From: Oscillibacter valericigenes
Lineage (GTDB): Bacteria; Bacillota; Clostridia; Oscillospirales; Oscillospiraceae
DNA length: 64,000 bases
Reading direction: 5' to 3'
Assembly (NCBI RefSeq): GCF_016902445.1
Contig: NZ_JACSNX010000008.1
Coordinates: forward strand, 1-64,000
In this document: piece by piece, positions 1 through 64,000 of the stretch
How the letters are laid out: each line of letters begins with the position of its first letter
Position numbering within the stretch: the first letter of the stretch is position 1
The notes under the pieces: model-generated
Database searches by the model: none
What the model saw: the letters and a program-made list of their open reading frames with translations, nothing else
What the model was told of the DNA's origin: nothing
Made by a program: the position numbers and the translations under genes

Positions 1-43
1 GACCGACCCGCCGAACATTTTTTCTTTTCCACCGGGCGCGGCG

Positions 44-75
44 CATTTTCTTTTTGATGTTTCAAAAAGAAAATG
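44..75 (-). terminator. AT-rich hairpin downstream of pth
   Basis: Positions 44-57 and 62-75 form a perfect 14-bp stem with a four-base loop. It lies about 65 bases past the pth stop codon. There is no clean T-tract beyond the stem on the minus strand, so it may be a terminator or a dispersed palindromic repeat. The rest of positions 1-140 holds no gene that I can see; a smaller hairpin sits near 92-107. Confidence 0.4.
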
Positions 76-140
76 GGGGGCGCATCTGCCCAGCCATCAG
101 CATGGCTGATTTCCCCGTCCAATGGGACGGCCTCCTCTGT

Positions 141-728
141 TCAGTTGAAATCATTCATGGCCTTCTGACAGCCATGCTCAATGATACACGCCGCCGCCTC
201 GATGGCCCGCTGGAAGCTCTCCACCAGCACCTTCCGCTCCGCCTGGGAGGGCACGCCGATGACCCAGTCGATCATGTCGCCCCCCTCTCCCGGCGCGCCG
301 GTGCCGATCTTGATCCGGGGAAAGTCCTGGGTGCCCAGGTGGGCGATGATGTTCTTGATGCCGTTGTGGCCGCCGGCGGAGCCGGTGGGCCGCACCCGCA
401 GCTTCCCCACCGGCAGGGACACGTCGTCGTAGATCACCAGCACCCGGTCTGCGGGGATCTTGTAGAACTGCACCGCCTCCCGCACCGCCTCGCCGGAGAG
501 GTTCATATACGTCTGGGGCTTCATCACCAGGCATTTGGCTCCGGCGAAGGACAGAATATTATATGCGGACTTGAACTTCACCTTGTTCAGTTTCACGCCC
601 GCCTGCTCCGCCAGCAGGTCCACGGTGAGGAACCCCATGTTGTGGCGGGTGTGCTCGTACTTGGCCCCGGGGTTCCCCAGGCCCACCACCAGCCAGTCCA
701 CGGCGGCGGATCTTGTGCCTAACAGCAT
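141..728 (-). CDS. pth: Peptidyl-tRNA hydrolase
   Basis: Pth cleaves the ester bond of peptidyl-tRNAs that drop off ribosomes and recycles the tRNA. The 195-residue product has the usual family length. The opening block WLVVGLGNPGAKYEHTRHN holds the substrate-binding Asn and the catalytic His of HN. MKPQTYMNLSGEAV, YDDVSLPVGKLRVR and GSAGGHNGIKNI follow in family order. An AAAGGAG ribosome site precedes the ATG at 728. It is the last gene of a glmU-prs-pth minus-strand series, an order common in Firmicutes. I see nothing unusual in the protein. Confidence 0.97.
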   Translation of the reverse strand: MLLGTRSAAVDWLVVGLGNPGAKYEHTRHNMGFLTVDLLAEQAGVKLNKVKFKSAYNILSFAGAKCLVMKPQTYMNLSGEAVREAVQFYKIPADRVLVIYDDVSLPVGKLRVRPTGSAGGHNGIKNIIAHLGTQDFPRIKIGTGAPGEGGDMIDWVIGVPSQAERKVLVESFQRAIEAAACIIEHGCQKAMNDFN

Positions 729-830
729 GAATCAAACTCCTTTTACAACGTCAGCCAAGGCGGGAAAGTATCCTTCCCCGCCTTGACCAGTCTATATATG
801 ACACACAAACGATATGGAAACAGGCCGCCC

Positions 831-1790
831 TCAGCGGAACAGCTTGGAGATGGAGACCTCCTGATAGATGCGCTCGATGGCCTCGGCAAACATGGGGGCC
901 ACGGGCAGGTACTTGATCTTGCTGCTCTTCTTGGGGTCGATGGCCGGGATGGTATCCAGCAGCGCCAACTCGGTGATGACGCTGTCGTTGATCCGATCGA
1001 TGGCGGGGCCGGACAGCACGCCGTGGGAGGCGCAGGCCTGGACGCTCTTGGCGCCGCCCACTTCCACCAGGGCCTTGGCGGCGTTGCACAGAGAGCCGCC
1101 GGTGTCCACCAGGTCGTCGAAGAGGATGCAGTCCTTGCCCCGCACGTCGCCGATGACGTTCATGACCTCGCACTGATTGGCCTTCTGCCGGCGCTTGTCC
1201 ACGATGGCCAGATTCATGTGGAGCTTCTGGGCAAAGGCGCGGGCCCGGGCCACAGAGCCCACGTCGGGAGAGACCACCATCATGTCCTCACAGCCCTCGC
1301 CGTATTTCTTGGCGTAGTAGTCCACGAAGATGGGATTGCCTGCCAGGTTGTCCACGGGGATGTCGAAGAAGCCCTGGATCTGGGAGGCGTGGAGGTCCAT
1401 GGTCAGCACGCGGTCCGCGCCGGCGGCGGTGAGCATGTTGGCCACCAGCTTGGCGGTGATGGGATCGCGGGCCTTGGCCTTGCGGTCCTGCCGGGCATAG
1501 CCGTAATAGGGGATGACGGCGGTGATGCGTCCGGCGGAGGCCCGCTTCAGCGCATCGATCATGATGAGCAGCTCCATGAGGTTGTTATTTACCGGAGAGC
1601 AGGTGGACTGGACCACGAACACGTCGCTGCCCCGGACGGTCTCATACAGGGAGACGAAAATCTCCCCGTCGGAGAAGGTGCCCACCTCCGACTCGCCCAG
1701 TTTGGTCCCCATCAGTTTGCAGATCTCCTCCGCCAGCTTGGGATTCGAGTTACCGGAAAACACCTTGATGTCCTTGCCGTGAGAAATCAT
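831..1790 (-). CDS. prs: Ribose-phosphate pyrophosphokinase
   Basis: This enzyme makes phosphoribosyl pyrophosphate from ribose 5-phosphate and ATP for nucleotide, histidine, tryptophan and NAD synthesis. At 319 residues it has the class I length. It shows the N-terminal KVFSGNSNPKLAEEI block, the catalytic-loop region near MVVSPDVGSVARARAFA, and the PRPP-binding DCILFDDLVDTGGSLCNAA segment. The ATG at 1790 follows an AGAGGG ribosome site. It sits between glmU and pth on the same strand, with about 75-100 bases on either side, and is probably co-transcribed with them. Confidence 0.97.
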   Translation of the reverse strand: MISHGKDIKVFSGNSNPKLAEEICKLMGTKLGESEVGTFSDGEIFVSLYETVRGSDVFVVQSTCSPVNNNLMELLIMIDALKRASAGRITAVIPYYGYARQDRKAKARDPITAKLVANMLTAAGADRVLTMDLHASQIQGFFDIPVDNLAGNPIFVDYYAKKYGEGCEDMMVVSPDVGSVARARAFAQKLHMNLAIVDKRRQKANQCEVMNVIGDVRGKDCILFDDLVDTGGSLCNAAKALVEVGGAKSVQACASHGVLSGPAIDRINDSVITELALLDTIPAIDPKKSSKIKYLPVAPMFAEAIERIYQEVSISKLFR

Positions 1791-1865
1791 TGTCTGAACG
1801 CCCTCTTTCTATCACTATAATTTTTTCTGTCTTTTGTCAGCGGCTATATCGATCAAAGGAAGCGC

Positions 1866-2993
1866 TCAGCGCTCCTGTCCGTACAGCTTTCTCCGCCGCT
1901 TTGCCCAGCCTTCCTTGTTCTCCTGCCGGGCCCGGGCAACGGCCAGCGCGTCCGCCGGCACATCCTTGGTAATGGTGGCGCCCGCCGCGATATAGGACCC
2001 CTCGCCCACCGTCACCGGTGCCACCAGATTGGTGTTGCAGCCGATGAAGGCGCTGTCCCCGATGGTGCAGCGGTACTTCTTCACGCCGTCGTAGTTGGTG
2101 GTGACGGTGCCGCAGCCGAAGTTGACATGGCGGCCCACATCGCTGTCCCCCACATAGGTGAGATGGGAGATCTTGGTGCCGTCGCCGATGGAGGAGTTCT
2201 TCACCTCCACGAAGTCGCCCACCTTGATGTCGTCCCCGATGGTGCAGCCGGGCCGCACATAGGCGAAGGGCCCCACGTGGGTGCGGCTGCCGATGGTGCT
2301 CTCATTCACCTGGGAGGCGTTGATCTCCGTGTCGTCGCCGATGACGCAGTCCCGCACCATGGCGTTGGGGCCGATGGTGCAGCCGCAGCCGACGGCGGTC
2401 TCCCCCCGCAGGATGGTGCCGGGCAGGAGCATGGTCCCCCGGCCGATGGTGACCCGGGGGTCGATATACACCGCACGCGGGTCCAGCACCCGGACGCCCG
2501 CGCGGATGTGCGTTTGGACGATGCGGTCCCGGAGCATGGGCTCCAGTTCGGCGATGGTGTCCAGGCTGAAGACCGGCAGCCAGCCGGAGAGCAGCTCCGC
2601 CGCGGAGACGGCATTGGTCATTTTCTCCCGCCAGACGGCCTGGAGCTCATAGCCGGGGGCGCCGTAGACGAAGCCGGGGCCCGCCTCCTCCATGGGGAGG
2701 GCGGCCCGGACAAACACGGCCACCGGGTCGGGGGTGTTGAGGAAATCCAGCAGCTCGCTGTGCTGCTCGGAGATGGTGACGTCTGCATCCTCCGGGAAGC
2801 AGGCGCGGACCTCCTGGGCAAAGCGGGGGCTGGAGACAGCAAAAAACCGCTGCACACCGTCGGCCAACAGCTTGTCACTCATCCATCTGAGGATCGGGCA
2901 AAATAATACGGCTTCCAGCATCAGCGGTTTGGAGTGCGCCGGGAGGGAGGAGTCCTCTTCCAGAAAAAACACGGCGCGCTGCGGAAAATCCAT
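1866..2993 (-). CDS. glmU: GlmU-like protein with reduced N-terminal domain
   Basis: GlmU normally acetylates glucosamine 1-phosphate (C-terminal domain) and then uridylates it (N-terminal domain). Here the left-handed beta-helix half, from about residue 165 to 375, is well conserved: it keeps hexapeptide repeats, the acetyltransferase His in SHLTYVGD and the GCGTVTTNYDG loop. The N-terminal half is only about 160 residues and lacks the glycine-rich LAAGxGTRM nucleotide loop. What remains (SKPLMLEAVLF, LLADGVQRFFAV) looks like a shrunken nucleotidyltransferase. The total is 375 residues against about 450-460 in the family. The start at 2993 follows AAGGAGGAG. Acetyltransferase activity is likely; uridyltransferase activity is doubtful and may be supplied elsewhere. 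Confidence 0.85.
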   Translation of the reverse strand: MDFPQRAVFFLEEDSSLPAHSKPLMLEAVLFCPILRWMSDKLLADGVQRFFAVSSPRFAQEVRACFPEDADVTISEQHSELLDFLNTPDPVAVFVRAALPMEEAGPGFVYGAPGYELQAVWREKMTNAVSAAELLSGWLPVFSLDTIAELEPMLRDRIVQTHIRAGVRVLDPRAVYIDPRVTIGRGTMLLPGTILRGETAVGCGCTIGPNAMVRDCVIGDDTEINASQVNESTIGSRTHVGPFAYVRPGCTIGDDIKVGDFVEVKNSSIGDGTKISHLTYVGDSDVGRHVNFGCGTVTTNYDGVKKYRCTIGDSAFIGCNTNLVAPVTVGEGSYIAAGATITKDVPADALAVARARQENKEGWAKRRRKLYGQER

Positions 2994-3241
2994 GAAGTTT
3001 CTCCTCCTTGTTCATTCGTATTTTTTATTATAACAAATATCCTGTGAAAATCCAGTATTTCCGGCGAATTTATAAAAGAAATTTCCTCCAGATTTTTCTT
3101 GGAGCCGCCCGGATTTTTGTGAGAGGCAACAGAATCCCGCCGGGAGCTCCGATTTTTTCCCGATTTTCCGGCATGCGGCAGAAAAGCAGGATGTTTTGTC
3201 GTGGTTTTGTCTAAAAATCCGCTTTTCTTCACACATTACAG

Positions 3242-3270
3242 TTGAATTTACCGGAGCGACGAGGTACAAT
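3242..3270 (+). promoter_or_regulatory. Sigma-A-type promoter of trmL
   Basis: TTGAAT (3242-3247) and TACAAT (3265-3270) are separated by 17 bases and lie 43 bases before the trmL start. The rest of the 2994-3312 divergent region is AT-richer. It holds a TATAAT on the minus strand (complement of 3027-3032) that probably serves glmU, though I see no convincing -35 for it. No gene was found there. Confidence 0.65.
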
Positions 3271-3312
3271 GTCTTTTGTGTTTATGGAACGAAGGGAGGG
3301 CGCGGCTGTTTT

Positions 3313-3804
3313 ATGCTCCATATCGTACTGGTAGAGCCGGAAATCCCGCAGAACTGCGGCAATATCGCCCGCACTTGTGCGGCCACCGGCAGTCAGCTGC
3401 ACCTGGTCCGCCCTTTGGGATTCGACATTTCGGAGAAGGCGGTCCGGCGGGCCGGACTGGATTACTGGCACCTGGTGGACGTCTTTGATTACGAAGATCT
3501 GGAGGACCTGTTCCGCCGCCATCCGGAGGCGGCGCAGGAGGCGTGGCTCACTACCACAAAGGCCCCACGGTCCTATCAGGAGGCCCGGTTCACCCCGGAC
3601 AGCTGGCTGTTTTTTGGCAAGGAGACCGCCGGATTGCCGGCGGACTTTCGGGAGCGATTCCGGGACCGGTGCATCCGCTTGCCCATGGTCAATGAGGCCC
3701 GGAGCCTGAATCTCAGCAACACCGTGGCGGTGTGCGTCTACGAGGCCCTGCGGCAGAATGGCTTTCCGGGGCTTCAGGGCACAGGCGAGATGGCGCAGGG
3801 CTGA
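3313..3804 (+). CDS. trmL: tRNA (cytidine/uridine-34-2'-O)-methyltransferase TrmL
   Basis: This SPOUT methyltransferase modifies the wobble ribose of tRNA-Leu species. The 163-residue form begins MLHIVLVEPEIPQNCGNIAR, whose N-terminal Asn/Arg-containing segment is typical. It continues through LVRPLGFDI and the trefoil-knot SAM pocket (FFGKETAGLP, IRLPMVNEARSLNLSN). An upstream in-frame ATG exists, but only the start at 3313 is preceded by AAGGGAGG and begins at the family N-terminus. The final codons lie inside a 71-bp direct repeat copied downstream, so the C-terminal end may have been replaced by a recombination event. Confidence 0.95.
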   Translation: MLHIVLVEPEIPQNCGNIARTCAATGSQLHLVRPLGFDISEKAVRRAGLDYWHLVDVFDYEDLEDLFRRHPEAAQEAWLTTTKAPRSYQEARFTPDSWLFFGKETAGLPADFRERFRDRCIRLPMVNEARSLNLSNTVAVCVYEALRQNGFPGLQGTGEMAQG

Positions 3805-3999
3805 GCCGCGCCGGGTGGCGCGCCCGAGCGCCTTGCGGAGCAAGGCCTCGCCGCAGGCGGGCTCTGCCTGCCGAGGAAGTTCGATCGCCCTTGGGGGCCC
3901 CGCAAAATGACACATTTTGCGGGGAGCGGCCCTGCGGCAGAACGGCTTTCCGGGGCTGCAGGGCACAGGCGAGATGGCGCAGGGCTGAGCCGCGCCGGG
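3745..3999 (+). repeat. trmL 3'-end direct repeat around a hairpin-rich insert
   Basis: Positions 3745-3815, covering the last trmL codons, stop codon and a few following bases, recur at 3929-3999 with only two clear mismatches (offset 184). The roughly 113 bases between them hold several stem-loops, including a GCCTTGC/GCAAGGC pair, a GCAGGC/GCCTGC pair and the palindrome at 3898-3924. It looks like an insertion that rebuilt the gene end and pushed the old end downstream. Confidence 0.8.
3898..3924. repeat. CCCCGCAAAA-type palindromic repeat, copy 1
   Basis: Two perfect 12-base arms (3898-3909 and 3913-3924) surround the loop ACA. A related palindrome with the same CCCC/CAAAA/TTTTG/GGGG plan occurs in opposite orientation at 5589-5615. 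Both are next to a GGGGGCCCC block. This suggests a small dispersed REP-like family rather than a simple terminator, because no T-tract follows. Confidence 0.65.
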
Positions 4000-4087
4000 C
4001 GGACCTGTTCGGCGCTGTCGGGGCGGCTTGAAAGAAAACATCCGCGGCATCTGCCGCGATGGAATGATAGATAGGAGGACATCTCAG

Positions 4088-5281
4088 ATGAATTACCATA
4101 AGAAGACGGTACGGGATGTGGACGTCAAGGGCAAGAAGGTCCTGCTCCGCTGCGACTTCAATGTGCCCCAGGACAAGGAGACTGGCGCCATCACCAGCGA
4201 CAAGCGCATCGTGGCGGCGCTGCCCACCATCCGGTACCTGCTGGAGAACGGGGCGGCGGTCATCGCCTGCTCCCACCTGGGCAAGCCCAAGAACGGCCCC
4301 GATCCCAAGCTGAGCCTGGCCCCCGTGGCGAAGCGCCTGAGCCAGCTGCTGGGCCAGGAGGTGCTCTTCGCCCACGACGTGGTGGGCGAGGACGCCCAGG
4401 CCAAGGCGGCCGCCCTGCAGCCGGGGCAGATCCTGCTGCTGGAGAACACCCGCTTTGAGCCCGGCGAGACCAAGAACGACCCGGAGCTGGCGAAACAGCT
4501 GGCCTCTCTGGCGGAGCTGTACGTGTCCGACGCCTTCGGCGCCGTGCACCGGGCCCACGCCTCCACCGCCGGCGTGGCGGACTATCTCCCCGCCGTCTCC
4601 GGATTCCTGATCCAGAAGGAGCTGGAGTTCCTGGGCGGCGCCATCGCGGATCCCAAGCGGCCTCTGGTGGCCATTCTGGGCGGCAGCAAGGTGTCCAGCA
4701 AGATCGGCGTCATCAACAACCTGCTGAACATCGCCGACACCATCATCATCGGCGGCGGAATGGCCTACACCTTCTCCGCCGCCCAGGGCGGCAAGGTGGG
4801 CGACAGCCTGCTGGAGGCGGACTGGGAGTCCTATGCCAACGAGATGGTGGAGAAGGCCAAGGAGAAGGGCGTGAAGCTGCTGCTGCCGGTGGACACCGTC
4901 TGTGCGGACGCCTTTGCCCCCGATGCCCACAGCCAGGTGGTGAAGGCCGGCCAGATCCCCGACGGCTGGCAGGGCCTGGACATCGGCCCGGAGACCGTGA
5001 AGCTGTATTGCGACGCCGTGGCGGACGCGGGCACCGTCATCTGGAACGGGCCCATGGGCGTCTTTGAGTTCCCCGCCTTCGCCAAGGGCACCGAGGCCGT
5101 GGCCGAGGCCCTTTCCAAGACCAGCGCCATCACCATCATCGGCGGCGGCGACAGCGCGGCGGCCGTGGAGCAGCTGGGCTATGCCGACAAGATGACCCAC
5201 ATCTCCACCGGCGGCGGCGCCAGCCTGGAGTTCCTAGAGGGCAAAGAGCTGCCCGGCGTGGCGTGTCTGCTGGATCAGTAA
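4088..5281 (+). CDS. pgk: Phosphoglycerate kinase
   Basis: Pgk transfers the 1-phosphate of 1,3-bisphosphoglycerate to ADP in lower glycolysis. The 397-residue protein has the N-terminal substrate motif [12 protein letters not shown], the HLGKP arginine/lysine region, [34 protein letters not shown] and the C-terminal [10 protein letters not shown] nucleotide loop with [14 protein letters not shown] chose the ATG at 4088 over an upstream extension because GGAGG lies just before it and it starts at the family N-terminus. It is followed by tpiA and gpmI on the same strand, but a 650-base gap with its own promoter separates it from tpiA. The 3' end is echoed downstream. Confidence 0.97.
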
Positions 5282-5408
5282 GACCCCCAGCCGCCGCCTA
5301 TCCACCGTCGCGGCAGGACGATTTCCGGCCCCTGCCGGGGCCGCCATCGTGCCGCTTCCTCGACACAGCCTCGCTTTTTCCGCCGCAGGCGGCGCTTCGG
5401 CTGTGTCC

Positions 5409-5477
5409 AGCGGCGCCTCCCTGGAGTTCCTGGAGGGCAAGGAGCTGCCGGGCGTGGCGTGCCTGCTGGATAAATAA
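5409..5477 (+). pseudogene. Displaced copy of the pgk 3' end
   Basis: These bases repeat pgk 5213-5281 (offset 196) and, read in the pgk frame, still encode [20 protein letters not shown] followed by Lys and a stop. Most differences from pgk are synonymous third-position changes. The insert between (5282-5408) contains an ACACAGCC/GGCTGTGT stem (5363-5370 with 5399-5406) around a CCGCC/GGCGG stem. It cannot be an independent gene. It is best read as the old pgk end displaced by an insertion that rebuilt the terminus. Confidence 0.75.
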
Positions 5478-5588
5478 AGAGGGGACTTCGTCCCCCCTTT
5501 AGATCCCCCACACCGCGTCAAAACAAGCTGCACTCCATTCGCTTCCGCCTGCGGCGAAAGCGAACACCGTTCCGTTTGTTTTTCCTTT

Positions 5589-5615
5589 CCCCACAAAAGC
5601 ACAGCTTTTGCGGGG
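5589..5615. repeat. CCCCGCAAAA-type palindromic repeat, copy 2
   Basis: Arms 5589-5600 and 5604-5615 enclose ACA, with one mismatch. On the minus strand it reads GGGCCCCCGCAAAAGC..., matching the copy near trmL in inverted orientation. The surrounding 5478-5796 stretch has no gene that I can support. It also holds GGGGACTTCGTCCCC-like and GGGGCCGCTGGCTGCGGCCCC-like hairpins. Confidence 0.6.
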
Positions 5616-5796
5616 GCCCCAAAGCGGGCACTGGTGTGCACGCCCCCGGCGTGCGGGTCAAAGTATTTTCGCCACGTACAGAAGGTGAATTGCCCCGCAG
5701 GGGCAAGAGAAGCCGCCCTGGGGCGCGCCGCGGCGAAAATGGATTTGAATGCTGGGGCCGCTGGCTGCGGCCCCAGGAGAACGCGGCTCGTTTGAC

Positions 5797-5825
5797 TTGA
5801 CAAATGGGGCAGAATTCTGTATAAA
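5797..5825 (+). promoter_or_regulatory. Promoter of tpiA
   Basis: A consensus TTGACA (5797-5802), a 17-base spacer and TATAAA (5820-5825) predict transcription starting near 5832, leaving a leader of about 105 bases before tpiA. It shows that tpiA-gpmI can be expressed independently of pgk. Confidence 0.8.
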
Positions 5826-5934
5826 AAGAAGGGCCTTTCGGGGAAAATGTCCTGGAAATGGCCAGATCCTGCGCATCAGATCGCGGAGAACGCGATTGCA
5901 GATAGATCGAAGACATAAAGGAGAAGAGATTGCC

Positions 5935-6708
5935 ATGAATCGCAGATATCGGAAAACGGTCATCGCCGGAAACTGGAAAATGAACATGACCGCCACGGAG
6001 ACCAAGAAGTTCGCCGAAGAGCTGAAGAAGATCATGCCCCGGGCCAAGTGGTGCGACACGCTGATCTGTGTCCCCGCCTGCAACTTGCAGACCGCTGCCA
6101 AGGCCTTCAAGGACCTGCGGATCTCCGTGGGTGCGGAGAATGTGTATTTTGAGGAGAAGGGCGCCTACACCGGCGAGATCTCTGCCGACATGCTGAAGGA
6201 CCTGGGCGTCAAGTACGTCATCGTGGGCCACAGCGAGCGGCGGCAGTACTTCTGCGAGACCGATGCCACCGTCAACAAGAAGGTCCACGCCGTGCTGAAC
6301 GCCGGCATGAACCCCATCATCTGCGTGGGCGAGAGCCTGGAGCAGCGGGAGACCGGTATTACCGACGAGTGGATCGCCCTGCAGGTGAAGAGCGCCCTGT
6401 ACGGTGTGTCCGCCGACAAGCTGCGCCGCTGCATCATCGCCTATGAGCCCATCTGGGCCATCGGCACCGGTAAGACCGCCACTGCCCAGCAGGCCGGCGA
6501 GGTCTGCACCAACATCCGCGCCACCATCCGCTCCCTGTACGGCGCCCGGGTGGCCCGCAGCGTCACCATCCAGTACGGCGGCTCCATGAACCCCAAGAAC
6601 GCAGCGGAGCTACTGGCCCAGCCCGACATCGACGGCGGCCTGATCGGCGGCGCCTCCCTGAAGCCCGAGCAGTTTGTGGAGATCATCAACGCCGCCAACC
6701 AGGAGTGA
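5935..6708 (+). CDS. tpiA: Triose-phosphate isomerase
   Basis: TpiA interconverts dihydroxyacetone phosphate and glyceraldehyde 3-phosphate. The 257-residue protein starts with VIAGNWKMNMTATE (substrate Asn/Lys), carries the electrophile His in VGHSERRQYF, the catalytic Glu in IIAYEPIWAIGTGKTAT (loop 6) and the phosphate-binding IQYGGSMNPKNA and GLIGGASL segments. The ATG at 5935 follows AAGGAGAAGA; longer in-frame extensions run into the promoter and are not coding. gpmI follows 46 bases later. Confidence 0.97.
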   Translation: MNRRYRKTVIAGNWKMNMTATETKKFAEELKKIMPRAKWCDTLICVPACNLQTAAKAFKDLRISVGAENVYFEEKGAYTGEISADMLKDLGVKYVIVGHSERRQYFCETDATVNKKVHAVLNAGMNPIICVGESLEQRETGITDEWIALQVKSALYGVSADKLRRCIIAYEPIWAIGTGKTATAQQAGEVCTNIRATIRSLYGARVARSVTIQYGGSMNPKNAAELLAQPDIDGGLIGGASLKPEQFVEIINAANQE

Positions 6709-6754
6709 GTTCCGGCGGAAGGTTTTGTGAGAAAGCGAGCGAGACGAGATTTCT

Positions 6755-8272
6755 ATGAACAAAACACCAACGACTCTGATCATCATGGACGGCTTCGGCC
6801 TGCGGCAGGAGACGGAGGGCAACGCCATCCAGGCGGCGGCCACGCCCCGGCTGGACCAGTTCTTTCAGGAGTTCGCCCACACCACGCTGCGGGCCTCCGG
6901 CCTGGATGTGGGCCTGCCGGACGGGCAGATGGGCAACAGCGAGGTGGGCCACACCAACATCGGCGCCGGCCGGGTGGTGTTCCAGGATCTGCCCCGCATC
7001 ACCAAAGCCATCGCCGACGGGAGCTTTGACGAAAATCCCGCCTATCTGCATGCCATGGACGCCTGCCTGGAGAAGGGCACGTCCCTGCACCTGATGGGCC
7101 TGCTGTCCGACGGCGGCGTCCACTCCCACATCGAGCACCTGTTCGCCCTGCTGCGCCTTGCCAAAAAGAAGGGCCTGGAGCATGTCTATCTCCACGCCTT
7201 CCTGGACGGGCGGGACGTGTCCCCCACCTCCGGCGCGGACTTCGTGGCACGGACGGTGGAGGCCTGCCGGACCACCGGCGTGGGCAGGATCGCCACGGTC
7301 ATGGGGCGGTACTACGCCATGGACCGGGACAAGCGCTGGGACCGGGTGGAGGCCGCCTATGACGCCATGGTCTACGGCGAGGGCGCCGTGCAGAACCCGG
7401 ACCCGGTGGCCGCGGTGCGGGAGTCCTATGACCGGGGCGTCACCGACGAGTTCGTGGAGCCCGTGGTCTGCGACAGCGAGGGCACCATCTCCGACAACGA
7501 CAGCGTGATCTTCTTCAACTTCCGGCCGGACCGGGCCCGGGAGATCACCCGGACCCTGGTGGATCCGGATTTCGACGGGTTCACCCGCCAGTTCTTCCCG
7601 GTGACCTTCGTGTGCAACACGGAGTACGACGCCTCCATGCCCAACGTGGAGGTGGCCTTCCCCCGGGTGACCGTCCAAAACGGCCTGGGGGAGTACCTCA
7701 GCCAGATGGGCATGACCCAGCTGCGGATCGCCGAGACGGAGAAGTACGCCCATGTGACCTTCTTCTTCAACGGCGGGTCTGAGACCGTGTTCCCCGGGGA
7801 GGACCGGGTGCTGGTCCCCTCCCCCAAGGTGGCCACCTATGACAAGCAGCCGGAGATGAGCGCCGCCGAGGTGACGGACAAGTGCGTGGAGCGCATCGAG
7901 TCCGGGGCCTATGACGTGATCATCCTGAACTTTGCCAACTGCGACATGGTGGGCCACACCGGCGTGTTCGACGCCGCCGTGAAAGCGGTGGAGACGGTGG
8001 ACACCTGCGTGGGCCGGGTGGTGGATGCCACACTGAAGATGGGCGGCATCGCCATGATCACCGCCGACCACGGCAACGCCGAGCAGATGACGGAGCCGGA
8101 CGGCAGCCCCATGACCGCACACACCACCAATCCGGTGCCCTTCATCCTCTGCGGCGCCGGCACGGAGCTGCGGCCTGACGGCCGCCTGGCGGACATCGCG
8201 CCCACCATGCTGGATGTGATGGGCCTGGCCTGCCCGCCGGAGATGGACGGACAGACGCTGATCGTTAAGTGA
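6755..8272 (+). CDS. gpmI: 2,3-bisphosphoglycerate-independent phosphoglycerate mutase
   Basis: This two-manganese enzyme interconverts 3- and 2-phosphoglycerate through a phosphoserine intermediate. At 505 residues it has the expected length. The motifs are LIIMDGFGLRQE (metal Asp), GQMGNSEVGHTNIGAGR (catalytic Ser in NSEVGH), LHLMGLLSDGGVHSH, the HAFLDGRD block, NCDMVGHTG and TADHGNAEQM (metal-binding Asp/His). A good terminator at 8292-8324 ends the tpiA-gpmI unit. Confidence 0.97.
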   Translation: MNKTPTTLIIMDGFGLRQETEGNAIQAAATPRLDQFFQEFAHTTLRASGLDVGLPDGQMGNSEVGHTNIGAGRVVFQDLPRITKAIADGSFDENPAYLHAMDACLEKGTSLHLMGLLSDGGVHSHIEHLFALLRLAKKKGLEHVYLHAFLDGRDVSPTSGADFVARTVEACRTTGVGRIATVMGRYYAMDRDKRWDRVEAAYDAMVYGEGAVQNPDPVAAVRESYDRGVTDEFVEPVVCDSEGTISDNDSVIFFNFRPDRAREITRTLVDPDFDGFTRQFFPVTFVCNTEYDASMPNVEVAFPRVTVQNGLGEYLSQMGMTQLRIAETEKYAHVTFFFNGGSETVFPGEDRVLVPSPKVATYDKQPEMSAAEVTDKCVERIESGAYDVIILNFANCDMVGHTGVFDAAVKAVETVDTCVGRVVDATLKMGGIAMITADHGNAEQMTEPDGSPMTAHTTNPVPFILCGAGTELRPDGRLADIAPTMLDVMGLACPPEMDGQTLIVK

Positions 8273-8291
8273 CCAATTCCTGAGAGATATG

Positions 8292-8324
8292 AAAAAAGAG
8301 ACCGCTGGAAAGCGGTCTCTTTTT
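8292..8324 (+). terminator. Intrinsic terminator after gpmI
   Basis: A ten-base stem AGAGACCGCT (8297-8306) pairs with 8311-8320 around a GGAA tetraloop, with an A-run before and a T-run after the stem. Confidence 0.9.
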
Positions 8325-8347
8325 GCCTTCCGAAAGGCGGTCCCTTT

Positions 8348-8356
8348 TGGTATAAT
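8348..8356 (+). promoter_or_regulatory. Extended -10 promoter of the M23 gene
   Basis: TGGTATAAT is a perfect extended -10 element 57 bases before the next start codon. I see no good -35 at normal spacing, as expected for this promoter class. Confidence 0.55.
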
Positions 8357-8412
8357 CTCTGGAAATCCTGTCCATACTTCCCACAGACCCAAGATCGAGG
8401 GAGGTATGATAC

Positions 8413-9114
8413 ATGGCAAATAAAGTCAGATCCCTGCTGGGCGGGCCGGGTTTCTACGCGGTCCTGGCCCTGTGCATCGTGGCGGCGGGCGTGGGCGGAT
8501 ATTTCCTGCTGCTGCGGGAAGACCCGCAGGCGGCGGTCCCAGCCGTCCCGGACACGGAGGCCTCCGCCCCGGCGGAAGACCTGCCGGAGCACGAGCCGGT
8601 GGTGGAGACGGTGCCTCTGGAGGAGCCGGAGGAGGAATCGGAGCCTGCCGTCATGCCGGAGGTGACGGTCCCGCTGGATGACACCCCCGTGGTGGCGGAG
8701 GAGCCCCAGGTGGTGGTCTCTCCCCTGCAGGGGGAGGTGGTGGCGGCCTTTTCCGTGGACCAGCTGCAGTATAACGAGACGCTGGACGACTGGCGGACCC
8801 ATGACGGCGTGGACATCGCAGCGGCGGAGGGGGACGCGGTCCTGGCGGCCTGCGCCGGGACGGTGGCCTCCGTCAGCGACGACCCGCTGATGGGCACCAC
8901 GGTGGTGCTCCGGCACAGTGACGGCTATGAGACCACCTACGCCAATCTCCAGGCGGAGCCGGCGGTGGAGACGGGAGACACCGTCACCGCCGGGCAGGCC
9001 ATCGGCGCGGTGGGGACCACTGCTGTGGCGGAATCCGCCCGGGGGGCCCATCTGCATTTTTCCGTCACAAAGGACGGGGAGACTGTGGATCCGGACAGGT
9101 TCCTCAACGGATGA
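8413..9114 (+). CDS. Membrane-anchored M23 (LytM) peptidase, SpoIIQ-like
   Basis: The 233-residue protein has one N-terminal membrane helix (about residues 14-35), a Pro/Glu/Val-rich acidic linker (about 38-102) and a C-terminal LytM domain. The zinc ligands of an active M23 peptidase are present: His and Asp in THDGVDIAA and the HLHF motif. Domain layout and size match SpoIIQ, the forespore partner of SpoIIIAH in sporulating Firmicutes; clostridial SpoIIQ often keeps the zinc site. Another cell-wall endopeptidase is equally possible. AGGGAGG lies about 11 bases before the ATG. It is monocistronic, closed by a terminator shared with the convergent MATE gene. Confidence 0.75.
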   Translation: MANKVRSLLGGPGFYAVLALCIVAAGVGGYFLLLREDPQAAVPAVPDTEASAPAEDLPEHEPVVETVPLEEPEEESEPAVMPEVTVPLDDTPVVAEEPQVVVSPLQGEVVAAFSVDQLQYNETLDDWRTHDGVDIAAAEGDAVLAACAGTVASVSDDPLMGTTVVLRHSDGYETTYANLQAEPAVETGDTVTAGQAIGAVGTTAVAESARGAHLHFSVTKDGETVDPDRFLNG

Positions 9115-9119
9115 AAGAA

Positions 9120-9159
9120 CCCGGCGGAACGGCAAATGCCGTTCCGCCGGGGCTTTTTT
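9120..9159. terminator. Terminator between M23 gene and convergent MATE gene
   Basis: A perfect 14-bp stem (9121-9134 with 9137-9150) is followed on the plus strand by TTTTTT. The T-tract favours use by the M23 gene. Confidence 0.85.
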
Positions 9160-9165
9160 CGGATA

Positions 9166-10557
9166 TCAGGCCTGCTGTCCGCCGATGCGGGCGGTGACGG
9201 CCCGCATGGTCCGGCGCAGGAAGATGGCGCTCAGCAGCAGGGACACCAGCTCGGAGATGGGGAAGGCCAGCCACACCAGCGTCAGGTTGCCGGTGTGGGA
9301 CAGCAGCCACGCCACCGGCAGCAGCACCACCAGCTGGCGGCACACGGAGGTGATCAGACTGTACAGCGGGTTGCCGATGGCCTGGCACACGGAGCCGGCG
9401 ATGATGTCAAAGCCTGCCAGCATGAAGGACACGGAGATGACCCGCAGGGCTACGGAGCCGATGGAGAGCATTTCCTCCGAGGCGTTGAAGAACAGCAGCA
9501 GCTGCTGGGGGAAGAGCTGGAAGATCAGGAAGCCTACGGCCATAATGGCCACAGCGGTGCAGATGGTCAGCTTGATGGTCCGCTTCACCCGGGGCAGGCT
9601 GGCGGCGCCGTAGTTGTAGCTGACGATGGGCACCATGCCGTTGTTCAGTCCGAATACCGGCATGAAGACGAAGCTCTGGAGCTTGAAGTAGGCACCGAAC
9701 ACGGCGGTGGCCGTCTTGGTGAAGCCGAAGAGGATCTTGTTCATGCCGAACACCATGGCGGAGCCGATGGACTGCATGACAATGGAGGGAAAGCCCACCC
9801 GGTAGATTTCGGCCGCCACCTTGCCGTGCCACCGGATCTCCCGGGGCAGGATGTGGATGTCCGGATTGCACTTGAGGTTCAGCACCAGGGCGGCGGCAGC
9901 GGCCACGATCTGCCCGGCAACCGTGGCGATGGCGGCGCCGGCCACCTCCATCCGGGGCAGGCCGAACCAGCCGAAGATCAGGATGGGATCCAGCACGATG
10001 TTGATGAGGGCGCCGGTGAGCTGGGTGCACATGGCCAGGAAGGTCCGGCCGGTGGACTGCAGCAGCCGTTCAAAGCAGAACTGGCTGAAGATGCCGATGG
10101 AGCAGCCCAGGCAGATGGAGGCGTAGTCCACGCCGTAGTCGATGATGACCTGCTCGCCCCCGGCCTGCAGCTCGAAAAAGGTCCGGGAGAAAAAAATGCC
10201 GATCACGGCAAACACCACGAAGTTGCACAGGGCAAGAAAAATGCCCGTGTTGGCGGCCCGGTCCGCCATGGCCTGGTTCTTCTCCCCCAGGGACCGGGAC
10301 AGCAGGGCATTGATGCCCACGGCCGTACCGGAGCCAAAGGCGATCATCAGGTTCTGCAGGGGGAAGGCCATGGACACGGCGTTCAGGGCATCCTCGCTGA
10401 GCTGTGCCACAAACACGCTGTCCACCACATTGTAGCAGGCCTGGACCAGCATGGAGATCATCATGGGGACCGCCATGTTGGCCAGCAGCCGGCCGATAGG
10501 CAGCACGCCCATCTTGTTCTCCTGGGGCGCCGCGCCCTGGGGAAGGTTTTCTGCCAT
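9166..10557 (-). CDS. MATE-family multidrug/sodium antiporter
   Basis: About twelve hydrophobic segments and the MATE opening LLANMAVPMMISMLVQACYNVVDSVFV identify a cation-coupled exporter of drugs or metabolites, closest in feel to the MepA/DinF-like NorM clade. FGSGTAVGINALLSRSLGEK and the repeated second-half blocks fit the two-fold MATE topology. I prefer the start at 10557 (MAENLPQG), with AAGGA 13 bases upstream; an ATG eight codons earlier has no visible ribosome site. The substrate cannot be predicted. Confidence 0.9.
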   Translation of the reverse strand: MAENLPQGAAPQENKMGVLPIGRLLANMAVPMMISMLVQACYNVVDSVFVAQLSEDALNAVSMAFPLQNLMIAFGSGTAVGINALLSRSLGEKNQAMADRAANTGIFLALCNFVVFAVIGIFFSRTFFELQAGGEQVIIDYGVDYASICLGCSIGIFSQFCFERLLQSTGRTFLAMCTQLTGALINIVLDPILIFGWFGLPRMEVAGAAIATVAGQIVAAAAALVLNLKCNPDIHILPREIRWHGKVAAEIYRVGFPSIVMQSIGSAMVFGMNKILFGFTKTATAVFGAYFKLQSFVFMPVFGLNNGMVPIVSYNYGAASLPRVKRTIKLTICTAVAIMAVGFLIFQLFPQQLLLFFNASEEMLSIGSVALRVISVSFMLAGFDIIAGSVCQAIGNPLYSLITSVCRQLVVLLPVAWLLSHTGNLTLVWLAFPISELVSLLLSAIFLRRTMRAVTARIGGQQA

Positions 10558-10585
10558 GGGAATTCCAACATCCTTTCTCATTCAG

Positions 10586-10625
10586 CGAGACGTGACACGG
10601 GAGAACTCCCCCGTGTCACGTCTCG
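10586..10625. repeat. Perfect 16-bp inverted repeat between prfB and MATE gene
   Basis: Arms 10586-10601 and 10610-10625 are exact reverse complements around eight bases. No T-tract follows on the minus strand. It could be a weak terminator for prfB, or an mRNA stabilising structure or operator in front of the MATE gene. Confidence 0.6.
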
Positions 10626-10690
10626 TATTTGATTTCTCTATTTGGTTGCGGCTCTCAAGAGCCGGGCATCCGGAAGGACGCGTGGACGAT

Positions 10691-11815
10691 TTATTTTTTC
10701 AGCTCGCCGGTGGCCAGCTGGGTCAGATACGCGTTGATGAAGCCATCGAGATCGCCGTCCATGACGTTGTCGATGTTGCCGGTCTCGTAGCCGGTGCGGG
10801 TGTCCTTCACCATCTGATAGGGCATGAACACGTAGGAGCGGATCTGGCTGCCCCACTCGATCTTCATCTGCACGCCCTTGATGTCGGAGATCTTCTCGGC
10901 GTGCTGCTGCTGCTTCAGCTCCACCAGCTTGGCCCGCAGCATCTTCATGCAGTTGTCCTTGTTCTGGAACTGGCTGCGCTCCTGCTGAGAAGCCACCACG
11001 ATGCCCGTGGGCTTGTGGATCAGACGGACGGCGGAGGAGGTTTTGTTGACGTGCTGGCCGCCGGCGCCGCTGGCCCGGTACACCTGCATCTCGATGTCCT
11101 CGTCCCGGATCTCCACCTCGTCGTCGTCCTCGATCTCGGGCATGACCTCCACAGCGGCAAAGCTGGTCTGCCGGCGGGCGTTGGCGTCAAAGGGAGAGAC
11201 CCGCACCAGCCGGTGGACGCCGTTCTCGCTCTTCAAGAGGCCGTAGGCGTTGTCCCCCTGGATGGCAATGGATGCGGACTTGATGCCCGCCTCGTCTCCG
11301 TCCTCATAGTCCAGGATCTGGTAGGTGAAGTCGTGGCGCTCCGTCCAGCGGGTGTACATGCGGTAGAGCATCTGGGCCCAGTCCTGGGCCTCGGTGCCGC
11401 CGGCGCCGGCGTGAAAGGTCAGAATGGCGCTGTGGCTGTCGTACTCCCCGGAGAGCAGCGTGGCCATCCGGGATTCCTCCACCTTTTCCTCCAGCGTCTG
11501 GAAGCCGGCCTTCAGCTCGTCCAGCAGCTCCGCGTCGTCCGCCTCCTGGCCCATCTCGCACAGGGCCGTCAGGTCCTGCCACTCGGCCACCAGCTTGTCC
11601 TGGCGGGCGATCTTGTTCTGCAGCTGCTTGAGGCGCTGCTGCACCTTCTGGGACCGCTCCAGATCGCTCCAGAAGCCGTCCTGGGCGGTCTCGTCCTCCA
11701 GCTTTTGGGCCTCCGCCCTGGCGCTGTCCATATCCAGCGCGGCGGAGAGCTTGTCCAGCTCGGGACCCAGGTCCCGGAGCTTCTGCTTATATTCGTCGTA
11801 TTCGATCAAAGCCAT
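10691..11815 (-). CDS. prfB: Peptide chain release factor 2
   Basis: RF2 reads UAA and UGA stop codons and triggers peptide release. The 374-residue protein has the RF2-specific SPF anticodon-like tripeptide in VRVSPFDANARRQ and the peptidyl-transferase GGQ in SGAGGQHVNKT. The usual programmed +1 frameshift near codon 25 is absent: the frame runs uninterrupted from MALIEYDEYKQK. The ATG at 11815 has GGAGAG immediately upstream; an in-frame TTG seven codons earlier is a worse start. Autoregulation by frameshifting is therefore not expected here. Confidence 0.95.
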   Translation of the reverse strand: MALIEYDEYKQKLRDLGPELDKLSAALDMDSARAEAQKLEDETAQDGFWSDLERSQKVQQRLKQLQNKIARQDKLVAEWQDLTALCEMGQEADDAELLDELKAGFQTLEEKVEESRMATLLSGEYDSHSAILTFHAGAGGTEAQDWAQMLYRMYTRWTERHDFTYQILDYEDGDEAGIKSASIAIQGDNAYGLLKSENGVHRLVRVSPFDANARRQTSFAAVEVMPEIEDDDEVEIRDEDIEMQVYRASGAGGQHVNKTSSAVRLIHKPTGIVVASQQERSQFQNKDNCMKMLRAKLVELKQQQHAEKISDIKGVQMKIEWGSQIRSYVFMPYQMVKDTRTGYETGNIDNVMDGDLDGFINAYLTQLATGELKK

Positions 11816-12092
11816 GAGATCTCTCCACTTCCTCAAATTTCATTAGCCATAGTATTATATCGGAGAGACTTGGATTTGTAAAGAAAAATGCGTAAAAAAA
11901 CGGAAAATCCCCGTCTGCCCCCGGTATTTCACAGGCGGACCTGCGGCCTGGCGGAAGCCGGGGCGGAAATTTTATGGAGCGATGGCGAAAAGTTCATAAT
12001 TTGTTCATGATTGCCGGGCGCTTTCCCGCTATGTTACACGTAGAGAGATAGAAGCTGGAAACTACTTTTTGGAATATGGTGGAGGAAACAAG

Positions 12093-15026
12093 ATGAAAGG
12101 ATTCTGGAAGAAAAAGCTCCCGGCGTGTCTGCTGTCGCTGGCACTGCTGATGGGGACGGTGCCCATGGCGTCGGCCGCGTGGGCGGATCTGACGTATGAT
12201 GTGGACGAGGACGATTATGTTTTTATCGGAGCGGATGATTTCGAAGATCTCTTTGACGAGGAATGGGATGGCTGGGATTCTTTCGAATATCTGGAGTTCC
12301 GAAACATTGATGATTTTGACGATTATGGGTATTTCACCGCAGAAGACGGCGATGGCTACAATGCACAGTTAGACAGTGATGACCTGTATGACGGCATCTT
12401 CTACAGCAATGGCCGGGATGCCGAAGACTGGGATGAATATGACCTGGATACGCTCTATTTTGAAACCTACGACAACATAGACAGCGATACGATCTACATC
12501 GATTTTACGCTCTACGGGTATGACGAAGATGTGGATGGCACCATGTGTATCGATATCGCCGGCGGTTATGGCAACTCTGGTGATGTGGAGCTGACCTACT
12601 ATGTGGACCCCGACGATGATGTGGAACTGGATGCCGATGACTTCTGGGACCTGTTCGACGAGGAGTCCCGGGAGGATTTTGAATATCTGGAATTCTACAG
12701 CTACGATGACTTTGACGACTACGGCTATTTCGAGGCAGAGGACGCGGACGGCGACTGGGTGCAGCTGTACGATTCCACGCTGGATGACGGCTACTACTAT
12801 TACAATTGGTATGACACCAGCTCCAGCTACGACTACGCGCTGGACCGTATGACGTTCTGTGCGGACAAGAACGCCGACGAGGACACGCTGGAGTTCCCCT
12901 TCACCATGTACGGCGACGACAACGACGAAGTGGACGGCACCCTCTACATCGAGATCGGCGAGGGCACCGGCACCAGCTCCAAGGCGGACTTCGTCTACCA
13001 GGTGGACCCGGACGACGATGTGACGCTGGATGCCGAGGACTTCTACGACTTTTTCTACGATGAGTCCGACTATGACGAGCTGGAGTACATCGAGTTCACC
13101 GGCTATGATGATTTCGACGACTACGGCTGGTTCGGCGCCGACGGATACGACTACGATGATTATGTCCGGGACTATGAGCTGAACGACAGCGATCTGGACG
13201 ACGGCTACTTCTACTACGACGAGGACGACGTGTGGGACGACTATGAGTTCGAGCTGGACACCCTCACCTTCCACGCCGACCGGAACGCCGACGAGGACAC
13301 CCTGACCTTCGACATCACCATGCACGGCATCAAAGGCGACAAGATCGACGCCACCCTCGCCATCGAGATCGGCGAGGGCACCACGTCCAGCGCCACCAAG
13401 GTGGACGGCGACATCATCTACGAGGTGGATCCGGACGATACCGTGACCTTTGACCGGGATGACTTCTGGGAGTTCCTGGACGACGAGACCGGCGAGGATC
13501 TGGAGTATGTGCGCTTCACCGACGCCACCGGTCTGGACGACTGGGGCGAGCTGTACAGCTATGACTACAACGATGACCGGGTGTACTTCGACGAGGGCGA
13601 CCTGGACGACGGCTACTTCTACTATGACAGCAAGGACCTGTACTATGACGACGACTGCACCCTGGATGACCTGACCTTCCTCTCCTATGATGACGCCGAC
13701 GGCGAGGTGGTGTATCTGGACTTCACCGCCTACGGCCGGGATGACGACGCCAAGGGCACCGTGGCCATCGCCATCGGCGATGTGGGCGGTGTGACCGCCG
13801 AGGGCGGCGACATCCGCTATTACACCGACTACAGCGGCCGGGTGCAGATCAACGCCAACGACATCGCCCGGTTCTTTGAGGAGAGCTATCCCGGCTACAC
13901 CCTCCAGTATGTGACGCTGAAGGGGGCGCCGGACTACGGCAGCCTCTACTACAACTACTACGGCACCAGTGAGTACGGCACCTCCTACAGCATGCGCATC
14001 ACGGCGGACAACTGCGACGACATGGATCTCTACTTCAGCCCGTCCAGCAGCCAGTACGCCCTCAGCGAGCTGACCTACGTGCCCAGCGGCGTCAACTACT
14101 GCGCCCAGATCCCCTTCACCGCCTACGGCACCGGCAGCCGGTCCGTGTCCGGCACCATCCTCATCAGCGTGAACCTCAGCGAGGTGCCTGATGTCTACGG
14201 CCCCACCCCCAAGAATACGGCCGTCACCTTCCCGGCTGCCTCCATCTACACGGCGGTGTCCCAGGCCAGCGGGCTGGGCCTGTCCAGCATCCAGCTGCTG
14301 GAGCTGCCTGCCGCCAATGAGGGGACCATTTACGTGGGCAGCGGCACCTCCCAGCGGGCCGACACCTCCACCCTGTACGGCTACTCCAGCGGCAGCCAGC
14401 GGATCAGCCAGCTGCGGTTCGTGCCGGCCACCGGCTTCACCGGCTCTGTGGAGATCCCCTACGTGGCCTGCAACAGCAGCGGCACGCCCATTGCCAGCGG
14501 CAAGCTGTGTCTGGGCGTGGTGGAGGAGATGGAGGACTTCTCCGACATCAGCTCTTCCACCTGGTGCTACAAGTACGTGCTGGAGCTCAGCGACGCCGAC
14601 GTGATCGACGGCTACAGCGACGGCACCTTCAAGCCCGACAACCAGGTGACCTACGGCGCCGCCCTGAAGCTCATCATGCTGGCCGCCGGCTATACCGAGC
14701 AGGCGCCGGTGAATTCCAACGTGTTCAGCGGCTATCTGGCCCGGGCCCAGGCGGACGGCCTGGTCTCCGGCAGCGTGGACCTGGATGCGCCCATCACCCG
14801 GCTGGCGGTGAGCCAGATCGCCGCCAAGGCCATGGGGCTGAGCATCAACAACCTGTCCAGCGTCCGGCCCTTTACCGACACCAGCGACCCCTATGTCCAG
14901 GCCCTGAATGCCGCGGGCATCGTGGAGGGCTACTTCGACAACGGCACCAGCACCTTCAAGCCCTACAACACCCTGACCCGGGGCCAGATCTCCGCCATCG
15001 TCTGGCGGATGGAGCAGTACCAGTAA
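12093..15026 (+). CDS. Very acidic repeat surface protein with C-terminal SLH domains
   Basis: The 977-residue secreted protein has a signal peptide (KKK then a hydrophobic core ending near MASAA, about residue 29). Six tandem units of roughly 125-140 residues follow, beginning near bases 12190, 12586, 12988, 13411, 13807 and 14175. Units 1-4 are extraordinarily rich in Asp, Glu and Tyr (DDFDDYGYF, VDPDDDV, LDDGYFYY recur). Units 5-6 are less acidic and Ser/Tyr-rich. The last 170 residues are S-layer-homology repeats (DVIDGYSDGTFKPDNQVT, GYFDNGTSTFKPYNTLTRG) that would bind pyruvylated wall polymers. GGAGG precedes the ATG at 12093. Function is unknown; adhesion or cation binding are guesses. 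Unit 1 uses more AT-rich codons than later units. Confidence 0.85.
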   Translation: MKGFWKKKLPACLLSLALLMGTVPMASAAWADLTYDVDEDDYVFIGADDFEDLFDEEWDGWDSFEYLEFRNIDDFDDYGYFTAEDGDGYNAQLDSDDLYDGIFYSNGRDAEDWDEYDLDTLYFETYDNIDSDTIYIDFTLYGYDEDVDGTMCIDIAGGYGNSGDVELTYYVDPDDDVELDADDFWDLFDEESREDFEYLEFYSYDDFDDYGYFEAEDADGDWVQLYDSTLDDGYYYYNWYDTSSSYDYALDRMTFCADKNADEDTLEFPFTMYGDDNDEVDGTLYIEIGEGTGTSSKADFVYQVDPDDDVTLDAEDFYDFFYDESDYDELEYIEFTGYDDFDDYGWFGADGYDYDDYVRDYELNDSDLDDGYFYYDEDDVWDDYEFELDTLTFHADRNADEDTLTFDITMHGIKGDKIDATLAIEIGEGTTSSATKVDGDIIYEVDPDDTVTFDRDDFWEFLDDETGEDLEYVRFTDATGLDDWGELYSYDYNDDRVYFDEGDLDDGYFYYDSKDLYYDDDCTLDDLTFLSYDDADGEVVYLDFTAYGRDDDAKGTVAIAIGDVGGVTAEGGDIRYYTDYSGRVQINANDIARFFEESYPGYTLQYVTLKGAPDYGSLYYNYYGTSEYGTSYSMRITADNCDDMDLYFSPSSSQYALSELTYVPSGVNYCAQIPFTAYGTGSRSVSGTILISVNLSEVPDVYGPTPKNTAVTFPAASIYTAVSQASGLGLSSIQLLELPAANEGTIYVGSGTSQRADTSTLYGYSSGSQRISQLRFVPATGFTGSVEIPYVACNSSGTPIASGKLCLGVVEEMEDFSDISSSTWCYKYVLELSDADVIDGYSDGTFKPDNQVTYGAALKLIMLAAGYTEQAPVNSNVFSGYLARAQADGLVSGSVDLDAPITRLAVSQIAAKAMGLSINNLSSVRPFTDTSDPYVQALNAAGIVEGYFDNGTSTFKPYNTLTRGQISAIVWRMEQYQ
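12185..14520 (+). repeat. Six tandem degenerate protein-coding repeats
   Basis: Each unit follows the same plan: an opening beta-strand plus VDPDDDV, an ADDF(W/Y)D helix start, an EYLEF strand, a YDDFDDYGYF segment, LDDGYFYY, LDxLTF with NADEDT, and a closing GTLYIEIGEG strand. Spacing is about 370-425 bases. Divergence increases towards the C-terminal units. Confidence 0.8.
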
Positions 15027-15035
15027 ACCGAAAAA

Positions 15036-15067
15036 AACAGCGGACCGCCGAGGCGGCCCGCTGTTTT
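15036..15067 (+). terminator. Terminator after the SLH protein gene
   Basis: ACAGCGG-ACCGCC pairs with GGCGGC-CCGCTGT around a short loop with one A/C mismatch, followed by TTTTT and preceded by an A-run. It can serve both strands. Confidence 0.8.
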
Positions 15068-15087
15068 TCTGCAGGGAGAGAGGAGCA

Positions 15088-15939
15088 TTATTTCAGCAGC
15101 GCGCTGTATACGTCCCGGGGAATGGTGAATTCCACCATGCCCATGTAGCCGGCGGCCACGGTGTACTCGTCGAATACCAGGACCAGGTCGCCGTCCGCAT
15201 TCCAGTAGAAGCTCTGCTCCGGGTCGATGGCGGTGAATTCGTCCGTCAGATAGCTCAGGGACGCGTCTGCGGCCATCTGTTCCTCCATCTGGCGCAGGAC
15301 CTCCGCGGACAGGACGGAGACATAGTCCGCGCCGGGCCGGAACAGATCGCCAAGAGTGACGATCTCGCCGGTGGCCTTGTCGATGTGGTAGAATCGGGTG
15401 AGATCATAGCCGCTGGCCTTGACCTTGGTGGCATCGATCCGCAGGGTGAACCAGGTGTCGCTGTCCGTCACCACAGAGGAGGTGATGTCCAGACCCTGGT
15501 AGCCCTCGCCCGTGGCCTCGCAGTCCGCCTGGAACTGGGCGATCAGCTGGTCGGTAAAGGCCTGCACCTGGTCGTTGACCTCGTCGGCGGCGTCGCTGCC
15601 GCCCAGCTCGGGGACGTGGACGTCGGCGGTGTTGTGGCCGTCGTCATACTGGTAATCCCGGAAGGTGACGACCCGCACCACAGCGCCCAGCACCGGGATG
15701 TCGCTCATGGCGGCCGCCGCCGAGGGCGAGACGTTGGGAATGGCTACGAATACGGCCAGAGCCGCGGCCACGCCCAGCAGGGCACGGCAGGAACGTTTCT
15801 GTTTGGTATCTTTCATAGTGGTCTCCTTTAACGCGGCGCAGGTGTTCCGCACCTTTCCGGCATACGTCTCCGGCAGGGGGAAGGGCTCCTGCTTCGCCCG
15901 CTCTTTCAGTCGCTTGTCGAATGGCTCCACCTTGCGCAC
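15088..15939 (-). CDS. RsiV-like membrane anti-sigma factor (DUF3298)
   Basis: The 283-residue protein has a charged cytoplasmic N-terminus (about 1-48), one membrane helix (about 50-66), and an extracellular region with the DUF4163/DUF3298 pattern (FYHIDKATGEIVTLGDLF, DEYTVAAGYMGMVEFTIP). This is the architecture of RsiV, which holds its ECF sigma factor at the membrane until a signal (lysozyme for Bacillus RsiV) triggers proteolysis. It starts with GTG at 15939, one base after the stop of the adjacent sigma gene, so the two are translationally coupled. The ligand in this organism is unknown. Confidence 0.8.
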   Translation of the reverse strand: MRKVEPFDKRLKERAKQEPFPLPETYAGKVRNTCAALKETTMKDTKQKRSCRALLGVAAALAVFVAIPNVSPSAAAAMSDIPVLGAVVRVVTFRDYQYDDGHNTADVHVPELGGSDAADEVNDQVQAFTDQLIAQFQADCEATGEGYQGLDITSSVVTDSDTWFTLRIDATKVKASGYDLTRFYHIDKATGEIVTLGDLFRPGADYVSVLSAEVLRQMEEQMAADASLSYLTDEFTAIDPEQSFYWNADGDLVLVFDEYTVAAGYMGMVEFTIPRDVYSALLK

Positions 15940-15940
15940 C

Positions 15941-16429
15941 TCATTCTTCGTGTAATAGTTGCTTCAGCCGGGATCGTCCCCGGGAGAGACGGGTCTTCAC
16001 CGCCGCCTCGCTGATGCCCAGGACGGCGCTGATCTCCCGGATGGACAGGTCCTCATAGTAAAACAGGGTCACGACCGCCCGCAGGTCGCAGTTCAGCGCC
16101 ATGACCGCCTGCCACAGGGACAGACGCTCCGTCTGGTCCGCCGCCGGGGCCGGCAGGAAGTCCTGGACGTCCGCCAGGTCCACCGTGGTCCGCCGCTTTC
16201 GGCAGAACTCGTAGCATTTGTTGACCAGGATCTTCAGGATCCAGGGGCGGAACCGCGCCGGGTCCCGCAGGCTGCCGCGGCTTGCATAGGCGGCGCAGAT
16301 GGCCTCCTGCACGGCGTCCTCCGCATCTTCGTCCTGGCGGAGGATGGACTTGGCGGTGCGGAACATGGCCTCCTGATTCCGGATCACCTGATCGCAGAAT
16401 GTTTCCTTGTCCAACGGAAAATTTGTCAT
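15941..16429 (-). CDS. ECF-type RNA polymerase sigma factor, SigV-like
   Basis: The 162-residue protein has only sigma regions 2 and 4. Region 2 runs from about residue 15 to 75 (FRTAKSILRQDEDAEDAVQEA, core-binding and -10 recognition). Region 4 runs from about 105 to 158 (DLSIREISAVLGISEAAVKTRLSRG, the -35 helix-turn-helix). It is cotranscribed with the RsiV-like anti-sigma gene immediately downstream, giving a typical signal-responsive pair, perhaps for cell-wall stress. AAAGGAG lies about 14 bases before the ATG. Confidence 0.88.
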   Translation of the reverse strand: MTNFPLDKETFCDQVIRNQEAMFRTAKSILRQDEDAEDAVQEAICAAYASRGSLRDPARFRPWILKILVNKCYEFCRKRRTTVDLADVQDFLPAPAADQTERLSLWQAVMALNCDLRAVVTLFYYEDLSIREISAVLGISEAAVKTRLSRGRSRLKQLLHEE

Positions 16430-16524
16430 GGCGGGACTGAGCGCTCCTTTGGGTTCGTTTGACCGGTCAATTATTCAGATGCAGCAGCTGCGGAAAAAGT
16501 GACAGGTGAAAGAGAAAAAAATCA

Positions 16525-16558
16525 GAAAAACCGCCCGCCGGACCAGGGCGGACGGTTT
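16525..16558 (-). terminator. Terminator after prfC
   Basis: On the minus strand AACCGTCCGCC pairs with GGCGGGCGGTT and is followed by TTTTTCTGATTTTTTT, five bases past the prfC stop codon. Confidence 0.85.
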
Positions 16559-16564
16559 GGATGA

Positions 16565-18145
16565 TCAGACAGACAGCGACTCTGCCAGCTCCAGGCCGGG
16601 GTTGTGCTTGGTGAGGAAGCCCACGCTCCATTCGCCGCCGAAGGCCACCAGCAGACGGCCCTTGAAGTCCTCCAGAATGGCGGCGCCGGTGCACAGCACC
16701 AGATCCTCCGGCTTGCAGGGGCAGGCAGTGATGACCCGCAGATGCTCATAGGGCAGGCCGGACATGTAGAGCTCCACGCCGTACTCGCTGCGCATCCGGT
16801 ACTGGAACACATCGAACTGCAGGGTGCCCACCACGCCCACGATGACTTCCTCCATGCCTGCACCGGGCAGCTTGAAGATCTGGATGGCACCCTCCTGGGC
16901 GATCTGCTCCGTGCCCTTGATGAACTGCTTGCGCTTCATGGTGTCCTTGGGAGACACCCGCATGAAGTGCTCCGGCTCGAAGGTGGGGATGCCGGAGAAC
17001 TTGAACTTCTTCCCCGGCACGGTGACGGTGTCGCCGATGGAGAAGATGCCCGGGTCAAACACGCCGATGATGTCCCCGGCGTAGGCCTCGTCGATGATCT
17101 CCCGCTCCGCGGCCATCATCTGCTGGGGCTGGGAGAGGCGGAGCTTCTTGTTCCCCTGGACGTGGTAGTATTCCCGGTCCCGCTCGAATCTGCCGGAGCA
17201 GATGCGCATGAAGGCCAGCCGGTCCCGGTGGGCCTTGTTCATGTTGGCCTGGATCTTGAACACGAAGGCGGAAAAATCCTCGCTGAACACGTCGATCTCC
17301 CCCTGGTCGCTGACCCGGGGCAGGGGCGGCGTGGTCATGCGGAGAAACTCCTCCAGAAACGGCTCCACACCGAAGGTGGTGAGGGCGGAGCCGAAGAACA
17401 CCGGGGACAGGGTGCCGTTCCGCACGGCCTCCAGGTCAAACTCCCGGCCGGCCCCCAGCAGCTCCACTTCCTCCCGCAGGGCGGCGGCCTTTGCCTCGCC
17501 GATCATGTCCTCCAGGGCGGGATCGTCCAGAGCCACCTCAGCGGAGCTGACCTTCTTGCCCCGCTCCTCTGCCTGGAAGAACAGGATCCGCTGCTTCTCC
17601 CGGTCGTAGACGCCCTGGAACTCCTTGCCGCAGCCGATGGGCCAGTTGACGGCGTAGGTGTCGATGCCCAGCTCCCGCTCCACCTCTTCGCACAGCTCCA
17701 GGGGGTCACGGGTCTCCCGGTCCATCTTGTTGATGAAGGTGAAGATGGGGATGTGCCGCAGGGCGCAGACCTTGAACAGCTTCCGGGTCTGGGGCTCCAC
17801 GCCCTTGGCGCCGTCGATGACCATGACGGCGCTGTCGGCGGCCATCAGGGTGCGGTAGGTGTCCTCGGAGAAGTCCTGGTGGCCGGGGGTGTCCAGGATG
17901 TTGATGCAGAAGCCGCTGTGCTGGAACTGCATGACGGAGGAGGTGACGGAGATGCCCCGCTGCTTCTCGATCTCCATCCAGTCGCTGGTGGCGGCCTTGG
18001 CCCGCTTGCCCTTGACCTCACCGGCCTGGGCGATGGCCCCGCCGTACAGCAGGAACTTCTCCGTCAGTGTGGTCTTGCCGGCGTCCGGATGGGAGATGAT
18101 GGCGAACGTGCGCCGGCGGGAAATTTCTTCTTTTAAGGTTGACAT
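16565..18145 (-). CDS. prfC: Peptide chain release factor 3
   Basis: RF3 is the GTPase that removes RF1/RF2 from the ribosome after peptide release. The 526-residue protein shows all GTPase motifs near the N-terminus: SHPDAGKTTLTEKFLL (P-loop), the switch I region with GISVTSSVMQF, DTPGHQDFSED (G3) and INKMDRE (G4). Domain II and a C-terminal RF3 domain follow. The true start is ATG 18145 (MSTLKEEISRRRTF), with TTTTGGAGGA upstream; the long in-frame extension beyond it is non-coding. prfB lies about 5 kb away on the same strand but is not linked in an operon. Confidence 0.96.
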   Translation of the reverse strand: MSTLKEEISRRRTFAIISHPDAGKTTLTEKFLLYGGAIAQAGEVKGKRAKAATSDWMEIEKQRGISVTSSVMQFQHSGFCINILDTPGHQDFSEDTYRTLMAADSAVMVIDGAKGVEPQTRKLFKVCALRHIPIFTFINKMDRETRDPLELCEEVERELGIDTYAVNWPIGCGKEFQGVYDREKQRILFFQAEERGKKVSSAEVALDDPALEDMIGEAKAAALREEVELLGAGREFDLEAVRNGTLSPVFFGSALTTFGVEPFLEEFLRMTTPPLPRVSDQGEIDVFSEDFSAFVFKIQANMNKAHRDRLAFMRICSGRFERDREYYHVQGNKKLRLSQPQQMMAAEREIIDEAYAGDIIGVFDPGIFSIGDTVTVPGKKFKFSGIPTFEPEHFMRVSPKDTMKRKQFIKGTEQIAQEGAIQIFKLPGAGMEEVIVGVVGTLQFDVFQYRMRSEYGVELYMSGLPYEHLRVITACPCKPEDLVLCTGAAILEDFKGRLLVAFGGEWSVGFLTKHNPGLELAESLSV

Positions 18146-18452
18146 GAACAGTCCTCCAAAACGATAGCAGAGTGTGGGCCGCCATTGCCCCGGCGCGCTC
18201 GCGCCGTGCAGGCGTCTGCCGGCGGCAGACCCGCAGGCGCCGGCCGCCGGACATGCCGCAGCGCCGAAAGCGGCGGCCGCATCTGTAAGCTGGACCAATG
18301 TACCATATTCTGCACCGATTTGCAAGGTTTCTCCCGGAATTCGGCCGGGAAAGCGGACGCAGGCGCCTGGAAAGAAACCTGAACGCCCGTTTTGGGGCAC
18401 GGCGGAGGCGCGGTCCGCCTGGCGGGATTTGGAAAAAGAAGGATGACAAAAG

Positions 18453-18470
18453 AATGAAAGCGGTTTCATT
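18453..18470. promoter_or_regulatory. LacI-family operator O1
   Basis: AATGAAA-GCGG-TTTCATT has perfect seven-base arms and the central CG of LacI/CcpA-type sites. It lies about 100 bases upstream of the lacI-like promoter and 185 bases (centre to centre) from O2, a spacing compatible with looping. It also fits the CcpA cre consensus, so catabolite control cannot be excluded. Confidence 0.7.
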
Positions 18471-18543
18471 TTGATGAACCATACAACGATGGTTAAGTTT
18501 TTTGCACGTCTGTGTAAAATGTATATTAAATGCAAAAAAACCC

Positions 18544-18572
18544 TTGCACTCACCGGGGAAAGATGGTAATGT
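18544..18572 (+). promoter_or_regulatory. Probable promoter of the lacI-like gene
   Basis: TTGCAC (18544-18549), a 17-base spacer and TAATGT (18567-18572) lie between the two operators. The remainder of the 18146-18667 gap shows no coding potential that I trust. Confidence 0.5.
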
Positions 18573-18637
18573 TGACTTGAAGAAAGCAAAATATTGGAAA
18601 GAGGCTCCCCCTCTTTTACCTGTCGGACAGTTTTAAA

Positions 18638-18654
18638 AATGAAAGCGATTACAT
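18638..18654. promoter_or_regulatory. LacI-family operator O2 overlapping the ribosome site region
   Basis: AATGAAAGCGATTACAT repeats the O1 sequence with one arm mismatch and ends directly at the GGAGG of the regulator gene. Binding here would block transcript elongation or initiation, suggesting autorepression. Confidence 0.65.
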
Positions 18655-18667
18655 GGAGGACGGCCGC

Positions 18668-19657
18668 TTGAACTCAACGATCTACGATGTGTCCCGCTTG
18701 TCGGGCGTTTCTACCGCCACGGTCTCCCGGGCGTTTTCCAATCCGGAGCTGGTGCGGGAGGGGACGCGGCGGAAGGTGTATGAGGCGGCGGAGGTGCTCC
18801 ATTACTCCCCCAATGCCATTGCCCAGGCCATGGCCCGCCAGCGGACGGACCGGATCGCCTTTCTGATCTGCAAGGAGGGCGCCACGATCCTGGACGAGTT
18901 CTACGCCGGGATCTGCGACGGGATCATGAACGCCGCGAACCGGACGGACTATGAACTGATGATCTCCACGGCGGCGGACTGGGACCTGGCCGCCAACACC
19001 TCCAAGAACAAGCAGGTGGAGGGTGTGATCCTGGGCGGCAATGCCAAGCCGGAGCTGGTTTCGGAGCTGCAGAATCGGGGCATCGCCGTGGTGCTGGTGA
19101 ACAACCGGATGGCGGGATTTGACCTGCCCTGTGTGGTGTCCGACGAATACGGCGGGGTCCGCCAGGCGCTGGAGCATCTCATCAGCCGGGGGCACCGGAA
19201 CATCGCCATGCTGGCTGGCCGGTTTTCCCCCTACATATTAAATGAGCGGTACCGGGCATTTCTGGAGATCGCCCAGGCTCACGGTTTGCCGGTGGACGCC
19301 CGCCACATCAAGCTGTGCGATCCCACGGTGGAGAGCGCCGCAGAGGCGTGCCGGGAGCTGCTGTCCCGGCCGGACCGGCCCACAGCCATCTTCGGCACCA
19401 ACGATGTGGTGGCTGCCGGCGCCATGAAGGCGGCCCGCCGCCTGGGCCTGCGGCTGCCGGAAGAGCTGGCGGTGACGGGGCTGGACGATGCCTCCGTCTG
19501 CGGGATGCTGGAGCCGGAGCTGACCTCCGTCCACATCGACTGCCGCCGGATGGGAGAACTGAGCGTGGAGCGGCTGCAGTCTTTGCTGGCCGGGGACGAG
19601 AATGTGCCCCAGGTCACCGTGGTTCCCACGGAGCTGCGGGTGCGCCGGTCCGCCTGA
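18668..19657 (+). CDS. LacI-family transcriptional regulator
   Basis: The 329-residue repressor has the N-terminal helix-turn-helix STIYDVSRLSGVSTATVSRAF with hinge LHYSPNAIAQAMA, followed by a periplasmic-binding-like sugar domain (TDRIAFLICKEG, GVILGGNAKPE, FGTNDVVAAGAMKAARRLG). I prefer the TTG at 18668 because GGAGGA sits 7-13 bases before it; the ATG at 18653 overlaps that ribosome site. It probably controls itself and the ABC transporter genes that follow 70 bases downstream, through the two matching operators. The inducing sugar is unknown. Confidence 0.88.
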   Translation: MNSTIYDVSRLSGVSTATVSRAFSNPELVREGTRRKVYEAAEVLHYSPNAIAQAMARQRTDRIAFLICKEGATILDEFYAGICDGIMNAANRTDYELMISTAADWDLAANTSKNKQVEGVILGGNAKPELVSELQNRGIAVVLVNNRMAGFDLPCVVSDEYGGVRQALEHLISRGHRNIAMLAGRFSPYILNERYRAFLEIAQAHGLPVDARHIKLCDPTVESAAEACRELLSRPDRPTAIFGTNDVVAAGAMKAARRLGLRLPEELAVTGLDDASVCGMLEPELTSVHIDCRRMGELSVERLQSLLAGDENVPQVTVVPTELRVRRSA

Positions 19658-19727
19658 GCGAGCGCAGAGAGAAGAGAGGATCATCCCGCGGCGGAGAGGC
19701 GCCGCGGAAACATAAGGAGGAGAGGAT

Positions 19728-20567
19728 ATGAAAGCGAAAAAGCGCATGGGAACGGTGGGAAAGGCCATCGGCTGCGCGGTGCTGCTGGCAGTCGCTCTGT
19801 TTCCCATCTACTGGCTGGTGGCCATGGCCATCCGGCCCACGGAGGAGATGCAGGGGCACATCGCCCTGATCCCTCAGGCCCTGACAATTGAGCACTTTGT
19901 CAGCCTGTTTGCAGACAAGGGGTTTGGACAGGCCACCATCAACAGCCTGCAGACCACGCTGAGTTCTCTGGTGCTGTCTTTGTTCGTGGGCATCTGCGCG
20001 GCGTACATCCTGGCCCGGCGGCGGTTCCGCTTCGGACTGAAGAAGCCCCTGACCTACTGGGTCCTGCTGGTCCGCGTCCTGCCCCCGGTTGCCTTTACCA
20101 TCCCGCTGTACACCATGTTCAGCTGGGTGGGGCTGCTGAATACCAAGATCCCTGTGACCCTGGCCTGCGTGCTGATCAATGTGCCGCTGATCATCTGGTT
20201 CCTCATCAGCTTCTTCCAGGATCTGCCGGAGGAGATCGAGGAGAGCGCCAAGGTGGACGGCGCCACGGAGTGGCAGCTGTTCCGCAAGATTGTCCTGCCC
20301 CTGGTGGCGCCGGGCATCGCGGCGGTGGCCATGCTGTCCTTCATGTATGCCTGGAATGAATATACCTATACGGTCATCTTCACCCGCTCCCCCGCCAACA
20401 ACACGGTGCCCCTGGCGCTGTCCGTGCTGAATACGGAGGATAACCTGACAAACTTCGGCCTGGTGGCGGCCGGCGGCGTGGTGTCCGTGATCCCCATTAC
20501 CCTGTTTGTGATCTTTGCACAGAACTACTTGATCAGCGGTCTTTCAAGCGGTGCTGTCAAAGAGTAA
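19728..20567 (+). CDS. Sugar ABC transporter permease, MalG type
   Basis: The 279-residue inner-membrane protein has six predicted helices and the EAA loop EEIEESAKVDGATEWQLFRKI that docks to the ATPase. Its C-terminal-family features (PIYWLVAMAIRPTEEM at the start, LPPVAFTIPLYTMF) place it with MalG/carbohydrate uptake 1 permeases. AAGGAGGAG precedes the start. Unusually, it comes before the binding-protein gene, whereas the MalF-type partner comes after it. No ATPase gene is present, so a shared MsmX/UgpC-type ATPase is expected. Confidence 0.9.
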   Translation: MKAKKRMGTVGKAIGCAVLLAVALFPIYWLVAMAIRPTEEMQGHIALIPQALTIEHFVSLFADKGFGQATINSLQTTLSSLVLSLFVGICAAYILARRRFRFGLKKPLTYWVLLVRVLPPVAFTIPLYTMFSWVGLLNTKIPVTLACVLINVPLIIWFLISFFQDLPEEIEESAKVDGATEWQLFRKIVLPLVAPGIAAVAMLSFMYAWNEYTYTVIFTRSPANNTVPLALSVLNTEDNLTNFGLVAAGGVVSVIPITLFVIFAQNYLISGLSSGAVKE

Positions 20568-20628
20568 CAAAAATACACGCGACCCTGTTCCAAAACGACT
20601 GAAAAGTGGAAAAGTAGGAGGAAAAGAA

Positions 20629-21888
20629 ATGAAAAAGCTACTGACTCTGGTCCTGGCGCTTGCCATGACACTGTCTCTGGCGGCCTGCGGCGGCGATACG
20701 ACGACCACCGACGACGGCAGCGGAGACACCGGCACCGGCGAGCCCACCAAGATGACCCTGATCCTGCGGGGCGGCGCCTACGGCGAGTCCCTGCAGGCCA
20801 TGCTGGAGCCCTTTGCGGAGGAGCACAACGTGGAATTCGAGGTCCTGCTGCAGTCCTTTGATGACCTGCACACCGGCATTGCCCTGGACGCAGTCAACGA
20901 AACCGGCACCTATGACCTGTGCATGGTGGACGGCTCCTGGATGGCCGAGTTCACCGAGAACGGCGTGCTGGCCAATCTGAGCGAGATGGGCTACAGCTTC
21001 GATGACGACGTCATCCCCGCCACCACCACCATCTGCATGGTGGACGACGACATCTACCTGGCACCTTACTACGGCAACGTGACCGTCATGATGTACAACA
21101 AGGAGCTGCTCTCCGAGGCCGGCTATGCCCCCGAGGACATCGACTCCTTCGCGGACCTGATGGACATTGCCCAGAAGACCAAGGATGCCCACCCCGACAA
21201 GAACGGCTTCCTGGTCCGCGGCGGCAGCGCCGACAACATCCTCTCCGACTTCCTGCCTCACCTGGTGGTCCACGGCGGCTGGGTCGTGGATGAGAACAAC
21301 AACCCCACCGTTGATACCCCCGAGTTCAAGGCCGCCATGGAGGAGTACCTGGCCCTGTACAACCTGGGCAGCAGCCTGGACAAGGATGACATCGTGGCCT
21401 CTGTGACTGCCGGCGATACCGCCCTGGCTCAGATCTGGCCCGGCTGGTACACCCCCACCGCTGACGGCCCCGCCGACTACACCACCATCCCCACCAAGCT
21501 GACTGACGACGGCGAGGACATGGGCGCCGTGGCCCTGCAGGGCGTGTGGTGCATCGGCATCCCTGACAACGCCCCCCACAAGGAGCTGGCCCTGGAGTTG
21601 CTGGAGTACGTCATGAGCCCCGAGGTACAGCTGGCCTCCATTGAGCAGAACGGCGTGCCCTGCCGCTTCAGCTGCCTGACCGATCCCACCGTGCTGGAGA
21701 CCTATCCCCACCTGGAGACCGTCTGCGGCGCCCTGCAGACCGGCGTGTACCGCCCTGTGATCGAGGAGTGGACCCAGTTCACCAACATCCTGGGCACCGA
21801 AATGGACAACATCATCCAGGGCACCAAGACCATGGACGAGGCTCTGTCTTACGCGCAGGAGCAGCTGGAGCAGCTGATGGCCGGCTGA
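20629..21888 (+). CDS. Extracellular solute-binding lipoprotein, family 1
   Basis: This lipoprotein delivers the substrate to the flanking permeases. The start at 20629 has GTAGGAGGAAAAGAA upstream and gives a signal peptide with lipobox LAAC (cleavage before Cys21 or so). A Thr/Asp/Gly linker follows, then a family 1 two-lobed binding fold (MVDGSWMAEFTENGVLANLSE, YLAPYYGNVTVMMYNKELLSEAGY, VALQGVWCIGIPDNAPHKELA). The sequence alone does not show the sugar or other ligand. Codon bias is strong, consistent with high expression. Confidence 0.92.
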   Translation: MKKLLTLVLALAMTLSLAACGGDTTTTDDGSGDTGTGEPTKMTLILRGGAYGESLQAMLEPFAEEHNVEFEVLLQSFDDLHTGIALDAVNETGTYDLCMVDGSWMAEFTENGVLANLSEMGYSFDDDVIPATTTICMVDDDIYLAPYYGNVTVMMYNKELLSEAGYAPEDIDSFADLMDIAQKTKDAHPDKNGFLVRGGSADNILSDFLPHLVVHGGWVVDENNNPTVDTPEFKAAMEEYLALYNLGSSLDKDDIVASVTAGDTALAQIWPGWYTPTADGPADYTTIPTKLTDDGEDMGAVALQGVWCIGIPDNAPHKELALELLEYVMSPEVQLASIEQNGVPCRFSCLTDPTVLETYPHLETVCGALQTGVYRPVIEEWTQFTNILGTEMDNIIQGTKTMDEALSYAQEQLEQLMAG

Positions 21889-21926
21889 TCCCCCTTCCAC
21901 CCAACTGACCCCGCAGATATGCAAGC

Positions 21927-21955
21927 GGCCGGGGCGCCGTGACGGCGTCCCGGCC
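21927..21955 (+). promoter_or_regulatory. Intercistronic hairpin between binding protein and permease
   Basis: GGCCGGGGCGCC (21927-21938) pairs with GGCGTCCCGGCC (21944-21955) without a T-tract. Such hairpins after binding-protein genes commonly stabilise the upstream message and lower permease output, as in malE-malF. Confidence 0.6.
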
Positions 21956-22014
21956 TGCTCCCCTTACGCTCCGGAACTGCCGGGCGGAACCTCTCGAATT
22001 TGTGAGGCTATCGT

Positions 22015-22911
22015 ATGAAGAGAAATGAGATCAGAAAATTGAATAGCGCACAGGCTTCGACCACTCGATTTGGAATCGGAATGCTCACGCCCACCATGAT
22101 CGTGCTGCTGGTCATGACGGCATATCCCCTGATTTTCACTTTTGTTTACAGCTTTACGGATTACAACTATCTGAAAGGGACCGAACAGGCATCCTTTATC
22201 CTGTTCGACAACTACACCAAGCTTTTTAAGAACGGATATTTTCAACAGGCGGTGTGGAACACCATTAAATTCACCATCCTGGCGGTGGTGCTGGAGATGG
22301 GAATCGGCCTCCTGATTGCGGTATTTATCAACACCCTGAAGCGGGGACAGAAGATCATGCGGACGCTGCTGCTGCTGCCCTATCTGCTGCCCGCTGTTAC
22401 GGTAGCCCTGAGCTGGCGGATGATGCTCTCCGCCAACTACGGCATTGTCAACCAGTTCCTGAAGTCTGTGGGCCTGCCGGTCTTTAACTGGTTTATGGAC
22501 ACCAAGACGGCTTTTGGGACGATCCTGGTGATCGACGTATGGCAGAATGTGCCCTTTGTGTTCCTGCTGCTGTACGCCTCCCTGCAGTCTGTGTCTGAAA
22601 ATCAGTATGAGGCTGCCCGGATCGACGGGGCCGGCTTCCTTCAGCAGTTCTGGTATGTGACCCTGCCCAACATCAAGGGCAGCCTGGCTCTGTGCGCTCT
22701 GCTGCGGACCATCGACACCTTCCGCCTGTTCGAAAAGGTGAACGTCCTCACCGGAGGCGGCCCGGCCGGCACGACCACGACCATTACGCAGTTCCTGTAC
22801 AATTACGGCATCAAACCGCTGGACTTCGGCTACGGCAGCGCCGGCGCCATCGTCATGACGGTCCTGGTGCTGATCCTCTCCAGCTTCTACATCAAACGGG
22901 CCATGGGTTGA
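22015..22911 (+). CDS. Sugar ABC transporter permease, MalF type
   Basis: The 298-residue permease has six helices, the opening MLTPTMIVLLVMTAYPLIFTF and the EAA-type loop NQYEAARIDGAGFLQQFWYV. It pairs with the MalG-type permease encoded before the binding protein. Its ATG follows a weak ribosome site (GTGAGGCT), matching the lower dose expected for a permease behind an attenuating hairpin. The next gene starts five bases after its stop codon. Confidence 0.9.
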   Translation: MKRNEIRKLNSAQASTTRFGIGMLTPTMIVLLVMTAYPLIFTFVYSFTDYNYLKGTEQASFILFDNYTKLFKNGYFQQAVWNTIKFTILAVVLEMGIGLLIAVFINTLKRGQKIMRTLLLLPYLLPAVTVALSWRMMLSANYGIVNQFLKSVGLPVFNWFMDTKTAFGTILVIDVWQNVPFVFLLLYASLQSVSENQYEAARIDGAGFLQQFWYVTLPNIKGSLALCALLRTIDTFRLFEKVNVLTGGGPAGTTTTITQFLYNYGIKPLDFGYGSAGAIVMTVLVLILSSFYIKRAMG

Positions 22912-22916
22912 CGCCT

Positions 22917-23909
22917 ATGGAAGAACTGAAGCTGACTTTTGTCAATGTGGGCTATGGCGAAGCCATGGTCCTGGAGTGTCCGGACCCGGCCTTTCCCGGC
23001 GGCACATTCGTCATGGTGATCGACGGCGGCAGCGCCGAGCCGGAGGAGTACCAGGGCAGCGGCACTGGCCGCATCCCCCTGGACCAGTATCTCTCCCTGC
23101 GGGGCGTGGACCACATCGATGTGATGGCGGCCACCCATGTCCATGAGGACCATCTCTGCGGCCTGCTGCCTGTGGCGGACCGCCTGCGCCCCGGCACCTT
23201 CTGGCAGACGCTGCCGGGAGATCTGCCCGGGGCCATGCGCCAGCTGGAGGTCCCGGCGGAGCGGCTGACCATTTCCCGGGGAAAGTTCCTCTGCGCGCTC
23301 AACGACTATCAGACCCTCTGCCGGCGGCTGCAGGCGCAGGGCTGCCCGCAGCTGACGCTGGCCGCGGGCACGGTGCTGCATCCGTGCAGGGATCTGACGG
23401 TCCGGGTGCTGGGCCCCTCCCCCATCCGGGCCCGCCAGCTGGAGGATCTCTGCCGGGAGCTGTACCGGGAGGCGGACGAGGACGCCTTCTGGCGGAAGCT
23501 GGACCGTCTGGACGCCGCCATGAACAACTACAGCCTGATCCTGCTGCTGGAGTACCGGGGCACCCGCATCCTGCTGCCCGGAGACACCAACTGCATGGGA
23601 TACGGCAGTCTTGCGGAAGAGGATCTGCGGGCGGACCTGTTCAAGGTGGGCCATCACGGCCAGCGGGACGGGATCTCCCGCCCCCAGATCCAGCGGATCG
23701 CCCCCAAGGCGGTGGTGTGCTGCGCCTCCAGCGACCGGCGCTACAACAGCGCGGAGCCGGGCATCCTGCGGATGATGGCGGACAGCGGGGCGGAGCTGTT
23801 CTTTTCCGACTGCCCGCCGGGGCCGGACGGCACGGTGCCGCCGCCGCACAGCGCGCTGACGTTTACCGTGGGCGCAGATGGTGCCCTGCAGGGTGTGTAC
23901 GCAGGCTGA
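22917..23909 (+). CDS. ComEC/Rec2-like metallo-beta-lactamase-fold protein
   Basis: The 330-residue soluble protein has an MBL fold with the metal motif THVHEDHLCGL (HxHxDH), a second metal Asp in LLPGDTNCMG and a late His in KVGHHGQRDG. This is the pattern of the C-terminal MBL domain of ComEC, here freestanding without membrane helices. It is tightly linked to the ABC permease, so it may act on the imported compound or on a phosphodiester. It has no signal peptide. Substrate and reaction are unknown. Confidence 0.8.
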   Translation: MEELKLTFVNVGYGEAMVLECPDPAFPGGTFVMVIDGGSAEPEEYQGSGTGRIPLDQYLSLRGVDHIDVMAATHVHEDHLCGLLPVADRLRPGTFWQTLPGDLPGAMRQLEVPAERLTISRGKFLCALNDYQTLCRRLQAQGCPQLTLAAGTVLHPCRDLTVRVLGPSPIRARQLEDLCRELYREADEDAFWRKLDRLDAAMNNYSLILLLEYRGTRILLPGDTNCMGYGSLAEEDLRADLFKVGHHGQRDGISRPQIQRIAPKAVVCCASSDRRYNSAEPGILRMMADSGAELFFSDCPPGPDGTVPPPHSALTFTVGADGALQGVYAG

Positions 23910-23930
23910 ACAGCGGATCTTCCGAAACAC

Positions 23931-23977
23931 AAAACGGCCGCCGGCTTTTTAGCCGACGGCCGTTTTTGTATGTTCAG
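23931..23977. terminator. Bidirectional terminator
   Basis: AAAACGGCCG-C-CGGCT pairs with AGCCG-A-CGGCCGTTTTT around a short T-rich loop. It closes the MBL gene on the plus strand and the HPr-like gene on the minus strand. Confidence 0.85.
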
Positions 23978-23985
23978 GGGCCGGA

Positions 23986-24243
23986 TCAGGCGCCCAGCAG
24001 GCACTGCTCCAGCGCGGAGACGGCAGCCTCTGCGTCATCCCCCTCTGCCGTCAGCGTGACGAGCGCCCCCATCCCGATGGAGAGGGAAAGCACGCCCAGC
24101 AGGCTTTTGGCGTTGACGTTGTTGGTGCCGTATGTCACGCGGATCAGGCTGGAAAAGCGGTTTGCAGTCTGGATAAAAGTGGCTGCTGTCTGGTGGTGCA
24201 GACCGTCGGGGACCTGGACCTTGACCTCTTTAGTGAACTGCAT
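23986..24243 (-). CDS. HPr-family phosphocarrier-like protein
   Basis: The 85-residue protein has the HPr fold and length. The phosphoryl-acceptor His (GLHHQTA, residue 16) and the regulatory Ser (NAKSLLGVLSL, residue 47) are both present. However, the nearly invariant Arg-Pro after the active His (HARPA in Bacillus HPr) is replaced by Gln-Thr. That Arg stabilises the phosphohistidine, so PTS transfer may be weak and the protein may be mainly a regulatory, Crh-like one. GGGAGGTC precedes the start. It is apparently monocistronic. Confidence 0.88.
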   Translation of the reverse strand: MQFTKEVKVQVPDGLHHQTAATFIQTANRFSSLIRVTYGTNNVNAKSLLGVLSLSIGMGALVTLTAEGDDAEAAVSALEQCLLGA

Positions 24244-24360
24244 GGAAAGACCTCCCTAGTTGATCGTCGCTGCGGGTATCCGCCCGCTCGTCGTGGTATG
24301 TTCATTATACACGGTTTTCCCGGAACGGGCAAGAATATAAAACAGATTTGAGGCGGTATC

Positions 24361-25737
24361 TCACATCCGCATGGCCGCATCCAGAGCCAGCTCGGACCGC
24401 TCACACTCGTCCGGCAGCATGGTCAGCTGCACGCACAGAGGGCTGCCCCGCATCCGGTCCGCCGCATAGCTGAGGCCGTTGCTCTGCTCATCCAGCAGCG
24501 GATGGTCGATCTGCGCGGGATCGCCCAGCAGGATGACCTTGGTGCCGCGCCCCACCCGGGTGATGATGCCCTTGACCTGGCGGGGCGTCAGGTTCTGCGC
24601 CTCGTCGATCATCAGCCAGGTGTCGGTGATGGAGCGGCCGCGCATGAAATTCATGGCCTCGGCTGTAATGACGCCGGTGGTGAACAGATAGTCGATGCGG
24701 CTGCGCAGTTCCTCTTCGGTGCGCTTCTCCTTTTTACCGTCCAGGTCCAGCAGGATCTCCAGATTGTCCACAATGGGGCGCAGGAGCGGGGAGATCTTCT
24801 CCTGCTCGCTGCCGGGGAGGAATCCGATGTCCTGGTCGAACTGGGCATTGGGCCGGCAGACCAGGATCTTGCGGTAGGTCCGCTCCTCCGCCTCCAGCAC
24901 CTGCTCCAGACCGGCGGCCAGGGTGTAAAAAGTCTTGGCCGTTCCCGCCGGACCCTTGGCGATCACCAGCGGAGCCTCGTCGGCGCTCAGCAGCAGCGCC
25001 TCCTGCAGGAACTGCTGCCCCACGCTCCGGGGCTTGACGCCGAAGGGGCGGGCGCCGCCGTGGACAAGGGGCACTGCCCGCCCGCCGTGGAAACGGCCCA
25101 GCATGGTCTTTTTTTCCGATACGTCTGAGCGCAGCAGCAGGAACTGATTTTCCGTCAGGCGCACTGGCTGCCGCGCGCCGTCCTGGCCCACCGTGTACAG
25201 GTCCCCCGCCGGGAGCCCCTTTTTCCGGAAGGAAGCGAGCAGCTCATTGGGCACGTACACATCGGCCCGCCCCGTATAGGGGGCCGCGCTGCTGGGCACC
25301 TGATCGGTGGTGAAGTCCTCTGCCGGAACGCCCATCATCTGGGCCTTGATCCGGGACACGATGTCCCGGGTCACCAGTGTGGCAGGGGTCCCCTCCTCCA
25401 GCAGGCCCCTGCAGACCTTCAGGACCCGCCCGTCCCGGCTGGAGGGATCCATGCCGTCCGGCAGGGGCACCGCGATGTGATTCACCTCCAGCCGCAGCGA
25501 GCCGCCGCCCGGAAGCGGCACGCCCTCCAGCAGATTCCCCTGCCGCCGGAGCTGCTCCAGAAAGCGGATCACCTGTCGGGCATTGCTGCCCGGTTCTCCC
25601 TCTGCGCGCTTCAGGCCGTCCAGCTCCTCCAGCACGGCCAGCGGCAGAACGATGTGATTGTCCTCAAAGGACTCCAGGGCATAGGGGGCCTGCATGAGCA
25701 CATTGGTATCCAGGACGTAAGTTTTCTGCATGGTCAT
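24361..25737 (-). CDS. PIN domain-PhoH NTPase fusion (YlaK-like)
   Basis: The roughly 458-residue protein combines an N-terminal PIN nuclease domain (YVLDTNVLMQAP with conserved acidic residues and LEELDGLK) and a C-terminal PhoH ATPase/helicase domain (Walker A GPAGTAKTFYTLAAG, Walker B WLMIDEAQN, then RVGRGTKVILLGDPAQ). Such PhoH2-type proteins are RNA-unwinding ribonucleases and are often linked to phosphate or translation stress. The start at 25737 (MTMQKTYV) or 25731 follows AGAAAGG; the longer in-frame extension is non-coding. Confidence 0.92.
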   Translation of the reverse strand: MTMQKTYVLDTNVLMQAPYALESFEDNHIVLPLAVLEELDGLKRAEGEPGSNARQVIRFLEQLRRQGNLLEGVPLPGGGSLRLEVNHIAVPLPDGMDPSSRDGRVLKVCRGLLEEGTPATLVTRDIVSRIKAQMMGVPAEDFTTDQVPSSAAPYTGRADVYVPNELLASFRKKGLPAGDLYTVGQDGARQPVRLTENQFLLLRSDVSEKKTMLGRFHGGRAVPLVHGGARPFGVKPRSVGQQFLQEALLLSADEAPLVIAKGPAGTAKTFYTLAAGLEQVLEAEERTYRKILVCRPNAQFDQDIGFLPGSEQEKISPLLRPIVDNLEILLDLDGKKEKRTEEELRSRIDYLFTTGVITAEAMNFMRGRSITDTWLMIDEAQNLTPRQVKGIITRVGRGTKVILLGDPAQIDHPLLDEQSNGLSYAADRMRGSPLCVQLTMLPDECERSELALDAAMRM

Positions 25738-25750
25738 TCTACCTTTCTGA

Positions 25751-25891
25751 TCAGGATCGGCCGGGCGGCCCGCGGCGGCGCGGGCCGCCGGACCGGCGCG
25801 CAGAAGCGCCGGCGCCGGCATGGCCGCTCAGGGCACAGGCCGGCTCCGGCGCAGGAAGAGGCTGACGGCTGCCAAAACGACTGGGGCTCAT
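25751..25891 (-). CDS. Possible 46-residue leader peptide before phoH
   Basis: An ATG preceded by GGGAGGT opens a frame encoding MSPSRFGSRQPLPAPEPACA and a Pro/Arg/Gly-rich tail, stopping 13 bases before the PhoH start. A TATACT element lies on the minus strand about 45 bases upstream. The good ribosome site and tight spacing suggest a leader peptide or coupled small gene. The composition could equally be chance in GC-rich DNA. The rest of 25892-26088 shows no gene. Confidence 0.3.
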   Translation of the reverse strand: MSPSRFGSRQPLPAPEPACALSGHAGAGASARRSGGPRRRGPPGRS

Positions 25892-26027
25892 CCGCCGCAC
25901 CTCCCGAACAGTTCCAGATCTTGTCTGACTCCAGTATAGGCGAAGTTCGGCGCCGGCACTATCCTGTGCCGGTAAAGGGCAGGTAAAACTTTGCGGAGGG
26001 CGCCGCCGGCCCGGGCGGCTGAATGAA

Positions 26028-26063
26028 AGACCCCCGGAAGAGCCGGAAGGCTCCCGGGGGTAC
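26028..26063 (-). terminator. Hairpin after the AAE transporter gene
   Basis: ACCCCCGG and GAGCC pair with GGCTC and CCGGGGGT with a small internal bulge. The T-tract on the minus strand is interrupted (CTTTCATTC), so strength is uncertain. Confidence 0.55.
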
Positions 26064-26088
26064 TGCCTGTCAGAAGAACAGATGGATG

Positions 26089-27231
26089 TCACAGATTCAC
26101 CAGGACCTGCATGGTCAGCACCAGGGTGATCAGGGCGATGGGATAGGTGGTGGCGTAGGGCGCCGCCACATCGTCCGTGCCGGAGAGCTCCACCAGCATC
26201 GCCAGGGCCGGCGTGCTGGTCATGCTGGCGGTGAGAGAGCCCAGACCGTTGAGCAGCGGCAGCCGCAGCAGCTTCCGGGACACGAAATAGCCCGCTGTCA
26301 TGGGGATGATGGCCAGCAGCGCGCCGTACAGGATCAGGCTGGGGCCATACTCGGCCAGGATCTCCGCCAGGCGCTGGCCGCCCTCCGCCCCCGCGGAGGA
26401 AAAGAAGAGGATCAGGCCGATCTCCTTGAGCGGGCCGAAGAGGCTGGGGGTGGGCCGCAGGTCCACCGGGCCTGCGCGGCCGATATGCCCCACCAGCAGA
26501 CCCACGATCAGGGGGCCGCCGGCGGTCCCCAGGGAGAAGGCACCGCCCCCCGGCAGGGGGATGGAAACAGCCCCCAGAAGTGCGCCCAGCACCACGGTGA
26601 GGGAAAAGGCGAAGAAGCCCCATTTTTCGATGCGGAAGGACTTGCGGCCGGCGGGAGCCTCGGCGGCGGGCGGGGGGCCGATCAGCGTCCGCTCGTAGGC
26701 CATGTCCGCGTGGAGCAGCCGGGGCAGGATCTGGATGAACAGGACCTTGCACACCACTCCCACGGGATAGATGATGCCGTATCCGGCGGAGACGCTGGCC
26801 GCCGCGGCTTCTCCGGCGACGGCCTCCCGGGCGGCCGCCAGGCCCGGAGAGGTGGTGAAGGCGCCGGCCATCATGCCCACAGCCAGAGGCGTGTCCACAT
26901 GGGCCAGCAGGATGATGGCGCCGCAGGTCACGGCGCCCACCGCCGCCACAGTGATGCAGAGGAGGATATAGGCCCTGCCGTTGGTCCGCAGCTGGCGGAA
27001 AAACGTCGGCCCGGCGCTGAGACCCACGGAGGCGATGAACAGCAGCAGGCCCAGCGTCTGGATGGAGGGGGAGATGGAGACGCCGAAGTGCCCGAACAGC
27101 AGCCCCGCCAGAAAGATGCCCGAAGAGCCCAGGCTGATCCCCTTGATGTGGACCCGGCCGATCAGATAGCCGGTGACCGCGATCAAAAAGATCGCCAGCA
27201 TTTCCCGGGACGTCTCACTCAGAATGAACAT
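26089..27231 (-). CDS. Aspartate-alanine-exchanger-type transporter (YidE/AspT domain)
   Basis: The 380-residue membrane protein consists of two AspT/YidE duplication-type halves (GSSGIFLAGLLFGHFG... and GGPLIVGLLVGHIGRAG...), each ending in a GLxLFxxSxGxxxG-type segment (LLLFIASVGLSAG and LILFFSSAGAEGG). The TrkA-C domains usually found between the halves of AspT and YbjL are absent; a short linker (about residues 180-205) stands instead. It probably exports or exchanges small acids. The start at 27231 (MFILSETSRE) follows GGAGGAG; upstream in-frame codons lack a ribosome site. Confidence 0.82.
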   Translation of the reverse strand: MFILSETSREMLAIFLIAVTGYLIGRVHIKGISLGSSGIFLAGLLFGHFGVSISPSIQTLGLLLFIASVGLSAGPTFFRQLRTNGRAYILLCITVAAVGAVTCGAIILLAHVDTPLAVGMMAGAFTTSPGLAAAREAVAGEAAAASVSAGYGIIYPVGVVCKVLFIQILPRLLHADMAYERTLIGPPPAAEAPAGRKSFRIEKWGFFAFSLTVVLGALLGAVSIPLPGGGAFSLGTAGGPLIVGLLVGHIGRAGPVDLRPTPSLFGPLKEIGLILFFSSAGAEGGQRLAEILAEYGPSLILYGALLAIIPMTAGYFVSRKLLRLPLLNGLGSLTASMTSTPALAMLVELSGTDDVAAPYATTYPIALITLVLTMQVLVNL

Positions 27232-27356
27232 GGACCAGTCTCCTCCGTTCCGCCTGGATGTCATATATCCAAAATACCATATTTCAGGAAGCATCACAAG
27301 GACCTGACGTGAAATTCCCAGCCGATGGCGTCCCGGCGGCGGGGGCGGCGGGAAAG

Positions 27357-27388
27357 GGAAAGCCAGGCGGACATCCGCCTGGCTTTTC
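27357..27388 (-). terminator. Terminator after the KARI-like gene
   Basis: AAAGCCAGGCGG (27359-27370) pairs perfectly with 27375-27386 and is flanked by A and T runs, so it can serve the KARI-like gene from the minus side. Confidence 0.7.
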
Positions 27389-27444
27389 GGTGTGTGTCAT
27401 ATGTGCGGGGAAAGAAAAGGGATCTGACCGTGCGTCCGCGGGGA

Positions 27445-28443
27445 TCAGGCATCCTTGCCGCCGGAGAGGTTTCTGCGGACCTCCGCCTCCACGACGGAGA
27501 TGGGCAGCTTCTCAGTCTCGGCCCGCAGCTCGTCGAACTCCTTCATGCCGTCGGCCTTGACATCCTCCCACTCCTTGGCGAAGGAGCCGTCCACGATGCG
27601 GTCGTACTGCTCTTCGATGAAGGCCCGCATGGAGGTGTTGTCCACCATCTTGAAGCGGGACATCTGGCCGTACTGGCTGGTGCGGCTGTGGAGAGGCAGC
27701 TGCTTGAACAGGCCCATGTCGGCCATCTTCTCCATCATCACCATGGGCTCCTTGGACATATACATCTCCGTCAGGACAGCCTCGGCGGGCAGGCCCTTCT
27801 CCTGATAGAAGTCAAAGGCGGTGACGAACACGTTCATGATCAGGGGCCAGATGGCCTGCTCGCTCATCAGGTCCAGATAGGTCTCGTCGTTGAAGGTCAC
27901 CTCGATGGCGCCGGCCTTGGTGGAGCCCAGCGCCTTGGCCAGGCCCAGGGCGATCTCCTTGGCGTGGCCGGTGGCGTCCTGATTCACCACCAGGAAGGTG
28001 GGGAAGCCGGTGCCGTTCTCATAGGTCTCCCGCACGCCCTTGCCGATCATGCGGGGAGCCACCATGATCACGTCCAGATCCGCAGCCGGCTTGATGAAGC
28101 CGTAGGTGATGTTGTAGCCGGAGGCGAAGTTCAGCGCGGCGCCGGGATGCAGGTTGGGGGCGATGTCCCGCTCATAGATCTCGGGAGCCACCTCGTCCGG
28201 CAGCAGCAGGAACAGGATATCGGCCTTCTTGGCCGCCTCGGCGATGGAATAGGTGTGGAAGCCGTCCTCGTTGGCGGTGTTCCAGGACGCGTCGTGGATG
28301 CTGCCCACGATGATGTTCTGGACGCCGGAGTCCCGCATGTTCAGCGCCTGAGAGCGGCCCTGGTTGCCGTATCCGATGATGGCGACAACTTTATCCCGCA
28401 CCACGTTGATATCGCCGTCTTTATCGTAATAGACCTTGCCCAT
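27445..28443 (-). CDS. Ketol-acid reductoisomerase-like protein lacking the catalytic His
   Basis: The 332-residue protein aligns along its length with class I ketol-acid reductoisomerase (IlvC): Rossmann loop GYGNQG (residues 24-29), ILFLLLPDEV and the metal Asp/Glu in DLMSEQ (191-196). Key differences are visible. The His of the family motif AHGFNI is Ser (ASGYN, residue 108), the GxGxxGH His is Arg30, and KGPGHxVR is RMIGKGVRET. It is not beside other ilv genes. A GGGAGGT ribosome site, consensus promoter and GntR-type palindrome precede it. It is likely an NAD(P)-dependent reductase of a different 2-oxoacid rather than the valine/isoleucine enzyme; the substrate is unknown. Confidence 0.75.
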   Translation of the reverse strand: MGKVYYDKDGDINVVRDKVVAIIGYGNQGRSQALNMRDSGVQNIIVGSIHDASWNTANEDGFHTYSIAEAAKKADILFLLLPDEVAPEIYERDIAPNLHPGAALNFASGYNITYGFIKPAADLDVIMVAPRMIGKGVRETYENGTGFPTFLVVNQDATGHAKEIALGLAKALGSTKAGAIEVTFNDETYLDLMSEQAIWPLIMNVFVTAFDFYQEKGLPAEAVLTEMYMSKEPMVMMEKMADMGLFKQLPLHSRTSQYGQMSRFKMVDNTSMRAFIEEQYDRIVDGSFAKEWEDVKADGMKEFDELRAETEKLPISVVEAEVRRNLSGGKDA

Positions 28444-28488
28444 TTGTGAAGACCTCCCGATTCTGTTGGATTAGAATTTTGAAACATA

Positions 28489-28503
28489 AGACATCTGATG
28501 TCT
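28489..28503. promoter_or_regulatory. GntR-type operator at the KARI-like gene
   Basis: AGACATCTGATGTCT is a perfect 15-bp palindrome centred at the expected transcription start of the KARI-like gene. A near-identical copy (AGACATCTGATATCT) sits at the start of the divergent gamma-lyase operon. The FadR-type regulator encoded between the two is the obvious ligand. Confidence 0.75.
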
Positions 28504-28505
28504 AA

Positions 28506-28533
28506 ATCTTAGCACAAAAAGACCGCCTGTCAA
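28506..28533 (-). promoter_or_regulatory. Promoter of the KARI-like gene
   Basis: On the minus strand TTGACA (complement of 28528-28533), a 16-base spacer and TAAGAT (complement of 28506-28511) place the start at about 28499, inside the palindrome. Confidence 0.75.
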
Positions 28534-28557
28534 GAAGAGAATGACAGACGGAGACAG

Positions 28558-28594
28558 AAAACGGCATTGTGCACAAGCCGCACAATGCCGTTTT
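28558..28594 (-). terminator. Terminator after the gntR gene
   Basis: AAAACGGCATTGTGC (28558-28572) pairs perfectly with 28580-28594, seven-base loop, nine bases past the regulator stop codon. It separates gntR from the KARI-like gene's promoter. Confidence 0.85.
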
Positions 28595-28602
28595 GTATGG
28601 AT

Positions 28603-29304
28603 TCATAACAGGGAGTTCTCGATCCGGGGCAGGGAGAGGGACCAGCGGTCGGCGCTCTCCTCAATGGCTTCGGCGGCCAGCTCAGCCCGCCGCTGCAGGA
28701 TGCCGGCAAAGATCTTCTCGTGGTCCGCCAGGGCCACCTCCGGGTATTTTCGGATGGAGGCGCCGATGCTGTCCCGGAAGAGGGCGTTGAGGGCGGTCCC
28801 CATGGAAATCAGAAAGGCGTTGTGGGTGGCCTGCAGAATCTGGTTGTGGAAGCGGAGATCATCGTCCACGGTGAGCGTGCCGTCCCGGCAGCGGGCGCGG
28901 AACTGCTCCAGGGCCTCCCGGATCGCCGTGATATCCGCCTCCGTGGCGGTGGCGATGGCCTGGGTGGTATAGGCCTCCTCGATGATCTTGCGGAATTCCC
29001 GCAGCTCCTCTGCGCTGCCGCTGAGCAGATAGAGGTGGGACAGAAAGACGTTCAGATAGCCCTGCTCCGGATTTTCGCTGATGACGGTGCAGAGTCCCCG
29101 GCGGATCTCCACCACGCCCAGGGCCTCCAGCATCTTGATGGCTTCCCGGACACTGCTTTTGCTGACGCCCAGCTCCTCGGAGATCTGCTGCTCGGTGGGC
29201 AGCGCGTCTCCCGGCTGGAGCTTCTGGTCCAGGATGATTTTTTCGATGGACTCCATCACCTGCTTGGAAAGGCTCTTTCTGGTCCTTTTCGGCTTCATTT
29301 CCAT
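28603..29304 (-). CDS. FadR-type GntR transcriptional regulator
   Basis: The 233-residue protein has an N-terminal winged helix (LQPGDALPTEQQISEELG, SKSSVREAIKMLEALGVVEI) and an all-helical FCD effector domain. The metal-coordinating Asp/His pattern is visible (DDDLRFHNQI and ADHEKI plus further His). FCD regulators sense carboxylic acids. It lies between two transcription units whose promoters share a palindrome, so it most likely represses both and is relieved by a 2-oxo or hydroxy acid intermediate. The start at 29304 follows GGGGGATC; Met3 is an alternative. Confidence 0.88.
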   Translation of the reverse strand: MEMKPKRTRKSLSKQVMESIEKIILDQKLQPGDALPTEQQISEELGVSKSSVREAIKMLEALGVVEIRRGLCTVISENPEQGYLNVFLSHLYLLSGSAEELREFRKIIEEAYTTQAIATATEADITAIREALEQFRARCRDGTLTVDDDLRFHNQILQATHNAFLISMGTALNALFRDSIGASIRKYPEVALADHEKIFAGILQRRAELAAEAIEESADRWSLSLPRIENSLL

Positions 29305-29547
29305 ACTGCAAGATCCCCCTGCCCTGCCCCGGCCGCTTTTGGGACGACGGAATCGCCCCTGAAAAAAGGAGCGGCCTCTGGAGGCTTTTTGATCCCTTGG
29401 ATCTCTTATAATCGTACTTTATCACGGAACTGTCCAAAATGCAATCGATCTTGCAAAAAGTCAGAATGATCGAAAGCATCTGCACAGCTGGACCGGCTAC
29501 TGGAGGGTTTGCACAAAAACTTTTTTTGATTTTAGCTCATCTGCAAA

Positions 29548-29577
29548 TTGACAGATCTGCGCAGACAAGAGTATTGT
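29548..29577 (+). promoter_or_regulatory. Promoter of the gamma-lyase/transporter/cyclase operon
   Basis: TTGACA (29548-29553), an 18-base spacer and TATTGT (29572-29577) predict a start near 29584. The 29305-29547 stretch is otherwise AT-rich upstream DNA with no gene seen. Confidence 0.7.
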
Positions 29578-29589
29578 TTTAAATATCCA

Positions 29590-29615
29590 AGACATCTGAT
29601 ATCTGCTATCTGATA
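29590..29615. promoter_or_regulatory. Tandem GntR-type operators at the gamma-lyase operon
   Basis: AGACATCTGATATCT (29590-29604) differs from the KARI-gene site by one base, and TATCTGATA (29607-29615) is a second, shorter palindrome. Both lie just downstream of the predicted start, a repressing position. Confidence 0.7.
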
Positions 29616-29645
29616 AGTACGGTGCAACCATTGAGGAGGGTTCAT

Positions 29646-30863
29646 ATGAGCAAGATTGATCTGAAAAATGTAGATTTTGAGACCCTGATCATCCACGCGG
29701 GACAGGAGCCGGACAAGGCTTACGGCTCCCTTGCCACTCCGATTTATCAGACGTCCACCTTCTGCTTTGAAACGGTGGAAGAGGGCGCCGCAAAGTTTGC
29801 CAACCAGATCCCCGGCTTCGTCTACTCCCGCGGCGGCAACCCCACCACCCGGGCCTTTGAGCTGAAATGCGCCGCCATGGAGGGCGGCGAGGACGCGGTG
29901 GCGGCGGCCTCCGGCATGGGCGCTGTGGGTTCCGTGATGACTGCGTTCCTGCACCCCGGCGACCACGCCATCTTTGACACGGCGGTCTACGGCGGCACCA
30001 ACTACGTGGCCACCACCAATCTGCCCGGCATGGGCGTGGAGGTCTCCCGCGTGGACACCGGCGACCTGGAGGCCGTGAAGGCCGCCATCCGGCCCAACAC
30101 CAAGATGATCTATTTCGAGACCCCCAACAATCCCATGATGAAGGTGACGGACGTCCGGGCCATCAAGGACATCGCCGGAGCCGACATCCGGGTGGTGGTG
30201 GACGGCACGTTCGCCCCTCCCCCGGTGCAGCATGTGCTGCAGCTGGGCGCCGATATCGTGCTGCACAGCATCACCAAGTACATCAACGGCCACGGCGACG
30301 CCCTGGGCGGCGTGGTCATCGGCCGGGCGGACGACATCAGGCTGATCCGCGCCAACAGCGTGACCAAGATCAACGGCTGCCCGCCCTCTCCCTTCAACAG
30401 CTATCTGGTGCTGCGGGGCATGAAGACCCTGGCCCTGCGGATGAAGCAGCACTGCGCCAGCGCCATGGAGATCGCCCGCTATCTGGAGGCAAATCCCTAT
30501 GTGAAGGCGGTGTACTATCCCGGGCTGGAGAGCCATCCCCAGCATGAGCTGGCCAGCCGGCAGATGGAAAACGGCATGTACGGCGGCATGATCAGCTTCG
30601 AGCTGAAGGACGACGTCAAGGGCCTGAGCAGCTTTGCGGCAGGCAAGAAGCTGCTGAACAGCCTGAAGATCCCCGCCATTGCTGTCTCTCTGGGCGACCC
30701 CGACTCCCTGATCGAGCATCCCGCCAGCATGACCCACGCCAATGTCTCCCCCGAGGACCGTCTGGCGGCCGGCATCACGGACGGCCTGATCCGCCTGTCC
30801 GTGGGCCTGGAGTCCGCGAAGGACCTGATCGCGGACTTCGAGCAGGCGTTCGCCGCGATTTGA
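29646..30863 (+). CDS. Cys/Met-metabolism PLP enzyme, methionine gamma-lyase-like
   Basis: The 405-residue protein is a fold-type I gamma-family PLP enzyme: YQTSTFCFETVEEG, YSRGGNPTTRAFE, the cofactor-contacting SGMGAVGSV, YFETPNNPMMKV, VVDGTFAPP and the Schiff-base Lys in HSITKYINGHGDALGG. Methionine gamma-lyase (methanethiol, ammonia and 2-oxobutyrate from methionine) fits length and context, next to an NhaC/MetT-like carrier. The Cys typical of well-studied methionine gamma-lyases (YGCT) is Gly here (YGGT), so cystathionine or homocysteine lyase or a sulfhydrylase remain possible. TGAGGAGGG precedes the ATG at 29646. It is first in a three-gene operon. Confidence 0.82.
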   Translation: MSKIDLKNVDFETLIIHAGQEPDKAYGSLATPIYQTSTFCFETVEEGAAKFANQIPGFVYSRGGNPTTRAFELKCAAMEGGEDAVAAASGMGAVGSVMTAFLHPGDHAIFDTAVYGGTNYVATTNLPGMGVEVSRVDTGDLEAVKAAIRPNTKMIYFETPNNPMMKVTDVRAIKDIAGADIRVVVDGTFAPPPVQHVLQLGADIVLHSITKYINGHGDALGGVVIGRADDIRLIRANSVTKINGCPPSPFNSYLVLRGMKTLALRMKQHCASAMEIARYLEANPYVKAVYYPGLESHPQHELASRQMENGMYGGMISFELKDDVKGLSSFAAGKKLLNSLKIPAIAVSLGDPDSLIEHPASMTHANVSPEDRLAAGITDGLIRLSVGLESAKDLIADFEQAFAAI

Positions 30864-30905
30864 TTCTTGTTTGAAAACTAAATAATAGATGGAAGGAGAA
30901 ATCTC

Positions 30906-32285
30906 ATGTCAGATAATACCCGAAAGAAGTATGGACTATCCGCGTTTCTTCCCCTGGCAGCCTTCCTGATTGTTTACCTGGGTTCCGGAATTCTTTTCAC
31001 AGCGCTTGGCTATGGAAGCGAGGCCTTTAAGCAGATCCCGAGAACCTTTGCCCTGGTCGTTGCCCTTTTGGTCTGTCTGCTGATGGGCGGCAAAGAACGG
31101 TCCCTTGATTATCGAATGGATTCGTTCTGCTCCGGCGCGGCTGACAAAGACACGATCATGATGGTCGTTGTATTCCTTCTGGCCGGAGCGTTTTGCGGTG
31201 TCGCGCGGGCGATGGGCGGCGTCGACGCAACGGCAAATCTGGGCCTCAGTCTGGTCCCTCATGAGTTTCTCTGCGCTGGTATCTTTATTATTTCCGCCTT
31301 GATCGCAACTGCAATGGGGACCGGCATGGGCACAATCTCTGCCGTCGGACCGATCGCCTTCGCGGTTGCCGATGGGTCTGGCGTTTCCATGGCGACCGCC
31401 ATGGCAGCCGTTTTGGGCGGCGCCATGTTCGGCGACAACCTGTCCATGATCTCTGACACCACCATCGCTGCCACCCGCGGTGCCGGATGCGAGATGCGGG
31501 ACAAGTTCAAGATGAACGGCGCCATTGCCGGTGTATCCGCGGTCATCGCAATCATCATCTTCGTGATCGTGGGAAGCGGCACATCTACGATCACCGAGTC
31601 GTATGATTACAGCCTGATCAAAGTGGTTCCCTACATCTTCATTCTGGCGGGCGCTCTGCTGGGCCTCAATGTATTTATCCTGCTGATCTCCGGCGTTGTT
31701 GTAGCGGCGGTGATCGGATTTGGGACCAGCAGCTTTACCTTTGTTGAAATGGCCCAGGCCGTTGGAACGGGCATGGCCGATATGTTTGAGATCAGCTTCT
31801 TTGCGCTGTTCCTGCGCGGTGTGATCGGCGTTGTTCAGGAGCTGGGCGGTGTGGATTGGGTCGTCCACAAGATGACCCGCAATGTCAAGTCCCGGAAGGG
31901 CGCGGAGTACTCCATGGCAGCCATGGTTTCCGCGTTTGATGTCGCCATGGAGAATAATACCATCGCAATCATCATGGCAGCGCCCCTGTGCAGGCCGATG
32001 GCAGCAGAGCACAACATCTCTCCAAAGCGGGTAGCGTCGATTCTGGATATTTTCTCCTGTATCGTTCAGGGCATGCTTCCTTACAGCGCCCAAGTTCTGC
32101 TGTGCGCCTCCTTTGCGGGGATTTCTCCTCTGGCTGTAGTGGGCAACAACTTCTATTGCATGGTTTTGGCAGTTGTGACCCTGCTGACGATTCATTTTGG
32201 CCTCGGCTGGACTAAGGAGGAAAAGAACGGCGTTAAGCTGTATGATGAGGACCTCAATGTCATTGCTGAAAAGGTAGAGCACTAA
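30906..32285 (+). CDS. NhaC-superfamily transporter, MetT-like
   Basis: The 459-residue membrane protein has about eleven hydrophobic segments and NhaC-superfamily signatures (ATAMGTGMGTISAVGPIAFA, GGAMFGDNLSMISDTTIAA). The family includes sodium/proton and malate/lactate antiporters and the MetT methionine carriers. Position right after a gamma-lyase-like gene favours amino-acid uptake or product exchange. GAAGGAG precedes the start, and the cyclase gene follows after 15 bases. Its base composition is noticeably less GC-rich than its neighbours, hinting at separate ancestry. Confidence 0.82.
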   Translation: MSDNTRKKYGLSAFLPLAAFLIVYLGSGILFTALGYGSEAFKQIPRTFALVVALLVCLLMGGKERSLDYRMDSFCSGAADKDTIMMVVVFLLAGAFCGVARAMGGVDATANLGLSLVPHEFLCAGIFIISALIATAMGTGMGTISAVGPIAFAVADGSGVSMATAMAAVLGGAMFGDNLSMISDTTIAATRGAGCEMRDKFKMNGAIAGVSAVIAIIIFVIVGSGTSTITESYDYSLIKVVPYIFILAGALLGLNVFILLISGVVVAAVIGFGTSSFTFVEMAQAVGTGMADMFEISFFALFLRGVIGVVQELGGVDWVVHKMTRNVKSRKGAEYSMAAMVSAFDVAMENNTIAIIMAAPLCRPMAAEHNISPKRVASILDIFSCIVQGMLPYSAQVLLCASFAGISPLAVVGNNFYCMVLAVVTLLTIHFGLGWTKEEKNGVKLYDEDLNVIAEKVEH

Positions 32286-32300
32286 AGGGGGTGCAGATAT

Positions 32301-32981
32301 ATGGGCAAACGTGTCTATCTCTCCTATCTTCTGGATGAGGACAGCGTCGTCTGGCCGGGAGAGCCCACCGTCAGGATCGAGCAGGACACAAGCATCCGGC
32401 AAAACGGGTACAACTCCTTTAAGACAACGCTGCCCAACCACCACGGGACCCATATGGACGGCCCCGCTCACTTCAATCCCGACGGCCCCCGGCTGATGGA
32501 GCTCCCCATGGAGTACTTCTGCTTTGACCGCGTGGCAGCGGCGGATGTGCCCAAGGATCCGGGCGAGGGCATCGTCCCGGAGGACCTGAAGCCCTGGGAG
32601 GAGGCCATCCGGGCGGCGGATCTGCTGCTGCTGAAGACGGGCCTCTGCAAGATCCGGGACACGCAGCCCCGTGTCTATGAGGCTCAGGGAGCCTTTCTCA
32701 CCCCGGAGGTGTGCCGGTATCTGGTGGAGACCTTTCCGGATCTGAAGGCCATCGGGCTGGATTTCCTCTCTGTGGGGACGCCCGCCAACCAGCTGTCCAA
32801 ACAGGCTCACCGCATCCTGTTCGGATGCCACAACGGGAAGTACATCCCGGCCATCGAGGACATGGACCTGCGTCCGCTGTTTGAGACGGAGACCCCGCTG
32901 AAGTCTGTGATCGCGGCGCCTCTGCGGCTGGGAAAGGTCGACAGCAGCCAGGTGACGGTCATCGGCGAGTTCCGGGAGTGA
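32301..32981 (+). CDS. Cyclase-family (KynB-like) metal-dependent hydrolase
   Basis: The 226-residue protein has the defining motif HxGTHxDxPxH (HHGTHMDGPAHF, near residues 48-58), whose His and Asp residues bind zinc or manganese in kynurenine formamidase and isatin hydrolase relatives. The downstream VGTPANQLSKQAHRILFG region fits the fold. It is third in the gamma-lyase operon (AGGGGGTG ribosome site) and is closed by a strong terminator. It probably hydrolyses an N-formyl amide, cyclic amide or lactone generated from the same substrate; the true reaction is not evident. Confidence 0.82.
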   Translation: MGKRVYLSYLLDEDSVVWPGEPTVRIEQDTSIRQNGYNSFKTTLPNHHGTHMDGPAHFNPDGPRLMELPMEYFCFDRVAAADVPKDPGEGIVPEDLKPWEEAIRAADLLLLKTGLCKIRDTQPRVYEAQGAFLTPEVCRYLVETFPDLKAIGLDFLSVGTPANQLSKQAHRILFGCHNGKYIPAIEDMDLRPLFETETPLKSVIAAPLRLGKVDSSQVTVIGEFRE

Positions 32982-32996
32982 CCTTCTTGTAAAGTG

Positions 32997-33036
32997 ACAG
33001 CGCCCCAGCCAGCAGGCCGGGGCGCTGTGTCCTTTT
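32997..33036 (+). terminator. Terminator of the gamma-lyase operon
   Basis: ACAGCGCCCC-A-GCC pairs with GGC-C-GGGGCGCTGT around AGCA, followed by GTCCTTTT. Confidence 0.8.
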
Positions 33037-33087
33037 GCGCCGTTTTGGCGGCCGCAAGAGGAAAAATAAGGGAAACACGGCGGAGAA

Positions 33088-33118
33088 AAACCCTGAAACC
33101 ATTGCGGTTTCAGGGTTT
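33088..33118 (-). terminator. Terminator after tRNA-Ser
   Basis: AAACCCTGAAACC (33088-33100) pairs with GGTTTCAGGGTTT (33106-33118); the minus strand continues into TTTTTCTCC. It lies just past the tRNA 3' end. Confidence 0.85.
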
Positions 33119-33122
33119 CTTT

Positions 33123-33214
33123 TGGCGGAGAAGGAGGGATTCGAACCCTCGAGACCCTTTAGGGGCCTACATGATTTCCAATCATGCGCCCTCGACCAAC
33201 TAGGCGACTTCTCC
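33123..33214 (-). tRNA. tRNA-Ser (anticodon GGA)
   Basis: Read on the minus strand, a 92-base tRNA begins GGAGAAGTCGCCTAGTTGG. It has the anticodon arm CATGATT-GGA-AATCATG, a long class II variable arm (GCCCCTAAAGGGTC region), the T-arm GAGGGTTCGAATCCCTC and an encoded CCA end. The acceptor stem GGAGAAG/CTTCTCC pairs fully. GGA reads UCC and UCU serine codons. It has its own promoter and terminator. Confidence 0.95.
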
Positions 33215-33274
33215 ATGGCTGATCCAGTTTCACACAGGCTTCCATTGTACACTGCCAAAATCGACAGCGTTATT

Positions 33275-33302
33275 ATTATACCAGAGCTTTTTGAAAAGTC
33301 AA
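33275..33302 (-). promoter_or_regulatory. Promoter of tRNA-Ser
   Basis: Minus-strand TTGACT (complement of 33297-33302), a 16-base spacer and TATAAT (complement of 33275-33280) lie about 60 bases before the tRNA. Confidence 0.75.
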
Positions 33303-33331
33303 CCCCCCAAAAACGGAAAAAACGGATTTTG

Positions 33332-33360
33332 AAAAAAAGAGGAGGGCCGCAGCCCTCCTC
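33332..33360 (-). terminator. Terminator after the 59-residue peptide gene
   Basis: GAGGAGGGC and GCCCTCCTC pair around CGCA, and the minus strand continues with TTTTTTTC. Confidence 0.85.
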
Positions 33361-33368
33361 CCCGCGCC

Positions 33369-33548
33369 TCAGCGCATTTCGGAAACGATGCTGTCCACGG
33401 CATGGTCCACGGCGACACCCAGCTTGTGGATACTTTTCCCCACCTGTGTTTTCATGGGGTCCCTGCCGTAGGGCAGCATCATTCCCACAGCGGCGCCGGC
33501 CATGATCCCGGCGCCCATACCGACCCAAAATCCGGTACATAATCTCAT
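33369..33548 (-). CDS. Small single-span membrane protein of 59 residues
   Basis: An ATG with AAAGGAG nine bases upstream opens a frame starting MRLCTGFWVGMGAGIMAGAA, containing a glycine/alanine-rich membrane helix (about residues 7-26), then a soluble tail ending AVDHAVDSIVSEMR. It is shorter than common gene-calling cut-offs. A strong terminator directly follows its stop codon, which supports it as a real gene. It resembles small YtxH-type membrane proteins in layout; function is unknown. Confidence 0.75.
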   Translation of the reverse strand: MRLCTGFWVGMGAGIMAGAAVGMMLPYGRDPMKTQVGKSIHKLGVAVDHAVDSIVSEMR

Positions 33549-33615
33549 GATCAGTCACTCCTTTGCGGCCTGGGCGTAGTATGGCCTCTTTTCCGGGAAA
33601 AAACCGCGGCCTCAT

Positions 33616-33644
33616 TTGCCAAAAACCGTTATACACGGTATAAT
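33616..33644 (+). promoter_or_regulatory. Promoter of the phosphatase-GNAT fusion gene
   Basis: TTGCCA (33616-33621), a 17-base spacer and consensus TATAAT (33639-33644) end 41 bases before the start codon. Confidence 0.8.
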
Positions 33645-33685
33645 GAAAAAAACCATGAAAACGGGCCCGGCCCAAGGGAGGAACC

Positions 33686-34753
33686 ATGACCACGATCTAT
33701 CTGATCCGCCACGCAGAGGCGGAGGGAAACCTGTACCGCATCGCCCAGGGACAGGACAACAGCATCCTGACGGACCTGGGCTGGCAGCAGATCCGGGCGC
33801 TGGAGCGCCGCTTTGCGGAAATTCCCGTGGATGCGGTGTATGCCAGCGACCTCTACCGCACCTGCGCCACCGCCAGCGCCATTTACAGGCCCAAGGGGCT
33901 GCCCCTGCACCGGCGGCGGGATCTGCGGGAGATCTGCGTGGGCGTCTGGGAGCAGAAGACCTGGGGCGAGATCGCCCGGCGGGACCCGGAGCAGCTGGAG
34001 GACTTTAACCGCCGGCTGCACCTGTGGCACGTGGAGGGCGCAGAGACGCCCCAGGCAGTCCAGGCCCGCATGCTGGCCGCGGTGCGGGAGATCGCGGCGG
34101 CCAACGACGGGAGGACGGTGGCGGTGTTCTCCCACGGGTGCGCCATCCGGCTGACGCTGGCGGCGCTGCAGGGGATCCCGCTGGAGGAGCTGGGCCGGAC
34201 ACCCACCGGCAGCAACACGGCGGTGTCTCTGCTGCGGGCGGAGGGAGCGGACATCGAGGTGGTCTATCGGGACGACGCCCGCCACCTGACGGACCCCGCC
34301 TGCACCCGGGGGCTGACGCTGAAAAAGCGGGCCAACGGCCTGGAGCCGGGGCTGTATTTCGAGCCGCTGCCGCCGGAGCTGACGGAATTTCCCGCCGCCT
34401 GCGCCGGAAGGACGCCGGACCTGCCGGCATGCGCCGCCGTGCTGACGGGATATCTGAACGGGACGCCGGTTGGAGCGGTGGCCTTTGACGAAGGCCGGGA
34501 GGCCGCGGAGGGCTGCGGCTGGATCCCGCTGCTGGCGGTGGCGGAGCCGTGGCGGCGCCGGGGCTACGGCGTGCAGTTCATCGGACAGGCGGTGATGCAC
34601 TACCGCCCCCTGGGCCGGGACCGGCTGCGGCTGCCGGCGCCGGAGACCGAGGCCGCGGAGCGATTCTGCCGGGAATTCGGCTTTTCCCCGGCGGATGACG
34701 GCCGGGCCTGGGAAAAAGACATCGGATATGACCCGGAGTTTCTGGGGACGTGA
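33686..34753 (+). CDS. Histidine phosphatase-GNAT acetyltransferase fusion
   Basis: The 355-residue protein joins two domains. Residues 1 to about 205 form a phosphoglycerate-mutase-like histidine phosphatase: catalytic LIRHAEAEGN, YASDLYRTCATA, ELR-like Glu in RDLREICVG and SHGCAIRLTL. Residues of about 215-355 resemble a GNAT acetyltransferase, with acetyl-CoA pyrophosphate loop VAEPWRRRGYGVQFIGQA and a closing ERFCREFGFSP. Alpha-ribazole or small-molecule phosphate hydrolysis is plausible for the first half; the second half's acceptor is unknown. AGGGAGG precedes the start. The gene stands alone. Confidence 0.85.
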   Translation: MTTIYLIRHAEAEGNLYRIAQGQDNSILTDLGWQQIRALERRFAEIPVDAVYASDLYRTCATASAIYRPKGLPLHRRRDLREICVGVWEQKTWGEIARRDPEQLEDFNRRLHLWHVEGAETPQAVQARMLAAVREIAAANDGRTVAVFSHGCAIRLTLAALQGIPLEELGRTPTGSNTAVSLLRAEGADIEVVYRDDARHLTDPACTRGLTLKKRANGLEPGLYFEPLPPELTEFPAACAGRTPDLPACAAVLTGYLNGTPVGAVAFDEGREAAEGCGWIPLLAVAEPWRRRGYGVQFIGQAVMHYRPLGRDRLRLPAPETEAAERFCREFGFSPADDGRAWEKDIGYDPEFLGT

Positions 34754-34763
34754 TGAAGATACG

Positions 34764-34796
34764 GCAGGGGGCCGGAGCATCGCTCCGGCCCCCTGC
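34764..34796. terminator. Hairpin between convergent fusion gene and Nudix gene
   Basis: A perfect 15-bp stem (34764-34778 with 34782-34796) with a three-base loop lies between the two stop codons. T-tracts are poor on both sides, but position suggests a shared terminator. Confidence 0.6.
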
Positions 34797-34802
34797 TGGG
34801 TA

Positions 34803-35417
34803 TTATTCCAGATGACGGGCAATGTCCTGGGTCAGCCGGGCCGTCATGCCCCAGATGGCGTGGCCCTGCCAGTACCAGATGGGGATCTCCACCCGTCCCC
34901 GGTCCCACCGGTAGTCGGCGGGGATGCCCACGTGTTCATAGGGGAAGTCCCCCGGCACCTCCGGCAGCAGGGCATAGGCGTACTGCTCCGGCGGGGTCTG
35001 GCGGAAGAAGGACAGCGGGGCGGTGAACGTGGTCCCCACCTCCGCAGAGGAGGGGGCCATGGCGGCAAAGCCGGCGGCGGACACCAGGCCCAGCACCGGC
35101 TGCATGAGGAACCCGGCCTGATTGCAGATGAAGTCCGGCTTGCCCAGGATCTCGATCTCCCGCCGGGGGATGGCCAGCTCCTCCTCCGTCTCCCGGAGGG
35201 CGCACTGCTCCGGGGTCTCCCCCGCCTCCATGCGGCCGCCGGGGAAGCAGACCTCCCCGGGCTGACGGTGGAGGGCGGCTGCGCGGACCTCGTAGAGCAG
35301 GTGCAGGCCGTCCGGCCGCTCCACCAGGGGGCACAGGACGGCATAGCTGTGCCGGGCTCCCAGCAGGCCCGGGATATGGCCGCCGTAGTGGCGGCGCAGG
35401 CTCTCCAGCTCTCTCAC
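34803..35417 (-). CDS. Nudix hydrolase, CoA pyrophosphatase-like
   Basis: The 204-residue protein has a complete Nudix box, GGRMEAGETPEQCALRETEE, preceded by the CoA-pyrophosphatase feature LHRQPGEVCFPGG (UPF0035-like). This family (NudL/YeaB) hydrolyses coenzyme A or its oxidised forms to phosphopantetheine and 3',5'-ADP. It starts with GTG overlapping the stop of the diacylglycerol-kinase-like gene by four bases, so the two are translationally coupled. No signal peptide. Confidence 0.88.
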   Translation of the reverse strand: MRELESLRRHYGGHIPGLLGARHSYAVLCPLVERPDGLHLLYEVRAAALHRQPGEVCFPGGRMEAGETPEQCALRETEEELAIPRREIEILGKPDFICNQAGFLMQPVLGLVSAAGFAAMAPSSAEVGTTFTAPLSFFRQTPPEQYAYALLPEVPGDFPYEHVGIPADYRWDRGRVEIPIWYWQGHAIWGMTARLTQDIARHLE

Positions 35418-36301
35418 AGCAGCATCCTCAGCGCCCGCTGCCGGTTGGAGATCTCCACCACCGGCACGCTGGGGGCGTATTCCCCGTCCAGAGACCAGGG
35501 GAGCTCCTCCTCCGTCTCCAGCCGGAGGGAGGAGACGTGGCGGAACACCAGGCCGGGACTGTCGTACTGCTGGTTCAGCAGGGCCAGCACCAGGTTCTGC
35601 AGGTCAATGGCCGTCTTGGGACTGCGGACCAGCAGCATCTCGAATTTTCCGTCGTCCAGCACCACCCGCTCGGGGTCCAGCTTCATCAGCCCGCCGATGG
35701 AGGTGGAGTTGCACACGGCGCCGAACAGATAGTCCCCGTCCAGCACCTCATCGTCGGCGGTGAGGCGGATGTGATAAGGGCGGAGGGTGTTGAGATCCTT
35801 CATGCCCTCCAGGATATAGGCAAAGTGCCCCAGGGCGTTCTTGGCCGCCTGGGAGGCGGCGTAGGAGCTGCGGGTGAAGGCGCCGAAGGACGCCACGTAG
35901 ATGAAGCTCCGCTGGTTCCACTGGCCGATGTCCAGGGCCCGGACATTCCGCTGGGCGATCCGCTCGGCGGCCGCCGCCGGGTCCCGGGGGATCTGGAGGC
36001 TGGAGGCGAAGTCGTTGGTGGTCCCCTGGGGGAGATAGCCCAGAGGCGGGGGGGCGTCCAGCCGCATGAGGCCGGAGATGACCTCGTTCAGGGTCCCGTC
36101 TCCGCCGGCGGCAACGATCAGGTCATACGACTTCCCCTCTCGGGCCACAGTCTCGGCGGCATCCTCCGGGGCGGCGGTCTCATGGATCCGGATGAGATAG
36201 CCGGCGCCGGAGAGGATGGCCAGCGCGTCGAACAGCGGGCCGTGGGGCTTGTTGCGCCCGGCCCGGGGATTGAGAATGAACAGCAGCTTTTTTTCCTGCA
36301 A
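35414..36301 (-). CDS. Diacylglycerol kinase-family lipid kinase (YegS/BmrU-like)
   Basis: The product phosphorylates lipids such as diacylglycerol or undecaprenol-like acceptors with ATP. It has the catalytic-domain motifs ILNPRAG, VAAGGDGTLNEVISGL and LGYLPQGTTNDFASSL, and later DGKFEMLLVRSP. I chose the TTG at 36301 (protein begins LQEKKLLFILNP) because GGGAGG lies nine bases before it and upstream codons run through the promoter; it yields 295 residues, the normal length. It is followed by the overlapping Nudix gene. Confidence 0.85.
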   Translation of the reverse strand: MQEKKLLFILNPRAGRNKPHGPLFDALAILSGAGYLIRIHETAAPEDAAETVAREGKSYDLIVAAGGDGTLNEVISGLMRLDAPPPLGYLPQGTTNDFASSLQIPRDPAAAAERIAQRNVRALDIGQWNQRSFIYVASFGAFTRSSYAASQAAKNALGHFAYILEGMKDLNTLRPYHIRLTADDEVLDGDYLFGAVCNSTSIGGLMKLDPERVVLDDGKFEMLLVRSPKTAIDLQNLVLALLNQQYDSPGLVFRHVSSLRLETEEELPWSLDGEYAPSVPVVEISNRQRALRMLL

Positions 36302-36347
36302 ATGGGACACCTCCCGGTGGACAGTTTCATCAAACAGAATGCAAAAT

Positions 36348-36376
36348 AGTATAGCACGGCACCCGGCAGAATTCAA
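36348..36376 (-). promoter_or_regulatory. Promoter of the lipid kinase/Nudix pair
   Basis: Minus-strand TTGAAT (complement of 36371-36376), 17 bases, then TATACT (complement of 36348-36353), with an extended TGC before the -10. Confidence 0.75.
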
Positions 36377-36446
36377 TTGCATAAATATGGAGGAACTATG
36401 AACTTTTCGCACCCCGGCGCGCCCGGCACTTTTTTTGGGAAAAGCC

Positions 36447-36475
36447 TTGCAATCCCAGGGCCGTTCGTGTACAAT
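36447..36475 (+). promoter_or_regulatory. Promoter of the dipeptide ABC operon
   Basis: TTGCAA (36447-36452), a 17-base spacer and TACAAT (36470-36475) imply a leader of roughly 140 bases. In the leader CGTTAT/ATAACG forms a small hairpin and positions 36556-36587 can form a nested GTCAG..GGCGGA/TCCGCC..CTGAC structure. I recognise no known riboswitch class. Confidence 0.65.
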
Positions 36476-36619
36476 ACACCCTGGCGGGGAGAACGTTATA
36501 AAAATAACGCATCCCGCAAGGCTCCTGATAAAATTGAATAGAGCCGAACATTTCTGTCAGGGCGGACAGCTTCCGCCCAACACTGACTCGAAATGAGCAG
36601 TGATGCAAAGGAGAAAACC

Positions 36620-38170
36620 ATGAAGAAGAGGCTATTGGCACTCCTTCTTCTGACGGGCCTCCTGAGCGCCGCACTCACCGGATGCGGAGGCGGCAGCACA
36701 GAGCAGGCGTCAGAGGACGGACAGACAGCGGACGGCTCTACCGGAGCGCGGGCCCAGGCGAATGAGATCGTGGTGGGCATCGCGCAGGACCTGGACGAGA
36801 GTCTTGACCCTCACCTTGCGGTGGCGGCAGGAACCAAGGAGGTCATGTTCAACGTCTTCGAGGGACTGGTGAAGCCCACCCCCGAGGGAGAGTTGATCCC
36901 CGCGGTCGCTGACCATTACAAGATTTCTGAGGATCAGACCACGTACACCTTCACCCTGCGGGAAGGGGTACAGTTCCACAACGGCGATCCGGTAGAGATG
37001 CGGGATGTTGTATATTCCATCAAACGCTGCGCCGACGATTCAGAGGGCACGCCCCTGATCCCGGCGCTTTCTGCGATTTCCAGCATGGATGCGGACAGCA
37101 CCACACTGACCATCACCCTGGATCAGCCGGACAGTGAGTTCCTGTCCTATCTGACCCTGGCCATCCTGCCGGAGGACTATCCGGACCAGGCCACTGCCCC
37201 CGTGGGCACCGGGCCTTTCAAATTCGTGTCCCGGACGGCCCAGGACTCCATCGTCCTGGAGCGGTTCGACGGCTACTGGGGCACCCCGGCCCAGCTGGAC
37301 AAGGTGACCTTCCGGATCATCGAGAACGCGGACAGCCTGGTGATGAGCCTGCAGAGCGGGGCCATCGACATGTTCGCCCACCTGACCAGCACCCAGGTGG
37401 CCCAGCTGGGGGACGACTTCCAGGTGCTGGAGGGCACCATGAACCTGGTACAGGCCCTGTACCTGAACAACGCCGTGGAGCCCTTCAACAACGAGCTGGT
37501 GCGGCAGGCCCTGTGCTATGCCGTGGACAAGCAGCAGATCATCGATCTGGCCTTTGACGGGTACGGCAGCCCCATCGGCTCCAGCATGTATCCGGCCTTC
37601 CAGAAATATTTTGTGGAGGACCTGACAGACTATTACTCCTATGACCCGGACCTGGCCAGGGAGCTTCTGGCGGAGGCGGGGTATCCTGACGGGTTCTCCA
37701 TGACCATCACGGTCCCCTCCAACTACCAGCCCCACATCGACACCGCCACCGTGCTGGTGGAACAGCTGCGGGCGGTGGGCATCACAGCGGAGATCCAGCC
37801 GGTGGACTGGGGGACCTGGGTGGATGAGACTTACACCAACCGCCAGTTCCAGTCCACGGTGATCGGCGTGGACGCCTCCAACATGACCGCCCGGGCCCTG
37901 CTGGAGCGGTTCGTCTCCACGGCGGACGACAACTTTATCAACTATCAGAACGCGGACTATGACGCCCTGTTCCAGCAGGCCCAGGCCGCGGCGGACGACG
38001 CGGAGCAGACAGAGCTCTACAAGCAGATGGAGCGGAACCTGACAGAGCACGCCGCCAACGTCTACATCCAGGACCTGGCGGACCTGGTGGTCCTGCGGAA
38101 CGGCCTGGAGGGATATCAGTTCTATCCCATCTACGTGATGGACCTGTCCACGGTCCATTACACCGCATAA
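36620..38170 (+). CDS. Peptide ABC transporter substrate-binding lipoprotein
   Basis: The 516-residue family 5 binding protein captures peptides (or nickel/haem in relatives). It has a lipoprotein signal peptide with lipobox LTGC near residue 20, then ESLDPHLAVAAGTKEVMFNVFEGLV, YTFTLREGVQFHNGDPV and PVGTGPFKFVSR, all standard for DppA/OppA. The start at 36620 has AAAGGAG upstream. It heads an operon with two permeases, two ATPases and two further genes. A dipeptide-type substrate is the likeliest guess. Confidence 0.9.
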   Translation: MKKRLLALLLLTGLLSAALTGCGGGSTEQASEDGQTADGSTGARAQANEIVVGIAQDLDESLDPHLAVAAGTKEVMFNVFEGLVKPTPEGELIPAVADHYKISEDQTTYTFTLREGVQFHNGDPVEMRDVVYSIKRCADDSEGTPLIPALSAISSMDADSTTLTITLDQPDSEFLSYLTLAILPEDYPDQATAPVGTGPFKFVSRTAQDSIVLERFDGYWGTPAQLDKVTFRIIENADSLVMSLQSGAIDMFAHLTSTQVAQLGDDFQVLEGTMNLVQALYLNNAVEPFNNELVRQALCYAVDKQQIIDLAFDGYGSPIGSSMYPAFQKYFVEDLTDYYSYDPDLARELLAEAGYPDGFSMTITVPSNYQPHIDTATVLVEQLRAVGITAEIQPVDWGTWVDETYTNRQFQSTVIGVDASNMTARALLERFVSTADDNFINYQNADYDALFQQAQAAADDAEQTELYKQMERNLTEHAANVYIQDLADLVVLRNGLEGYQFYPIYVMDLSTVHYTA

Positions 38171-38221
38171 GTTCCATGCGCGGCAGAGCGTTTGCCGCGG
38201 TCCCGGAGGGGAGATGATGCC

Positions 38222-39172
38222 ATGAAGTACGTATGCAAGCGGATCTTGATGCTGCTGGTCACCATGGTCATCGTCTCCTTTCTGGCATTTGCGGCCTTTG
38301 ATCTGATCTCCGGCAGCCCCGCGGAGATCATGCTGGGCACCCAGGCCACGCCGGACCGGGTGGCGGAGCTGGAGGCCCAGCTGGGACTGGACCGGCCCTT
38401 CCTGGTGCGGTATGTCTCCTGGCTGGCGGGGTTCTTCACCGGGGACCTGGGGACCTCCTACAGCTACAGCCAGCCGGTGTGGGAGCTGATCGCCCCCAAG
38501 GTGGGCATTACCCTGTGGCTGAGCCTCATCAGCTTCCTGCTGATCGCCGTGGTGTCCGTCCCGGTGGGGCTGTGGGCCTCCCGGGGGCGGAGCCGGCTGG
38601 GAGACGCCGTGGGGACGGTGCTGGACCAGCTGTGCATGGCGGTGCCGCCGTTTTTCACCGGCATCCTCATCTCCTGGCTGTTCAGCATCACCCTCCACTG
38701 GTTCGTCCACGGCCAGTTCCCGGATCTGGGAACGGACCCGGCCGGGGCGCTCCAATATCTGTTCTTTGCCGCCGTGGCCATTGCCGTCCCCCGGATCGCC
38801 ATGACGGTGCGGATGCTCCGCTCCACCATCCAGGGGGAGATGCGGAAGGACTATGTCCGCACCGCCATCTCCCGGGGCAATGACCGCTCCGGCGTCCTGC
38901 GGCGCCACGTGCTGCGCAACGCCCTGGTGCCGGTGGTGACCTTCCTGGCCCAGACCATGGCGGAGATCGTGGCGGCCGGCATCGTGGTGGAGCAGGTGTT
39001 CGCCATCCCCGGGCTGGGGCGGCTGCTGGTGTCCTCCATCTCCAACCGGGACTATCCGGTGGTGCAGGCCATCGTGGTGATCCTGGCCTTCTGGGTGGTG
39101 CTGGCGGGCACGGCGGCGGACATCGTCAATCAGCGGATCGACCCCCGCCTGCGGCTGGGAGGTGCGTCATGA
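38222..39172 (+). CDS. Dipeptide ABC transporter permease, DppB type
   Basis: The 316-residue permease has the DppB opening YVCKRILMLLVTMVIVSFLA, PDRVAELEAQLGLDRPFLVRY, several membrane helices and the DppB-type end LVSSISNRDYPVVQAIVVILA. GGAGGGGAGATG lies before the ATG at 38222. Its stop codon overlaps the dppC-like start by four bases. Confidence 0.92.
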   Translation: MKYVCKRILMLLVTMVIVSFLAFAAFDLISGSPAEIMLGTQATPDRVAELEAQLGLDRPFLVRYVSWLAGFFTGDLGTSYSYSQPVWELIAPKVGITLWLSLISFLLIAVVSVPVGLWASRGRSRLGDAVGTVLDQLCMAVPPFFTGILISWLFSITLHWFVHGQFPDLGTDPAGALQYLFFAAVAIAVPRIAMTVRMLRSTIQGEMRKDYVRTAISRGNDRSGVLRRHVLRNALVPVVTFLAQTMAEIVAAGIVVEQVFAIPGLGRLLVSSISNRDYPVVQAIVVILAFWVVLAGTAADIVNQRIDPRLRLGGAS

Positions 39173-39981
39173 GACGGAAGATGAACGGATATCTCCTGGC
39201 GGGGCTGATCCTCACCGGCTTCATGGCGGCGCTGATCCTGACGGGCCTGGTGTGGACGCCCTATGACCCGGACGCCCTGATGGCAGGTCCCAAGCTGGAG
39301 GGGCCCTCCCTGGCCCACTGGCTGGGGACGGACAGCTTCGGCCGGGACATCTTCAGCCGGGTCCTCCGGGGCGCGGGCACCACCTTCCTCATCGCGGTGA
39401 GCACCGTGGCTGTTGGCGCGGTGTGCGGCACGGCGGTGGGAGCCTGCACCGGATACTTCGGCGGTCTGGTGGACGAGGCGCTGATGCGCTTCAACGACGC
39501 CATGACGGCCTTCCCCAGCATTCTGCTGGCTTTGGTGCTCATCAGCATCCTGGGGCCGGGGAACAAATACAATGTAGTGATCGCCCTGGGGCTGGTGTTC
39601 ATCCCCAGCTTTGCCCGGGTGACCCGGTCCGCCTTCGCCGCCCTGCGGGATGTGAACTATGTGAAAAGCGCCCGGCTGATGGGGGCCTCCAGCGGCCGCA
39701 TCCTGGTGCGGCAGATTTTGCCCAACACCATGCAGGTGCTGCTGCCGGCCATCACCATCGGCTTCAACAACGCGGTGCTGGCGGAGGCGTCCATGAGCTA
39801 TCTGGGTATCGGCGTCACGCCGCCGGACGCCTCCCTGGGCTATATGCTCTCGGAGGCACAGGGGATGCTGACCAGCGCCCCCTGGTACGCTCTGGGCACC
39901 GGCGGCGCCATCGTGCTGCTGATCTTCGGCGTGGGCCTCATCGGCGAGGGGCTGCAGCGCCGGGGCGGGGAGGTGTCCTGA
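39169..39981 (+). CDS. Dipeptide ABC transporter permease, DppC type
   Basis: The 270-residue permease carries the DppC block HWLGTDSFGRDIFSRVLRGA, FIPSFARVTRSAFAALRDVN and SARLMGASSGRILVRQILPN (EAA loop). It begins inside the end of the DppB gene and its stop overlaps the next start by one base (TGATG), showing tight translational coupling. Confidence 0.93.
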   Translation: MRRKMNGYLLAGLILTGFMAALILTGLVWTPYDPDALMAGPKLEGPSLAHWLGTDSFGRDIFSRVLRGAGTTFLIAVSTVAVGAVCGTAVGACTGYFGGLVDEALMRFNDAMTAFPSILLALVLISILGPGNKYNVVIALGLVFIPSFARVTRSAFAALRDVNYVKSARLMGASSGRILVRQILPNTMQVLLPAITIGFNNAVLAEASMSYLGIGVTPPDASLGYMLSEAQGMLTSAPWYALGTGGAIVLLIFGVGLIGEGLQRRGGEVS

Positions 39982-40772
39982 TGCTGGAGATCCAAGACCT
40001 GCATGTAAAATTTCACACCCGGCAGCGGGAGGCCGTGGCCGGCGTGTCCCTGACCATCCGCGACGGGGAGATCCTGGGCCTGGTGGGCGAATCCGGCTCC
40101 GGCAAGTCCGTCACCGCCATGAGCGTGGCGGGGCTGCTGCCCCGGAAGCAGTGCGACTTCTCCGGCCAGATCCTGTTGGACGGCGTGGAGCTGCTCCACG
40201 CGGATCGCAGTCTGCTGCGGAAGATCCAGGGAAAGGACATCGGCGTGGTGTTCCAGGAGCCGATGAGCGCCATGGACCCCCTGATGATCATCGGCCGCCA
40301 GGTGGAGGAGGTGTTGCGGATCCACACGGACCTCTCCCGGGAGGAGCGGCGGAGCCGTGCTCTGGAGGCCCTGGCGGCGGTGGAGCTGCCGGACCCGGAG
40401 GGCGTGTACCGGAAGTACCCCCACGAGCTCTCCGGCGGCATGCTGCAGCGGGCCATGATCGCCGCGGCCATTGTGGCCCGGCCCCGTCTGCTGCTGCTGG
40501 ATGAGCCCACCACGGCCCTGGACGTGACCATCCAGGCCCAGATCCTGGAGCTGCTGAAAAAGCTGAACCGGGAGTCCGGCATCTCCATGCTGTTCATCTC
40601 CCACAACCTGAACGTGGTGCGGAAGCTCTGCACCCGCACGGCGGTGATGCAGCGGGGCGTGCTGGTGGAGGAGGGGGACATCGAGACGGTGTTCCACCAC
40701 CCGCAAGACCCCTACACCCAGCGGCTGATCGCCGCCATTCCCACCCGGCACCGGAAGGGGGAGACACCATGA
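39981..40772 (+). CDS. Dipeptide ABC transporter ATPase, DppD type
   Basis: The 263-residue ATPase has Walker [12 protein letters not shown], the Q-loop [14 protein letters not shown], signature [12 protein letters not shown], Walker [13 protein letters not shown] and switch His ISHNLNV. It ends soon after the NBD (HRKGETP), lacking most of the roughly 60-residue C-terminal extension of DppD/OppD. It pairs with the next gene to drive the transporter. Confidence 0.92.
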
Positions 40773-41506
40773 GCGAGCAGGAGCTGGTGCTGTCTGTCCA
40801 GCATGTCACCAGCGGCTACCGCGCCGGCGGCGTGTTTCGAAAGGGGCCCTATCAGGAGGTCCTCCACGACGTGACCTTTGACGTGCGCCATGGGGAGATC
40901 CTGGGTCTGGTGGGCGAGTCCGGCACCGGAAAGTCCACCCTGGCCAAGACCATCCTGGGCATCGTGAAGCCGGACCAGGGCCAGGTGATCCACTATACGA
41001 AACGGCCCCAGATGATCTTCCAGGACCCCTTCAGCGCCCTGAACCCCGCCTACTCGGTGGCGTGGACGCTGGAGGAGCCCCTGCGGATCTATGGCAAGTA
41101 CGACGGGGCGGAGCGGAAGCGCCGTGTCCGGGAGATGCTGGACCGGGTGGGCCTGCCGGAGGAGTGTCTGGCGGCAAAACCGGCGGAGCTCTCCGGCGGA
41201 CAGCGGCAGCGGGTGTCCATCGCCGCAGCCCTGATCCAGCGGCCCCGGTTCCTCATTGCCGACGAGCCGGTGTCCGCCCTGGACGTGACCATTCAGGCCC
41301 AGATCCTGGACCTGCTGCGGGCGCTGCGGCGGGAGCTGGACCTGAGCTACCTCTTCATCTCCCATGATCTGAACGTGGTGTACCAGCTCTGCGACCGGGT
41401 GCTGGTGATGAAGGAGGGCCGTATCATTGAACAGGGCACGGTGGACGACATCTTCGACCACCCGAAAGCGGACTATACCAAGCAGCTGCTGGCGGCAGCG
41501 GAGTGA
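40769..41506 (+). CDS. Dipeptide ABC transporter ATPase, DppF type
   Basis: The 245-residue ATPase shows Walker [13 protein letters not shown]-loop [12 protein letters not shown], signature [12 protein letters not shown], Walker [13 protein letters not shown] and ISHDLNV. It overlaps the preceding gene by four bases and is likewise shorter than typical DppF at the C-terminus. Confidence 0.92.
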
Positions 41507-41508
41507 GC

Positions 41509-42612
41509 ATGACATTTTTCAAAACCCATCGAAAACTGCATATCTGGCTGCTGGCAGATTTGATGCTGCTGGCGGCCTTCCTGCTGGCCCGGGGGCACAG
41601 GCAGTGGATGAATGCGTGGGAGCGCGTTGTGTCCGCCCCGATCCGGCGGGCTCTGGGCAGCCTGTGCGATCGGCTCTCCTTCTCTGTGATGGAGGTGCTG
41701 TATGTCCTGGCGGCCGTCCTCGTGCTGGCCTATGTGGTGTGGAGCATCGCGGCGGTGGTCCGGGCCAGGGGACGGCGGAAGCGCCGGGCCTGCAGCGCGG
41801 TTTTGGGGGCGGCCTGTGCCGGACTGAGCATCTGCGCCGCCACCTGCCTGCTGTGGGGGGTGTGCTATTACACGGATACCTTCCAGGACCGGTCCGGCAT
41901 CCGGGCGGAGGAGGTATCGCTCCCGGATCTGACGGCGGTGACCGCGTGGTTCGCGGAAAATCTGGCGGAGACCGCCGATCAGGTGCCCCGGGATGAGAAC
42001 GGGCTTTTCGACGTCTCTCTGGATGGCATCTTTGCCGAGAGCACGGATATCTATGAGGGGGCGGAGGACCTGTTCTCCTTCCTGGAATTTGAGGACCAGG
42101 TGCCCAAGCGGATGTTCTTCTCCAGGTTGATGAGCGCCATGAACTTCACCGGCGTCTACTTTGCCTTCACCGGGGAGTCCAACATCAATGTGGACGCCCC
42201 CGCCTGCCTGATCCCCTCCACCATCGCCCACGAGCTGTCTCACCAGCGGGGCATCGCCTCGGAGCAGGAGTGCAACTTCCTGGCGGTGCTGGCCTCCACC
42301 ACCAGCGGCAGTCCGGTGTACGCCTACTCCGGCTGGCTGATGGGGTACATCCACCTGGGCAATGCCCTGTACCGGGCGGACCCGGAGGCCTGGCAGGCCA
42401 TCCGGGACAGTCTGCCGGACACGGTGCGGGCGGATCTGGCATATAACAACGCCTACTGGGCGTCCTTTGAGGGCGCGGCGGCAGACGCCAGCCAGAAGTT
42501 CTACGACACGATCCTGAAGGGGTACGGACAGGCCGACGGCATCCGCTCCTACGGGACGGTGGTGGACCTGCTGGTGGCCTATTACCGGGACACGGCCCGG
42601 ACCAACGGATAG
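41509..42612 (+). CDS. DUF3810 membrane protein with HExxH motif
   Basis: The 367-residue protein has three hydrophobic segments near the N-terminus (about 12-27, 62-85, 97-120) and a large outer domain with the metalloprotease-type motif IAHELSHQRG (His241, Glu242, His245). The acidic EQECNFLAVL seven residues later could give a third ligand. This matches DUF3810. It begins two bases after the ATPase stop, so it belongs to the peptide-transport operon; a surface peptidase feeding the transporter is an attractive inference but untested. Confidence 0.8.
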   Translation: MTFFKTHRKLHIWLLADLMLLAAFLLARGHRQWMNAWERVVSAPIRRALGSLCDRLSFSVMEVLYVLAAVLVLAYVVWSIAAVVRARGRRKRRACSAVLGAACAGLSICAATCLLWGVCYYTDTFQDRSGIRAEEVSLPDLTAVTAWFAENLAETADQVPRDENGLFDVSLDGIFAESTDIYEGAEDLFSFLEFEDQVPKRMFFSRLMSAMNFTGVYFAFTGESNINVDAPACLIPSTIAHELSHQRGIASEQECNFLAVLASTTSGSPVYAYSGWLMGYIHLGNALYRADPEAWQAIRDSLPDTVRADLAYNNAYWASFEGAAADASQKFYDTILKGYGQADGIRSYGTVVDLLVAYYRDTARTNG

Positions 42613-42626
42613 GAGGACTTGTCCAC

Positions 42627-43442
42627 ATGAACATTCTGGTGACACTGGACCGCAATTATCTCCCGCCTCTGCGGGTGATGCTGGGCTCTCTGCTGCGGAA
42701 TGATCCCCGTGAGACCTTTGACATCTACACCATCGGAGACGGCCTGCGCCCGGAGGACTGGGCGGGGTTGGAGGCGCTCTGCGCCGGCCGGGGGCGCATC
42801 CACCCGGTGGAGGTGCCGGCGGATCTGTTCGCCGACGCGCCGGTGGCCCGGTACTGGACCCGGGCCATGTACTACCGGCTGCTGGCGGCGGAGCTGCTGC
42901 CCCGGTCTCTGGACCGGGTGCTGTATCTGGACCCGGACATCCTGGTGATCAATCCCGTCCGCGCCCTGTATGACACGGACCTGGAGGGAGACCTGATGGC
43001 CGCCGCCACCCACACGGGCCTGCTGGCTGGCATCACGGACCCGGTGAATCGGCTGCGGCTGGAGAACTACGAGGCGGAGGCCTACTACAACTCCGGCGTG
43101 CTGCTGATGGACCTGACCGCCATGCGGCGGGAGGTCCGGCCAGCGGACATCTTCGACTACGCCCGGGAGCACGCCGACATCCTGCTGCTGCCGGACCAGG
43201 ACGTGCTCAACGGCCTCTACGGCGGGCAGATCCTGGGGGTGGATGACAGCCTGTGGAACTACGACGCCCGGCGGTTCGACCGCTATCTTCTGGTGAGCCA
43301 GGGAGAGAAGGACATGGACTGGGTGATGGACCACACCTCCCTGCTCCACTTCTGCGGCAAGCGCAAGCCCTGGAACCGCAGCTATCAGGGGCGGTTTTCC
43401 GCTCTGTACAAGCACTATCAGCGGCTGGTGGAGCGGCAGTAG
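42627..43442 (+). CDS. Glycosyltransferase family 8 protein
   Basis: The 271-residue enzyme has the GT8 opening MNILVTLDRNYLPPLRVML, the metal/nucleotide-binding DxD in YLDPDILV (Asp102, Asp104), a YYNSGVLLMDL segment and a late HFCGKRKPW motif with the metal His. GT8 enzymes transfer galactose or glucose from UDP-sugars, retaining configuration, in lipopolysaccharide or surface-glycan assembly. AGGAGG precedes it. It is the last gene of the peptide ABC operon; the functional link is unclear. Confidence 0.88.
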   Translation: MNILVTLDRNYLPPLRVMLGSLLRNDPRETFDIYTIGDGLRPEDWAGLEALCAGRGRIHPVEVPADLFADAPVARYWTRAMYYRLLAAELLPRSLDRVLYLDPDILVINPVRALYDTDLEGDLMAAATHTGLLAGITDPVNRLRLENYEAEAYYNSGVLLMDLTAMRREVRPADIFDYAREHADILLLPDQDVLNGLYGGQILGVDDSLWNYDARRFDRYLLVSQGEKDMDWVMDHTSLLHFCGKRKPWNRSYQGRFSALYKHYQRLVERQ

Positions 43443-43455
43443 TGCGAAAGACAGA

Positions 43456-43490
43456 AAATCCCCGTGCCGGATGCTCCGGCACGGGGATTT
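43456..43490. terminator. Terminator between GT8 gene and htpG
   Basis: AAATCCCCGTGCCGG (43456-43470) pairs perfectly with CCGGCACGGGGATTT (43476-43490) around ATGCT; serves both convergent units. Confidence 0.85.
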
Positions 43491-43502
43491 CTCATATCCG
43501 GG

Positions 43503-45386
43503 TCACTTCATCAGCTCACATACCAGGTCGGTGTAGCCGGAGGGATCCTCCAGGGGCAGGCCGGCGATCAGCAGGGCCTGGTCGTACAGCAGCGTGGCGT
43601 ACTTCCTGGCCTTCTCCGGGTCCGCCGTCACGGCGGCCTCCAGGGCCTGGAAGGCGGGGTGGTCCACATTCAGCTCCAAAATGCGCTCGGCGCGGATGGC
43701 GCTGTCCGGCTGGACCGCCTGGAAGTACTTCTCCATCTCGAAGCTCAGGCCCTCCCCTGCCGTCAGGCACACGGGGTGGGACTTCAGGCGGGCGCTGGCC
43801 TTGACCTCCTTCACCTGGTCCCCCAGGGTCTCCTTCACAAAATCGAAAGCGGCCTTGTGGGCGCCGGCGGCCTCCTCGGCCTTCTTTTCGGCGCCCTCCT
43901 CGATCTCCTGGTCCAGGACGGAGCGGAACTCCTTGTTCTGATAGGTGTGGAGGATCTGGGCGCAGAATTCGTCCACCTCCTCGGTGAAGTAGAGGATCTC
44001 CGTGCCGGACTCCCGCAGGCCCTCGGTCTGGGGCAGCCTGTCGATCTTCTCCAGGCTGTCGCCGGCGGCGTAGTAGATATACTTCTGGTCCTCCTTCATC
44101 CGGGAGACGTACTCCGCCAGGGTGACGGGCTTCTTCTCTGTGGAGGAGTAGAACAGCAGCAGATCCTGCAGCAGGTCCTTGTGGGCGCCGTACTCCGCCA
44201 CCACGCCGTACTTGAGCTGCCGGCCGAAGTTCTTCCAGAACTTCTCATAGCCCTCCCGGTCGTCCCTCAGCATCTTGGCGAGCTCGCTCTTGATCTTCTT
44301 CTCCAGGTTGGAGGCGATGACCTTCAGCTGCCGGTCGTGCTGCAGCAGCTCCCGGGAGATGTTCAGGGACAGGTCGGGGGAGTCCACCACGCCCCGGACG
44401 AACCGGAAGTGCTCCGGCAGCAGGTCGGCGCACTTGTCCATGATGAGCACGCCGTTGGAGTACAGCTGCAGGCCCTTCTCATACTCCTTGGTGTAGTAGT
44501 CGAAGGGTGTGGCGCCGGGGATGAACAGCAGTGCCTTGTAAGTGACGGCGCCCTCGGCGGACACGGCGATGACCTTCTGGGGATCGGCGTAGTCGTGGAA
44601 CTTGTCCCGATAGAACTTGTTGTACTCCTCCGGCTTCACGCTGGACTTGCGGCGCTGCCAGATGGGCACCATGGAGTTCAGCGTCTCCTCTTCCTGATAC
44701 GTCTCATACTCCGGCTTGTCGTCGGGGCTGCCCTCCTTCCGGCGGGTCTTGGAGACCTCCATCCGGATGGGGAAGCGGATGTAGTCGGAGTACTTCCGCA
44801 CCAGCTCCTGGAGCCGCCAGGACTCCAGGAACTCGCTGTATTTCTCGTCGTCGGTGTCCGGCTTGATGTGCATGATGATGTCCGTGCCCACACTGTCACG
44901 CTCACACGCGGTGATGGTGTAGCCGTCGGCCCCGGCGGACTGCCACATCCAGGCGGTGTCGGCGCCGTACTTCTTCGTCACCACGGTGATGTGGTCCGCC
45001 ACCATGAAGGCGGAGTAGAAGCCCACGCCGAACTGGCCGATGACGTCGGTGTCCTTGGCGTCGTCCCCCACCTCCTGCTTGAACCGATAGGAGCCGGAGG
45101 AGGCGATGACGCCCAGGTTGTTCTCCAGGTCCTCCCTGTCCATGCCGATGCCGTTGTCGCTGACGGTCAGGATCCGTTGTTCCTTGTCCGCTTTGATCTC
45201 GATCTTGAAGTCCTTGCGGCTCATGCCCACGGAATCGTCCGTCAGGGCCTGATAGCACAGCTTGTCACAGGCGTCGCTGGCGTTGGAGATGATCTCCCGG
45301 AGAAAGATCTCCTTGTGGGTGTAGATGGAGTTGATCATCAGGTCCAGCAGCCGCTTGGACTCCGCCTTGAACTGTTTCTTTGCCAT
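43503..45386 (-). CDS. htpG: Hsp90-family chaperone HtpG
   Basis: HtpG is the bacterial Hsp90, an ATP-dependent chaperone dimer. The 627-residue protein has the GHKL ATPase domain at the N-terminus (EIISNASDACDKL, TVSDNGIGMDREDLENNLG, IGQFGVGFYSAFMVAD), the middle domain (WVDSPDLSLNISRELLQ-like RGVVDSPDLSLNISRELL) and a C-terminal dimerisation domain (HPVCLTAGEGLSFEMEKY). The ATG at 45386 follows AAAGGAAG. It is monocistronic with an extended -10 promoter; no CIRCE element seen. Confidence 0.97.
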   Translation of the reverse strand: MAKKQFKAESKRLLDLMINSIYTHKEIFLREIISNASDACDKLCYQALTDDSVGMSRKDFKIEIKADKEQRILTVSDNGIGMDREDLENNLGVIASSGSYRFKQEVGDDAKDTDVIGQFGVGFYSAFMVADHITVVTKKYGADTAWMWQSAGADGYTITACERDSVGTDIIMHIKPDTDDEKYSEFLESWRLQELVRKYSDYIRFPIRMEVSKTRRKEGSPDDKPEYETYQEEETLNSMVPIWQRRKSSVKPEEYNKFYRDKFHDYADPQKVIAVSAEGAVTYKALLFIPGATPFDYYTKEYEKGLQLYSNGVLIMDKCADLLPEHFRFVRGVVDSPDLSLNISRELLQHDRQLKVIASNLEKKIKSELAKMLRDDREGYEKFWKNFGRQLKYGVVAEYGAHKDLLQDLLLFYSSTEKKPVTLAEYVSRMKEDQKYIYYAAGDSLEKIDRLPQTEGLRESGTEILYFTEEVDEFCAQILHTYQNKEFRSVLDQEIEEGAEKKAEEAAGAHKAAFDFVKETLGDQVKEVKASARLKSHPVCLTAGEGLSFEMEKYFQAVQPDSAIRAERILELNVDHPAFQALEAAVTADPEKARKYATLLYDQALLIAGLPLEDPSGYTDLVCELMK

Positions 45387-45426
45387 GATACAGCACTTCC
45401 TTTGGGTGTTTTTTTACAACGTACAC

Positions 45427-45435
45427 AGTATAGCA
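45427..45435 (-). promoter_or_regulatory. Extended -10 promoter of htpG
   Basis: The minus strand reads TGCTATACT, an extended -10 about 40 bases before the htpG start. The -35 position is weak. Confidence 0.55.
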
Positions 45436-45486
45436 CTTTGAACAAAACAAATAAATGACCAATTTGTAAATTCCTGCCGGGAAAGG

Positions 45487-45515
45487 TTGTGCATTCCGCC
45501 GCTTGCGTGTAAAAT
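45487..45515 (+). promoter_or_regulatory. Promoter of the zinc-ribbon membrane protein gene
   Basis: TTGTGC (45487-45492), a 17-base spacer and TAAAAT (45510-45515) lie 58 bases before the start codon. Confidence 0.6.
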
Positions 45516-45572
45516 AGGGAGAAAAAGAACCCGCGCGGTTTCAGACTGCCGGGAAAAAGGAGTCCTCAAAAT

Positions 45573-46001
45573 ATGGGAGTGTTCCAAAAGATCGGAAACG
45601 CGCTGGCACGGTTCATGTACGGCCGCAACGGCGTGGATCAGCTGAGTCTGGTCATCGTGGTGGGGAGCCTGGTGCTGGATCTGATCTCCATGCTGGTTGC
45701 GCCGCACCTGCTTTGGCTGGGCAATGCGCTGTACCTGGTGTCCATCGCCGCCTGGGTCTACGCTCTGTTCCGGATCTTTTCCCGCAATCTCACCAAGCGC
45801 CGGGGCGAGAACCAGCGGTGGATGAGCTGGATCTGGCGGATGAAGAGCAGCCAGCAGGGAGCCAGGGCCCGCCACGCCGACAAGGCCCACAAGTACTTCA
45901 CCTGCAAGAACTGCAAGACCATCTGCCGGGTGCCGGTGGGCAAGGGTAAGATCATCATCACCTGCCCCAAGTGCGGGGCACAGATCCACGCCAAGACCTG
46001 A
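45573..46001 (+). CDS. Two-span membrane protein with zinc ribbon
   Basis: The 142-residue protein has two hydrophobic helices (about 24-43 and 46-66), a basic linker and a C-terminal zinc ribbon with Cys111, Cys114, Cys131 and Cys134 (CKNC and CPKC) plus an extra Cys118. I do not recognise a characterised family. Ribbon placement on the cytoplasmic side suggests nucleic acid or protein binding at the membrane. AAAAAGGAG precedes the start. A GNAT gene follows 10 bases after its stop. Confidence 0.75.
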   Translation: MGVFQKIGNALARFMYGRNGVDQLSLVIVVGSLVLDLISMLVAPHLLWLGNALYLVSIAAWVYALFRIFSRNLTKRRGENQRWMSWIWRMKSSQQGARARHADKAHKYFTCKNCKTICRVPVGKGKIIITCPKCGAQIHAKT

Positions 46002-46011
46002 GGGGGCAGTC

Positions 46012-46584
46012 ATGGGATTTCGGTTTGCCGCACCGGCGGACAGTGCCGCCCTGCTGGCGATCTACGGCCAGTATCTGGACACCCCCACCACCTTTGAGTG
46101 CGTGCTCCCCTCAGAGGAAGAGTTTGCCGGGCGCATCACAGCCTTCGGGGGAACGTACCCCTATCTGGTGTGGGAGGAGGACGGGCGGATCAGGGGCTAT
46201 GCCTACGCCCACCGCCAGGCGGAGCGGGCGGCCTATCAGTGGAACGCGGAGCTGTCCGTCTACCTGGACCGGGACTGCACCGGACGGGGCGTGGGCCGGC
46301 GGCTGTACAGCGCCCTGATGGACATCCTCCGCCTCCAGGGCATCCGCACGGTCTATGGCTGTGTCACCCTGCCAAACGAGAAGAGCGAGGGGCTCCACCG
46401 GACCATGGGGTTCCACAAGCTGGGCACCTATCACAGCGCCGGCTACAAGTGCGGCGCCTGGCACGATGTGGCTTGGTTTGAAAGGCCCATCGCACCCTAT
46501 GACCAGGACCCGGCGCCCATCCGCTCCATCGGAGAGATCCCGGCGGAGACGCTGGCGGAGATCCTGCGGCGGTATGAGGCCTGA
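46012..46584 (+). CDS. GNAT N-acetyltransferase, phosphinothricin-acetyltransferase-like
   Basis: The 190-residue protein resembles Pat/MnaT acyltransferases: FAAPADSAALLAIYGQYLDT, TTFECVLPSEEEF, ELSVYLDRDCTGRGVGRRLY (acetyl-CoA loop) and LHRTMGFHKLGTYHSAGYK. Family members acetylate phosphinothricin or oxidised methionine analogues. It is likely translated from the same message as the zinc-ribbon gene, with a GAGGGGG ribosome site. Confidence 0.87.
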   Translation: MGFRFAAPADSAALLAIYGQYLDTPTTFECVLPSEEEFAGRITAFGGTYPYLVWEEDGRIRGYAYAHRQAERAAYQWNAELSVYLDRDCTGRGVGRRLYSALMDILRLQGIRTVYGCVTLPNEKSEGLHRTMGFHKLGTYHSAGYKCGAWHDVAWFERPIAPYDQDPAPIRSIGEIPAETLAEILRRYEA

Positions 46585-46591
46585 AAAGAAA

Positions 46592-46623
46592 AAACACGCG
46601 GAGCCAGATGGCTCCGCGTGTTT
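46592..46623. terminator. Terminator between GNAT gene and ilvE
   Basis: AAACACGCGGAGCC (46592-46605) pairs perfectly with GGCTCCGCGTGTTT (46610-46623) around AGAT; A and T runs on both sides make it bidirectional. Confidence 0.85.
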
Positions 46624-46645
46624 GTGTTTTGGTGGATCCGGGAAA

Positions 46646-47722
46646 TCAGTCCTTGCAGACGGGGACGATCCAGCCCTTGGTGTCGGGGATCTTGCCCCAC
46701 TGGATGCCGGTGAGGGTGTCGTACAGCTTCTGGGTCAGCTCGCCGATCTTGCCGCCGCTGATGAACACCTTGTCGCCCTTCCAGTCCAGCTCCTTGACCG
46801 GGGAGACGACGGCGGCGGTGCCGGTGCCGAAGACCTCCTCCAGCTTGCCGTCGTGGCCGGCCTTCATGATGTCGGCGATGGCCACATGCTCCTCGCAGAC
46901 CTCATAGCCCCAGTCGCGCAGCAGCTCGATGATGGAGCGGCGGGTGACGCCGGGCAGCACCGTGCCGGTGCAGGGGGCGGTGTAGATCTTGCCGTCGATC
47001 TTGAACATGATGTTCATGGAGCCGACCTCTTCCACGTACTTCTTCTCCACGCCGTCCAGCCACAGCACCTGGGCGAAGCCCTGCTCCTCAGCCATCTCGC
47101 CGGCCTTGATGGAGGCGGCGTAGTTGCCGCCGCACTTGGTGAAGCCGGTCAGGCCGGGAGCGGCGCGGATATACTCATCTTCCACATAGATACGGACGGG
47201 GTCGATGCCCTCGGCATAGTAGGCGCCGGAGGGTGCGCAGATGATGCAGAACGTGTAGTTCCGGCTGGCGTGGACGCCCATGCCCACGTCGGTGGCAAAG
47301 ACGAAGGGGCGGATGTACAGGGAGGCGCCGTCGGTGTGGGGCACCCAGGACTTATCCACCTCCACCAGGGTCTTCACGGCCTGCAGGAAGTCCTCCACCG
47401 GGATCTTGGGGATGCACATCCGGTCAGAGGAGTCCTGGAGACGCTGGGCATTGCACTCGGGACGGAACAGCTGGATGGTATTGTCCGCAGTCCGATAGGC
47501 CTTCAGGCCCTCAAAGATCTCCTGGGCGTAGTGGAAGATGACGCAGGCGGGATCCAGAGAGAAGGACTGATAGGGGACGATGCGGGGATCATACCAGCCC
47601 TTGCCAGCGGTGTAGTCCATCAGGAACATGTGGTCGGTGAAGATTTTGCCGAAGCCAAGCTTGCTCTCGTCCGCGGGCTTTTCCTTGGGACTGGTGGTCT
47701 TGGTGATTTTGATATCCAGCAT
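46646..47722 (-). CDS. ilvE: Branched-chain amino acid aminotransferase
   Basis: IlvE interconverts leucine, isoleucine and valine with their 2-oxoacids using glutamate. The 358-residue protein is of the longer class, with HYAQEIFEGLKAYRTADN, SLYIRPFVFATD, the PLP Lys in GFTKCGGNYAAS, YVEEVGSMNIMFKIDG and FGTGTAAVVSPV. The ATG at 47722 follows AAGGAG. Upstream lies a T-box leader, so expression rises when its cognate tRNA is uncharged. The neighbouring minus-strand operon encodes a 2-oxoacid:ferredoxin oxidoreductase, but a terminator and a separate promoter lie between them. Confidence 0.96.
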   Translation of the reverse strand: MLDIKITKTTSPKEKPADESKLGFGKIFTDHMFLMDYTAGKGWYDPRIVPYQSFSLDPACVIFHYAQEIFEGLKAYRTADNTIQLFRPECNAQRLQDSSDRMCIPKIPVEDFLQAVKTLVEVDKSWVPHTDGASLYIRPFVFATDVGMGVHASRNYTFCIICAPSGAYYAEGIDPVRIYVEDEYIRAAPGLTGFTKCGGNYAASIKAGEMAEEQGFAQVLWLDGVEKKYVEEVGSMNIMFKIDGKIYTAPCTGTVLPGVTRRSIIELLRDWGYEVCEEHVAIADIMKAGHDGKLEEVFGTGTAAVVSPVKELDWKGDKVFISGGKIGELTQKLYDTLTGIQWGKIPDTKGWIVPVCKD

Positions 47723-47764
47723 GTTGATCGCTCCTTAAAATGTAGTTTGAAGTTTGGGCGGTAA

Positions 47765-48044
47765 TAAAAAAGACTTTCGCGCACTCCTGCCGTCAGACAG
47801 GAGAGGCGAAAGTCAAACTTCCGTGGTACCACTCTCATTGCCGCCGGAACGGCGGCCTCTCATTGACCCTGGTAACGGGGGGCGGCCGGTGCGGCGTACT
47901 GAGGAGGGCTCCCGTTCCGCGCACTGCTCCCGGGGGAGACCGCAAGACCCATCCCCGCCGCCTTGCACCGTCCGGCGGCTCTCTGCAGGGGAGAGAGATC
48001 TTCGGCATGTCCCGATCTGCGCATGATCGCTCTATTCGTCTATG
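47765..48044 (-). promoter_or_regulatory. T-box leader controlling ilvE
   Basis: On the minus strand the conserved antiterminator sequence GAGTGGTACCACGGAAG (complement around 47820-47836) is followed by a terminator. That terminator pairs GACTTTCG and TCTCCTG with CAGGAGT and CGAAAGTC (47772-47814), then a T-run to about 47765. The roughly 200 bases before it are rich in stems, as expected for stem I to stem III. I could not assign the specifier codon with confidence. An ATC follows GAAG near 47998 and would fit isoleucine, but this placement is tentative. Confidence 0.88.
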
Positions 48045-48050
48045 GATTCT

Positions 48051-48079
48051 TTTATACGCTGATACAGAGACAAAGTCAA
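48051..48079 (-). promoter_or_regulatory. Promoter of the T-box/ilvE transcript
   Basis: Minus-strand TTGACT (complement of 48074-48079), a 17-base spacer and TATAAA (complement of 48051-48056) place the transcript start at about 48044. Confidence 0.85.
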
Positions 48080-48112
48080 CTGTTAAAATGCACAGAAAGT
48101 CCGGCGGCCTGG

Positions 48113-48146
48113 AAAAAAGGGGCCGGTGAGCACGCTCACCGGCCCC
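48113..48146 (-). terminator. Terminator of the oxidoreductase operon
   Basis: GGGGCCGGTGAGC and GCTCACCGGCCCC form a perfect 13-bp stem; the minus strand continues with TTTTTTCC. Confidence 0.9.
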
Positions 48147-48161
48147 TTCGAGGGACAGGGA

Positions 48162-48698
48162 TCACTCGATGCAGGCCATGCCGCGGTGGAACGCCTCGAT
48201 GTTCAGGGGGACGAACTTGGCCTTGGAGCCGGTGAACATCTCCTGGATCATCTTCTCGATGGTCTCCGGCTTCAGGACCTTGGTGCCGGCCACATAGGCG
48301 CCCAGCATCACCATGTTGCTGACCTTAGGGTTGCCCACCTCGTCAGCGATCTGGGAGCAGGGGATGTAATAGGCCTTCAGATCCGGGCGGGTGACCTTGT
48401 CGGTCACCACGTCGCTGTTGACGAAGACGGAACCGCCGGGGACCACGCCGGCCTCAAACTTGGCCAGAGAGGGCTCGTTCAGGGCGATCAGCTCCGTGGG
48501 ATGGGCGAACACGGGGGAGCCCACCGGCTTGTCAGACAGAACGACGGAGCAGTTGGCGGTGCCGCCCCGCATCTCGGGACCGTAGGAGGGGGCCCAGGTG
48601 ACATTCAGGCCCTCGGCCATGCCGGCCTCCGCCAGATTCTTGCCGATGGCCAGACCGCCCTGGCCGCCGAAACCGGAAATGATGATCTCTTTCTTCAT
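48162..48698 (-). CDS. 2-oxoacid:ferredoxin oxidoreductase, gamma subunit
   Basis: The 178-residue subunit belongs to the gamma (catalytic-domain III) family of pyruvate/ketoisovalerate oxidoreductases: IISGFGGQGGLAIGKNLAEA, SYGPEMRGGTANCSVVLSD, VFVNSDVV and NMVMLGAYV. It completes a four-subunit enzyme with the three upstream genes. GGAGGTGAAGTGAG precedes the ATG at 48698, which follows the beta-subunit stop by one base. Branched-chain 2-oxoacid (VOR) or 2-oxoglutarate (KOR) specificity cannot be told apart from the sequence alone; ilvE nearby favours branched-chain acids. Confidence 0.9.
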   Translation of the reverse strand: MKKEIIISGFGGQGGLAIGKNLAEAGMAEGLNVTWAPSYGPEMRGGTANCSVVLSDKPVGSPVFAHPTELIALNEPSLAKFEAGVVPGGSVFVNSDVVTDKVTRPDLKAYYIPCSQIADEVGNPKVSNMVMLGAYVAGTKVLKPETIEKMIQEMFTGSKAKFVPLNIEAFHRGMACIE

Positions 48699-48699
48699 C

Positions 48700-49458
48700 T
48701 CACTTCACCTCCGCGTTCTCCGGAGCCGTCTCTTTGATGACGCCCAGAGGATAGTACGGGACCATGTTGTCCTTCAGCCACTCGTTGGCCTTCAGCGGCG
48801 TCATGCCCCAGTTGGTGGGACAGGTGGACAGCACCTCGATGAAGGTGAAGCCCTCATTGTTCATCTGCTTCTGGAAGGCCTTCTTGATGGCACGCTTGGC
48901 CTTGTTGATGTTGGCGATGTCAGTGACGCAGACCCGCTCGGCATAGACACAGCCGTCCAGAGTGGACAGCAGCTCCGCCATGCGGATGGGCATACCGGCC
49001 TGTTCCTTGGTGCGGCCCTCCTGGCAGGTGGTGGCCTTCTGGCCGATCAGGGTGGTGGGGGCCATCTGGCCGCCGGTCATGCCGTAAATGGCATTGTTGA
49101 CGAAGATGGTGGTGAACTTCTCGCCACGCATGGCGGCGTGGACGATCTCCGCCGCGCCGATGGAGGCCAGGTCGCCGTCGCCCTGGTATGTAAACACCGC
49201 CTGATGGGGATGGGTGCGCTTGATGCCGGTGGCAGCGGCAGGAGCACGGCCGTGAGCGGCCTCCTGCATGTCACAGTTGAAGTACTTGAAGGCGAAGACG
49301 GAGCAGCCGACGGGGCAGACGCCGATGGCGTCGTCCAGCAGGCCCAGCTCCACCAGGGACTCCGCCACCAGCTTGTGGATGATGCCGTGGTGGCAGCCGG
49401 GGCAGTAGTGGAGCTCCGCATCCGTCAGGCCCTTGGATTTCTCATATACGATTGCCAT
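48700..49458 (-). CDS. 2-oxoacid:ferredoxin oxidoreductase, beta (TPP) subunit
   Basis: The 252-residue subunit binds thiamine pyrophosphate. It shows HYCPGCHHGIIHKLVAE (cluster/TPP Cys pair), VGCSVFAFKYFNCD, the TPP motif YQGDGDLASIGAAEI with VNNAIYGMTGGQM, and STCPTNWGMTP near the end. It decarboxylates the 2-oxoacid and passes electrons to the ferredoxin-like subunit. GGAGGGCAAGTGAC precedes the start. Confidence 0.92.
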   Translation of the reverse strand: MAIVYEKSKGLTDAELHYCPGCHHGIIHKLVAESLVELGLLDDAIGVCPVGCSVFAFKYFNCDMQEAAHGRAPAAATGIKRTHPHQAVFTYQGDGDLASIGAAEIVHAAMRGEKFTTIFVNNAIYGMTGGQMAPTTLIGQKATTCQEGRTKEQAGMPIRMAELLSTLDGCVYAERVCVTDIANINKAKRAIKKAFQKQMNNEGFTFIEVLSTCPTNWGMTPLKANEWLKDNMVPYYPLGVIKETAPENAEVK

Positions 49459-49459
49459 G

Positions 49460-50530
49460 TCACTTGCCCTCCTTCAAGGCGGCCTTTGCCGCATCCACCA
49501 TCTCTTCCACCGTGGGCATCACGCCGCCGGCGTGGCCCAGGTAGTGGATGGGCTTTCTGCCCTCCACGGACAGCCGCACATCGTCGATCATCTGGCCGCA
49601 GGAGCTCATCTCCACGTCCAGGAACGCCTTCACGTGATCGGACTTGGAGAGGGTGCGCAGCGCTTCCTCCGGGAAGGGCCACAGGGTGATGGGCCGGAAC
49701 AGGCCCACCTTCAGACCCTCGGCGCGCAGGGTCTCGATGGCGGTCAGGGCGATCCGGGCAGGGGTGCCGTAAGCGGTGATGACCACCTCTGCGTCGTCGC
49801 ACTGGATCTCCTCATAGCGGAGCTCGTTCTTTGCCATCAGATCGTACTTCTCCCGCAGGTGCTCGTTGTGACGGTCACACTCATCGGGGTCCATGTACAG
49901 GGAGTTGATGATGTTGTTGTGATCCCGCTCCTTGCGGCCGGTGGTGGCCCAGTCCTTGGGCGGCAGATCCCGCTTGGGGACGGGACGCCACTCGATGGGC
50001 TCCATCATCTGGCCAATCAGGCCGTCCATGACCACCATGACGGGGTTGCGGTACTGGTCGGCGATGTCAAAGGCCTCCTGGACGAAGTCCACCGCCTCCT
50101 GCACGTTGGAGGGAGAGAGGACCACGGTCCGGTAGTCGCCGTTGCCGCCGCCGCGGGTGGCCTGGTAGTAGTCGCCCTGGCCGGGCTGGATGGTGCCCAG
50201 GCCCGGGCCGCCGCGCATGCAGTTGACGATGACGCAGGGCAGCTCGGCGCCCGCCATGTAGCTGATGCCCTCCTGCTTCAGGCTGATGCCGGGAGAGGAG
50301 GAAGAGGTCATGGCCCGCATGCCGGCGCCGGCGGCGCCGTACACCATGTTGATGGCAGCGACCTCGGATTCTGCCTGGACGAACACGCCGCCTGCCTTGG
50401 GCAGATGGGCGGACATGTATTCCGGGACCTCGCTCTGGGGAGTGATGGGATAGCCGAAGAAGCAGTCGCAGCCGGCACGAATGGCTGCCTCGGCAATGGC
50501 TTCATTGCCTTTCCAAAGTTCTTTTTCCAC
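49460..50530 (-). CDS. 2-oxoacid:ferredoxin oxidoreductase, alpha subunit
   Basis: The roughly 356-residue subunit carries the pyrimidine-binding half and CoA region of the enzyme: GNEAIAEAAIRAGCDCFFGY, PITPQSEVPEYMS, AESEVAAINMVYGAAGAG, TSSSSPGISLKQEGISYM and GLGTIQPGQGDYYQATRGGG. I prefer the GTG at 50530, nine bases after AAGGAGG; the TTG two codons earlier is too close to the ribosome site. Length and motifs fit VorB/KorA. Confidence 0.92.
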   Translation of the reverse strand: MEKELWKGNEAIAEAAIRAGCDCFFGYPITPQSEVPEYMSAHLPKAGGVFVQAESEVAAINMVYGAAGAGMRAMTSSSSPGISLKQEGISYMAGAELPCVIVNCMRGGPGLGTIQPGQGDYYQATRGGGNGDYRTVVLSPSNVQEAVDFVQEAFDIADQYRNPVMVVMDGLIGQMMEPIEWRPVPKRDLPPKDWATTGRKERDHNNIINSLYMDPDECDRHNEHLREKYDLMAKNELRYEEIQCDDAEVVITAYGTPARIALTAIETLRAEGLKVGLFRPITLWPFPEEALRTLSKSDHVKAFLDVEMSSCGQMIDDVRLSVEGRKPIHYLGHAGGVMPTVEEMVDAAKAALKEGK

Positions 50531-50548
50531 CGTCAATGACCTCCTTTT

Positions 50549-50761
50549 TCAGAATTTTTCCACGGTGATGATGGAATCCGGGCAGATCTTTGCGCAGCTG
50601 GCGCAGGCGATGCACGCCGTGATGTCCGTCACGTGGGCGGGGTGATAGCCCTTCCGGTTGATGACGGTCTGATCGATGGCCACGATGTGTTTCGGGCACA
50701 CGGTGGTGCACAGCTCACATCCCTTGCACCGGTCAGAGTTGAAGGTTACCTTGGCTGTCAT
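50549..50761 (-). CDS. 2-oxoacid:ferredoxin oxidoreductase, delta (2x4Fe-4S) subunit
   Basis: The 70-residue ferredoxin-like subunit has two CxxCxxCxxxCP motifs (Cys12-15-18-22 in RCKGCELCTTVCP and Cys50-53-56-60 in CIACASCAKICP) that bind two [4Fe-4S] clusters and relay electrons to free ferredoxin. The start at 50761 follows AAAAGGAGGC. It is the first subunit gene and lies 35 bases after the ParA-like ATPase gene. Confidence 0.93.
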   Translation of the reverse strand: MTAKVTFNSDRCKGCELCTTVCPKHIVAIDQTVINRKGYHPAHVTDITACIACASCAKICPDSIITVEKF

Positions 50762-50796
50762 GTCTGAAGACGCCTCCTTTTCTCCCTGCCGCGGGG

Positions 50797-51480
50797 TCAG
50801 CGCTCCCACGGCTTTTTCATGTTTATGGTGATAGGGAACACGGGTTCCCTCAGGTCTGACACAGCATCCGCAAAACGGACCTCTGCCGTGTGGCAGAGGA
50901 TGGGGATCCCCGTCTGCCGGGAGACGGCTTCCGCCAGGGCCGCGCCCTTGCGGATCTCCGCAGGCGTGGTCTCGCCGCACAGATGGGTGTTGTTCACGAT
51001 GCCCGAACAGGTAAGGCCGGTGACGGCCTCGATGGACCGGAGATAGGCGATGGCATGTTCTGCCTCCCGCACCTCCGGCCGGTTGGCGTTGAGCACGAAG
51101 ATCAGCTGATAGTCCTCCTGGACGATCTTGGGCTGGAACCGGGCCAGCACCCGGGCGCCCACCGGGTCGCCGCCGATGTCCAGGATCCCCCGGATATCCC
51201 GGTTCTCCAGAATGGCCAGCAGCTCCGCCGGCAGAGCGGGGACGTCCGCGTCCGAGCAGGCCTGGGAGGAGGAGATCACCTGGATGCCCGCGGCCTCCAG
51301 CTGGGGCCGCCGCTCCCGGGAGCGGAAATAGGGGTTGACGATGTCCAGGTCCGCCAGCATGACCCGCTTGCCCTCAGCGGCCAGAGCCAGTGCCAGATTG
51401 ACGGAGAGCTCTGTCTTTCCCGTGCCGTAATGGCCGGTGATGATGGAGACCCGGTGAGAAAACAAGGTCTGGGCTGTCAA
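50797..51480 (-). CDS. ParA/MinD-type P-loop ATPase linked to the oxidoreductase
   Basis: The 227-residue protein has a SIMIBI-class P-loop (SIITGHYGTGKTELSVNLAL, residues 12-31), a Walker B region (VMLADLDIVNPYFRSRE) and GILDIGGDPVGARVLA, characteristic of CobQ/ParA-like ATPases. It starts with TTG at 51480 after GAGGTGAG. As the first gene of the operon it may act in metallocofactor insertion or assembly of the [4Fe-4S] enzyme, like other SIMIBI proteins; this is inference from context. Confidence 0.75.
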   Translation of the reverse strand: MTAQTLFSHRVSIITGHYGTGKTELSVNLALALAAEGKRVMLADLDIVNPYFRSRERRPQLEAAGIQVISSSQACSDADVPALPAELLAILENRDIRGILDIGGDPVGARVLARFQPKIVQEDYQLIFVLNANRPEVREAEHAIAYLRSIEAVTGLTCSGIVNNTHLCGETTPAEIRKGAALAEAVSRQTGIPILCHTAEVRFADAVSDLREPVFPITINMKKPWER

Positions 51481-51538
51481 AAGCGGCTCACCTCACATTT
51501 TTCAAAAAAAGAGTTGTATTATTTTTAAATCTGTTGTA

Positions 51539-51573
51539 TGATGTCATTGTACCCTAAAAGAGATGTGATGTCA
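51539..51573. promoter_or_regulatory. Paired TGATGTCA sites between divergent ParA-like and gntR genes
   Basis: TGATGTCA occurs at 51539-51546 and again at 51566-51573. The core GATGTC equals a half-site of the other GntR-type operators in this window (28489, 29590). They may be operators of the adjacent FadR-type regulator. The region also has AT-rich sequence suited to divergent promoters. Confidence 0.35.
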
Positions 51574-51625
51574 AGAGGGGAATCTGTGCCAAAACACGAT
51601 CTGCGGCAGGAAAGGGAGGCAGGGC

Positions 51626-52309
51626 ATGGGAGACGGAAGAAAGGTGAAGCTGTCGGAGCGGACGGCGGACCGCCTGTATGAGCTGATCATGGAGGAGCGG
51701 CAGTTTGCCCCGGGCAGCAAGCTCCCCAATGAGAACGAACTCAGCGAGTCCCTGCATGTCAGCCGCACCACCCTGCGGGAGGCCATCTCCTTCCTGGTGG
51801 CCCAGGGGGTGCTGGAGATCCGCCGGGGCAAGGGCACGTTCGTGGTCCAGGACCTGCCGGACAGCGGCGTGGACCTGACGGCCCTGTCCAGCCTGCGCTC
51901 CCGGGTGCGGGCCAGGGATCTCTTTGAGATGCGCCTGATCTTTGAGCCTGCCACCGTGGCCCTGGCCTGTCAGCGGGGCACCGACGAGGAGCTGGCCCAG
52001 ATCCGGCAGAAGGCGGAGCGGATGGAGCGCATCGCCAAGGCGGGGGGCGACTGGGCCCTGGCGGATCAGGAGTTCCACATGGCCATCATCAAGGCGTCCC
52101 ACAACGAATATATGCGGCGGCTGTATCCCATCATCAACAGTGCGGTCAATGAGATCATGCAGGTCTCCGTCAACCGGGAGCACATGCAGAGCATCGCCAT
52201 TGCCGACAACTATACGATCCTGGACTTTCTGATGCAGCGGGACGAGGTGGGTGCCCGCCACGCCATGAGCATCCACATCCGGCATCTGCTGAACACTCTG
52301 AAGGGCTGA
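51626..52309 (+). CDS. FadR-type GntR transcriptional regulator
   Basis: The 227-residue regulator has a winged-helix domain (FAPGSKLPNENELSESLHVSR, TTLREAISFLVAQGVLEI, RRGKGTFV) and an FCD effector domain with metal ligands (DLFEMRLIFEP, ADQEFHMAIIKASHNEY, HIRHLL). It is transcribed away from the ParA-like/oxidoreductase operon, so control of that operon by a carboxylic-acid ligand is likely. GGGAGGCAGGGC precedes the ATG. Confidence 0.88.
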   Translation: MGDGRKVKLSERTADRLYELIMEERQFAPGSKLPNENELSESLHVSRTTLREAISFLVAQGVLEIRRGKGTFVVQDLPDSGVDLTALSSLRSRVRARDLFEMRLIFEPATVALACQRGTDEELAQIRQKAERMERIAKAGGDWALADQEFHMAIIKASHNEYMRRLYPIINSAVNEIMQVSVNREHMQSIAIADNYTILDFLMQRDEVGARHAMSIHIRHLLNTLKG

Positions 52310-52332
52310 CAACACGATAGTTGAGAGACGAA

Positions 52333-52367
52333 CGCGCCCCCGGAACGACCCGGGGGCGCGCATTTTT
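52333..52367 (+). terminator. Terminator after gntR
   Basis: CGCGCCCCCGG (52333-52343) pairs perfectly with CCGGGGGCGCG (52350-52360), then CATTTTT. Confidence 0.85.
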
Positions 52368-52462
52368 GGAAAGAGGTCAGACCGGCGGCTTCCGGGACCC
52401 GGAGGCCTTCGGCCGCGGCGCGGGCAGACACGGGCGCCGGGGCCGTGCGCCCCCGGCGGGTA

Positions 52463-54346
52463 TCATGCCCGCTTCCGCCACTTCAGCAGCAGGGAGGAGT
52501 TGACGATCACCAGCACCGACCCGGCATTGTGGACCAGGGCGCCCACCACCGGATCCAGAATGCCGGTGATGGCCAGGGCGATGGCGAGGAAATTCAGGGT
52601 CATGGAAAAGGTCAGATTGACCTTGATGGTCCGCATCATCCGCCTGGAGAGGGCCAGCAGGTGGGGCAGCTCCCGGATGTCGTCGTTCACCAGGGCGATG
52701 TCCGCCGCGTCCACGGCGATGTCGCTGCCCACGCCGCCCATGGCGATGCCCACGTGGGCCCGCTTCAGGGCGGGAGCGTCGTTGATGCCGTCCCCCACCA
52801 TGCACACCAGCTTACCCGTCTGCTGGCTGCGGTCGATCCAGGCCAGCTTGTCCTCCGGCAGGCACTCCGCCTGGAAGGCGGAGATGCCCAGCTCCCCGGC
52901 GATGTGGCGGGCGGCCTTCTCGTGGTCGCCGGTCAGCAGCACCGGCGTGACGCCGGCGGCCTGGACATTCCGGATGGTCTGGGCGGCGTCGGGCCGCAGG
53001 GTGTCCGCCAGGGCCAGAAAGCCCGCCGGACGTCCGTCCACGGCGATGTAAATGACGGTGCAGCCCTGCTCCCGTGCGGGGGCTGCGGCCTGGGACAGGG
53101 GCTCCCAGGGGATGTTCCGCTCCGTCAGCAGCTCCCGGTTGCCGGCGATGACCAGATGGCCCCTCACCGTGGCGGACACGCCCCGGCCGGGGAGCATCTG
53201 GAAGTCCTCCGCCTCCGGCGGCGCCTCGCCGGTCTCGGTCCGCCAGCCCTGGGCGATGGCCCGGCCCAGCGGGTGCTCGGACCGGAGCTCCGCCCCGGCG
53301 GTCCAGCCGTAGAGGTCCTGCCGGGAGATGTCCGGAAGAATGCTCTCCACCGCCGTCACCTGGGGGGCGCCGAAGGTCAGGGTGCCGGTCTTGTCAAAGG
53401 TCACCTGGGAGACGGAGGCCAGCCGTTCCAGGGCATCCCCCTCCCGCACCAGGAAGCTGTGCTTCGTGGCGTTGCCGATGGCGGCCATGATGGCGGTGGG
53501 CGTGGCCAGCACCAGGGCGCAGGGGCAGAACACCACCAGGATGGTCACCGCCCGAATGGGGTCCCGGGTAAGGAGGCCCGTCAGGGCGGCGGCGGTCAGG
53601 GCCGCCACCACGATCCAGGTGGCCCAGCGGTCCGCCAGCCCCACGATCCTGGCCTTGCCGGCGTCGGCGGACTGGACCAGCCGGATCATCCGCTGGATGG
53701 AGCTGTCCTCCCCCACCTTGGCGGCCCGCATCTCGAAGGCGCCGAACTGGTTCACCGTGCCGCTGGACACCTGGTCCCCCGGCCCCTTGTCCACGGGCAG
53801 GGACTCGCCGGTCATCACCGCCTGGTTGATGGAGGTGTGTCCCGTGAGGATGACGCCGTCCACGGGGACGGTCTCCCCCGGCAGGACCCGGAGCACGTCG
53901 TCCACCGCCACCTGCTCCGCCGGGATGACCTCCTCCCCGCCGTCACGGAGCCTGCGGGCGGTCTGGGGGGTCAGATGCACCAGCTTCTCGATGCCTGCCC
54001 GGGCCTTTGCCACGGTCAGGTCCTCCAGCAGGGCCCCCAGCTGCATGATGAAGGCCACCTCGCCGGCGGCGAAGTCCTCCCCGATGAGGAGGGAGGCGAT
54101 GAGGGCGATGGACACCAGCACGTCCGCCTTGATGTCAAAGGCCGTCACCAGGCCGATAATTGCCTCCAGGATGATAGGGACGCCGCAGAGGAGCACCGCC
54201 GCCCAGGCGGCGTCAAAGGGCAGCTGGGGCAGGAGGTCGAAGATGCTGACGAGCAGGGCGACGCCGGAGAGGACCAGACAGGTCACGTCCTTCTTCACGC
54301 CGCCCCACTCCAGAAACCGCTCCAGGGCATGGATCACGGGGGTCAC
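52463..54346 (-). CDS. Heavy-metal P1B-type ATPase
   Basis: The 627-residue exporter has the transmembrane metal motif CPC (residues 274-276), MTGES (actuator), DKTGTLT (318-324, phosphorylated Asp), SEHPLG, LLTGDHEKAARHIAGELGI and GDGINDAPAL. No cytosolic metal-binding domain precedes the first helix, so it is a short form. The last helix carries HNAGSVLVIVNSSLLL. Metal choice is uncertain: the matching operator for a CsoR-type regulator with Cu(I) ligands favours copper, but zinc/cadmium-type ATPases look similar. It starts with GTG at 54346 behind AAAGGA. Confidence 0.9.
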   Translation of the reverse strand: MTPVIHALERFLEWGGVKKDVTCLVLSGVALLVSIFDLLPQLPFDAAWAAVLLCGVPIILEAIIGLVTAFDIKADVLVSIALIASLLIGEDFAAGEVAFIMQLGALLEDLTVAKARAGIEKLVHLTPQTARRLRDGGEEVIPAEQVAVDDVLRVLPGETVPVDGVILTGHTSINQAVMTGESLPVDKGPGDQVSSGTVNQFGAFEMRAAKVGEDSSIQRMIRLVQSADAGKARIVGLADRWATWIVVAALTAAALTGLLTRDPIRAVTILVVFCPCALVLATPTAIMAAIGNATKHSFLVREGDALERLASVSQVTFDKTGTLTFGAPQVTAVESILPDISRQDLYGWTAGAELRSEHPLGRAIAQGWRTETGEAPPEAEDFQMLPGRGVSATVRGHLVIAGNRELLTERNIPWEPLSQAAAPAREQGCTVIYIAVDGRPAGFLALADTLRPDAAQTIRNVQAAGVTPVLLTGDHEKAARHIAGELGISAFQAECLPEDKLAWIDRSQQTGKLVCMVGDGINDAPALKRAHVGIAMGGVGSDIAVDAADIALVNDDIRELPHLLALSRRMMRTIKVNLTFSMTLNFLAIALAITGILDPVVGALVHNAGSVLVIVNSSLLLKWRKRA

Positions 54347-54355
54347 ATCCTTTCT

Positions 54356-54375
54356 TTATACCTATAGGGGTATAA
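54356..54375. promoter_or_regulatory. CsoR-type operator at the P-type ATPase promoter
   Basis: TTATACCTATAGGGGTATAA is an inverted repeat with the TACC...GGGTA core of CsoR/RcnR-family sites. It covers the predicted transcription start and matches the site in front of csoR at 56077. Confidence 0.75.
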
Positions 54376-54377
54376 GT

Positions 54378-54406
54378 ATCGTACACCAGAGGAAGGCCTC
54401 TGTCAA
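54378..54406 (-). promoter_or_regulatory. Promoter of the P-type ATPase gene
   Basis: Minus-strand TTGACA (complement of 54401-54406), a 17-base spacer and TACGAT (complement of 54378-54383), immediately upstream of the operator. Confidence 0.7.
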
Positions 54407-54425
54407 GGAAAAGATGCGCCCGGCC

Positions 54426-54454
54426 TTGCCTTTTGGGGCGGCGGTCCATATAAT
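54426..54454 (+). promoter_or_regulatory. Promoter of the mosaic AT-rich-core gene
   Basis: TTGCCT (54426-54431), a 17-base spacer and TATAAT (54449-54454) lie 50 bases before the start codon, in GC-rich DNA of host type. Confidence 0.65.
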
Positions 54455-54504
54455 GGGTTTATCTGAATTTCAGCGCCGCTCCGGCGCGGGAGGGGGATCG
54501 TGCG

Positions 54505-55002
54505 ATGGGCTTTCTCAATAAAAAACCGATTATCAAGACTGAGGGCTTTCAGCCGCTGGAACTGAATGAGGGCAATGTCCAGGCAATATTTAATAGATGC
54601 TTAGCAACTAAAGATTCTGTAGACTTTATAGGAGCTACATTATTTACTAAAGAAACCGGTTTTTCAGAAAATTCAAAGCAAATTGTCTTTGATAAAAAAG
54701 AGATTTTAAAAAATAAAAGTACGATTGCATATTTATACAGTCAATTACATGATGTATCATATTCTGAAATTATAACTCCATCTTCTGCTGCGATTAACTA
54801 CGATTCAAATGTTTGGACAAAAGACATCGGTGTTATTTTAAACTTCTTGCATTTAGGATATGCAACTAAAATGTTTCGACCATTTATTAAAACTGAAAGC
54901 TCTACTGCTGCTGTGTTATTACCGATTTTGCCCACTCTCTCCCCCAAAGACCCCTACTTCCCAGCCTGGTGGGAGGAGCACAAATCTGAATGGGAAGCAT
55001 GA
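54505..55002 (+). CDS. Unknown protein with AT-rich core between GC-rich ends
   Basis: This 165-residue protein has no recognisable domain. Its first 25 codons (MGFLNKKPIIKTEGFQPLEL onward) and last 20 or so (LSPKDPYFPAWWEEHKSEWE) have the host's GC-rich codon use. The central part, about 54585-54920, is near 30% GC and Lys/Asn/Ile/Ser-rich. That pattern suggests an imported or swapped core inside conserved ends. A consensus promoter and GGGAGGGGG ribosome site argue that it is expressed. No signal peptide or membrane segment is seen. A MITE-like element begins at the base after its stop codon. Confidence 0.7.
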   Translation: MGFLNKKPIIKTEGFQPLELNEGNVQAIFNRCLATKDSVDFIGATLFTKETGFSENSKQIVFDKKEILKNKSTIAYLYSQLHDVSYSEIITPSSAAINYDSNVWTKDIGVILNFLHLGYATKMFRPFIKTESSTAAVLLPILPTLSPKDPYFPAWWEEHKSEWEA

Positions 55003-55169
55003 CCCCGTAGGGGCGGACCTATGTGTTCGCCCGTCCGCCAGTTCCGCACCGGTTCCCCGGGCGGCAGATTGCCGCCCCTACGGCATGGAACGGGGGCCGG
55101 TCCGTCATTGGGGGCCGGGCCGTTTCATCATCGAAAAACGGGCCGACACACAGGCCGGCCCCTACGGGG
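55003..55169. mobile_element. MITE-like element with 31-bp terminal inverted repeats
   Basis: The left end (55003-55033, beginning CCCCGTAGGGGC) and right end (55139-55169) are inverted copies matching at 26 of 31 positions. Inside is a third GCCCCTACGG motif (55075-55084) and a GGGCGGCA/TGCCGCCC hairpin. There is no transposase. It separates the mosaic gene from the GNAT gene. No clear target-site duplication is seen. Confidence 0.65.
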
Positions 55170-55194
55170 ACATCCCGACGGAAAGGAGCATCCC

Positions 55195-55662
55195 ATGGAC
55201 CTTCGCCGCTACCGCACCGAGGACCTGCCCGCCCTGTCCCGCTTGTTCGGCGAGACGGTCCGGCGGGTGAATATCCGGGACTATACTCCCGCCCAGGCGG
55301 AGGCCTGGGCCGCCGGGGAGGCGGACCTGCTGACCCGGGACGACTGGTTCCGCCGTCTGTACACCCTGGTGGCAGAGATCGACGGCCGGATCGCGGGCTA
55401 CGGCAACGTGGACGGCACCGGTTATCTGGACCACCTGTTCGTCCGGTGGGACTGCCAGGGCCGGGGCGTCGCCACGGCCCTCTGCGACGCGCTGGAGGAA
55501 CACTGCCGGGAGATGGGGCTGACCGCCGTCACCGTCCACGCCTCCAAGACGGCCCTGCCGTTTTTCCTCCACAGGGACTACCAGGTGGAGCGGGAGCAGC
55601 AGGTGCCGGTGCGGGGGCAGGTGCTGACCAACTACGCCATGCGCAAGACCCTGAACAGATAA
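55195..55662 (+). CDS. GNAT N-acetyltransferase
   Basis: The 155-residue protein has the GNAT fold: opening RRYRTEDLPALSRLFGETV, the acetyl-CoA signature DHLFVRWDCQGRGVATALCD and a C-terminal HASKTALPFFLHRDYQVE segment (YafP-like). The start at 55195 follows GAAAGGAG. Upstream in-frame sequence lies in the MITE-like element and is not used. The acceptor is unknown. Confidence 0.85.
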   Translation: MDLRRYRTEDLPALSRLFGETVRRVNIRDYTPAQAEAWAAGEADLLTRDDWFRRLYTLVAEIDGRIAGYGNVDGTGYLDHLFVRWDCQGRGVATALCDALEEHCREMGLTAVTVHASKTALPFFLHRDYQVEREQQVPVRGQVLTNYAMRKTLNR

Positions 55663-55663
55663 A

Positions 55664-55733
55664 AGTGAAAAGATAAAGGATAAGAGATAGCCCCTGGAGA
55701 AAAGCATCTTTTATCCTTTATCTTTTATCTCTT
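55664..55733. repeat. AT-rich GATAAAAGATA-type inverted repeat
   Basis: A purine run (AGATAAAGGATAAGAGATA, about 55671-55689) is mirrored by pyrimidine runs TTTTATCCTTTATCTTTTATCTCTTATCTT further on. The stretch is strikingly AT-rich against its surroundings and can fold into a long hairpin. Confidence 0.55.
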
Positions 55734-55755
55734 ATCTTCCCTCTCCACTCTAAAG

Positions 55756-55784
55756 AAAAAGAGGCGCCGCAGGCGCCTCTTTTT
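55756..55784. terminator. Terminator after csoR
   Basis: AAAAAGAGGCGCC (55756-55768) pairs perfectly with GGCGCCTCTTTTT (55772-55784); symmetric, so it can stop both the csoR and the GNAT transcripts. Confidence 0.85.
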
Positions 55785-55785
55785 C

Positions 55786-56061
55786 TTATCCCATGTTGGA
55801 GAACCGCTCCACCGCCTTGGTGAAGCTCTCGATGGTCTTGTCCGCGTCGCCGTGCTGGATGCCGTCCCGGACGCAGTGCTGGATGTGTCCCTCCAGGACC
55901 ACCTGCCCGCACTTGTGGAGGGCGGACTTGGCGGCGTTGATCTGGGACAGCACGTCCTCGCAGGGCACGTCCTCGTCCACCATGCGGTCGATGGCCTGCA
56001 CCTGGCCGATGATCTTCTTCAGCCGCCGGTGCAGATTGTCCGCGTCCATGCATTGTCTCAT
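55786..56061 (-). CDS. csoR: CsoR-family copper-sensing repressor
   Basis: The 91-residue all-helical DUF156 repressor has Cys34, His59 and Cys63 (PCEDVLSQ and GHIQHC), spaced as the Cu(I) ligands Cys36/His61/Cys65 of known CsoR proteins. Metal binding releases the repressor from a TACCC...GGGTA operator; such operators occur before its own gene and before the P-type ATPase. The start at 56061 (MRQCMDADNLHRRL) follows GGGAGG; an in-frame extension runs through the operator. Persulfide-sensing CstR is a less likely alternative. Confidence 0.88.
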   Translation of the reverse strand: MRQCMDADNLHRRLKKIIGQVQAIDRMVDEDVPCEDVLSQINAAKSALHKCGQVVLEGHIQHCVRDGIQHGDADKTIESFTKAVERFSNMG

Positions 56062-56076
56062 ACCGACACCTCCCGG

Positions 56077-56092
56077 ATACCCAATGGGGTAT
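56077..56092. promoter_or_regulatory. CsoR-type operator at the csoR promoter
   Basis: ATACCCAATGGGGTAT is a near-perfect inverted repeat directly after the csoR -10 element. Confidence 0.8.
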
Positions 56093-56098
56093 GGGCAT

Positions 56099-56127
56099 AT
56101 TATCCGCCAGAGGCCGCGGTTTGTCAA
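56099..56127 (-). promoter_or_regulatory. Promoter of csoR
   Basis: Minus-strand TTGACA (complement of 56122-56127), 17 bases, GATAAT (complement of 56099-56104). The -35 overlaps the last codons of aroQ. Confidence 0.75.
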
Positions 56128-56558
56128 GCGTCCGCGCCGCAGAGGAGCCGCAGAGCGTCCAGATATCCCGGCAGTCCCCGGCCCTTGATGGTGGCCGTGC
56201 AGGCCGCCCGGATGTAGGACACATGGCGGAACTCCTCCCGGCTGTCCGGGTCGGACACGTGGACCTCCACCGTGGGGATGCCCACAGATTTCACTGCGTC
56301 CAGCAGGGCCACGCTGGTGTGGGTGTAGGCGCCGGGGTTGATGATGATGCCGTCCACATGGTCAAAATAAGCCTGCTGGATGGCGTCCACCAGGGCTCCC
56401 TCGTGGTTGGACTGGAAGAAGGAGACGGTGACTCCCAGCTTGTCGGCCTCCGCCTGGATCATGGTCTTCAGGTCCTCATAGGTCTCGCGGCCGTAGATCT
56501 CCGGCTGGCGGATGCCCAGCATGTTCATGTTGGGGCCGTTAAGTACCAGAATGTTCAC
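56124..56558 (-). CDS. aroQ: 3-Dehydroquinate dehydratase, type II
   Basis: AroQ dehydrates 3-dehydroquinate to 3-dehydroshikimate. The 144-residue protein has the type II signatures VLNGPNMNMLGIRQPEIYG (with catalytic Tyr), FFQSNHEGALVDAIQQA, INPGAYTHTSVALLDA and VEVHVSDP. It starts with GTG at 56558, five bases after GGAGGG, overlapping the aroE-aroK gene by 20 bases. It is the last gene of the aromatic operon. Confidence 0.95.
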   Translation of the reverse strand: MNILVLNGPNMNMLGIRQPEIYGRETYEDLKTMIQAEADKLGVTVSFFQSNHEGALVDAIQQAYFDHVDGIIINPGAYTHTSVALLDAVKSVGIPTVEVHVSDPDSREEFRHVSYIRAACTATIKGRGLPGYLDALRLLCGADA

Positions 56559-57783
56559 AAAAATCCCTCCAGATGGCGGCGGCGGTGTCCTCCACCGCGC
56601 CGCTGTTGTCGATCTCCGCGTCCCGGAACCGCCGGTACAGGGGCGCCCGCTCCCGCCACATGGCTTCAAGGTCCGCCCCCTGGGACAGAGGCCGGCCCTC
56701 GGTGGGCAGCAGGGAGAGGTCCCGCACCAGCTGATAGATGCGGCCGTTCTGATGCAGGGCGCCGTAGTTGGCCGCCGTCTTGACGATGCCGCCGCCGGTG
56801 AGCAGGATGACGCCGGTGCGCTTCCCGGCCTCTGCCGCCGCGGCGGCCTCCCGGGCCCGGAAGCCGGACTCCCCCTCCCGGGAGAAGATCTCCGGGATGG
56901 AGCAGCCGGCGTCGGCCGCGATCATTTGATCCAGGTCCACGGCCTCCCGGCCGGTGAGGCGGGAGAGGGTCTCCCCCACCGTGGTCTTGCCGCTGCCGGG
57001 CATGCCGATGAGGACGATGTTGGTCATCTCCCTCCGGAGCTGGGCCAGGATGTGTTCGTTCTCGCCGGCGGGGATGGTCTTGCCGAAGAACCGCTCCTCC
57101 GCCGCGGACGCCTGGGCCACCAGCATGGGCAGCCCGTCGGAGCAGGGGATGCCCCGCTCCTCCGCCTGGAGCAGCAGCGCCGTGCGGCGGGGGTTGTAGA
57201 TGACGTCCAGCACCCCCTCCAGGGCGGGGAAGACCGCCAGATCCACCGGCTGTTCGCCGTTTTTGGGGTACATGCCCACCGGGGTGGTGTTTACCAGCAC
57301 CTGGGCGTCGGCGTGGCGGCCCAGGTTCTCATAGTTGTCCGGGCCGGAGCGGGAGATCACCGTGATCTCCGCCGCCCCCTCCTGCCGGGCGGCGGCCTGG
57401 GCCGTCAGGGACGCCCCGCCGCTGCCCAGGATGACGACTTTCTTTCCGGCCAGGGAGATGCCCGCCCGGCGGGCCATGTAGCGAAAGCCGTCGATATCCG
57501 TGTTGCAGCCCATCAGCTTGCCGTCGGGCCGGCGGACAATGGTGTTGACGCTGCCGATGGCCTCCGCCGCCGGGTCGATGACATCGCACAGGGGCATCAC
57601 GTCCCGTTTGTAGGGAATGGTGACGTTGAGCCCGCCGATATCCTCCCGGCGGAGGAAGGGGGCCAGCTCCTCCGGCTCCAGCTCGATAAGGCGGTAGCCG
57701 GCGCAGCCCAGGGCGGTGTGGATGGGCACGGACCAGCTGTGCCCCAGCTTCCGGCCCAGCAGGCCGTAAACGCGTTCGCCCAT
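56539..57783 (-). CDS. aroE-aroK: Shikimate dehydrogenase-shikimate kinase fusion
   Basis: One 414-residue chain joins two consecutive pathway enzymes. Residues 1-250 are AroE (LLGRKLGHSWSVPIH, LNVTIPYKR with catalytic Lys59, GCNTDIDGF, Rossmann VVILGSGGASLTAQAAA). From Met253 comes AroK (NIVLIGMPGSGKTTVGETLS P-loop, DLDQMIAADAG, LTGGGIVKT, ERAPLYRRF). It would reduce dehydroshikimate with NADPH and then phosphorylate shikimate with ATP. The frame is continuous with no stop or shift between domains. It overlaps aroQ and follows pheA by three bases. Confidence 0.94.
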   Translation of the reverse strand: MGERVYGLLGRKLGHSWSVPIHTALGCAGYRLIELEPEELAPFLRREDIGGLNVTIPYKRDVMPLCDVIDPAAEAIGSVNTIVRRPDGKLMGCNTDIDGFRYMARRAGISLAGKKVVILGSGGASLTAQAAARQEGAAEITVISRSGPDNYENLGRHADAQVLVNTTPVGMYPKNGEQPVDLAVFPALEGVLDVIYNPRRTALLLQAEERGIPCSDGLPMLVAQASAAEERFFGKTIPAGENEHILAQLRREMTNIVLIGMPGSGKTTVGETLSRLTGREAVDLDQMIAADAGCSIPEIFSREGESGFRAREAAAAAEAGKRTGVILLTGGGIVKTAANYGALHQNGRIYQLVRDLSLLPTEGRPLSQGADLEAMWRERAPLYRRFRDAEIDNSGAVEDTAAAIWRDFCEHSGT

Positions 57784-57786
57784 GGC

Positions 57787-58923
57787 TCAGACTTCGGCGT
57801 AGTTGCCCAGGAAGTGGAAGCCGGCGCAGCTGCGCTCCAGCTCCTCCAGCATGGCCAGGACGCCCGGCTCCTGGACGGAGGCCTCCAGCTCCAGGAAGAA
57901 GATGAACTCGAAGTTCCGGCCCGTGACGGGGCAGGACTCCAGTTTCGTCATGTTGATGCCCAGGGCCGCCAGCTTGGAGAGGATCTCGTACAGGGCACCG
58001 GGCTTGTTGTCACAGGCGATGATCAGGCTGATCCGGTTGGCGCCGGCGTAGATGACGGGGTCCTTGGTGACGCAGATGAAGCGGGTGTAGTTGTTGTCGC
58101 TGTCCTGGATCTCGTCGTTGATGGTCTCCAGACCGTACAGAGCGGCGCAGGGGTGGGAGGAGATGGCGGCCGCGTGGCGGTCGCCCCGCTCCGCCACCAT
58201 CTTGGCGGCCATGGCGGTGTTGTCGCAGGGGATCACCCGCACGCCGTTGAGGCCGTTCAGGAACTTGCTGCACTGGCCGATGGCCTGCTCGTGGGAGTAG
58301 ATCTCCGTGATGTCGCTCATCTTCACGCCGGGCAGGGCCAGCAGCTCGTGGCGGATGCACAGCCGAGTGGAGCGGACAATGGACAGGTTGTGGTCCTGGA
58401 GCAGCTCGTACACTGCCCGGACAGAGCCGTTGGAGCTGTTCTCGATGGGCAGCACGCCGAACTTGCACAGGCCCGACTCCACGGCGGACACCACCGCCTG
58501 GAAGGTCTTGACATAGACGATGTTGCCCCGGGGCAGCAGCCGGTCGCAGGCCACCTGGGAGTTGGCGCCCTCCACGCCCTGGCAGGCCACCAGGCCCGTC
58601 TGGGGGAACACGGCGTTGATGTCCGCCAGGGCGGCCTTGATCTGGGCGCCCACCTTGGTGGGGGCGTCGATCAGCTCTGCCTGCCGGGACCGGGCCAGCT
58701 CAAACAGGGTGGAGAACAGGTGGTAGGCGTACCGCTCCTTCTCCCCGGACTTCTCCGTCACCTTGGCCAGGATGGCCCGCTCCCGCTCCTTGTTCAGGAT
58801 GGGCAGGTGGTGCTCGTTCTTGTAGGCGGCCACCTCTTCGGACAGGTGCATCCGCTCCAGGAACAGGTCCAGCAGCTGGTCATCCACTGCGTCGATCTTC
58901 TCGCGAATTTCAGAAAGTTCCAT
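57787..58923 (-). CDS. pheA: Bifunctional chorismate mutase-prephenate dehydratase (P-protein)
   Basis: The 378-residue enzyme carries three domains: AroQ-class chorismate mutase (about 1-85, LSEIREKIDAVDDQLLDLFL), prephenate dehydratase (about 110-285, with the catalytic TRF in NNYTRFICV) and a C-terminal ACT domain (NKPGALYEILSKLAALGINM, KLESCP) that binds phenylalanine for feedback control. It makes phenylpyruvate from chorismate. TTGGAGGG precedes the ATG at 58923, inside the end of aroC. Confidence 0.95.
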   Translation of the reverse strand: MELSEIREKIDAVDDQLLDLFLERMHLSEEVAAYKNEHHLPILNKERERAILAKVTEKSGEKERYAYHLFSTLFELARSRQAELIDAPTKVGAQIKAALADINAVFPQTGLVACQGVEGANSQVACDRLLPRGNIVYVKTFQAVVSAVESGLCKFGVLPIENSSNGSVRAVYELLQDHNLSIVRSTRLCIRHELLALPGVKMSDITEIYSHEQAIGQCSKFLNGLNGVRVIPCDNTAMAAKMVAERGDRHAAAISSHPCAALYGLETINDEIQDSDNNYTRFICVTKDPVIYAGANRISLIIACDNKPGALYEILSKLAALGINMTKLESCPVTGRNFEFIFFLELEASVQEPGVLAMLEELERSCAGFHFLGNYAEV

Positions 58924-60001
58924 GATTTCCCTCCAATAGTAAGTCTAGCAAAACGGCGGCGGTGACCGCCTCCACCACCGGGACGGCCCGGTGGGCGATG
59001 CAGGGGTCATGCCGACCGTGGATCACAAGGTCTGTATTCTCCCCGGCGGACAGGCTGACGGTCCGCTGGGGCCGGGCGATGGACGGCGTGGGCTTCATGG
59101 CCGTCCGCAGGACCAGGGGCATGCCGCTGGTGATGCCCCCCAGGATGCCGCCGGCGTGGTTGGTCTCCGTCACCACCCGGCCGTCCTCCATACGGAAGGG
59201 GTCATTGTTGGCGGAGCCGCAGGACCGGGCGGCGGCGAAGCCGTCCCCGAACTCCACGCCCTTCACGGCGGGGATGCCGAAGAGGGCCGCCGCCAGCCGG
59301 TTTTCCACGCCGCCGAACATGGGGTCCCCCAGCCCAGCGGGCAGGCCGACGGCCGCGCACTCGATGACGCCGCCCACGGAGTCCAGGTTCTGCCGGGCCT
59401 CCAGGATCAATGCCTGCATCCGCTCCCCCGCCTGGTCGTCCAGCACCGGGAAGGGCTTGGCGGCCACCGTTTCAAACAGCTCCTTCGTGGGCCGCAGGGG
59501 GAAGGGGGCGTCCTGCTCCGTCCCCACGGACCAGAGGTGGGCCCCCACATACACGCCCCGGCGGGAGAGGATCTGCCTGGCGATGCCGCCGGCAATACAC
59601 AGGGGCGCCGTCAGCCGGCCGGAGAAGTGGCCGCCGCCCCGCATGTCCGCCTGGTCTCTCCACTTCACATAGGCAGTGTAGTCCGCGTGGCCGGGCCGGG
59701 GCTTGTCCCGGAGCTCGCTGTAGTCTGACGAGTGCTGGTCGCCGTTTTCGATGACGGCGCACAGCGGCGCGCCGCAGGTGACGCCGTTTTCCAGGCCGGA
59801 GAGGAACACCGGCACATCGGACTCCTTCCGGGCGGTGGACAGGCGGTTCTTGCCGGTCCGGCGCCGGTCCAGGAAGCGGTCCAGCTCCTCCAGGTCGATG
59901 GCCTCCCCGGCGGGCAGGCCGTCTACCACCACGCCGATGGCCTTTCCGTGAGACTGGCCGAACACGGAGATCTTCAGCAGATTTCCAAACTCAGAGGACA
60001 T
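58910..60001 (-). CDS. aroC: Chorismate synthase
   Basis: AroC forms chorismate from EPSP using reduced FMN. The 363-residue protein has the family blocks GQSHGKAIGVVVDGLPAG, RSTARKE-like STARKESD, YRPGHADYTAYVKW-like PRPGHADYTAYVKWR, GGHFSGRLTAPL and SSGRSTAR-type late AMKPTPSIARPQRTV. The ATG at 60001 follows GGAGG seven bases upstream; a GTG three codons earlier overlaps that site. It overlaps aroA by 11 bases. Confidence 0.95.
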   Translation of the reverse strand: MSSEFGNLLKISVFGQSHGKAIGVVVDGLPAGEAIDLEELDRFLDRRRTGKNRLSTARKESDVPVFLSGLENGVTCGAPLCAVIENGDQHSSDYSELRDKPRPGHADYTAYVKWRDQADMRGGGHFSGRLTAPLCIAGGIARQILSRRGVYVGAHLWSVGTEQDAPFPLRPTKELFETVAAKPFPVLDDQAGERMQALILEARQNLDSVGGVIECAAVGLPAGLGDPMFGGVENRLAAALFGIPAVKGVEFGDGFAAARSCGSANNDPFRMEDGRVVTETNHAGGILGGITSGMPLVLRTAMKPTPSIARPQRTVSLSAGENTDLVIHGRHDPCIAHRAVPVVEAVTAAVLLDLLLEGNHGTF

Positions 60002-61235
60002 GGATGTCACCTCCCAGGGTCTTGTAGACCTCCCAGAAATCCGGGTAGGATTTTTGCACGCACTCGGCTCCCAAAACGGTGACGGGACCGGAGCAGGCGG
60101 TGGCGGCGATGGCCGCCGCCATGGCGATCCGATGGTCGTTGGCGCAGTCCACGGTGCCGCCGGCGAGGGGACCGCCCCGGACCGTCAGAAAGTCCGGGCC
60201 CTCCTCCGCCCGGCCCCCCAGGGCGGTCAGTGCCGCGGCGGTGGTGGCGAGCCGGTCGCTCTCCTTCATCCGCAGTCGCGCGGCATTCGTAAAACAAGTG
60301 GTGCCGGAGCGCACCGCCGCCATCACCGCCAGGGGCGGCAGCAGATCGGGACAGCCGGAGACGTCGATCTCCGCATCTCCCGGCCGGGCCAGCTTCCAGT
60401 AGAGTTCGCTGACCACCTTGTCCCCCTGGGCGGAGTCCGGGTCCAGGCCCCGGGTCTCCACCTGGCTGTCCAGGAAATCAGCGGCGTACCAGAACCCCGC
60501 CTGGGACCAGTCCGCCTCCGCTGTGGCCGTAAAGGGCTGGTAGGCCTGGCCGCCGGGGACACAGAGGGTGTTTTCGTCTGCCCACCGGGTGGTGACGCCG
60601 GCGGCGGCCAGTGCCTGCCGGGTCATCTCCAGGTAGTCCCGGCTCTCCAGAGGCGTGGTGGATACCAGAATGGAGTCCCCGTTCAGCAGGGGCAGGGCGA
60701 ACAGCAGCCCGGTGAAGAACTGGCTGGACACGTTGCCGGGCAGGCGGTAGGCGCCGGAGTCCAGGGCCAGGGCATCGTACCCCCGGCCGCCGTTCACGGT
60801 GAGGACGTTGTCCTCCAGCTTCCAGGCGACGCCCTTCTCCCGGAACAGGTCCTCATAGGGTTTCAGCGGGCGCTCCATCAGCCGGCCGCGGCCGGTGAAG
60901 GACGCCTCCCCCTGCACCAGCAGGGCCACGGGGATGAGGAACCGCAAAGTGGAGCCGGACTCGCCGCAGTCCAGAATGGGGGCGGGGCCCGCCTGGACAA
61001 CGGAATTTCCCAACCCATGGATCCGGAGTCCGCCGTCCGGCAGGTCCTCCATCCCGGCCCCCAGGGCGGTGAGGCACCGGCGGGTGGCCTGGATGTCCTG
61101 GGAGTCCGCCAGACCGTGGAGGACGCTTCTCCCGCCGCTGAGGGCGGCGGCAATCAGCAGCCGGTGGGCCTGGGACTTGCTGGGGGGCGGCGTCACGGCG
61201 CCGGAGAGTTTTTTCGGGATGATCTGAAGGTCCAT
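59991..61235 (-). CDS. aroA: EPSP synthase (3-phosphoshikimate 1-carboxyvinyltransferase)
   Basis: AroA joins phosphoenolpyruvate to shikimate 3-phosphate. The 414-residue protein has PPSKSQAHRLLIAAAL, LDCGESGSTLRFLIPVAL (PEP loop), GNVSSQFFTGLLFALP, RLRMKESDRLATTAAAL and DHRIAMAAAIAAT. The GESGSTLR loop, where many enzymes have GNAGTA/T, and the early KSQ with LLIAA suggest a class II-like enzyme. Class II forms are often less glyphosate-sensitive; this is only a sequence impression. It directly abuts aroB. Confidence 0.95.
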   Translation of the reverse strand: MDLQIIPKKLSGAVTPPPSKSQAHRLLIAAALSGGRSVLHGLADSQDIQATRRCLTALGAGMEDLPDGGLRIHGLGNSVVQAGPAPILDCGESGSTLRFLIPVALLVQGEASFTGRGRLMERPLKPYEDLFREKGVAWKLEDNVLTVNGGRGYDALALDSGAYRLPGNVSSQFFTGLLFALPLLNGDSILVSTTPLESRDYLEMTRQALAAAGVTTRWADENTLCVPGGQAYQPFTATAEADWSQAGFWYAADFLDSQVETRGLDPDSAQGDKVVSELYWKLARPGDAEIDVSGCPDLLPPLAVMAAVRSGTTCFTNAARLRMKESDRLATTAAALTALGGRAEEGPDFLTVRGGPLAGGTVDCANDHRIAMAAAIAATACSGPVTVLGAECVQKSYPDFWEVYKTLGGDIHVL

Positions 61236-62306
61236 TTACGCCTCCAGTCCCGCCCGGATGATGGGCAGCAGCTCCGCCACCGGCACCTTCCGCAGCTGGC
61301 AGGCGCCGATTTTCCGGGGGATCACCAGGGTGATGTCCCCGCCGGCGCGCTTTTTGTCGGAGAGGGCCGCCTCCGCCAGGGCTTCGGCGGAGAAGTCCGT
61401 GCCCGTGGGCAGGCCGTTTTTGGCGAGACAGGCGGCAATGCGTCCGGCAATGGGTTCCTTCGTCCAGCCCAGGGTCTCGGCGGACCGGGCGATGACGGCC
61501 AGCCCCGCCGCCACGGCGTGGCCGTGGGGGATGGCATAGCCGCTGCACTTCTCGATGGCATGGCCCACGGTGTGGCCCAGGTTCAGGAGCTTCCGCTCCC
61601 CCTGCTCTTTTTCGTCCCGCTCCACCACGCCGGCCTTGTAGGCCACGCACCGGGCGATGACCTCCCCCGGGTCGGCGGTGAGGGTGCCGTCCTCAAACAG
61701 GGCGAACAGCCCCTCATCGGAGAGGACGCCGGTCTTGACGGCCTCGGCGGCCCCGTCGGCGAACACGTCGGGGGGGAGCGTCTTCAGGCAGTCCGTGTCG
61801 CAGATCACGGCGGCGGGCTGGCAGAAGGCCCCGGCCAGGTTCTTTCCGGCGGTCAGGTCCACGGCGGTCTTGCCGCCCACGGAGGAGTCCACCGCCGCCA
61901 AAAGCGTAGTGGGCAGCTGGACATACCGGATGCCACGGAGGTAGACGGCGGCGGCAAAGCCCGCCATGTCCCCCACCACGCCGCCCCCCAGGGCGGCCAC
62001 GCAGTCGGTGCGGGTCAGGTGCTCCGACGACAGAAATTCCAGCAGCTCTGCCAGGGTGGAGAGGTCCTTGTGCCCCTCCCCCGCCGGGAACACGTGGGAG
62101 CAGACCGTAAAACCGGCGCCCTCCAGGGCGGCGGTGACGGTATCCAGGTACAGGGGGGCCACGGTGTCGTCCGTCAGGACAGCGATCTTCCGCTGCCCCA
62201 GCAGGGCGGCCAGGTAGTCTCCGCACCGGCCCAGCAGGCCGCTGCCGATGGAGACATCGTAGGACGGCTGGACCCGGACGGGAATGGTTCGGATGGAGTC
62301 AGTCAT
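61236..62306 (-). CDS. aroB: 3-Dehydroquinate synthase
   Basis: AroB cyclises DAHP to 3-dehydroquinate with NAD and a divalent metal. The 356-residue enzyme has ALGGGVVGDMAGFAAAVYLRG, LPTTLLAAVDSSVGGKTAVD, NLAGAFCQPAAVICD and NLGHTVGHAIEKCSGYAIPH containing metal-binding His residues. AAAGGAG precedes the ATG at 62306. Its stop codon is immediately followed by the aroA start. Confidence 0.96.
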   Translation of the reverse strand: MTDSIRTIPVRVQPSYDVSIGSGLLGRCGDYLAALLGQRKIAVLTDDTVAPLYLDTVTAALEGAGFTVCSHVFPAGEGHKDLSTLAELLEFLSSEHLTRTDCVAALGGGVVGDMAGFAAAVYLRGIRYVQLPTTLLAAVDSSVGGKTAVDLTAGKNLAGAFCQPAAVICDTDCLKTLPPDVFADGAAEAVKTGVLSDEGLFALFEDGTLTADPGEVIARCVAYKAGVVERDEKEQGERKLLNLGHTVGHAIEKCSGYAIPHGHAVAAGLAVIARSAETLGWTKEPIAGRIAACLAKNGLPTGTDFSAEALAEAALSDKKRAGGDITLVIPRKIGACQLRKVPVAELLPIIRAGLEA

Positions 62307-62355
62307 GGAAAAACTCCTTTATAGAATAGTCTGCGCAGCGGCGGCCGAAAATGGA

Positions 62356-63192
62356 TCAGTTGCCGCCGGCGGTGGCCTTCAGCTCCCGGCCCTCCTTCAG
62401 CAGGTCGTGGAGCCGCTGGGCGTCCCTGTCCTGCAGGGCGTTGCGGTAGTCCGTCAGGTGGCCGATCAGCTCGTCCAGCTCCTTTGTCAGGAAGTCCTCG
62501 TCGTCCAGGAACAGCTCCGTCCACATGTCCTCGTCCAGCCGGGCCACACGGGTCATGTCCTGGAAGCTGCCGGCGGAGAAGCCGCGGCGGCGCTGGGCCT
62601 CCGGCGACTTCACGTAGGCGCTGGACACGATGTGGGCCAGCTGGGAGGTGAAGGCGATGATGCGGTCGTGCTCCTCCGGGGTGGAGAAGGTGAGGCCCGC
62701 AAAGCCCAGGTCCAGGAAGAAGGCCTTCAGGGTCTCCAGCAGCCGCATGTCCGTCCGCTTGTCCGGCGTCAGGATCATGGAGGCGCCCACGTACAGATCC
62801 TCGGTGGAGGCGGTGAAGCCGCCCCGCTCCCGTCCCGCCATGGGGTGGCCGCCGATGTAGGCAAAGCCGTACTGTTCCGCGACGGGGGCGATGGAAGCCA
62901 CCACGGTCCGCTTCACGCCGCACAGATCCACCAGAATGGCGGACTTGGAGATCAGCGGCGCATGCTGCCGGACCCACTCGATGGCGGCGCCGGGCCGGAT
63001 GGCCACCAGGATCAGCTCCGCCTGGGGCAGGTTCTCCTCCGTCAGAGGGGCGTCGATGGCGCCGCACATCCGGGCCATGGTCATGGTCTCACTGTTCAGG
63101 TCCGCGCCCCAGACCGTGTGGGCGGTGCGGTTTTTGATGCTCTTGGCCATGGACCCGCCGATGAGGCCCAGGCCGACGATGGCGACATTCAT
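62356..63192 (-). CDS. tyrA: Prephenate dehydrogenase
   Basis: TyrA oxidatively decarboxylates prephenate to 4-hydroxyphenylpyruvate for tyrosine. The 278-residue protein has the NAD loop VAIVGLGLIGGSMAKSI, GGHPMAGRERGGFTAS (catalytic His and substrate Arg region), EEHDRIIAFTSQLAHIVSSA and SFQDMTRVA. No ACT domain follows the catalytic part. GGAGGAATGAGCC precedes the ATG, three bases after the DAHP synthase stop codon. Confidence 0.95.
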   Translation of the reverse strand: MNVAIVGLGLIGGSMAKSIKNRTAHTVWGADLNSETMTMARMCGAIDAPLTEENLPQAELILVAIRPGAAIEWVRQHAPLISKSAILVDLCGVKRTVVASIAPVAEQYGFAYIGGHPMAGRERGGFTASTEDLYVGASMILTPDKRTDMRLLETLKAFFLDLGFAGLTFSTPEEHDRIIAFTSQLAHIVSSAYVKSPEAQRRRGFSAGSFQDMTRVARLDEDMWTELFLDDEDFLTKELDELIGHLTDYRNALQDRDAQRLHDLLKEGRELKATAGGN

Positions 63193-63195
63193 GGC

Positions 63196-64000
63196 TCATT
63201 CCTCCACGGTCTGCATGAAGCCGTGGAGCTTCAGCAGCTTGCGGGCCAGCTTGTCGAAGGCCTCCGGCTTCAGGGACTGGGGCCCGTCGCACAGGGCGTG
63301 GGCCGGATCGTTGTGGACCTCGATCAGCAGGCCGTCCGCGCCGGTGGCCACGGCGCCCATGGCCAGGGGGTCCACCAGCCAGCTCTTGCCGGTGGCGTGG
63401 CTGGGGTCGATGATGATGGGCAGATGGGTCAGCTTCCGCAGCACGGGGATGCAGGCCAGGTCCAGGGTGTTGCGGGTGTAGCTCTCAAAGGTGCGGATGC
63501 CCCGCTCGCAGAGGATCACATTCTCGTTGCCGCCGGCCATGACGTACTCGGCGCTCATCAGCCACTCCTCATAGGTGGCGGACATGCCCCGCTTGATCAT
63601 GACGGGCTTGTCCTGATGGCCCACGGCCTTGAGCAGGTCGAAGTTCTGCATGTTCCGGGCGCCGATCTGGATCACGTCTACGTCCTTGAAGAGGGGCAGC
63701 TGGCTCAGGTCCATCAGCTCGGAGACGATGGGCAGGCCCGTCTCCTGCCGGGCCACCTTCAGGTACTCCAGGCCCGTGGCGCCCAGGCCCTGGAAGGAGT
63801 AGGGAGAGGTCCGGGGCTTGAAGGCGCCGCCCCGCAGCATGGTGGCGCCGCTGGCCTTTACCGCCTTGGCGATGGCCACCACCTGCTCCTCGCTCTCCAC
63901 GGAGCAGGGACCTGCCATCAGGGTCAGGCTGCCGCCGCCGATCTGGGTATCGCCCACCTTCACTACGGTGTCCGCCGGATGGAACTTCCGGTTGGCGTTC
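63196..64000 (-). CDS. aroF: DAHP synthase, type I-beta (5' end outside window)
   Basis: This enzyme condenses PEP and erythrose 4-phosphate, the first shikimate step. The visible part has [83 protein letters not shown] and [13 protein letters not shown], all of the KDO8PS-like I-beta family. In-frame codons upstream of the GTG at 63963 ([16 protein letters not shown]) belong to the same family, so the gene continues past 64000. An N-terminal ferredoxin-like regulatory domain probably lies there. It leads the visible part of the aromatic operon. Confidence 0.95.

Follow-up and report, generated by a model that had tools for sequence, protein, structure and literature searches.

The window analysed here is a 64,000-nucleotide stretch of an Oscillibacter valericigenes contig, and its forward strand carries an open reading frame at 12093–15026 that encodes a protein of 977 aa; the coordinates given by an earlier reading of the sequence alone (the sequence-only reading) are correct. 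The protein consists of a signal-peptide-like start, six tandem units of 113–138 aa and a C-terminal SLH anchor, in that order, with the following features.

12081–12085, forward strand: Shine-Dalgarno-like GGAGG, 7 bases 5′ of the ATG, read directly from the sequence
12093, forward strand: ATG start codon (stop codon at 15024–15026)
12093–12179, forward strand: signal-peptide-like N terminus, residues 1–29 (KKK, a hydrophobic stretch and ASAA, from the translation)
12180–12581, forward strand: unit 1, predicted hyperacidic Ig-like bead, residues 30–163, AT-richer (GC3 0.55)
12582–12992, forward strand: unit 2, predicted hyperacidic Ig-like bead, residues 164–300
12993–13406, forward strand: unit 3, predicted hyperacidic Ig-like bead, residues 301–438 (in the AF2 model of units 3–4)
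13407–13805, forward strand: unit 4, predicted hyperacidic Ig-like bead, residues 439–571 (in the same AF2 model)
13806–14186, forward strand: unit 5, near-neutral, conserved wall-proximal bead, residues 572–698 (net −5 per 100)
14187–14525, forward strand: unit 6, near-neutral, conserved wall-proximal bead, residues 699–811 (net +1 per 100)
14526–15023, forward strand: SLH anchor, residues 812–977 (PF00395 matches at 14538–14663 and 14889–14987)
15037–15068, forward strand: hairpin followed by a T run, a likely terminator recognised by eye

An alternative in-frame TTG lies at 12069, upstream of the ATG. The terminator scan returned only a short minus-strand site (15050–15038), about 1.3 such sites being expected by chance, and no partner gene naming a function was found. 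Units 2–6 exhibit 53, 44, 36, 24 and 10% identity to unit 1, respectively.

Asp, Glu and Tyr dominate four of the six units, as the sequence-only reading had stated. Units 1–4 contain 45, 46, 48 and 44 D+E residues against only 2, 4, 5 and 6 K+R, and D+E+Y make up 44–46% of their residues; units 5 and 6 hold 13 and 6 D+E. The very low isoelectric point predicted from the composition was likewise obtained (4.05 for the mature protein, the floor value of the calculator used). Of the 31 SLH open reading frames examined in the genome, none of the others contains a 120-residue segment as acidic as that of the window protein (−36.7 net charges per 100), indicating that its charge is not due to chance. 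A second SLH protein in the genome, of a different architecture, reaches −28.3 net charges per 100.

The C-terminal anchor matches PF00395 (SLH) in two Pfam stretches with 64.3 bits (cut-off 20.8), which supports the proposed anchoring to the wall. In known systems the SLH ligand is made by a CsaB-type enzyme, and the genome carries a CsaB-type gene that narrowly passes TIGR03609 (223.2 bits; cut-off 213.1), a cut-off also exceeded in 4 of 14 control genomes. The SLH match, the signal-peptide-like N terminus, which the N termini of the orthologues resemble, and the CsaB-type gene together support a surface protein with acidic repeats that is anchored to the wall.

Structure prediction, which the sequence-only reading had proposed, returned units 3–4 as confident β-sandwich beads; this AF2 model, built from an alignment of 69 of the 91 two-bead stretches listed plus the window, has a mean pLDDT of 91.7. 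The units are predicted to be Ig-like/cadherin-like β-sandwiches. A Foldseek search with the two-bead model retrieved cadherins and the Ig-like domains of PrgB (E 1.7e-5 to 1e-3) alongside generic β-sandwich neighbours, with low TM-scores and both beads queried together. VIA-align also superposed the two beads on peptidylarginine deiminase, at an rmsd of ~15 and Z values of at most 7.5; these matches were rejected as a common β-sandwich arrangement, which is all that Z values under 8 may reflect. In the full-length model, built from an alignment of ten sequences, 8 of 11, 9 of 10, 12 of 13 and 9 of 11 residues in the successive linkers between units 1–5 fall below pLDDT 50.

When the whole protein was searched against Pfam and NCBIfam, SLH alone exceeded its cut-off and no repeat family matched; one further match in the SLH region lay far below its cut-off, and the CshA repeat (PF19076) showed a weak, partial likeness over 36 residues (12.6 bits; cut-off 27). 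A whole-protein search of PDB sequences yielded SLH matches and otherwise chance-level ones (FimH, endoglucanase), and the repeat profile retrieved three weak PDB matches (best E 0.016, a kinase), none of them convincing. The 70 two-bead rows gave scattered matches to 38 Pfam families, of which the commonest, hGDE_N (6 of 70 rows, best E 3.5e-5), was rejected as chance; among the 25 of these families that were listed, Cadherin_5 is absent and Cadherin_3 is weak in 2 of 70 rows. The sequence-only reading knew of no characterised family of this composition, and this holds for Pfam repeat matches. It holds less well in other respects: the modelled fold is Ig-like/cadherin-like, RTX adhesins are Asp-rich too, and two of the seven relatives scanned, the distant and Ser/Thr-rich L080 and L081, which are SLH proteins of this genus and share the repeat, pass Cadherin_5 (PF17892; 31.6 and 33.1 bits, cut-off 26.5) over model positions 61–97 of 98, its last third, whereas the other five fail the cut-off and the window protein scores no match.

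A search of other genomes for the repeat region, of the kind proposed earlier, revealed matches in 30 of the 36 other genomes of the same genus (Oscillibacter/Dysosmobacter), at no fewer than 69 loci among the best 80 candidate stretches, and prfB often adjoins the orthologous genes. In 68 proteins, 413 units were found, with 4–9 detected per protein. The 277 distal units average −8.5 net charges per 100 and range from −40 to +7, whereas the mean is +0.8 for the 68 penultimate units and +0.6 for the 68 detected last, which together span −8.8 to +5.9. Across the genus, acidity is a graded property of the distal units, and the window protein takes to an extreme what is otherwise an ordinary surface stalk of that genus. 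The charge is restricted in position. Using columns defined from 136 neutral units, D+E occupy 1.7% of the 37 core columns in the 18 distal units of the acidic clade and 1.4% in the neutral units, but 49.9% versus 16.6% of the 79 surface columns, where K+R drop to 5.8% from 13.4%. Over the 277 distal units, D+E and S+T are inversely related (rho −0.70), a trade-off that arises partly because both share columns.

Correlates of acidity were also examined. Poultry-type names are attached to three of the five records in the acidic clade. A poultry-specific trait finds no support, as L097 carries a chicken label and is near-neutral. The N-terminal head is absent in the seven most acidic forms, and the 23 headless proteins (one of which, L129, starts at a contig end) average −15.7 net charges per 100 versus −6.3 for the 44 headed ones. 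Loss of the head as the driver of acidity was set aside, as just 5 independent pairs occur on well-supported branches and a sign test cannot reach significance. To see whether the surface as a whole is acidified, the acidity of the best S-layer-like homologue per genome was compared with that of the window-type protein in 20 genomes (rho 0.44, p 0.055), after 2 of 30 loci had dropped out as too short and another 8 for want of a paired value; without the window clade the comparison gave rho 0.17 (p 0.51, 17 genomes).

In a C-terminal tree of 67 of the 70 proteins (L144, L150 and L153, which have short C-terminal matches, were left out), the extremely acidic proteins fall in lineages that do not group. 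The fewest state changes on this tree are 6 for charges below −20 (10 rows) and 9 for charges below −15 (15 rows). AU tests rejected two groupings of the window clade, one with L098 (p 2e-6) and the other with L091 plus L095 (p 0.0016); because these groups were picked after the tree had been seen, 18 of the 64 inner forks are open and units may be exchanged, the tests are no proof of independent acidic origins. Sequence comparison suggests that distal units have been shuffled between species. For unit 2 of the window protein, the nearest unit is unit 2 of L086, with 84% identity, compared with 61% for unit 2 of the sister L087. Unit 1 is the most divergent unit of the window protein relative to the sister species, with 45–52% identity to the first units of L086–L089, which are 65–73% identical among themselves (five comparisons shown), so that unit 1 was either replaced or is evolving fast.

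The AT-richness noted for the first unit is evident, with a GC of 0.45 and a GC3 of 0.55 compared with GC3 values of 0.81–0.95 in units 2–6. However, the GC3 of unit 1 lies at least 0.07 under that of unit 2 in 9 of the 14 genes looked at, mostly acidic ones (there is no drop in L094, L140 and L104, and one of 0.01 in L093). Because the drop recurs in many orthologues, with which the window gene shares a GC3 gradient, low GC3 is no evidence of a foreign first unit; together with the divergence of unit 1, this leaves a mixed verdict on the hint in the sequence-only reading. Between the window protein and L087, the distal units have a dN/dS of 0.30, indicating a constrained coding sequence. That the Ser/Thr-rich surfaces of distal beads turned Asp-rich more than once while the core stayed as it was, and that acidic beads were exchanged between species, with the wall-proximal beads held near-neutral, is a history that we propose tentatively, at slightly less than an even chance.

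SbsB and Sap, both S-layer proteins, combine SLH anchoring with a beads-on-a-string body as the window protein does, and PMC12175726 describes this bead architecture for SLH-anchored S-layer proteins with Ig-like beads. With the full model, Foldseek placed SbsB (4aq1) at rank 24 and Sap (9g93) at rank 35, behind ciliary, cadherin and titin chains. The window protein differs in its C-terminal SLH part, the one part for which the PDB sequence search found relatives, and in its far more extreme charge. Periscope proteins and fibrillar adhesins are likewise wall-anchored tandem-domain stalks of variable unit number. Periscope repeats are highly identical according to PMC9210967, whereas units 2–6 of the window protein diverge as given above; in the main text of the two Periscope papers searched, the words charge, acidic and electrostatic are absent. 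Compared with fibrillar adhesins, the window protein lacks an adhesive head domain: none was recognised with Pfam, and unit 1 begins at about residue 30–32. Among the papers listed by the literature searches, none deals with the window protein in its title or in the abstract shown.

The reading that we prefer, and to which we give an even chance, is that of an exported, SLH-held stalk whose outer beads are surface-supercharged into a hydrated polyanionic coat acting by general electrostatics. The SLH domains are predicted to hold the exported stalk in the cell wall, and the stalk would consist of six Ig-like β-sandwich beads joined by mostly flexible linkers. Its conserved, near-neutral base comprises the two wall-adjoining beads and the SLH part. 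In the outer four beads, the hydrophobic core is kept while Asp and Glu have taken over many solvent-facing Ser, Thr, Asn, Gly, Lys and Arg positions, and together these beads would make a hydrated polyanionic coat. Instead of acting through a single specific binding site, such a coat would most likely keep cells soluble and apart, repel or soak up cationic host molecules, and hold divalent cations loosely. The computation itself establishes the architecture, a confident two-bead model, the conserved core, the restriction of charge by position and the recurrence in the genus; surface display, expression and this electrostatic role are what we infer for the stalk. Columns 44 and 45 are Asp in 18 of 18 acidic-clade units, which a purely diffuse role of the charge would not require.

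A calcium-loaded stalk, in which Ca2+ in the Asp-rich loops would fold or stiffen the beads as in RTX adhesin extenders, appears rather unlikely. The extenders of MhLap, AhLap and MpIBP, according to PMC7493085, are tandem β-sandwiches with many Asp/Glu and few Lys/Arg; they are equally Asp-rich and Lys-poor, and hold Ca2+. The Asp:Glu ratio of 3:1 in the acidic units fits this proposal, as do the invariant Asp columns and the location of Asp in units 3–4, mostly in loops and short helices (fractions of 0.37 and 0.44, versus 0.11 in strands), but the Asp share of D+E is already 0.70 in neutral units. Moreover, RTX adhesins are Gram-negative and hold calcium in short linkers, whereas the linkers between units 1–5 of the wall-anchored window protein (45 residues) are Gly/Ser/Thr-rich (58% G+S+T) and contain 16% D+E. 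Of seven calcium-type patterns sought in the 18 acidic units, one, loosely EF-like, is mildly enriched (22 observed versus 14.8 expected, reached in 18 of 500 shuffles), three are near expectation (3 observed versus 1.9, 2.3 and 3.1) and the remaining three, for which no more than 1 occurrence was expected, are absent; the RTX pattern does not occur in these units. With linkers that are not acidic and patterns mostly unenriched, the calcium-dependent adhesin raised in the sequence-only reading finds little support. Near-neutral relatives keep the same core without the Asp, and the fold as such should therefore not need Ca2+.

We regard it as quite improbable that the protein is a specific adhesin or receptor in which the acidic face of the beads would recognise one particular basic ligand, for instance a cationic protein of the host or a partner protein on a surface. 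The fast change of the distal units, the signs of their shuffling between species and the missing head of the seven most acidic forms would all fit beads taking over binding, but they are countered by charge spread over many surface columns rather than one site and by the lack of a match to a known adhesive domain in Pfam and NCBIfam. Roleless drift, with acidity arising from biased codon use or base composition (GC) or from relaxed constraint, is very improbable: in the window clade the distal units do evolve faster than the base (dN 0.206 versus 0.054 against L087) and GC3 declines toward the 5′ end, but units 1 and 4 are similarly acidic at GC3 values of 0.55 and 0.87, the core remains intact while Lys and Arg give way as well, dN/dS over the whole distal region is 0.13–0.36 in six species pairs, and the wall-proximal beads of the same proteins remain near-neutral.

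Discussion of very acidic proteins has centred mostly on halophiles or on adhesins loaded with calcium. In this family, the same bead ranges from near-neutral to about −40 per 100 in close relatives while its core stays constant, so that the effect of an outer polyanionic coat on a gut bacterium can be asked directly, with natural variants in place of engineered ones. The questions that this opens concern repulsion between charges, resistance to cationic peptides, the binding of cations and the replacement by Asp of Ser/Thr residues that might carry glycans. If repeated, exchangeable supercharging is true, the family would be a ready-made natural series on cell-surface charge.

The ORF at 12093–15026 encodes 977 residues, arranged as a signal-peptide-like N terminus, six tandem units of 113–138 residues each and an SLH region. 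Each of the distal units 1–4 contains 44–48 Asp and Glu residues and 2–6 Lys and Arg residues; the Asp and Glu count is 13 in unit 5 and 6 in unit 6. This composition and the SLH region agree with the sequence-only reading, which accurately described acidic tandem repeats with an SLH anchor. The gene is flanked on one side by a divergent frame that we take, from its sequence, to be prfB, and on the other by a convergent gene pair, and one further frame lies antisense to it.

15088–16429, minus strand, DUF3298 protein (presumably RsiV-like) and ECF sigma factor, converging on the window gene
12369–13325, minus strand, antisense open frame of 318 residues inside the acidic units

The antisense frame is unlikely to be a gene and by inspection mirrors the Asp/Tyr-rich coding strand. 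The DUF3298/ECF pair also adjoins the orthologue in L087 (the sister protein) and L088; in L086, no match to either member turned up between the orthologue and prfC. A scan of the plus strand upstream of the window gene found no sigma-70-type promoter match.

None of the Pfam repeat families matches the window protein. For units 3–4, an AF2 model based on 70 aligned two-bead stretches (mean pLDDT 91.7, pTM 0.57) predicts a β-sandwich in which a helix follows the second strand. With this model Foldseek matched, among others, PrgB Ig-like domains (E 1.7e-5), Ig receptors and cadherins, at TM-scores that are low because two beads were searched together. The Cadherin_5 cut-off was passed by two of the seven relatives scanned (L080 and L081), over the last third of that Pfam model; both are of the same genus and carry a Ser/Thr-rich form of the repeat. 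Together, these results indicate that the unit is a predicted Ig-like/cadherin-like bead. A full-length model from 10 sequences (mean pLDDT 73.1, pTM 0.37) shows six β-rich beads followed by the SLH region, which is helical. Each of the four linkers between units 1–5 falls mostly in stretches with pLDDT <50; the unit 5–6 linker does not.

A unit profile detected 413 units across 68 proteins. In every protein the final two of these are close to neutral, with means of +0.8 (68 penultimate units, sd 2.9) and +0.6 (68 last units, sd 2.4) net charges per 100 residues; for the 277 distal units the mean is −8.5 (sd 9.5), with values from −40.3 to +6.7. When columns were classed by their content in 136 neutral units (37 core, 4 glycine, 79 surface), Asp and Glu occupied 1.4% of core, 2.0% of glycine and 16.6% of surface positions in the neutral units, versus 1.7%, 31% and 49.9% in the 18 distal units of the acidic clade (the window protein and L086–L089). 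At surface columns, Lys and Arg fall from 13.4% to 5.8%, and Ser, Thr and Asn from 39.4% to 16.9%. The Asp fraction in units 3–4 is 0.44 in helices, 0.37 in loops and 0.11 in strands. The acidity of the distal units is surface supercharging on a conserved core.

The window protein belongs to a family and is no orphan. The repeat region found matches in 30 of 36 other genomes of the genus, in one of 23 from other families of the order, and in 17 of 247 genomes sampled from the order, the source genome included (12 of 134 genera); within the source genome, the window gene is the sole carrier at E 0.1. A scan of named genomes gave at least 69 loci from 80 candidate stretches; 68 of these loci carry the label Oscillibacter, Dysosmobacter, Oscillospiraceae or Clostridia. 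L144, a contig labelled as a Spirochaetaceae MAG but probably mis-binned and of Oscillibacter type, codes for an SLH end with 85% identity to that of the window protein. A prfB frame lies within 1300 bases at 37 of 69 loci; among the other 32, nine have stored sequence reaching <1300 bases upstream and 18 have >3000 prfB-free bases, so prfB linkage is common, not general.

An N-terminal head precedes the first unit in 44 of 67 proteins (for example L101, L104, L112, L122, L124, L131 and L140). Seven of eight heads inspected contain Cys/His-rich CxxC-type repeats, and one of four scanned passed the Listeria-Bacteroides repeat model. Three genomes encode two members, one headed and one headless (L106/L108, L113/L135 and L130/L149). 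The seven most acidic proteins are headless.

In a phylogeny of the conserved C-terminal region, which covers 67 of 70 proteins, the acidic clade (five rows, −25 to −31 per 100) forms a single supported group. L098 (−27.9) adjoins L104 (−3.9), and L091 (−19.3), L095 (−16.5), L094 (−17.9), L108 (−18.4) and L140 (−15.5) lie elsewhere. AU tests, with groups named after the tree was seen, rejected grouping the clade with L098 (p 2e-6) or with L091/L095 (p 0.0016). Distal units look shuffled between proteins, judging from their identities. For unit 2 of the window protein, identity is 84% with its L086 counterpart and 61% with its counterpart in the sister L087; the L087 counterpart matches window unit 3 better (75%). 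Between L091 and L095, units 3–4 agree at 83–87%, but unit 1 has different best matches in the two proteins. L098 unit 4 is 74–75% identical to L090 unit 4, and L098 units are for the most part similar to those of other headless proteins. L140 units look like those of the headed relatives L092, L122, L103 and L133, and units of headless L108 like those of headed L113, L130 and L112. Acidification likely happened repeatedly, but the shuffling blurs the number of times. Lineages agree partly on the surface columns turned acidic (Spearman 0.16–0.68, 15 comparisons), which can be explained by common ancestry, exchange or common exposure.

The first unit had been read as AT-richer, with a hint of a different source. 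The drop is real (GC3 0.55 vs 0.81–0.95 in units 2–6), but unit 1 lies at least 0.07 under unit 2 in nine of 14 genes compared, so it is no evidence of foreign origin. Window unit 1 is at most 52–53% identical to any unit compared, and first units of L086–L089 share 65–73% in five comparisons; unit 1 of the window gene has either been exchanged or evolves rapidly. Substitution patterns show purifying selection on the coding sequence: dN/dS between window gene and L087 is 0.30 in distal units, 0.19 in units 5–6 and 0.23 in SLH (synonymous sites are saturated in unit 1 alone), and 0.13–0.36 for the distal region in six species pairs. In one of these pairs, L135/L149, change is faster in the base than in the distal units.

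SLH domains anchor wall proteins through secondary wall polysaccharide in B. anthracis and P. alvei, according to PMC12175726, and the source genome has a CsaB-type gene narrowly above cut-off. The stalk would project the beads outward, with a neutral base inside and a polyanion outside, and the beads may act through general electrostatics, as their chemistry offers. The main rival is calcium binding by the acidic beads, as in RTX extenders, which share their composition and hold Ca2+ in linkers (PMC7493085). One loose Ca-type pattern is mildly enriched (22 observed vs 14.8 expected), but the other six of seven are not; the linkers of the window protein, unlike those of RTX extenders, are non-acidic, being rich in Gly, Ser and Thr, and near-neutral relatives retain the same core.

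Scored by its most acidic 120-residue segment, the window protein (−36.7 per 100) ranks first among 31 SLH ORFs examined in the source genome. A second hyperacidic SLH protein (contig 25, L185:3139–6126; −28.3) has a different architecture, with N-terminal SLH, and belongs to an S-layer-like family; its paralogues in L083–L085 reach −13 to −21, and all 41 genomes searched, its own included, have homologues, some of them also very acidic (L197, L202). Comparing acidity of the stalk with that of the S-layer-like homologue gives a non-significant rho of 0.44 (p 0.055) across 20 genomes, and 0.17 without the acidic clade. The window protein is neither a new fold nor a new system but a real variant, at the extreme end, of an ordinary stalk with Ig-like beads and an SLH anchor, and its interest lies in supercharging that is restricted by position and probably repeated.
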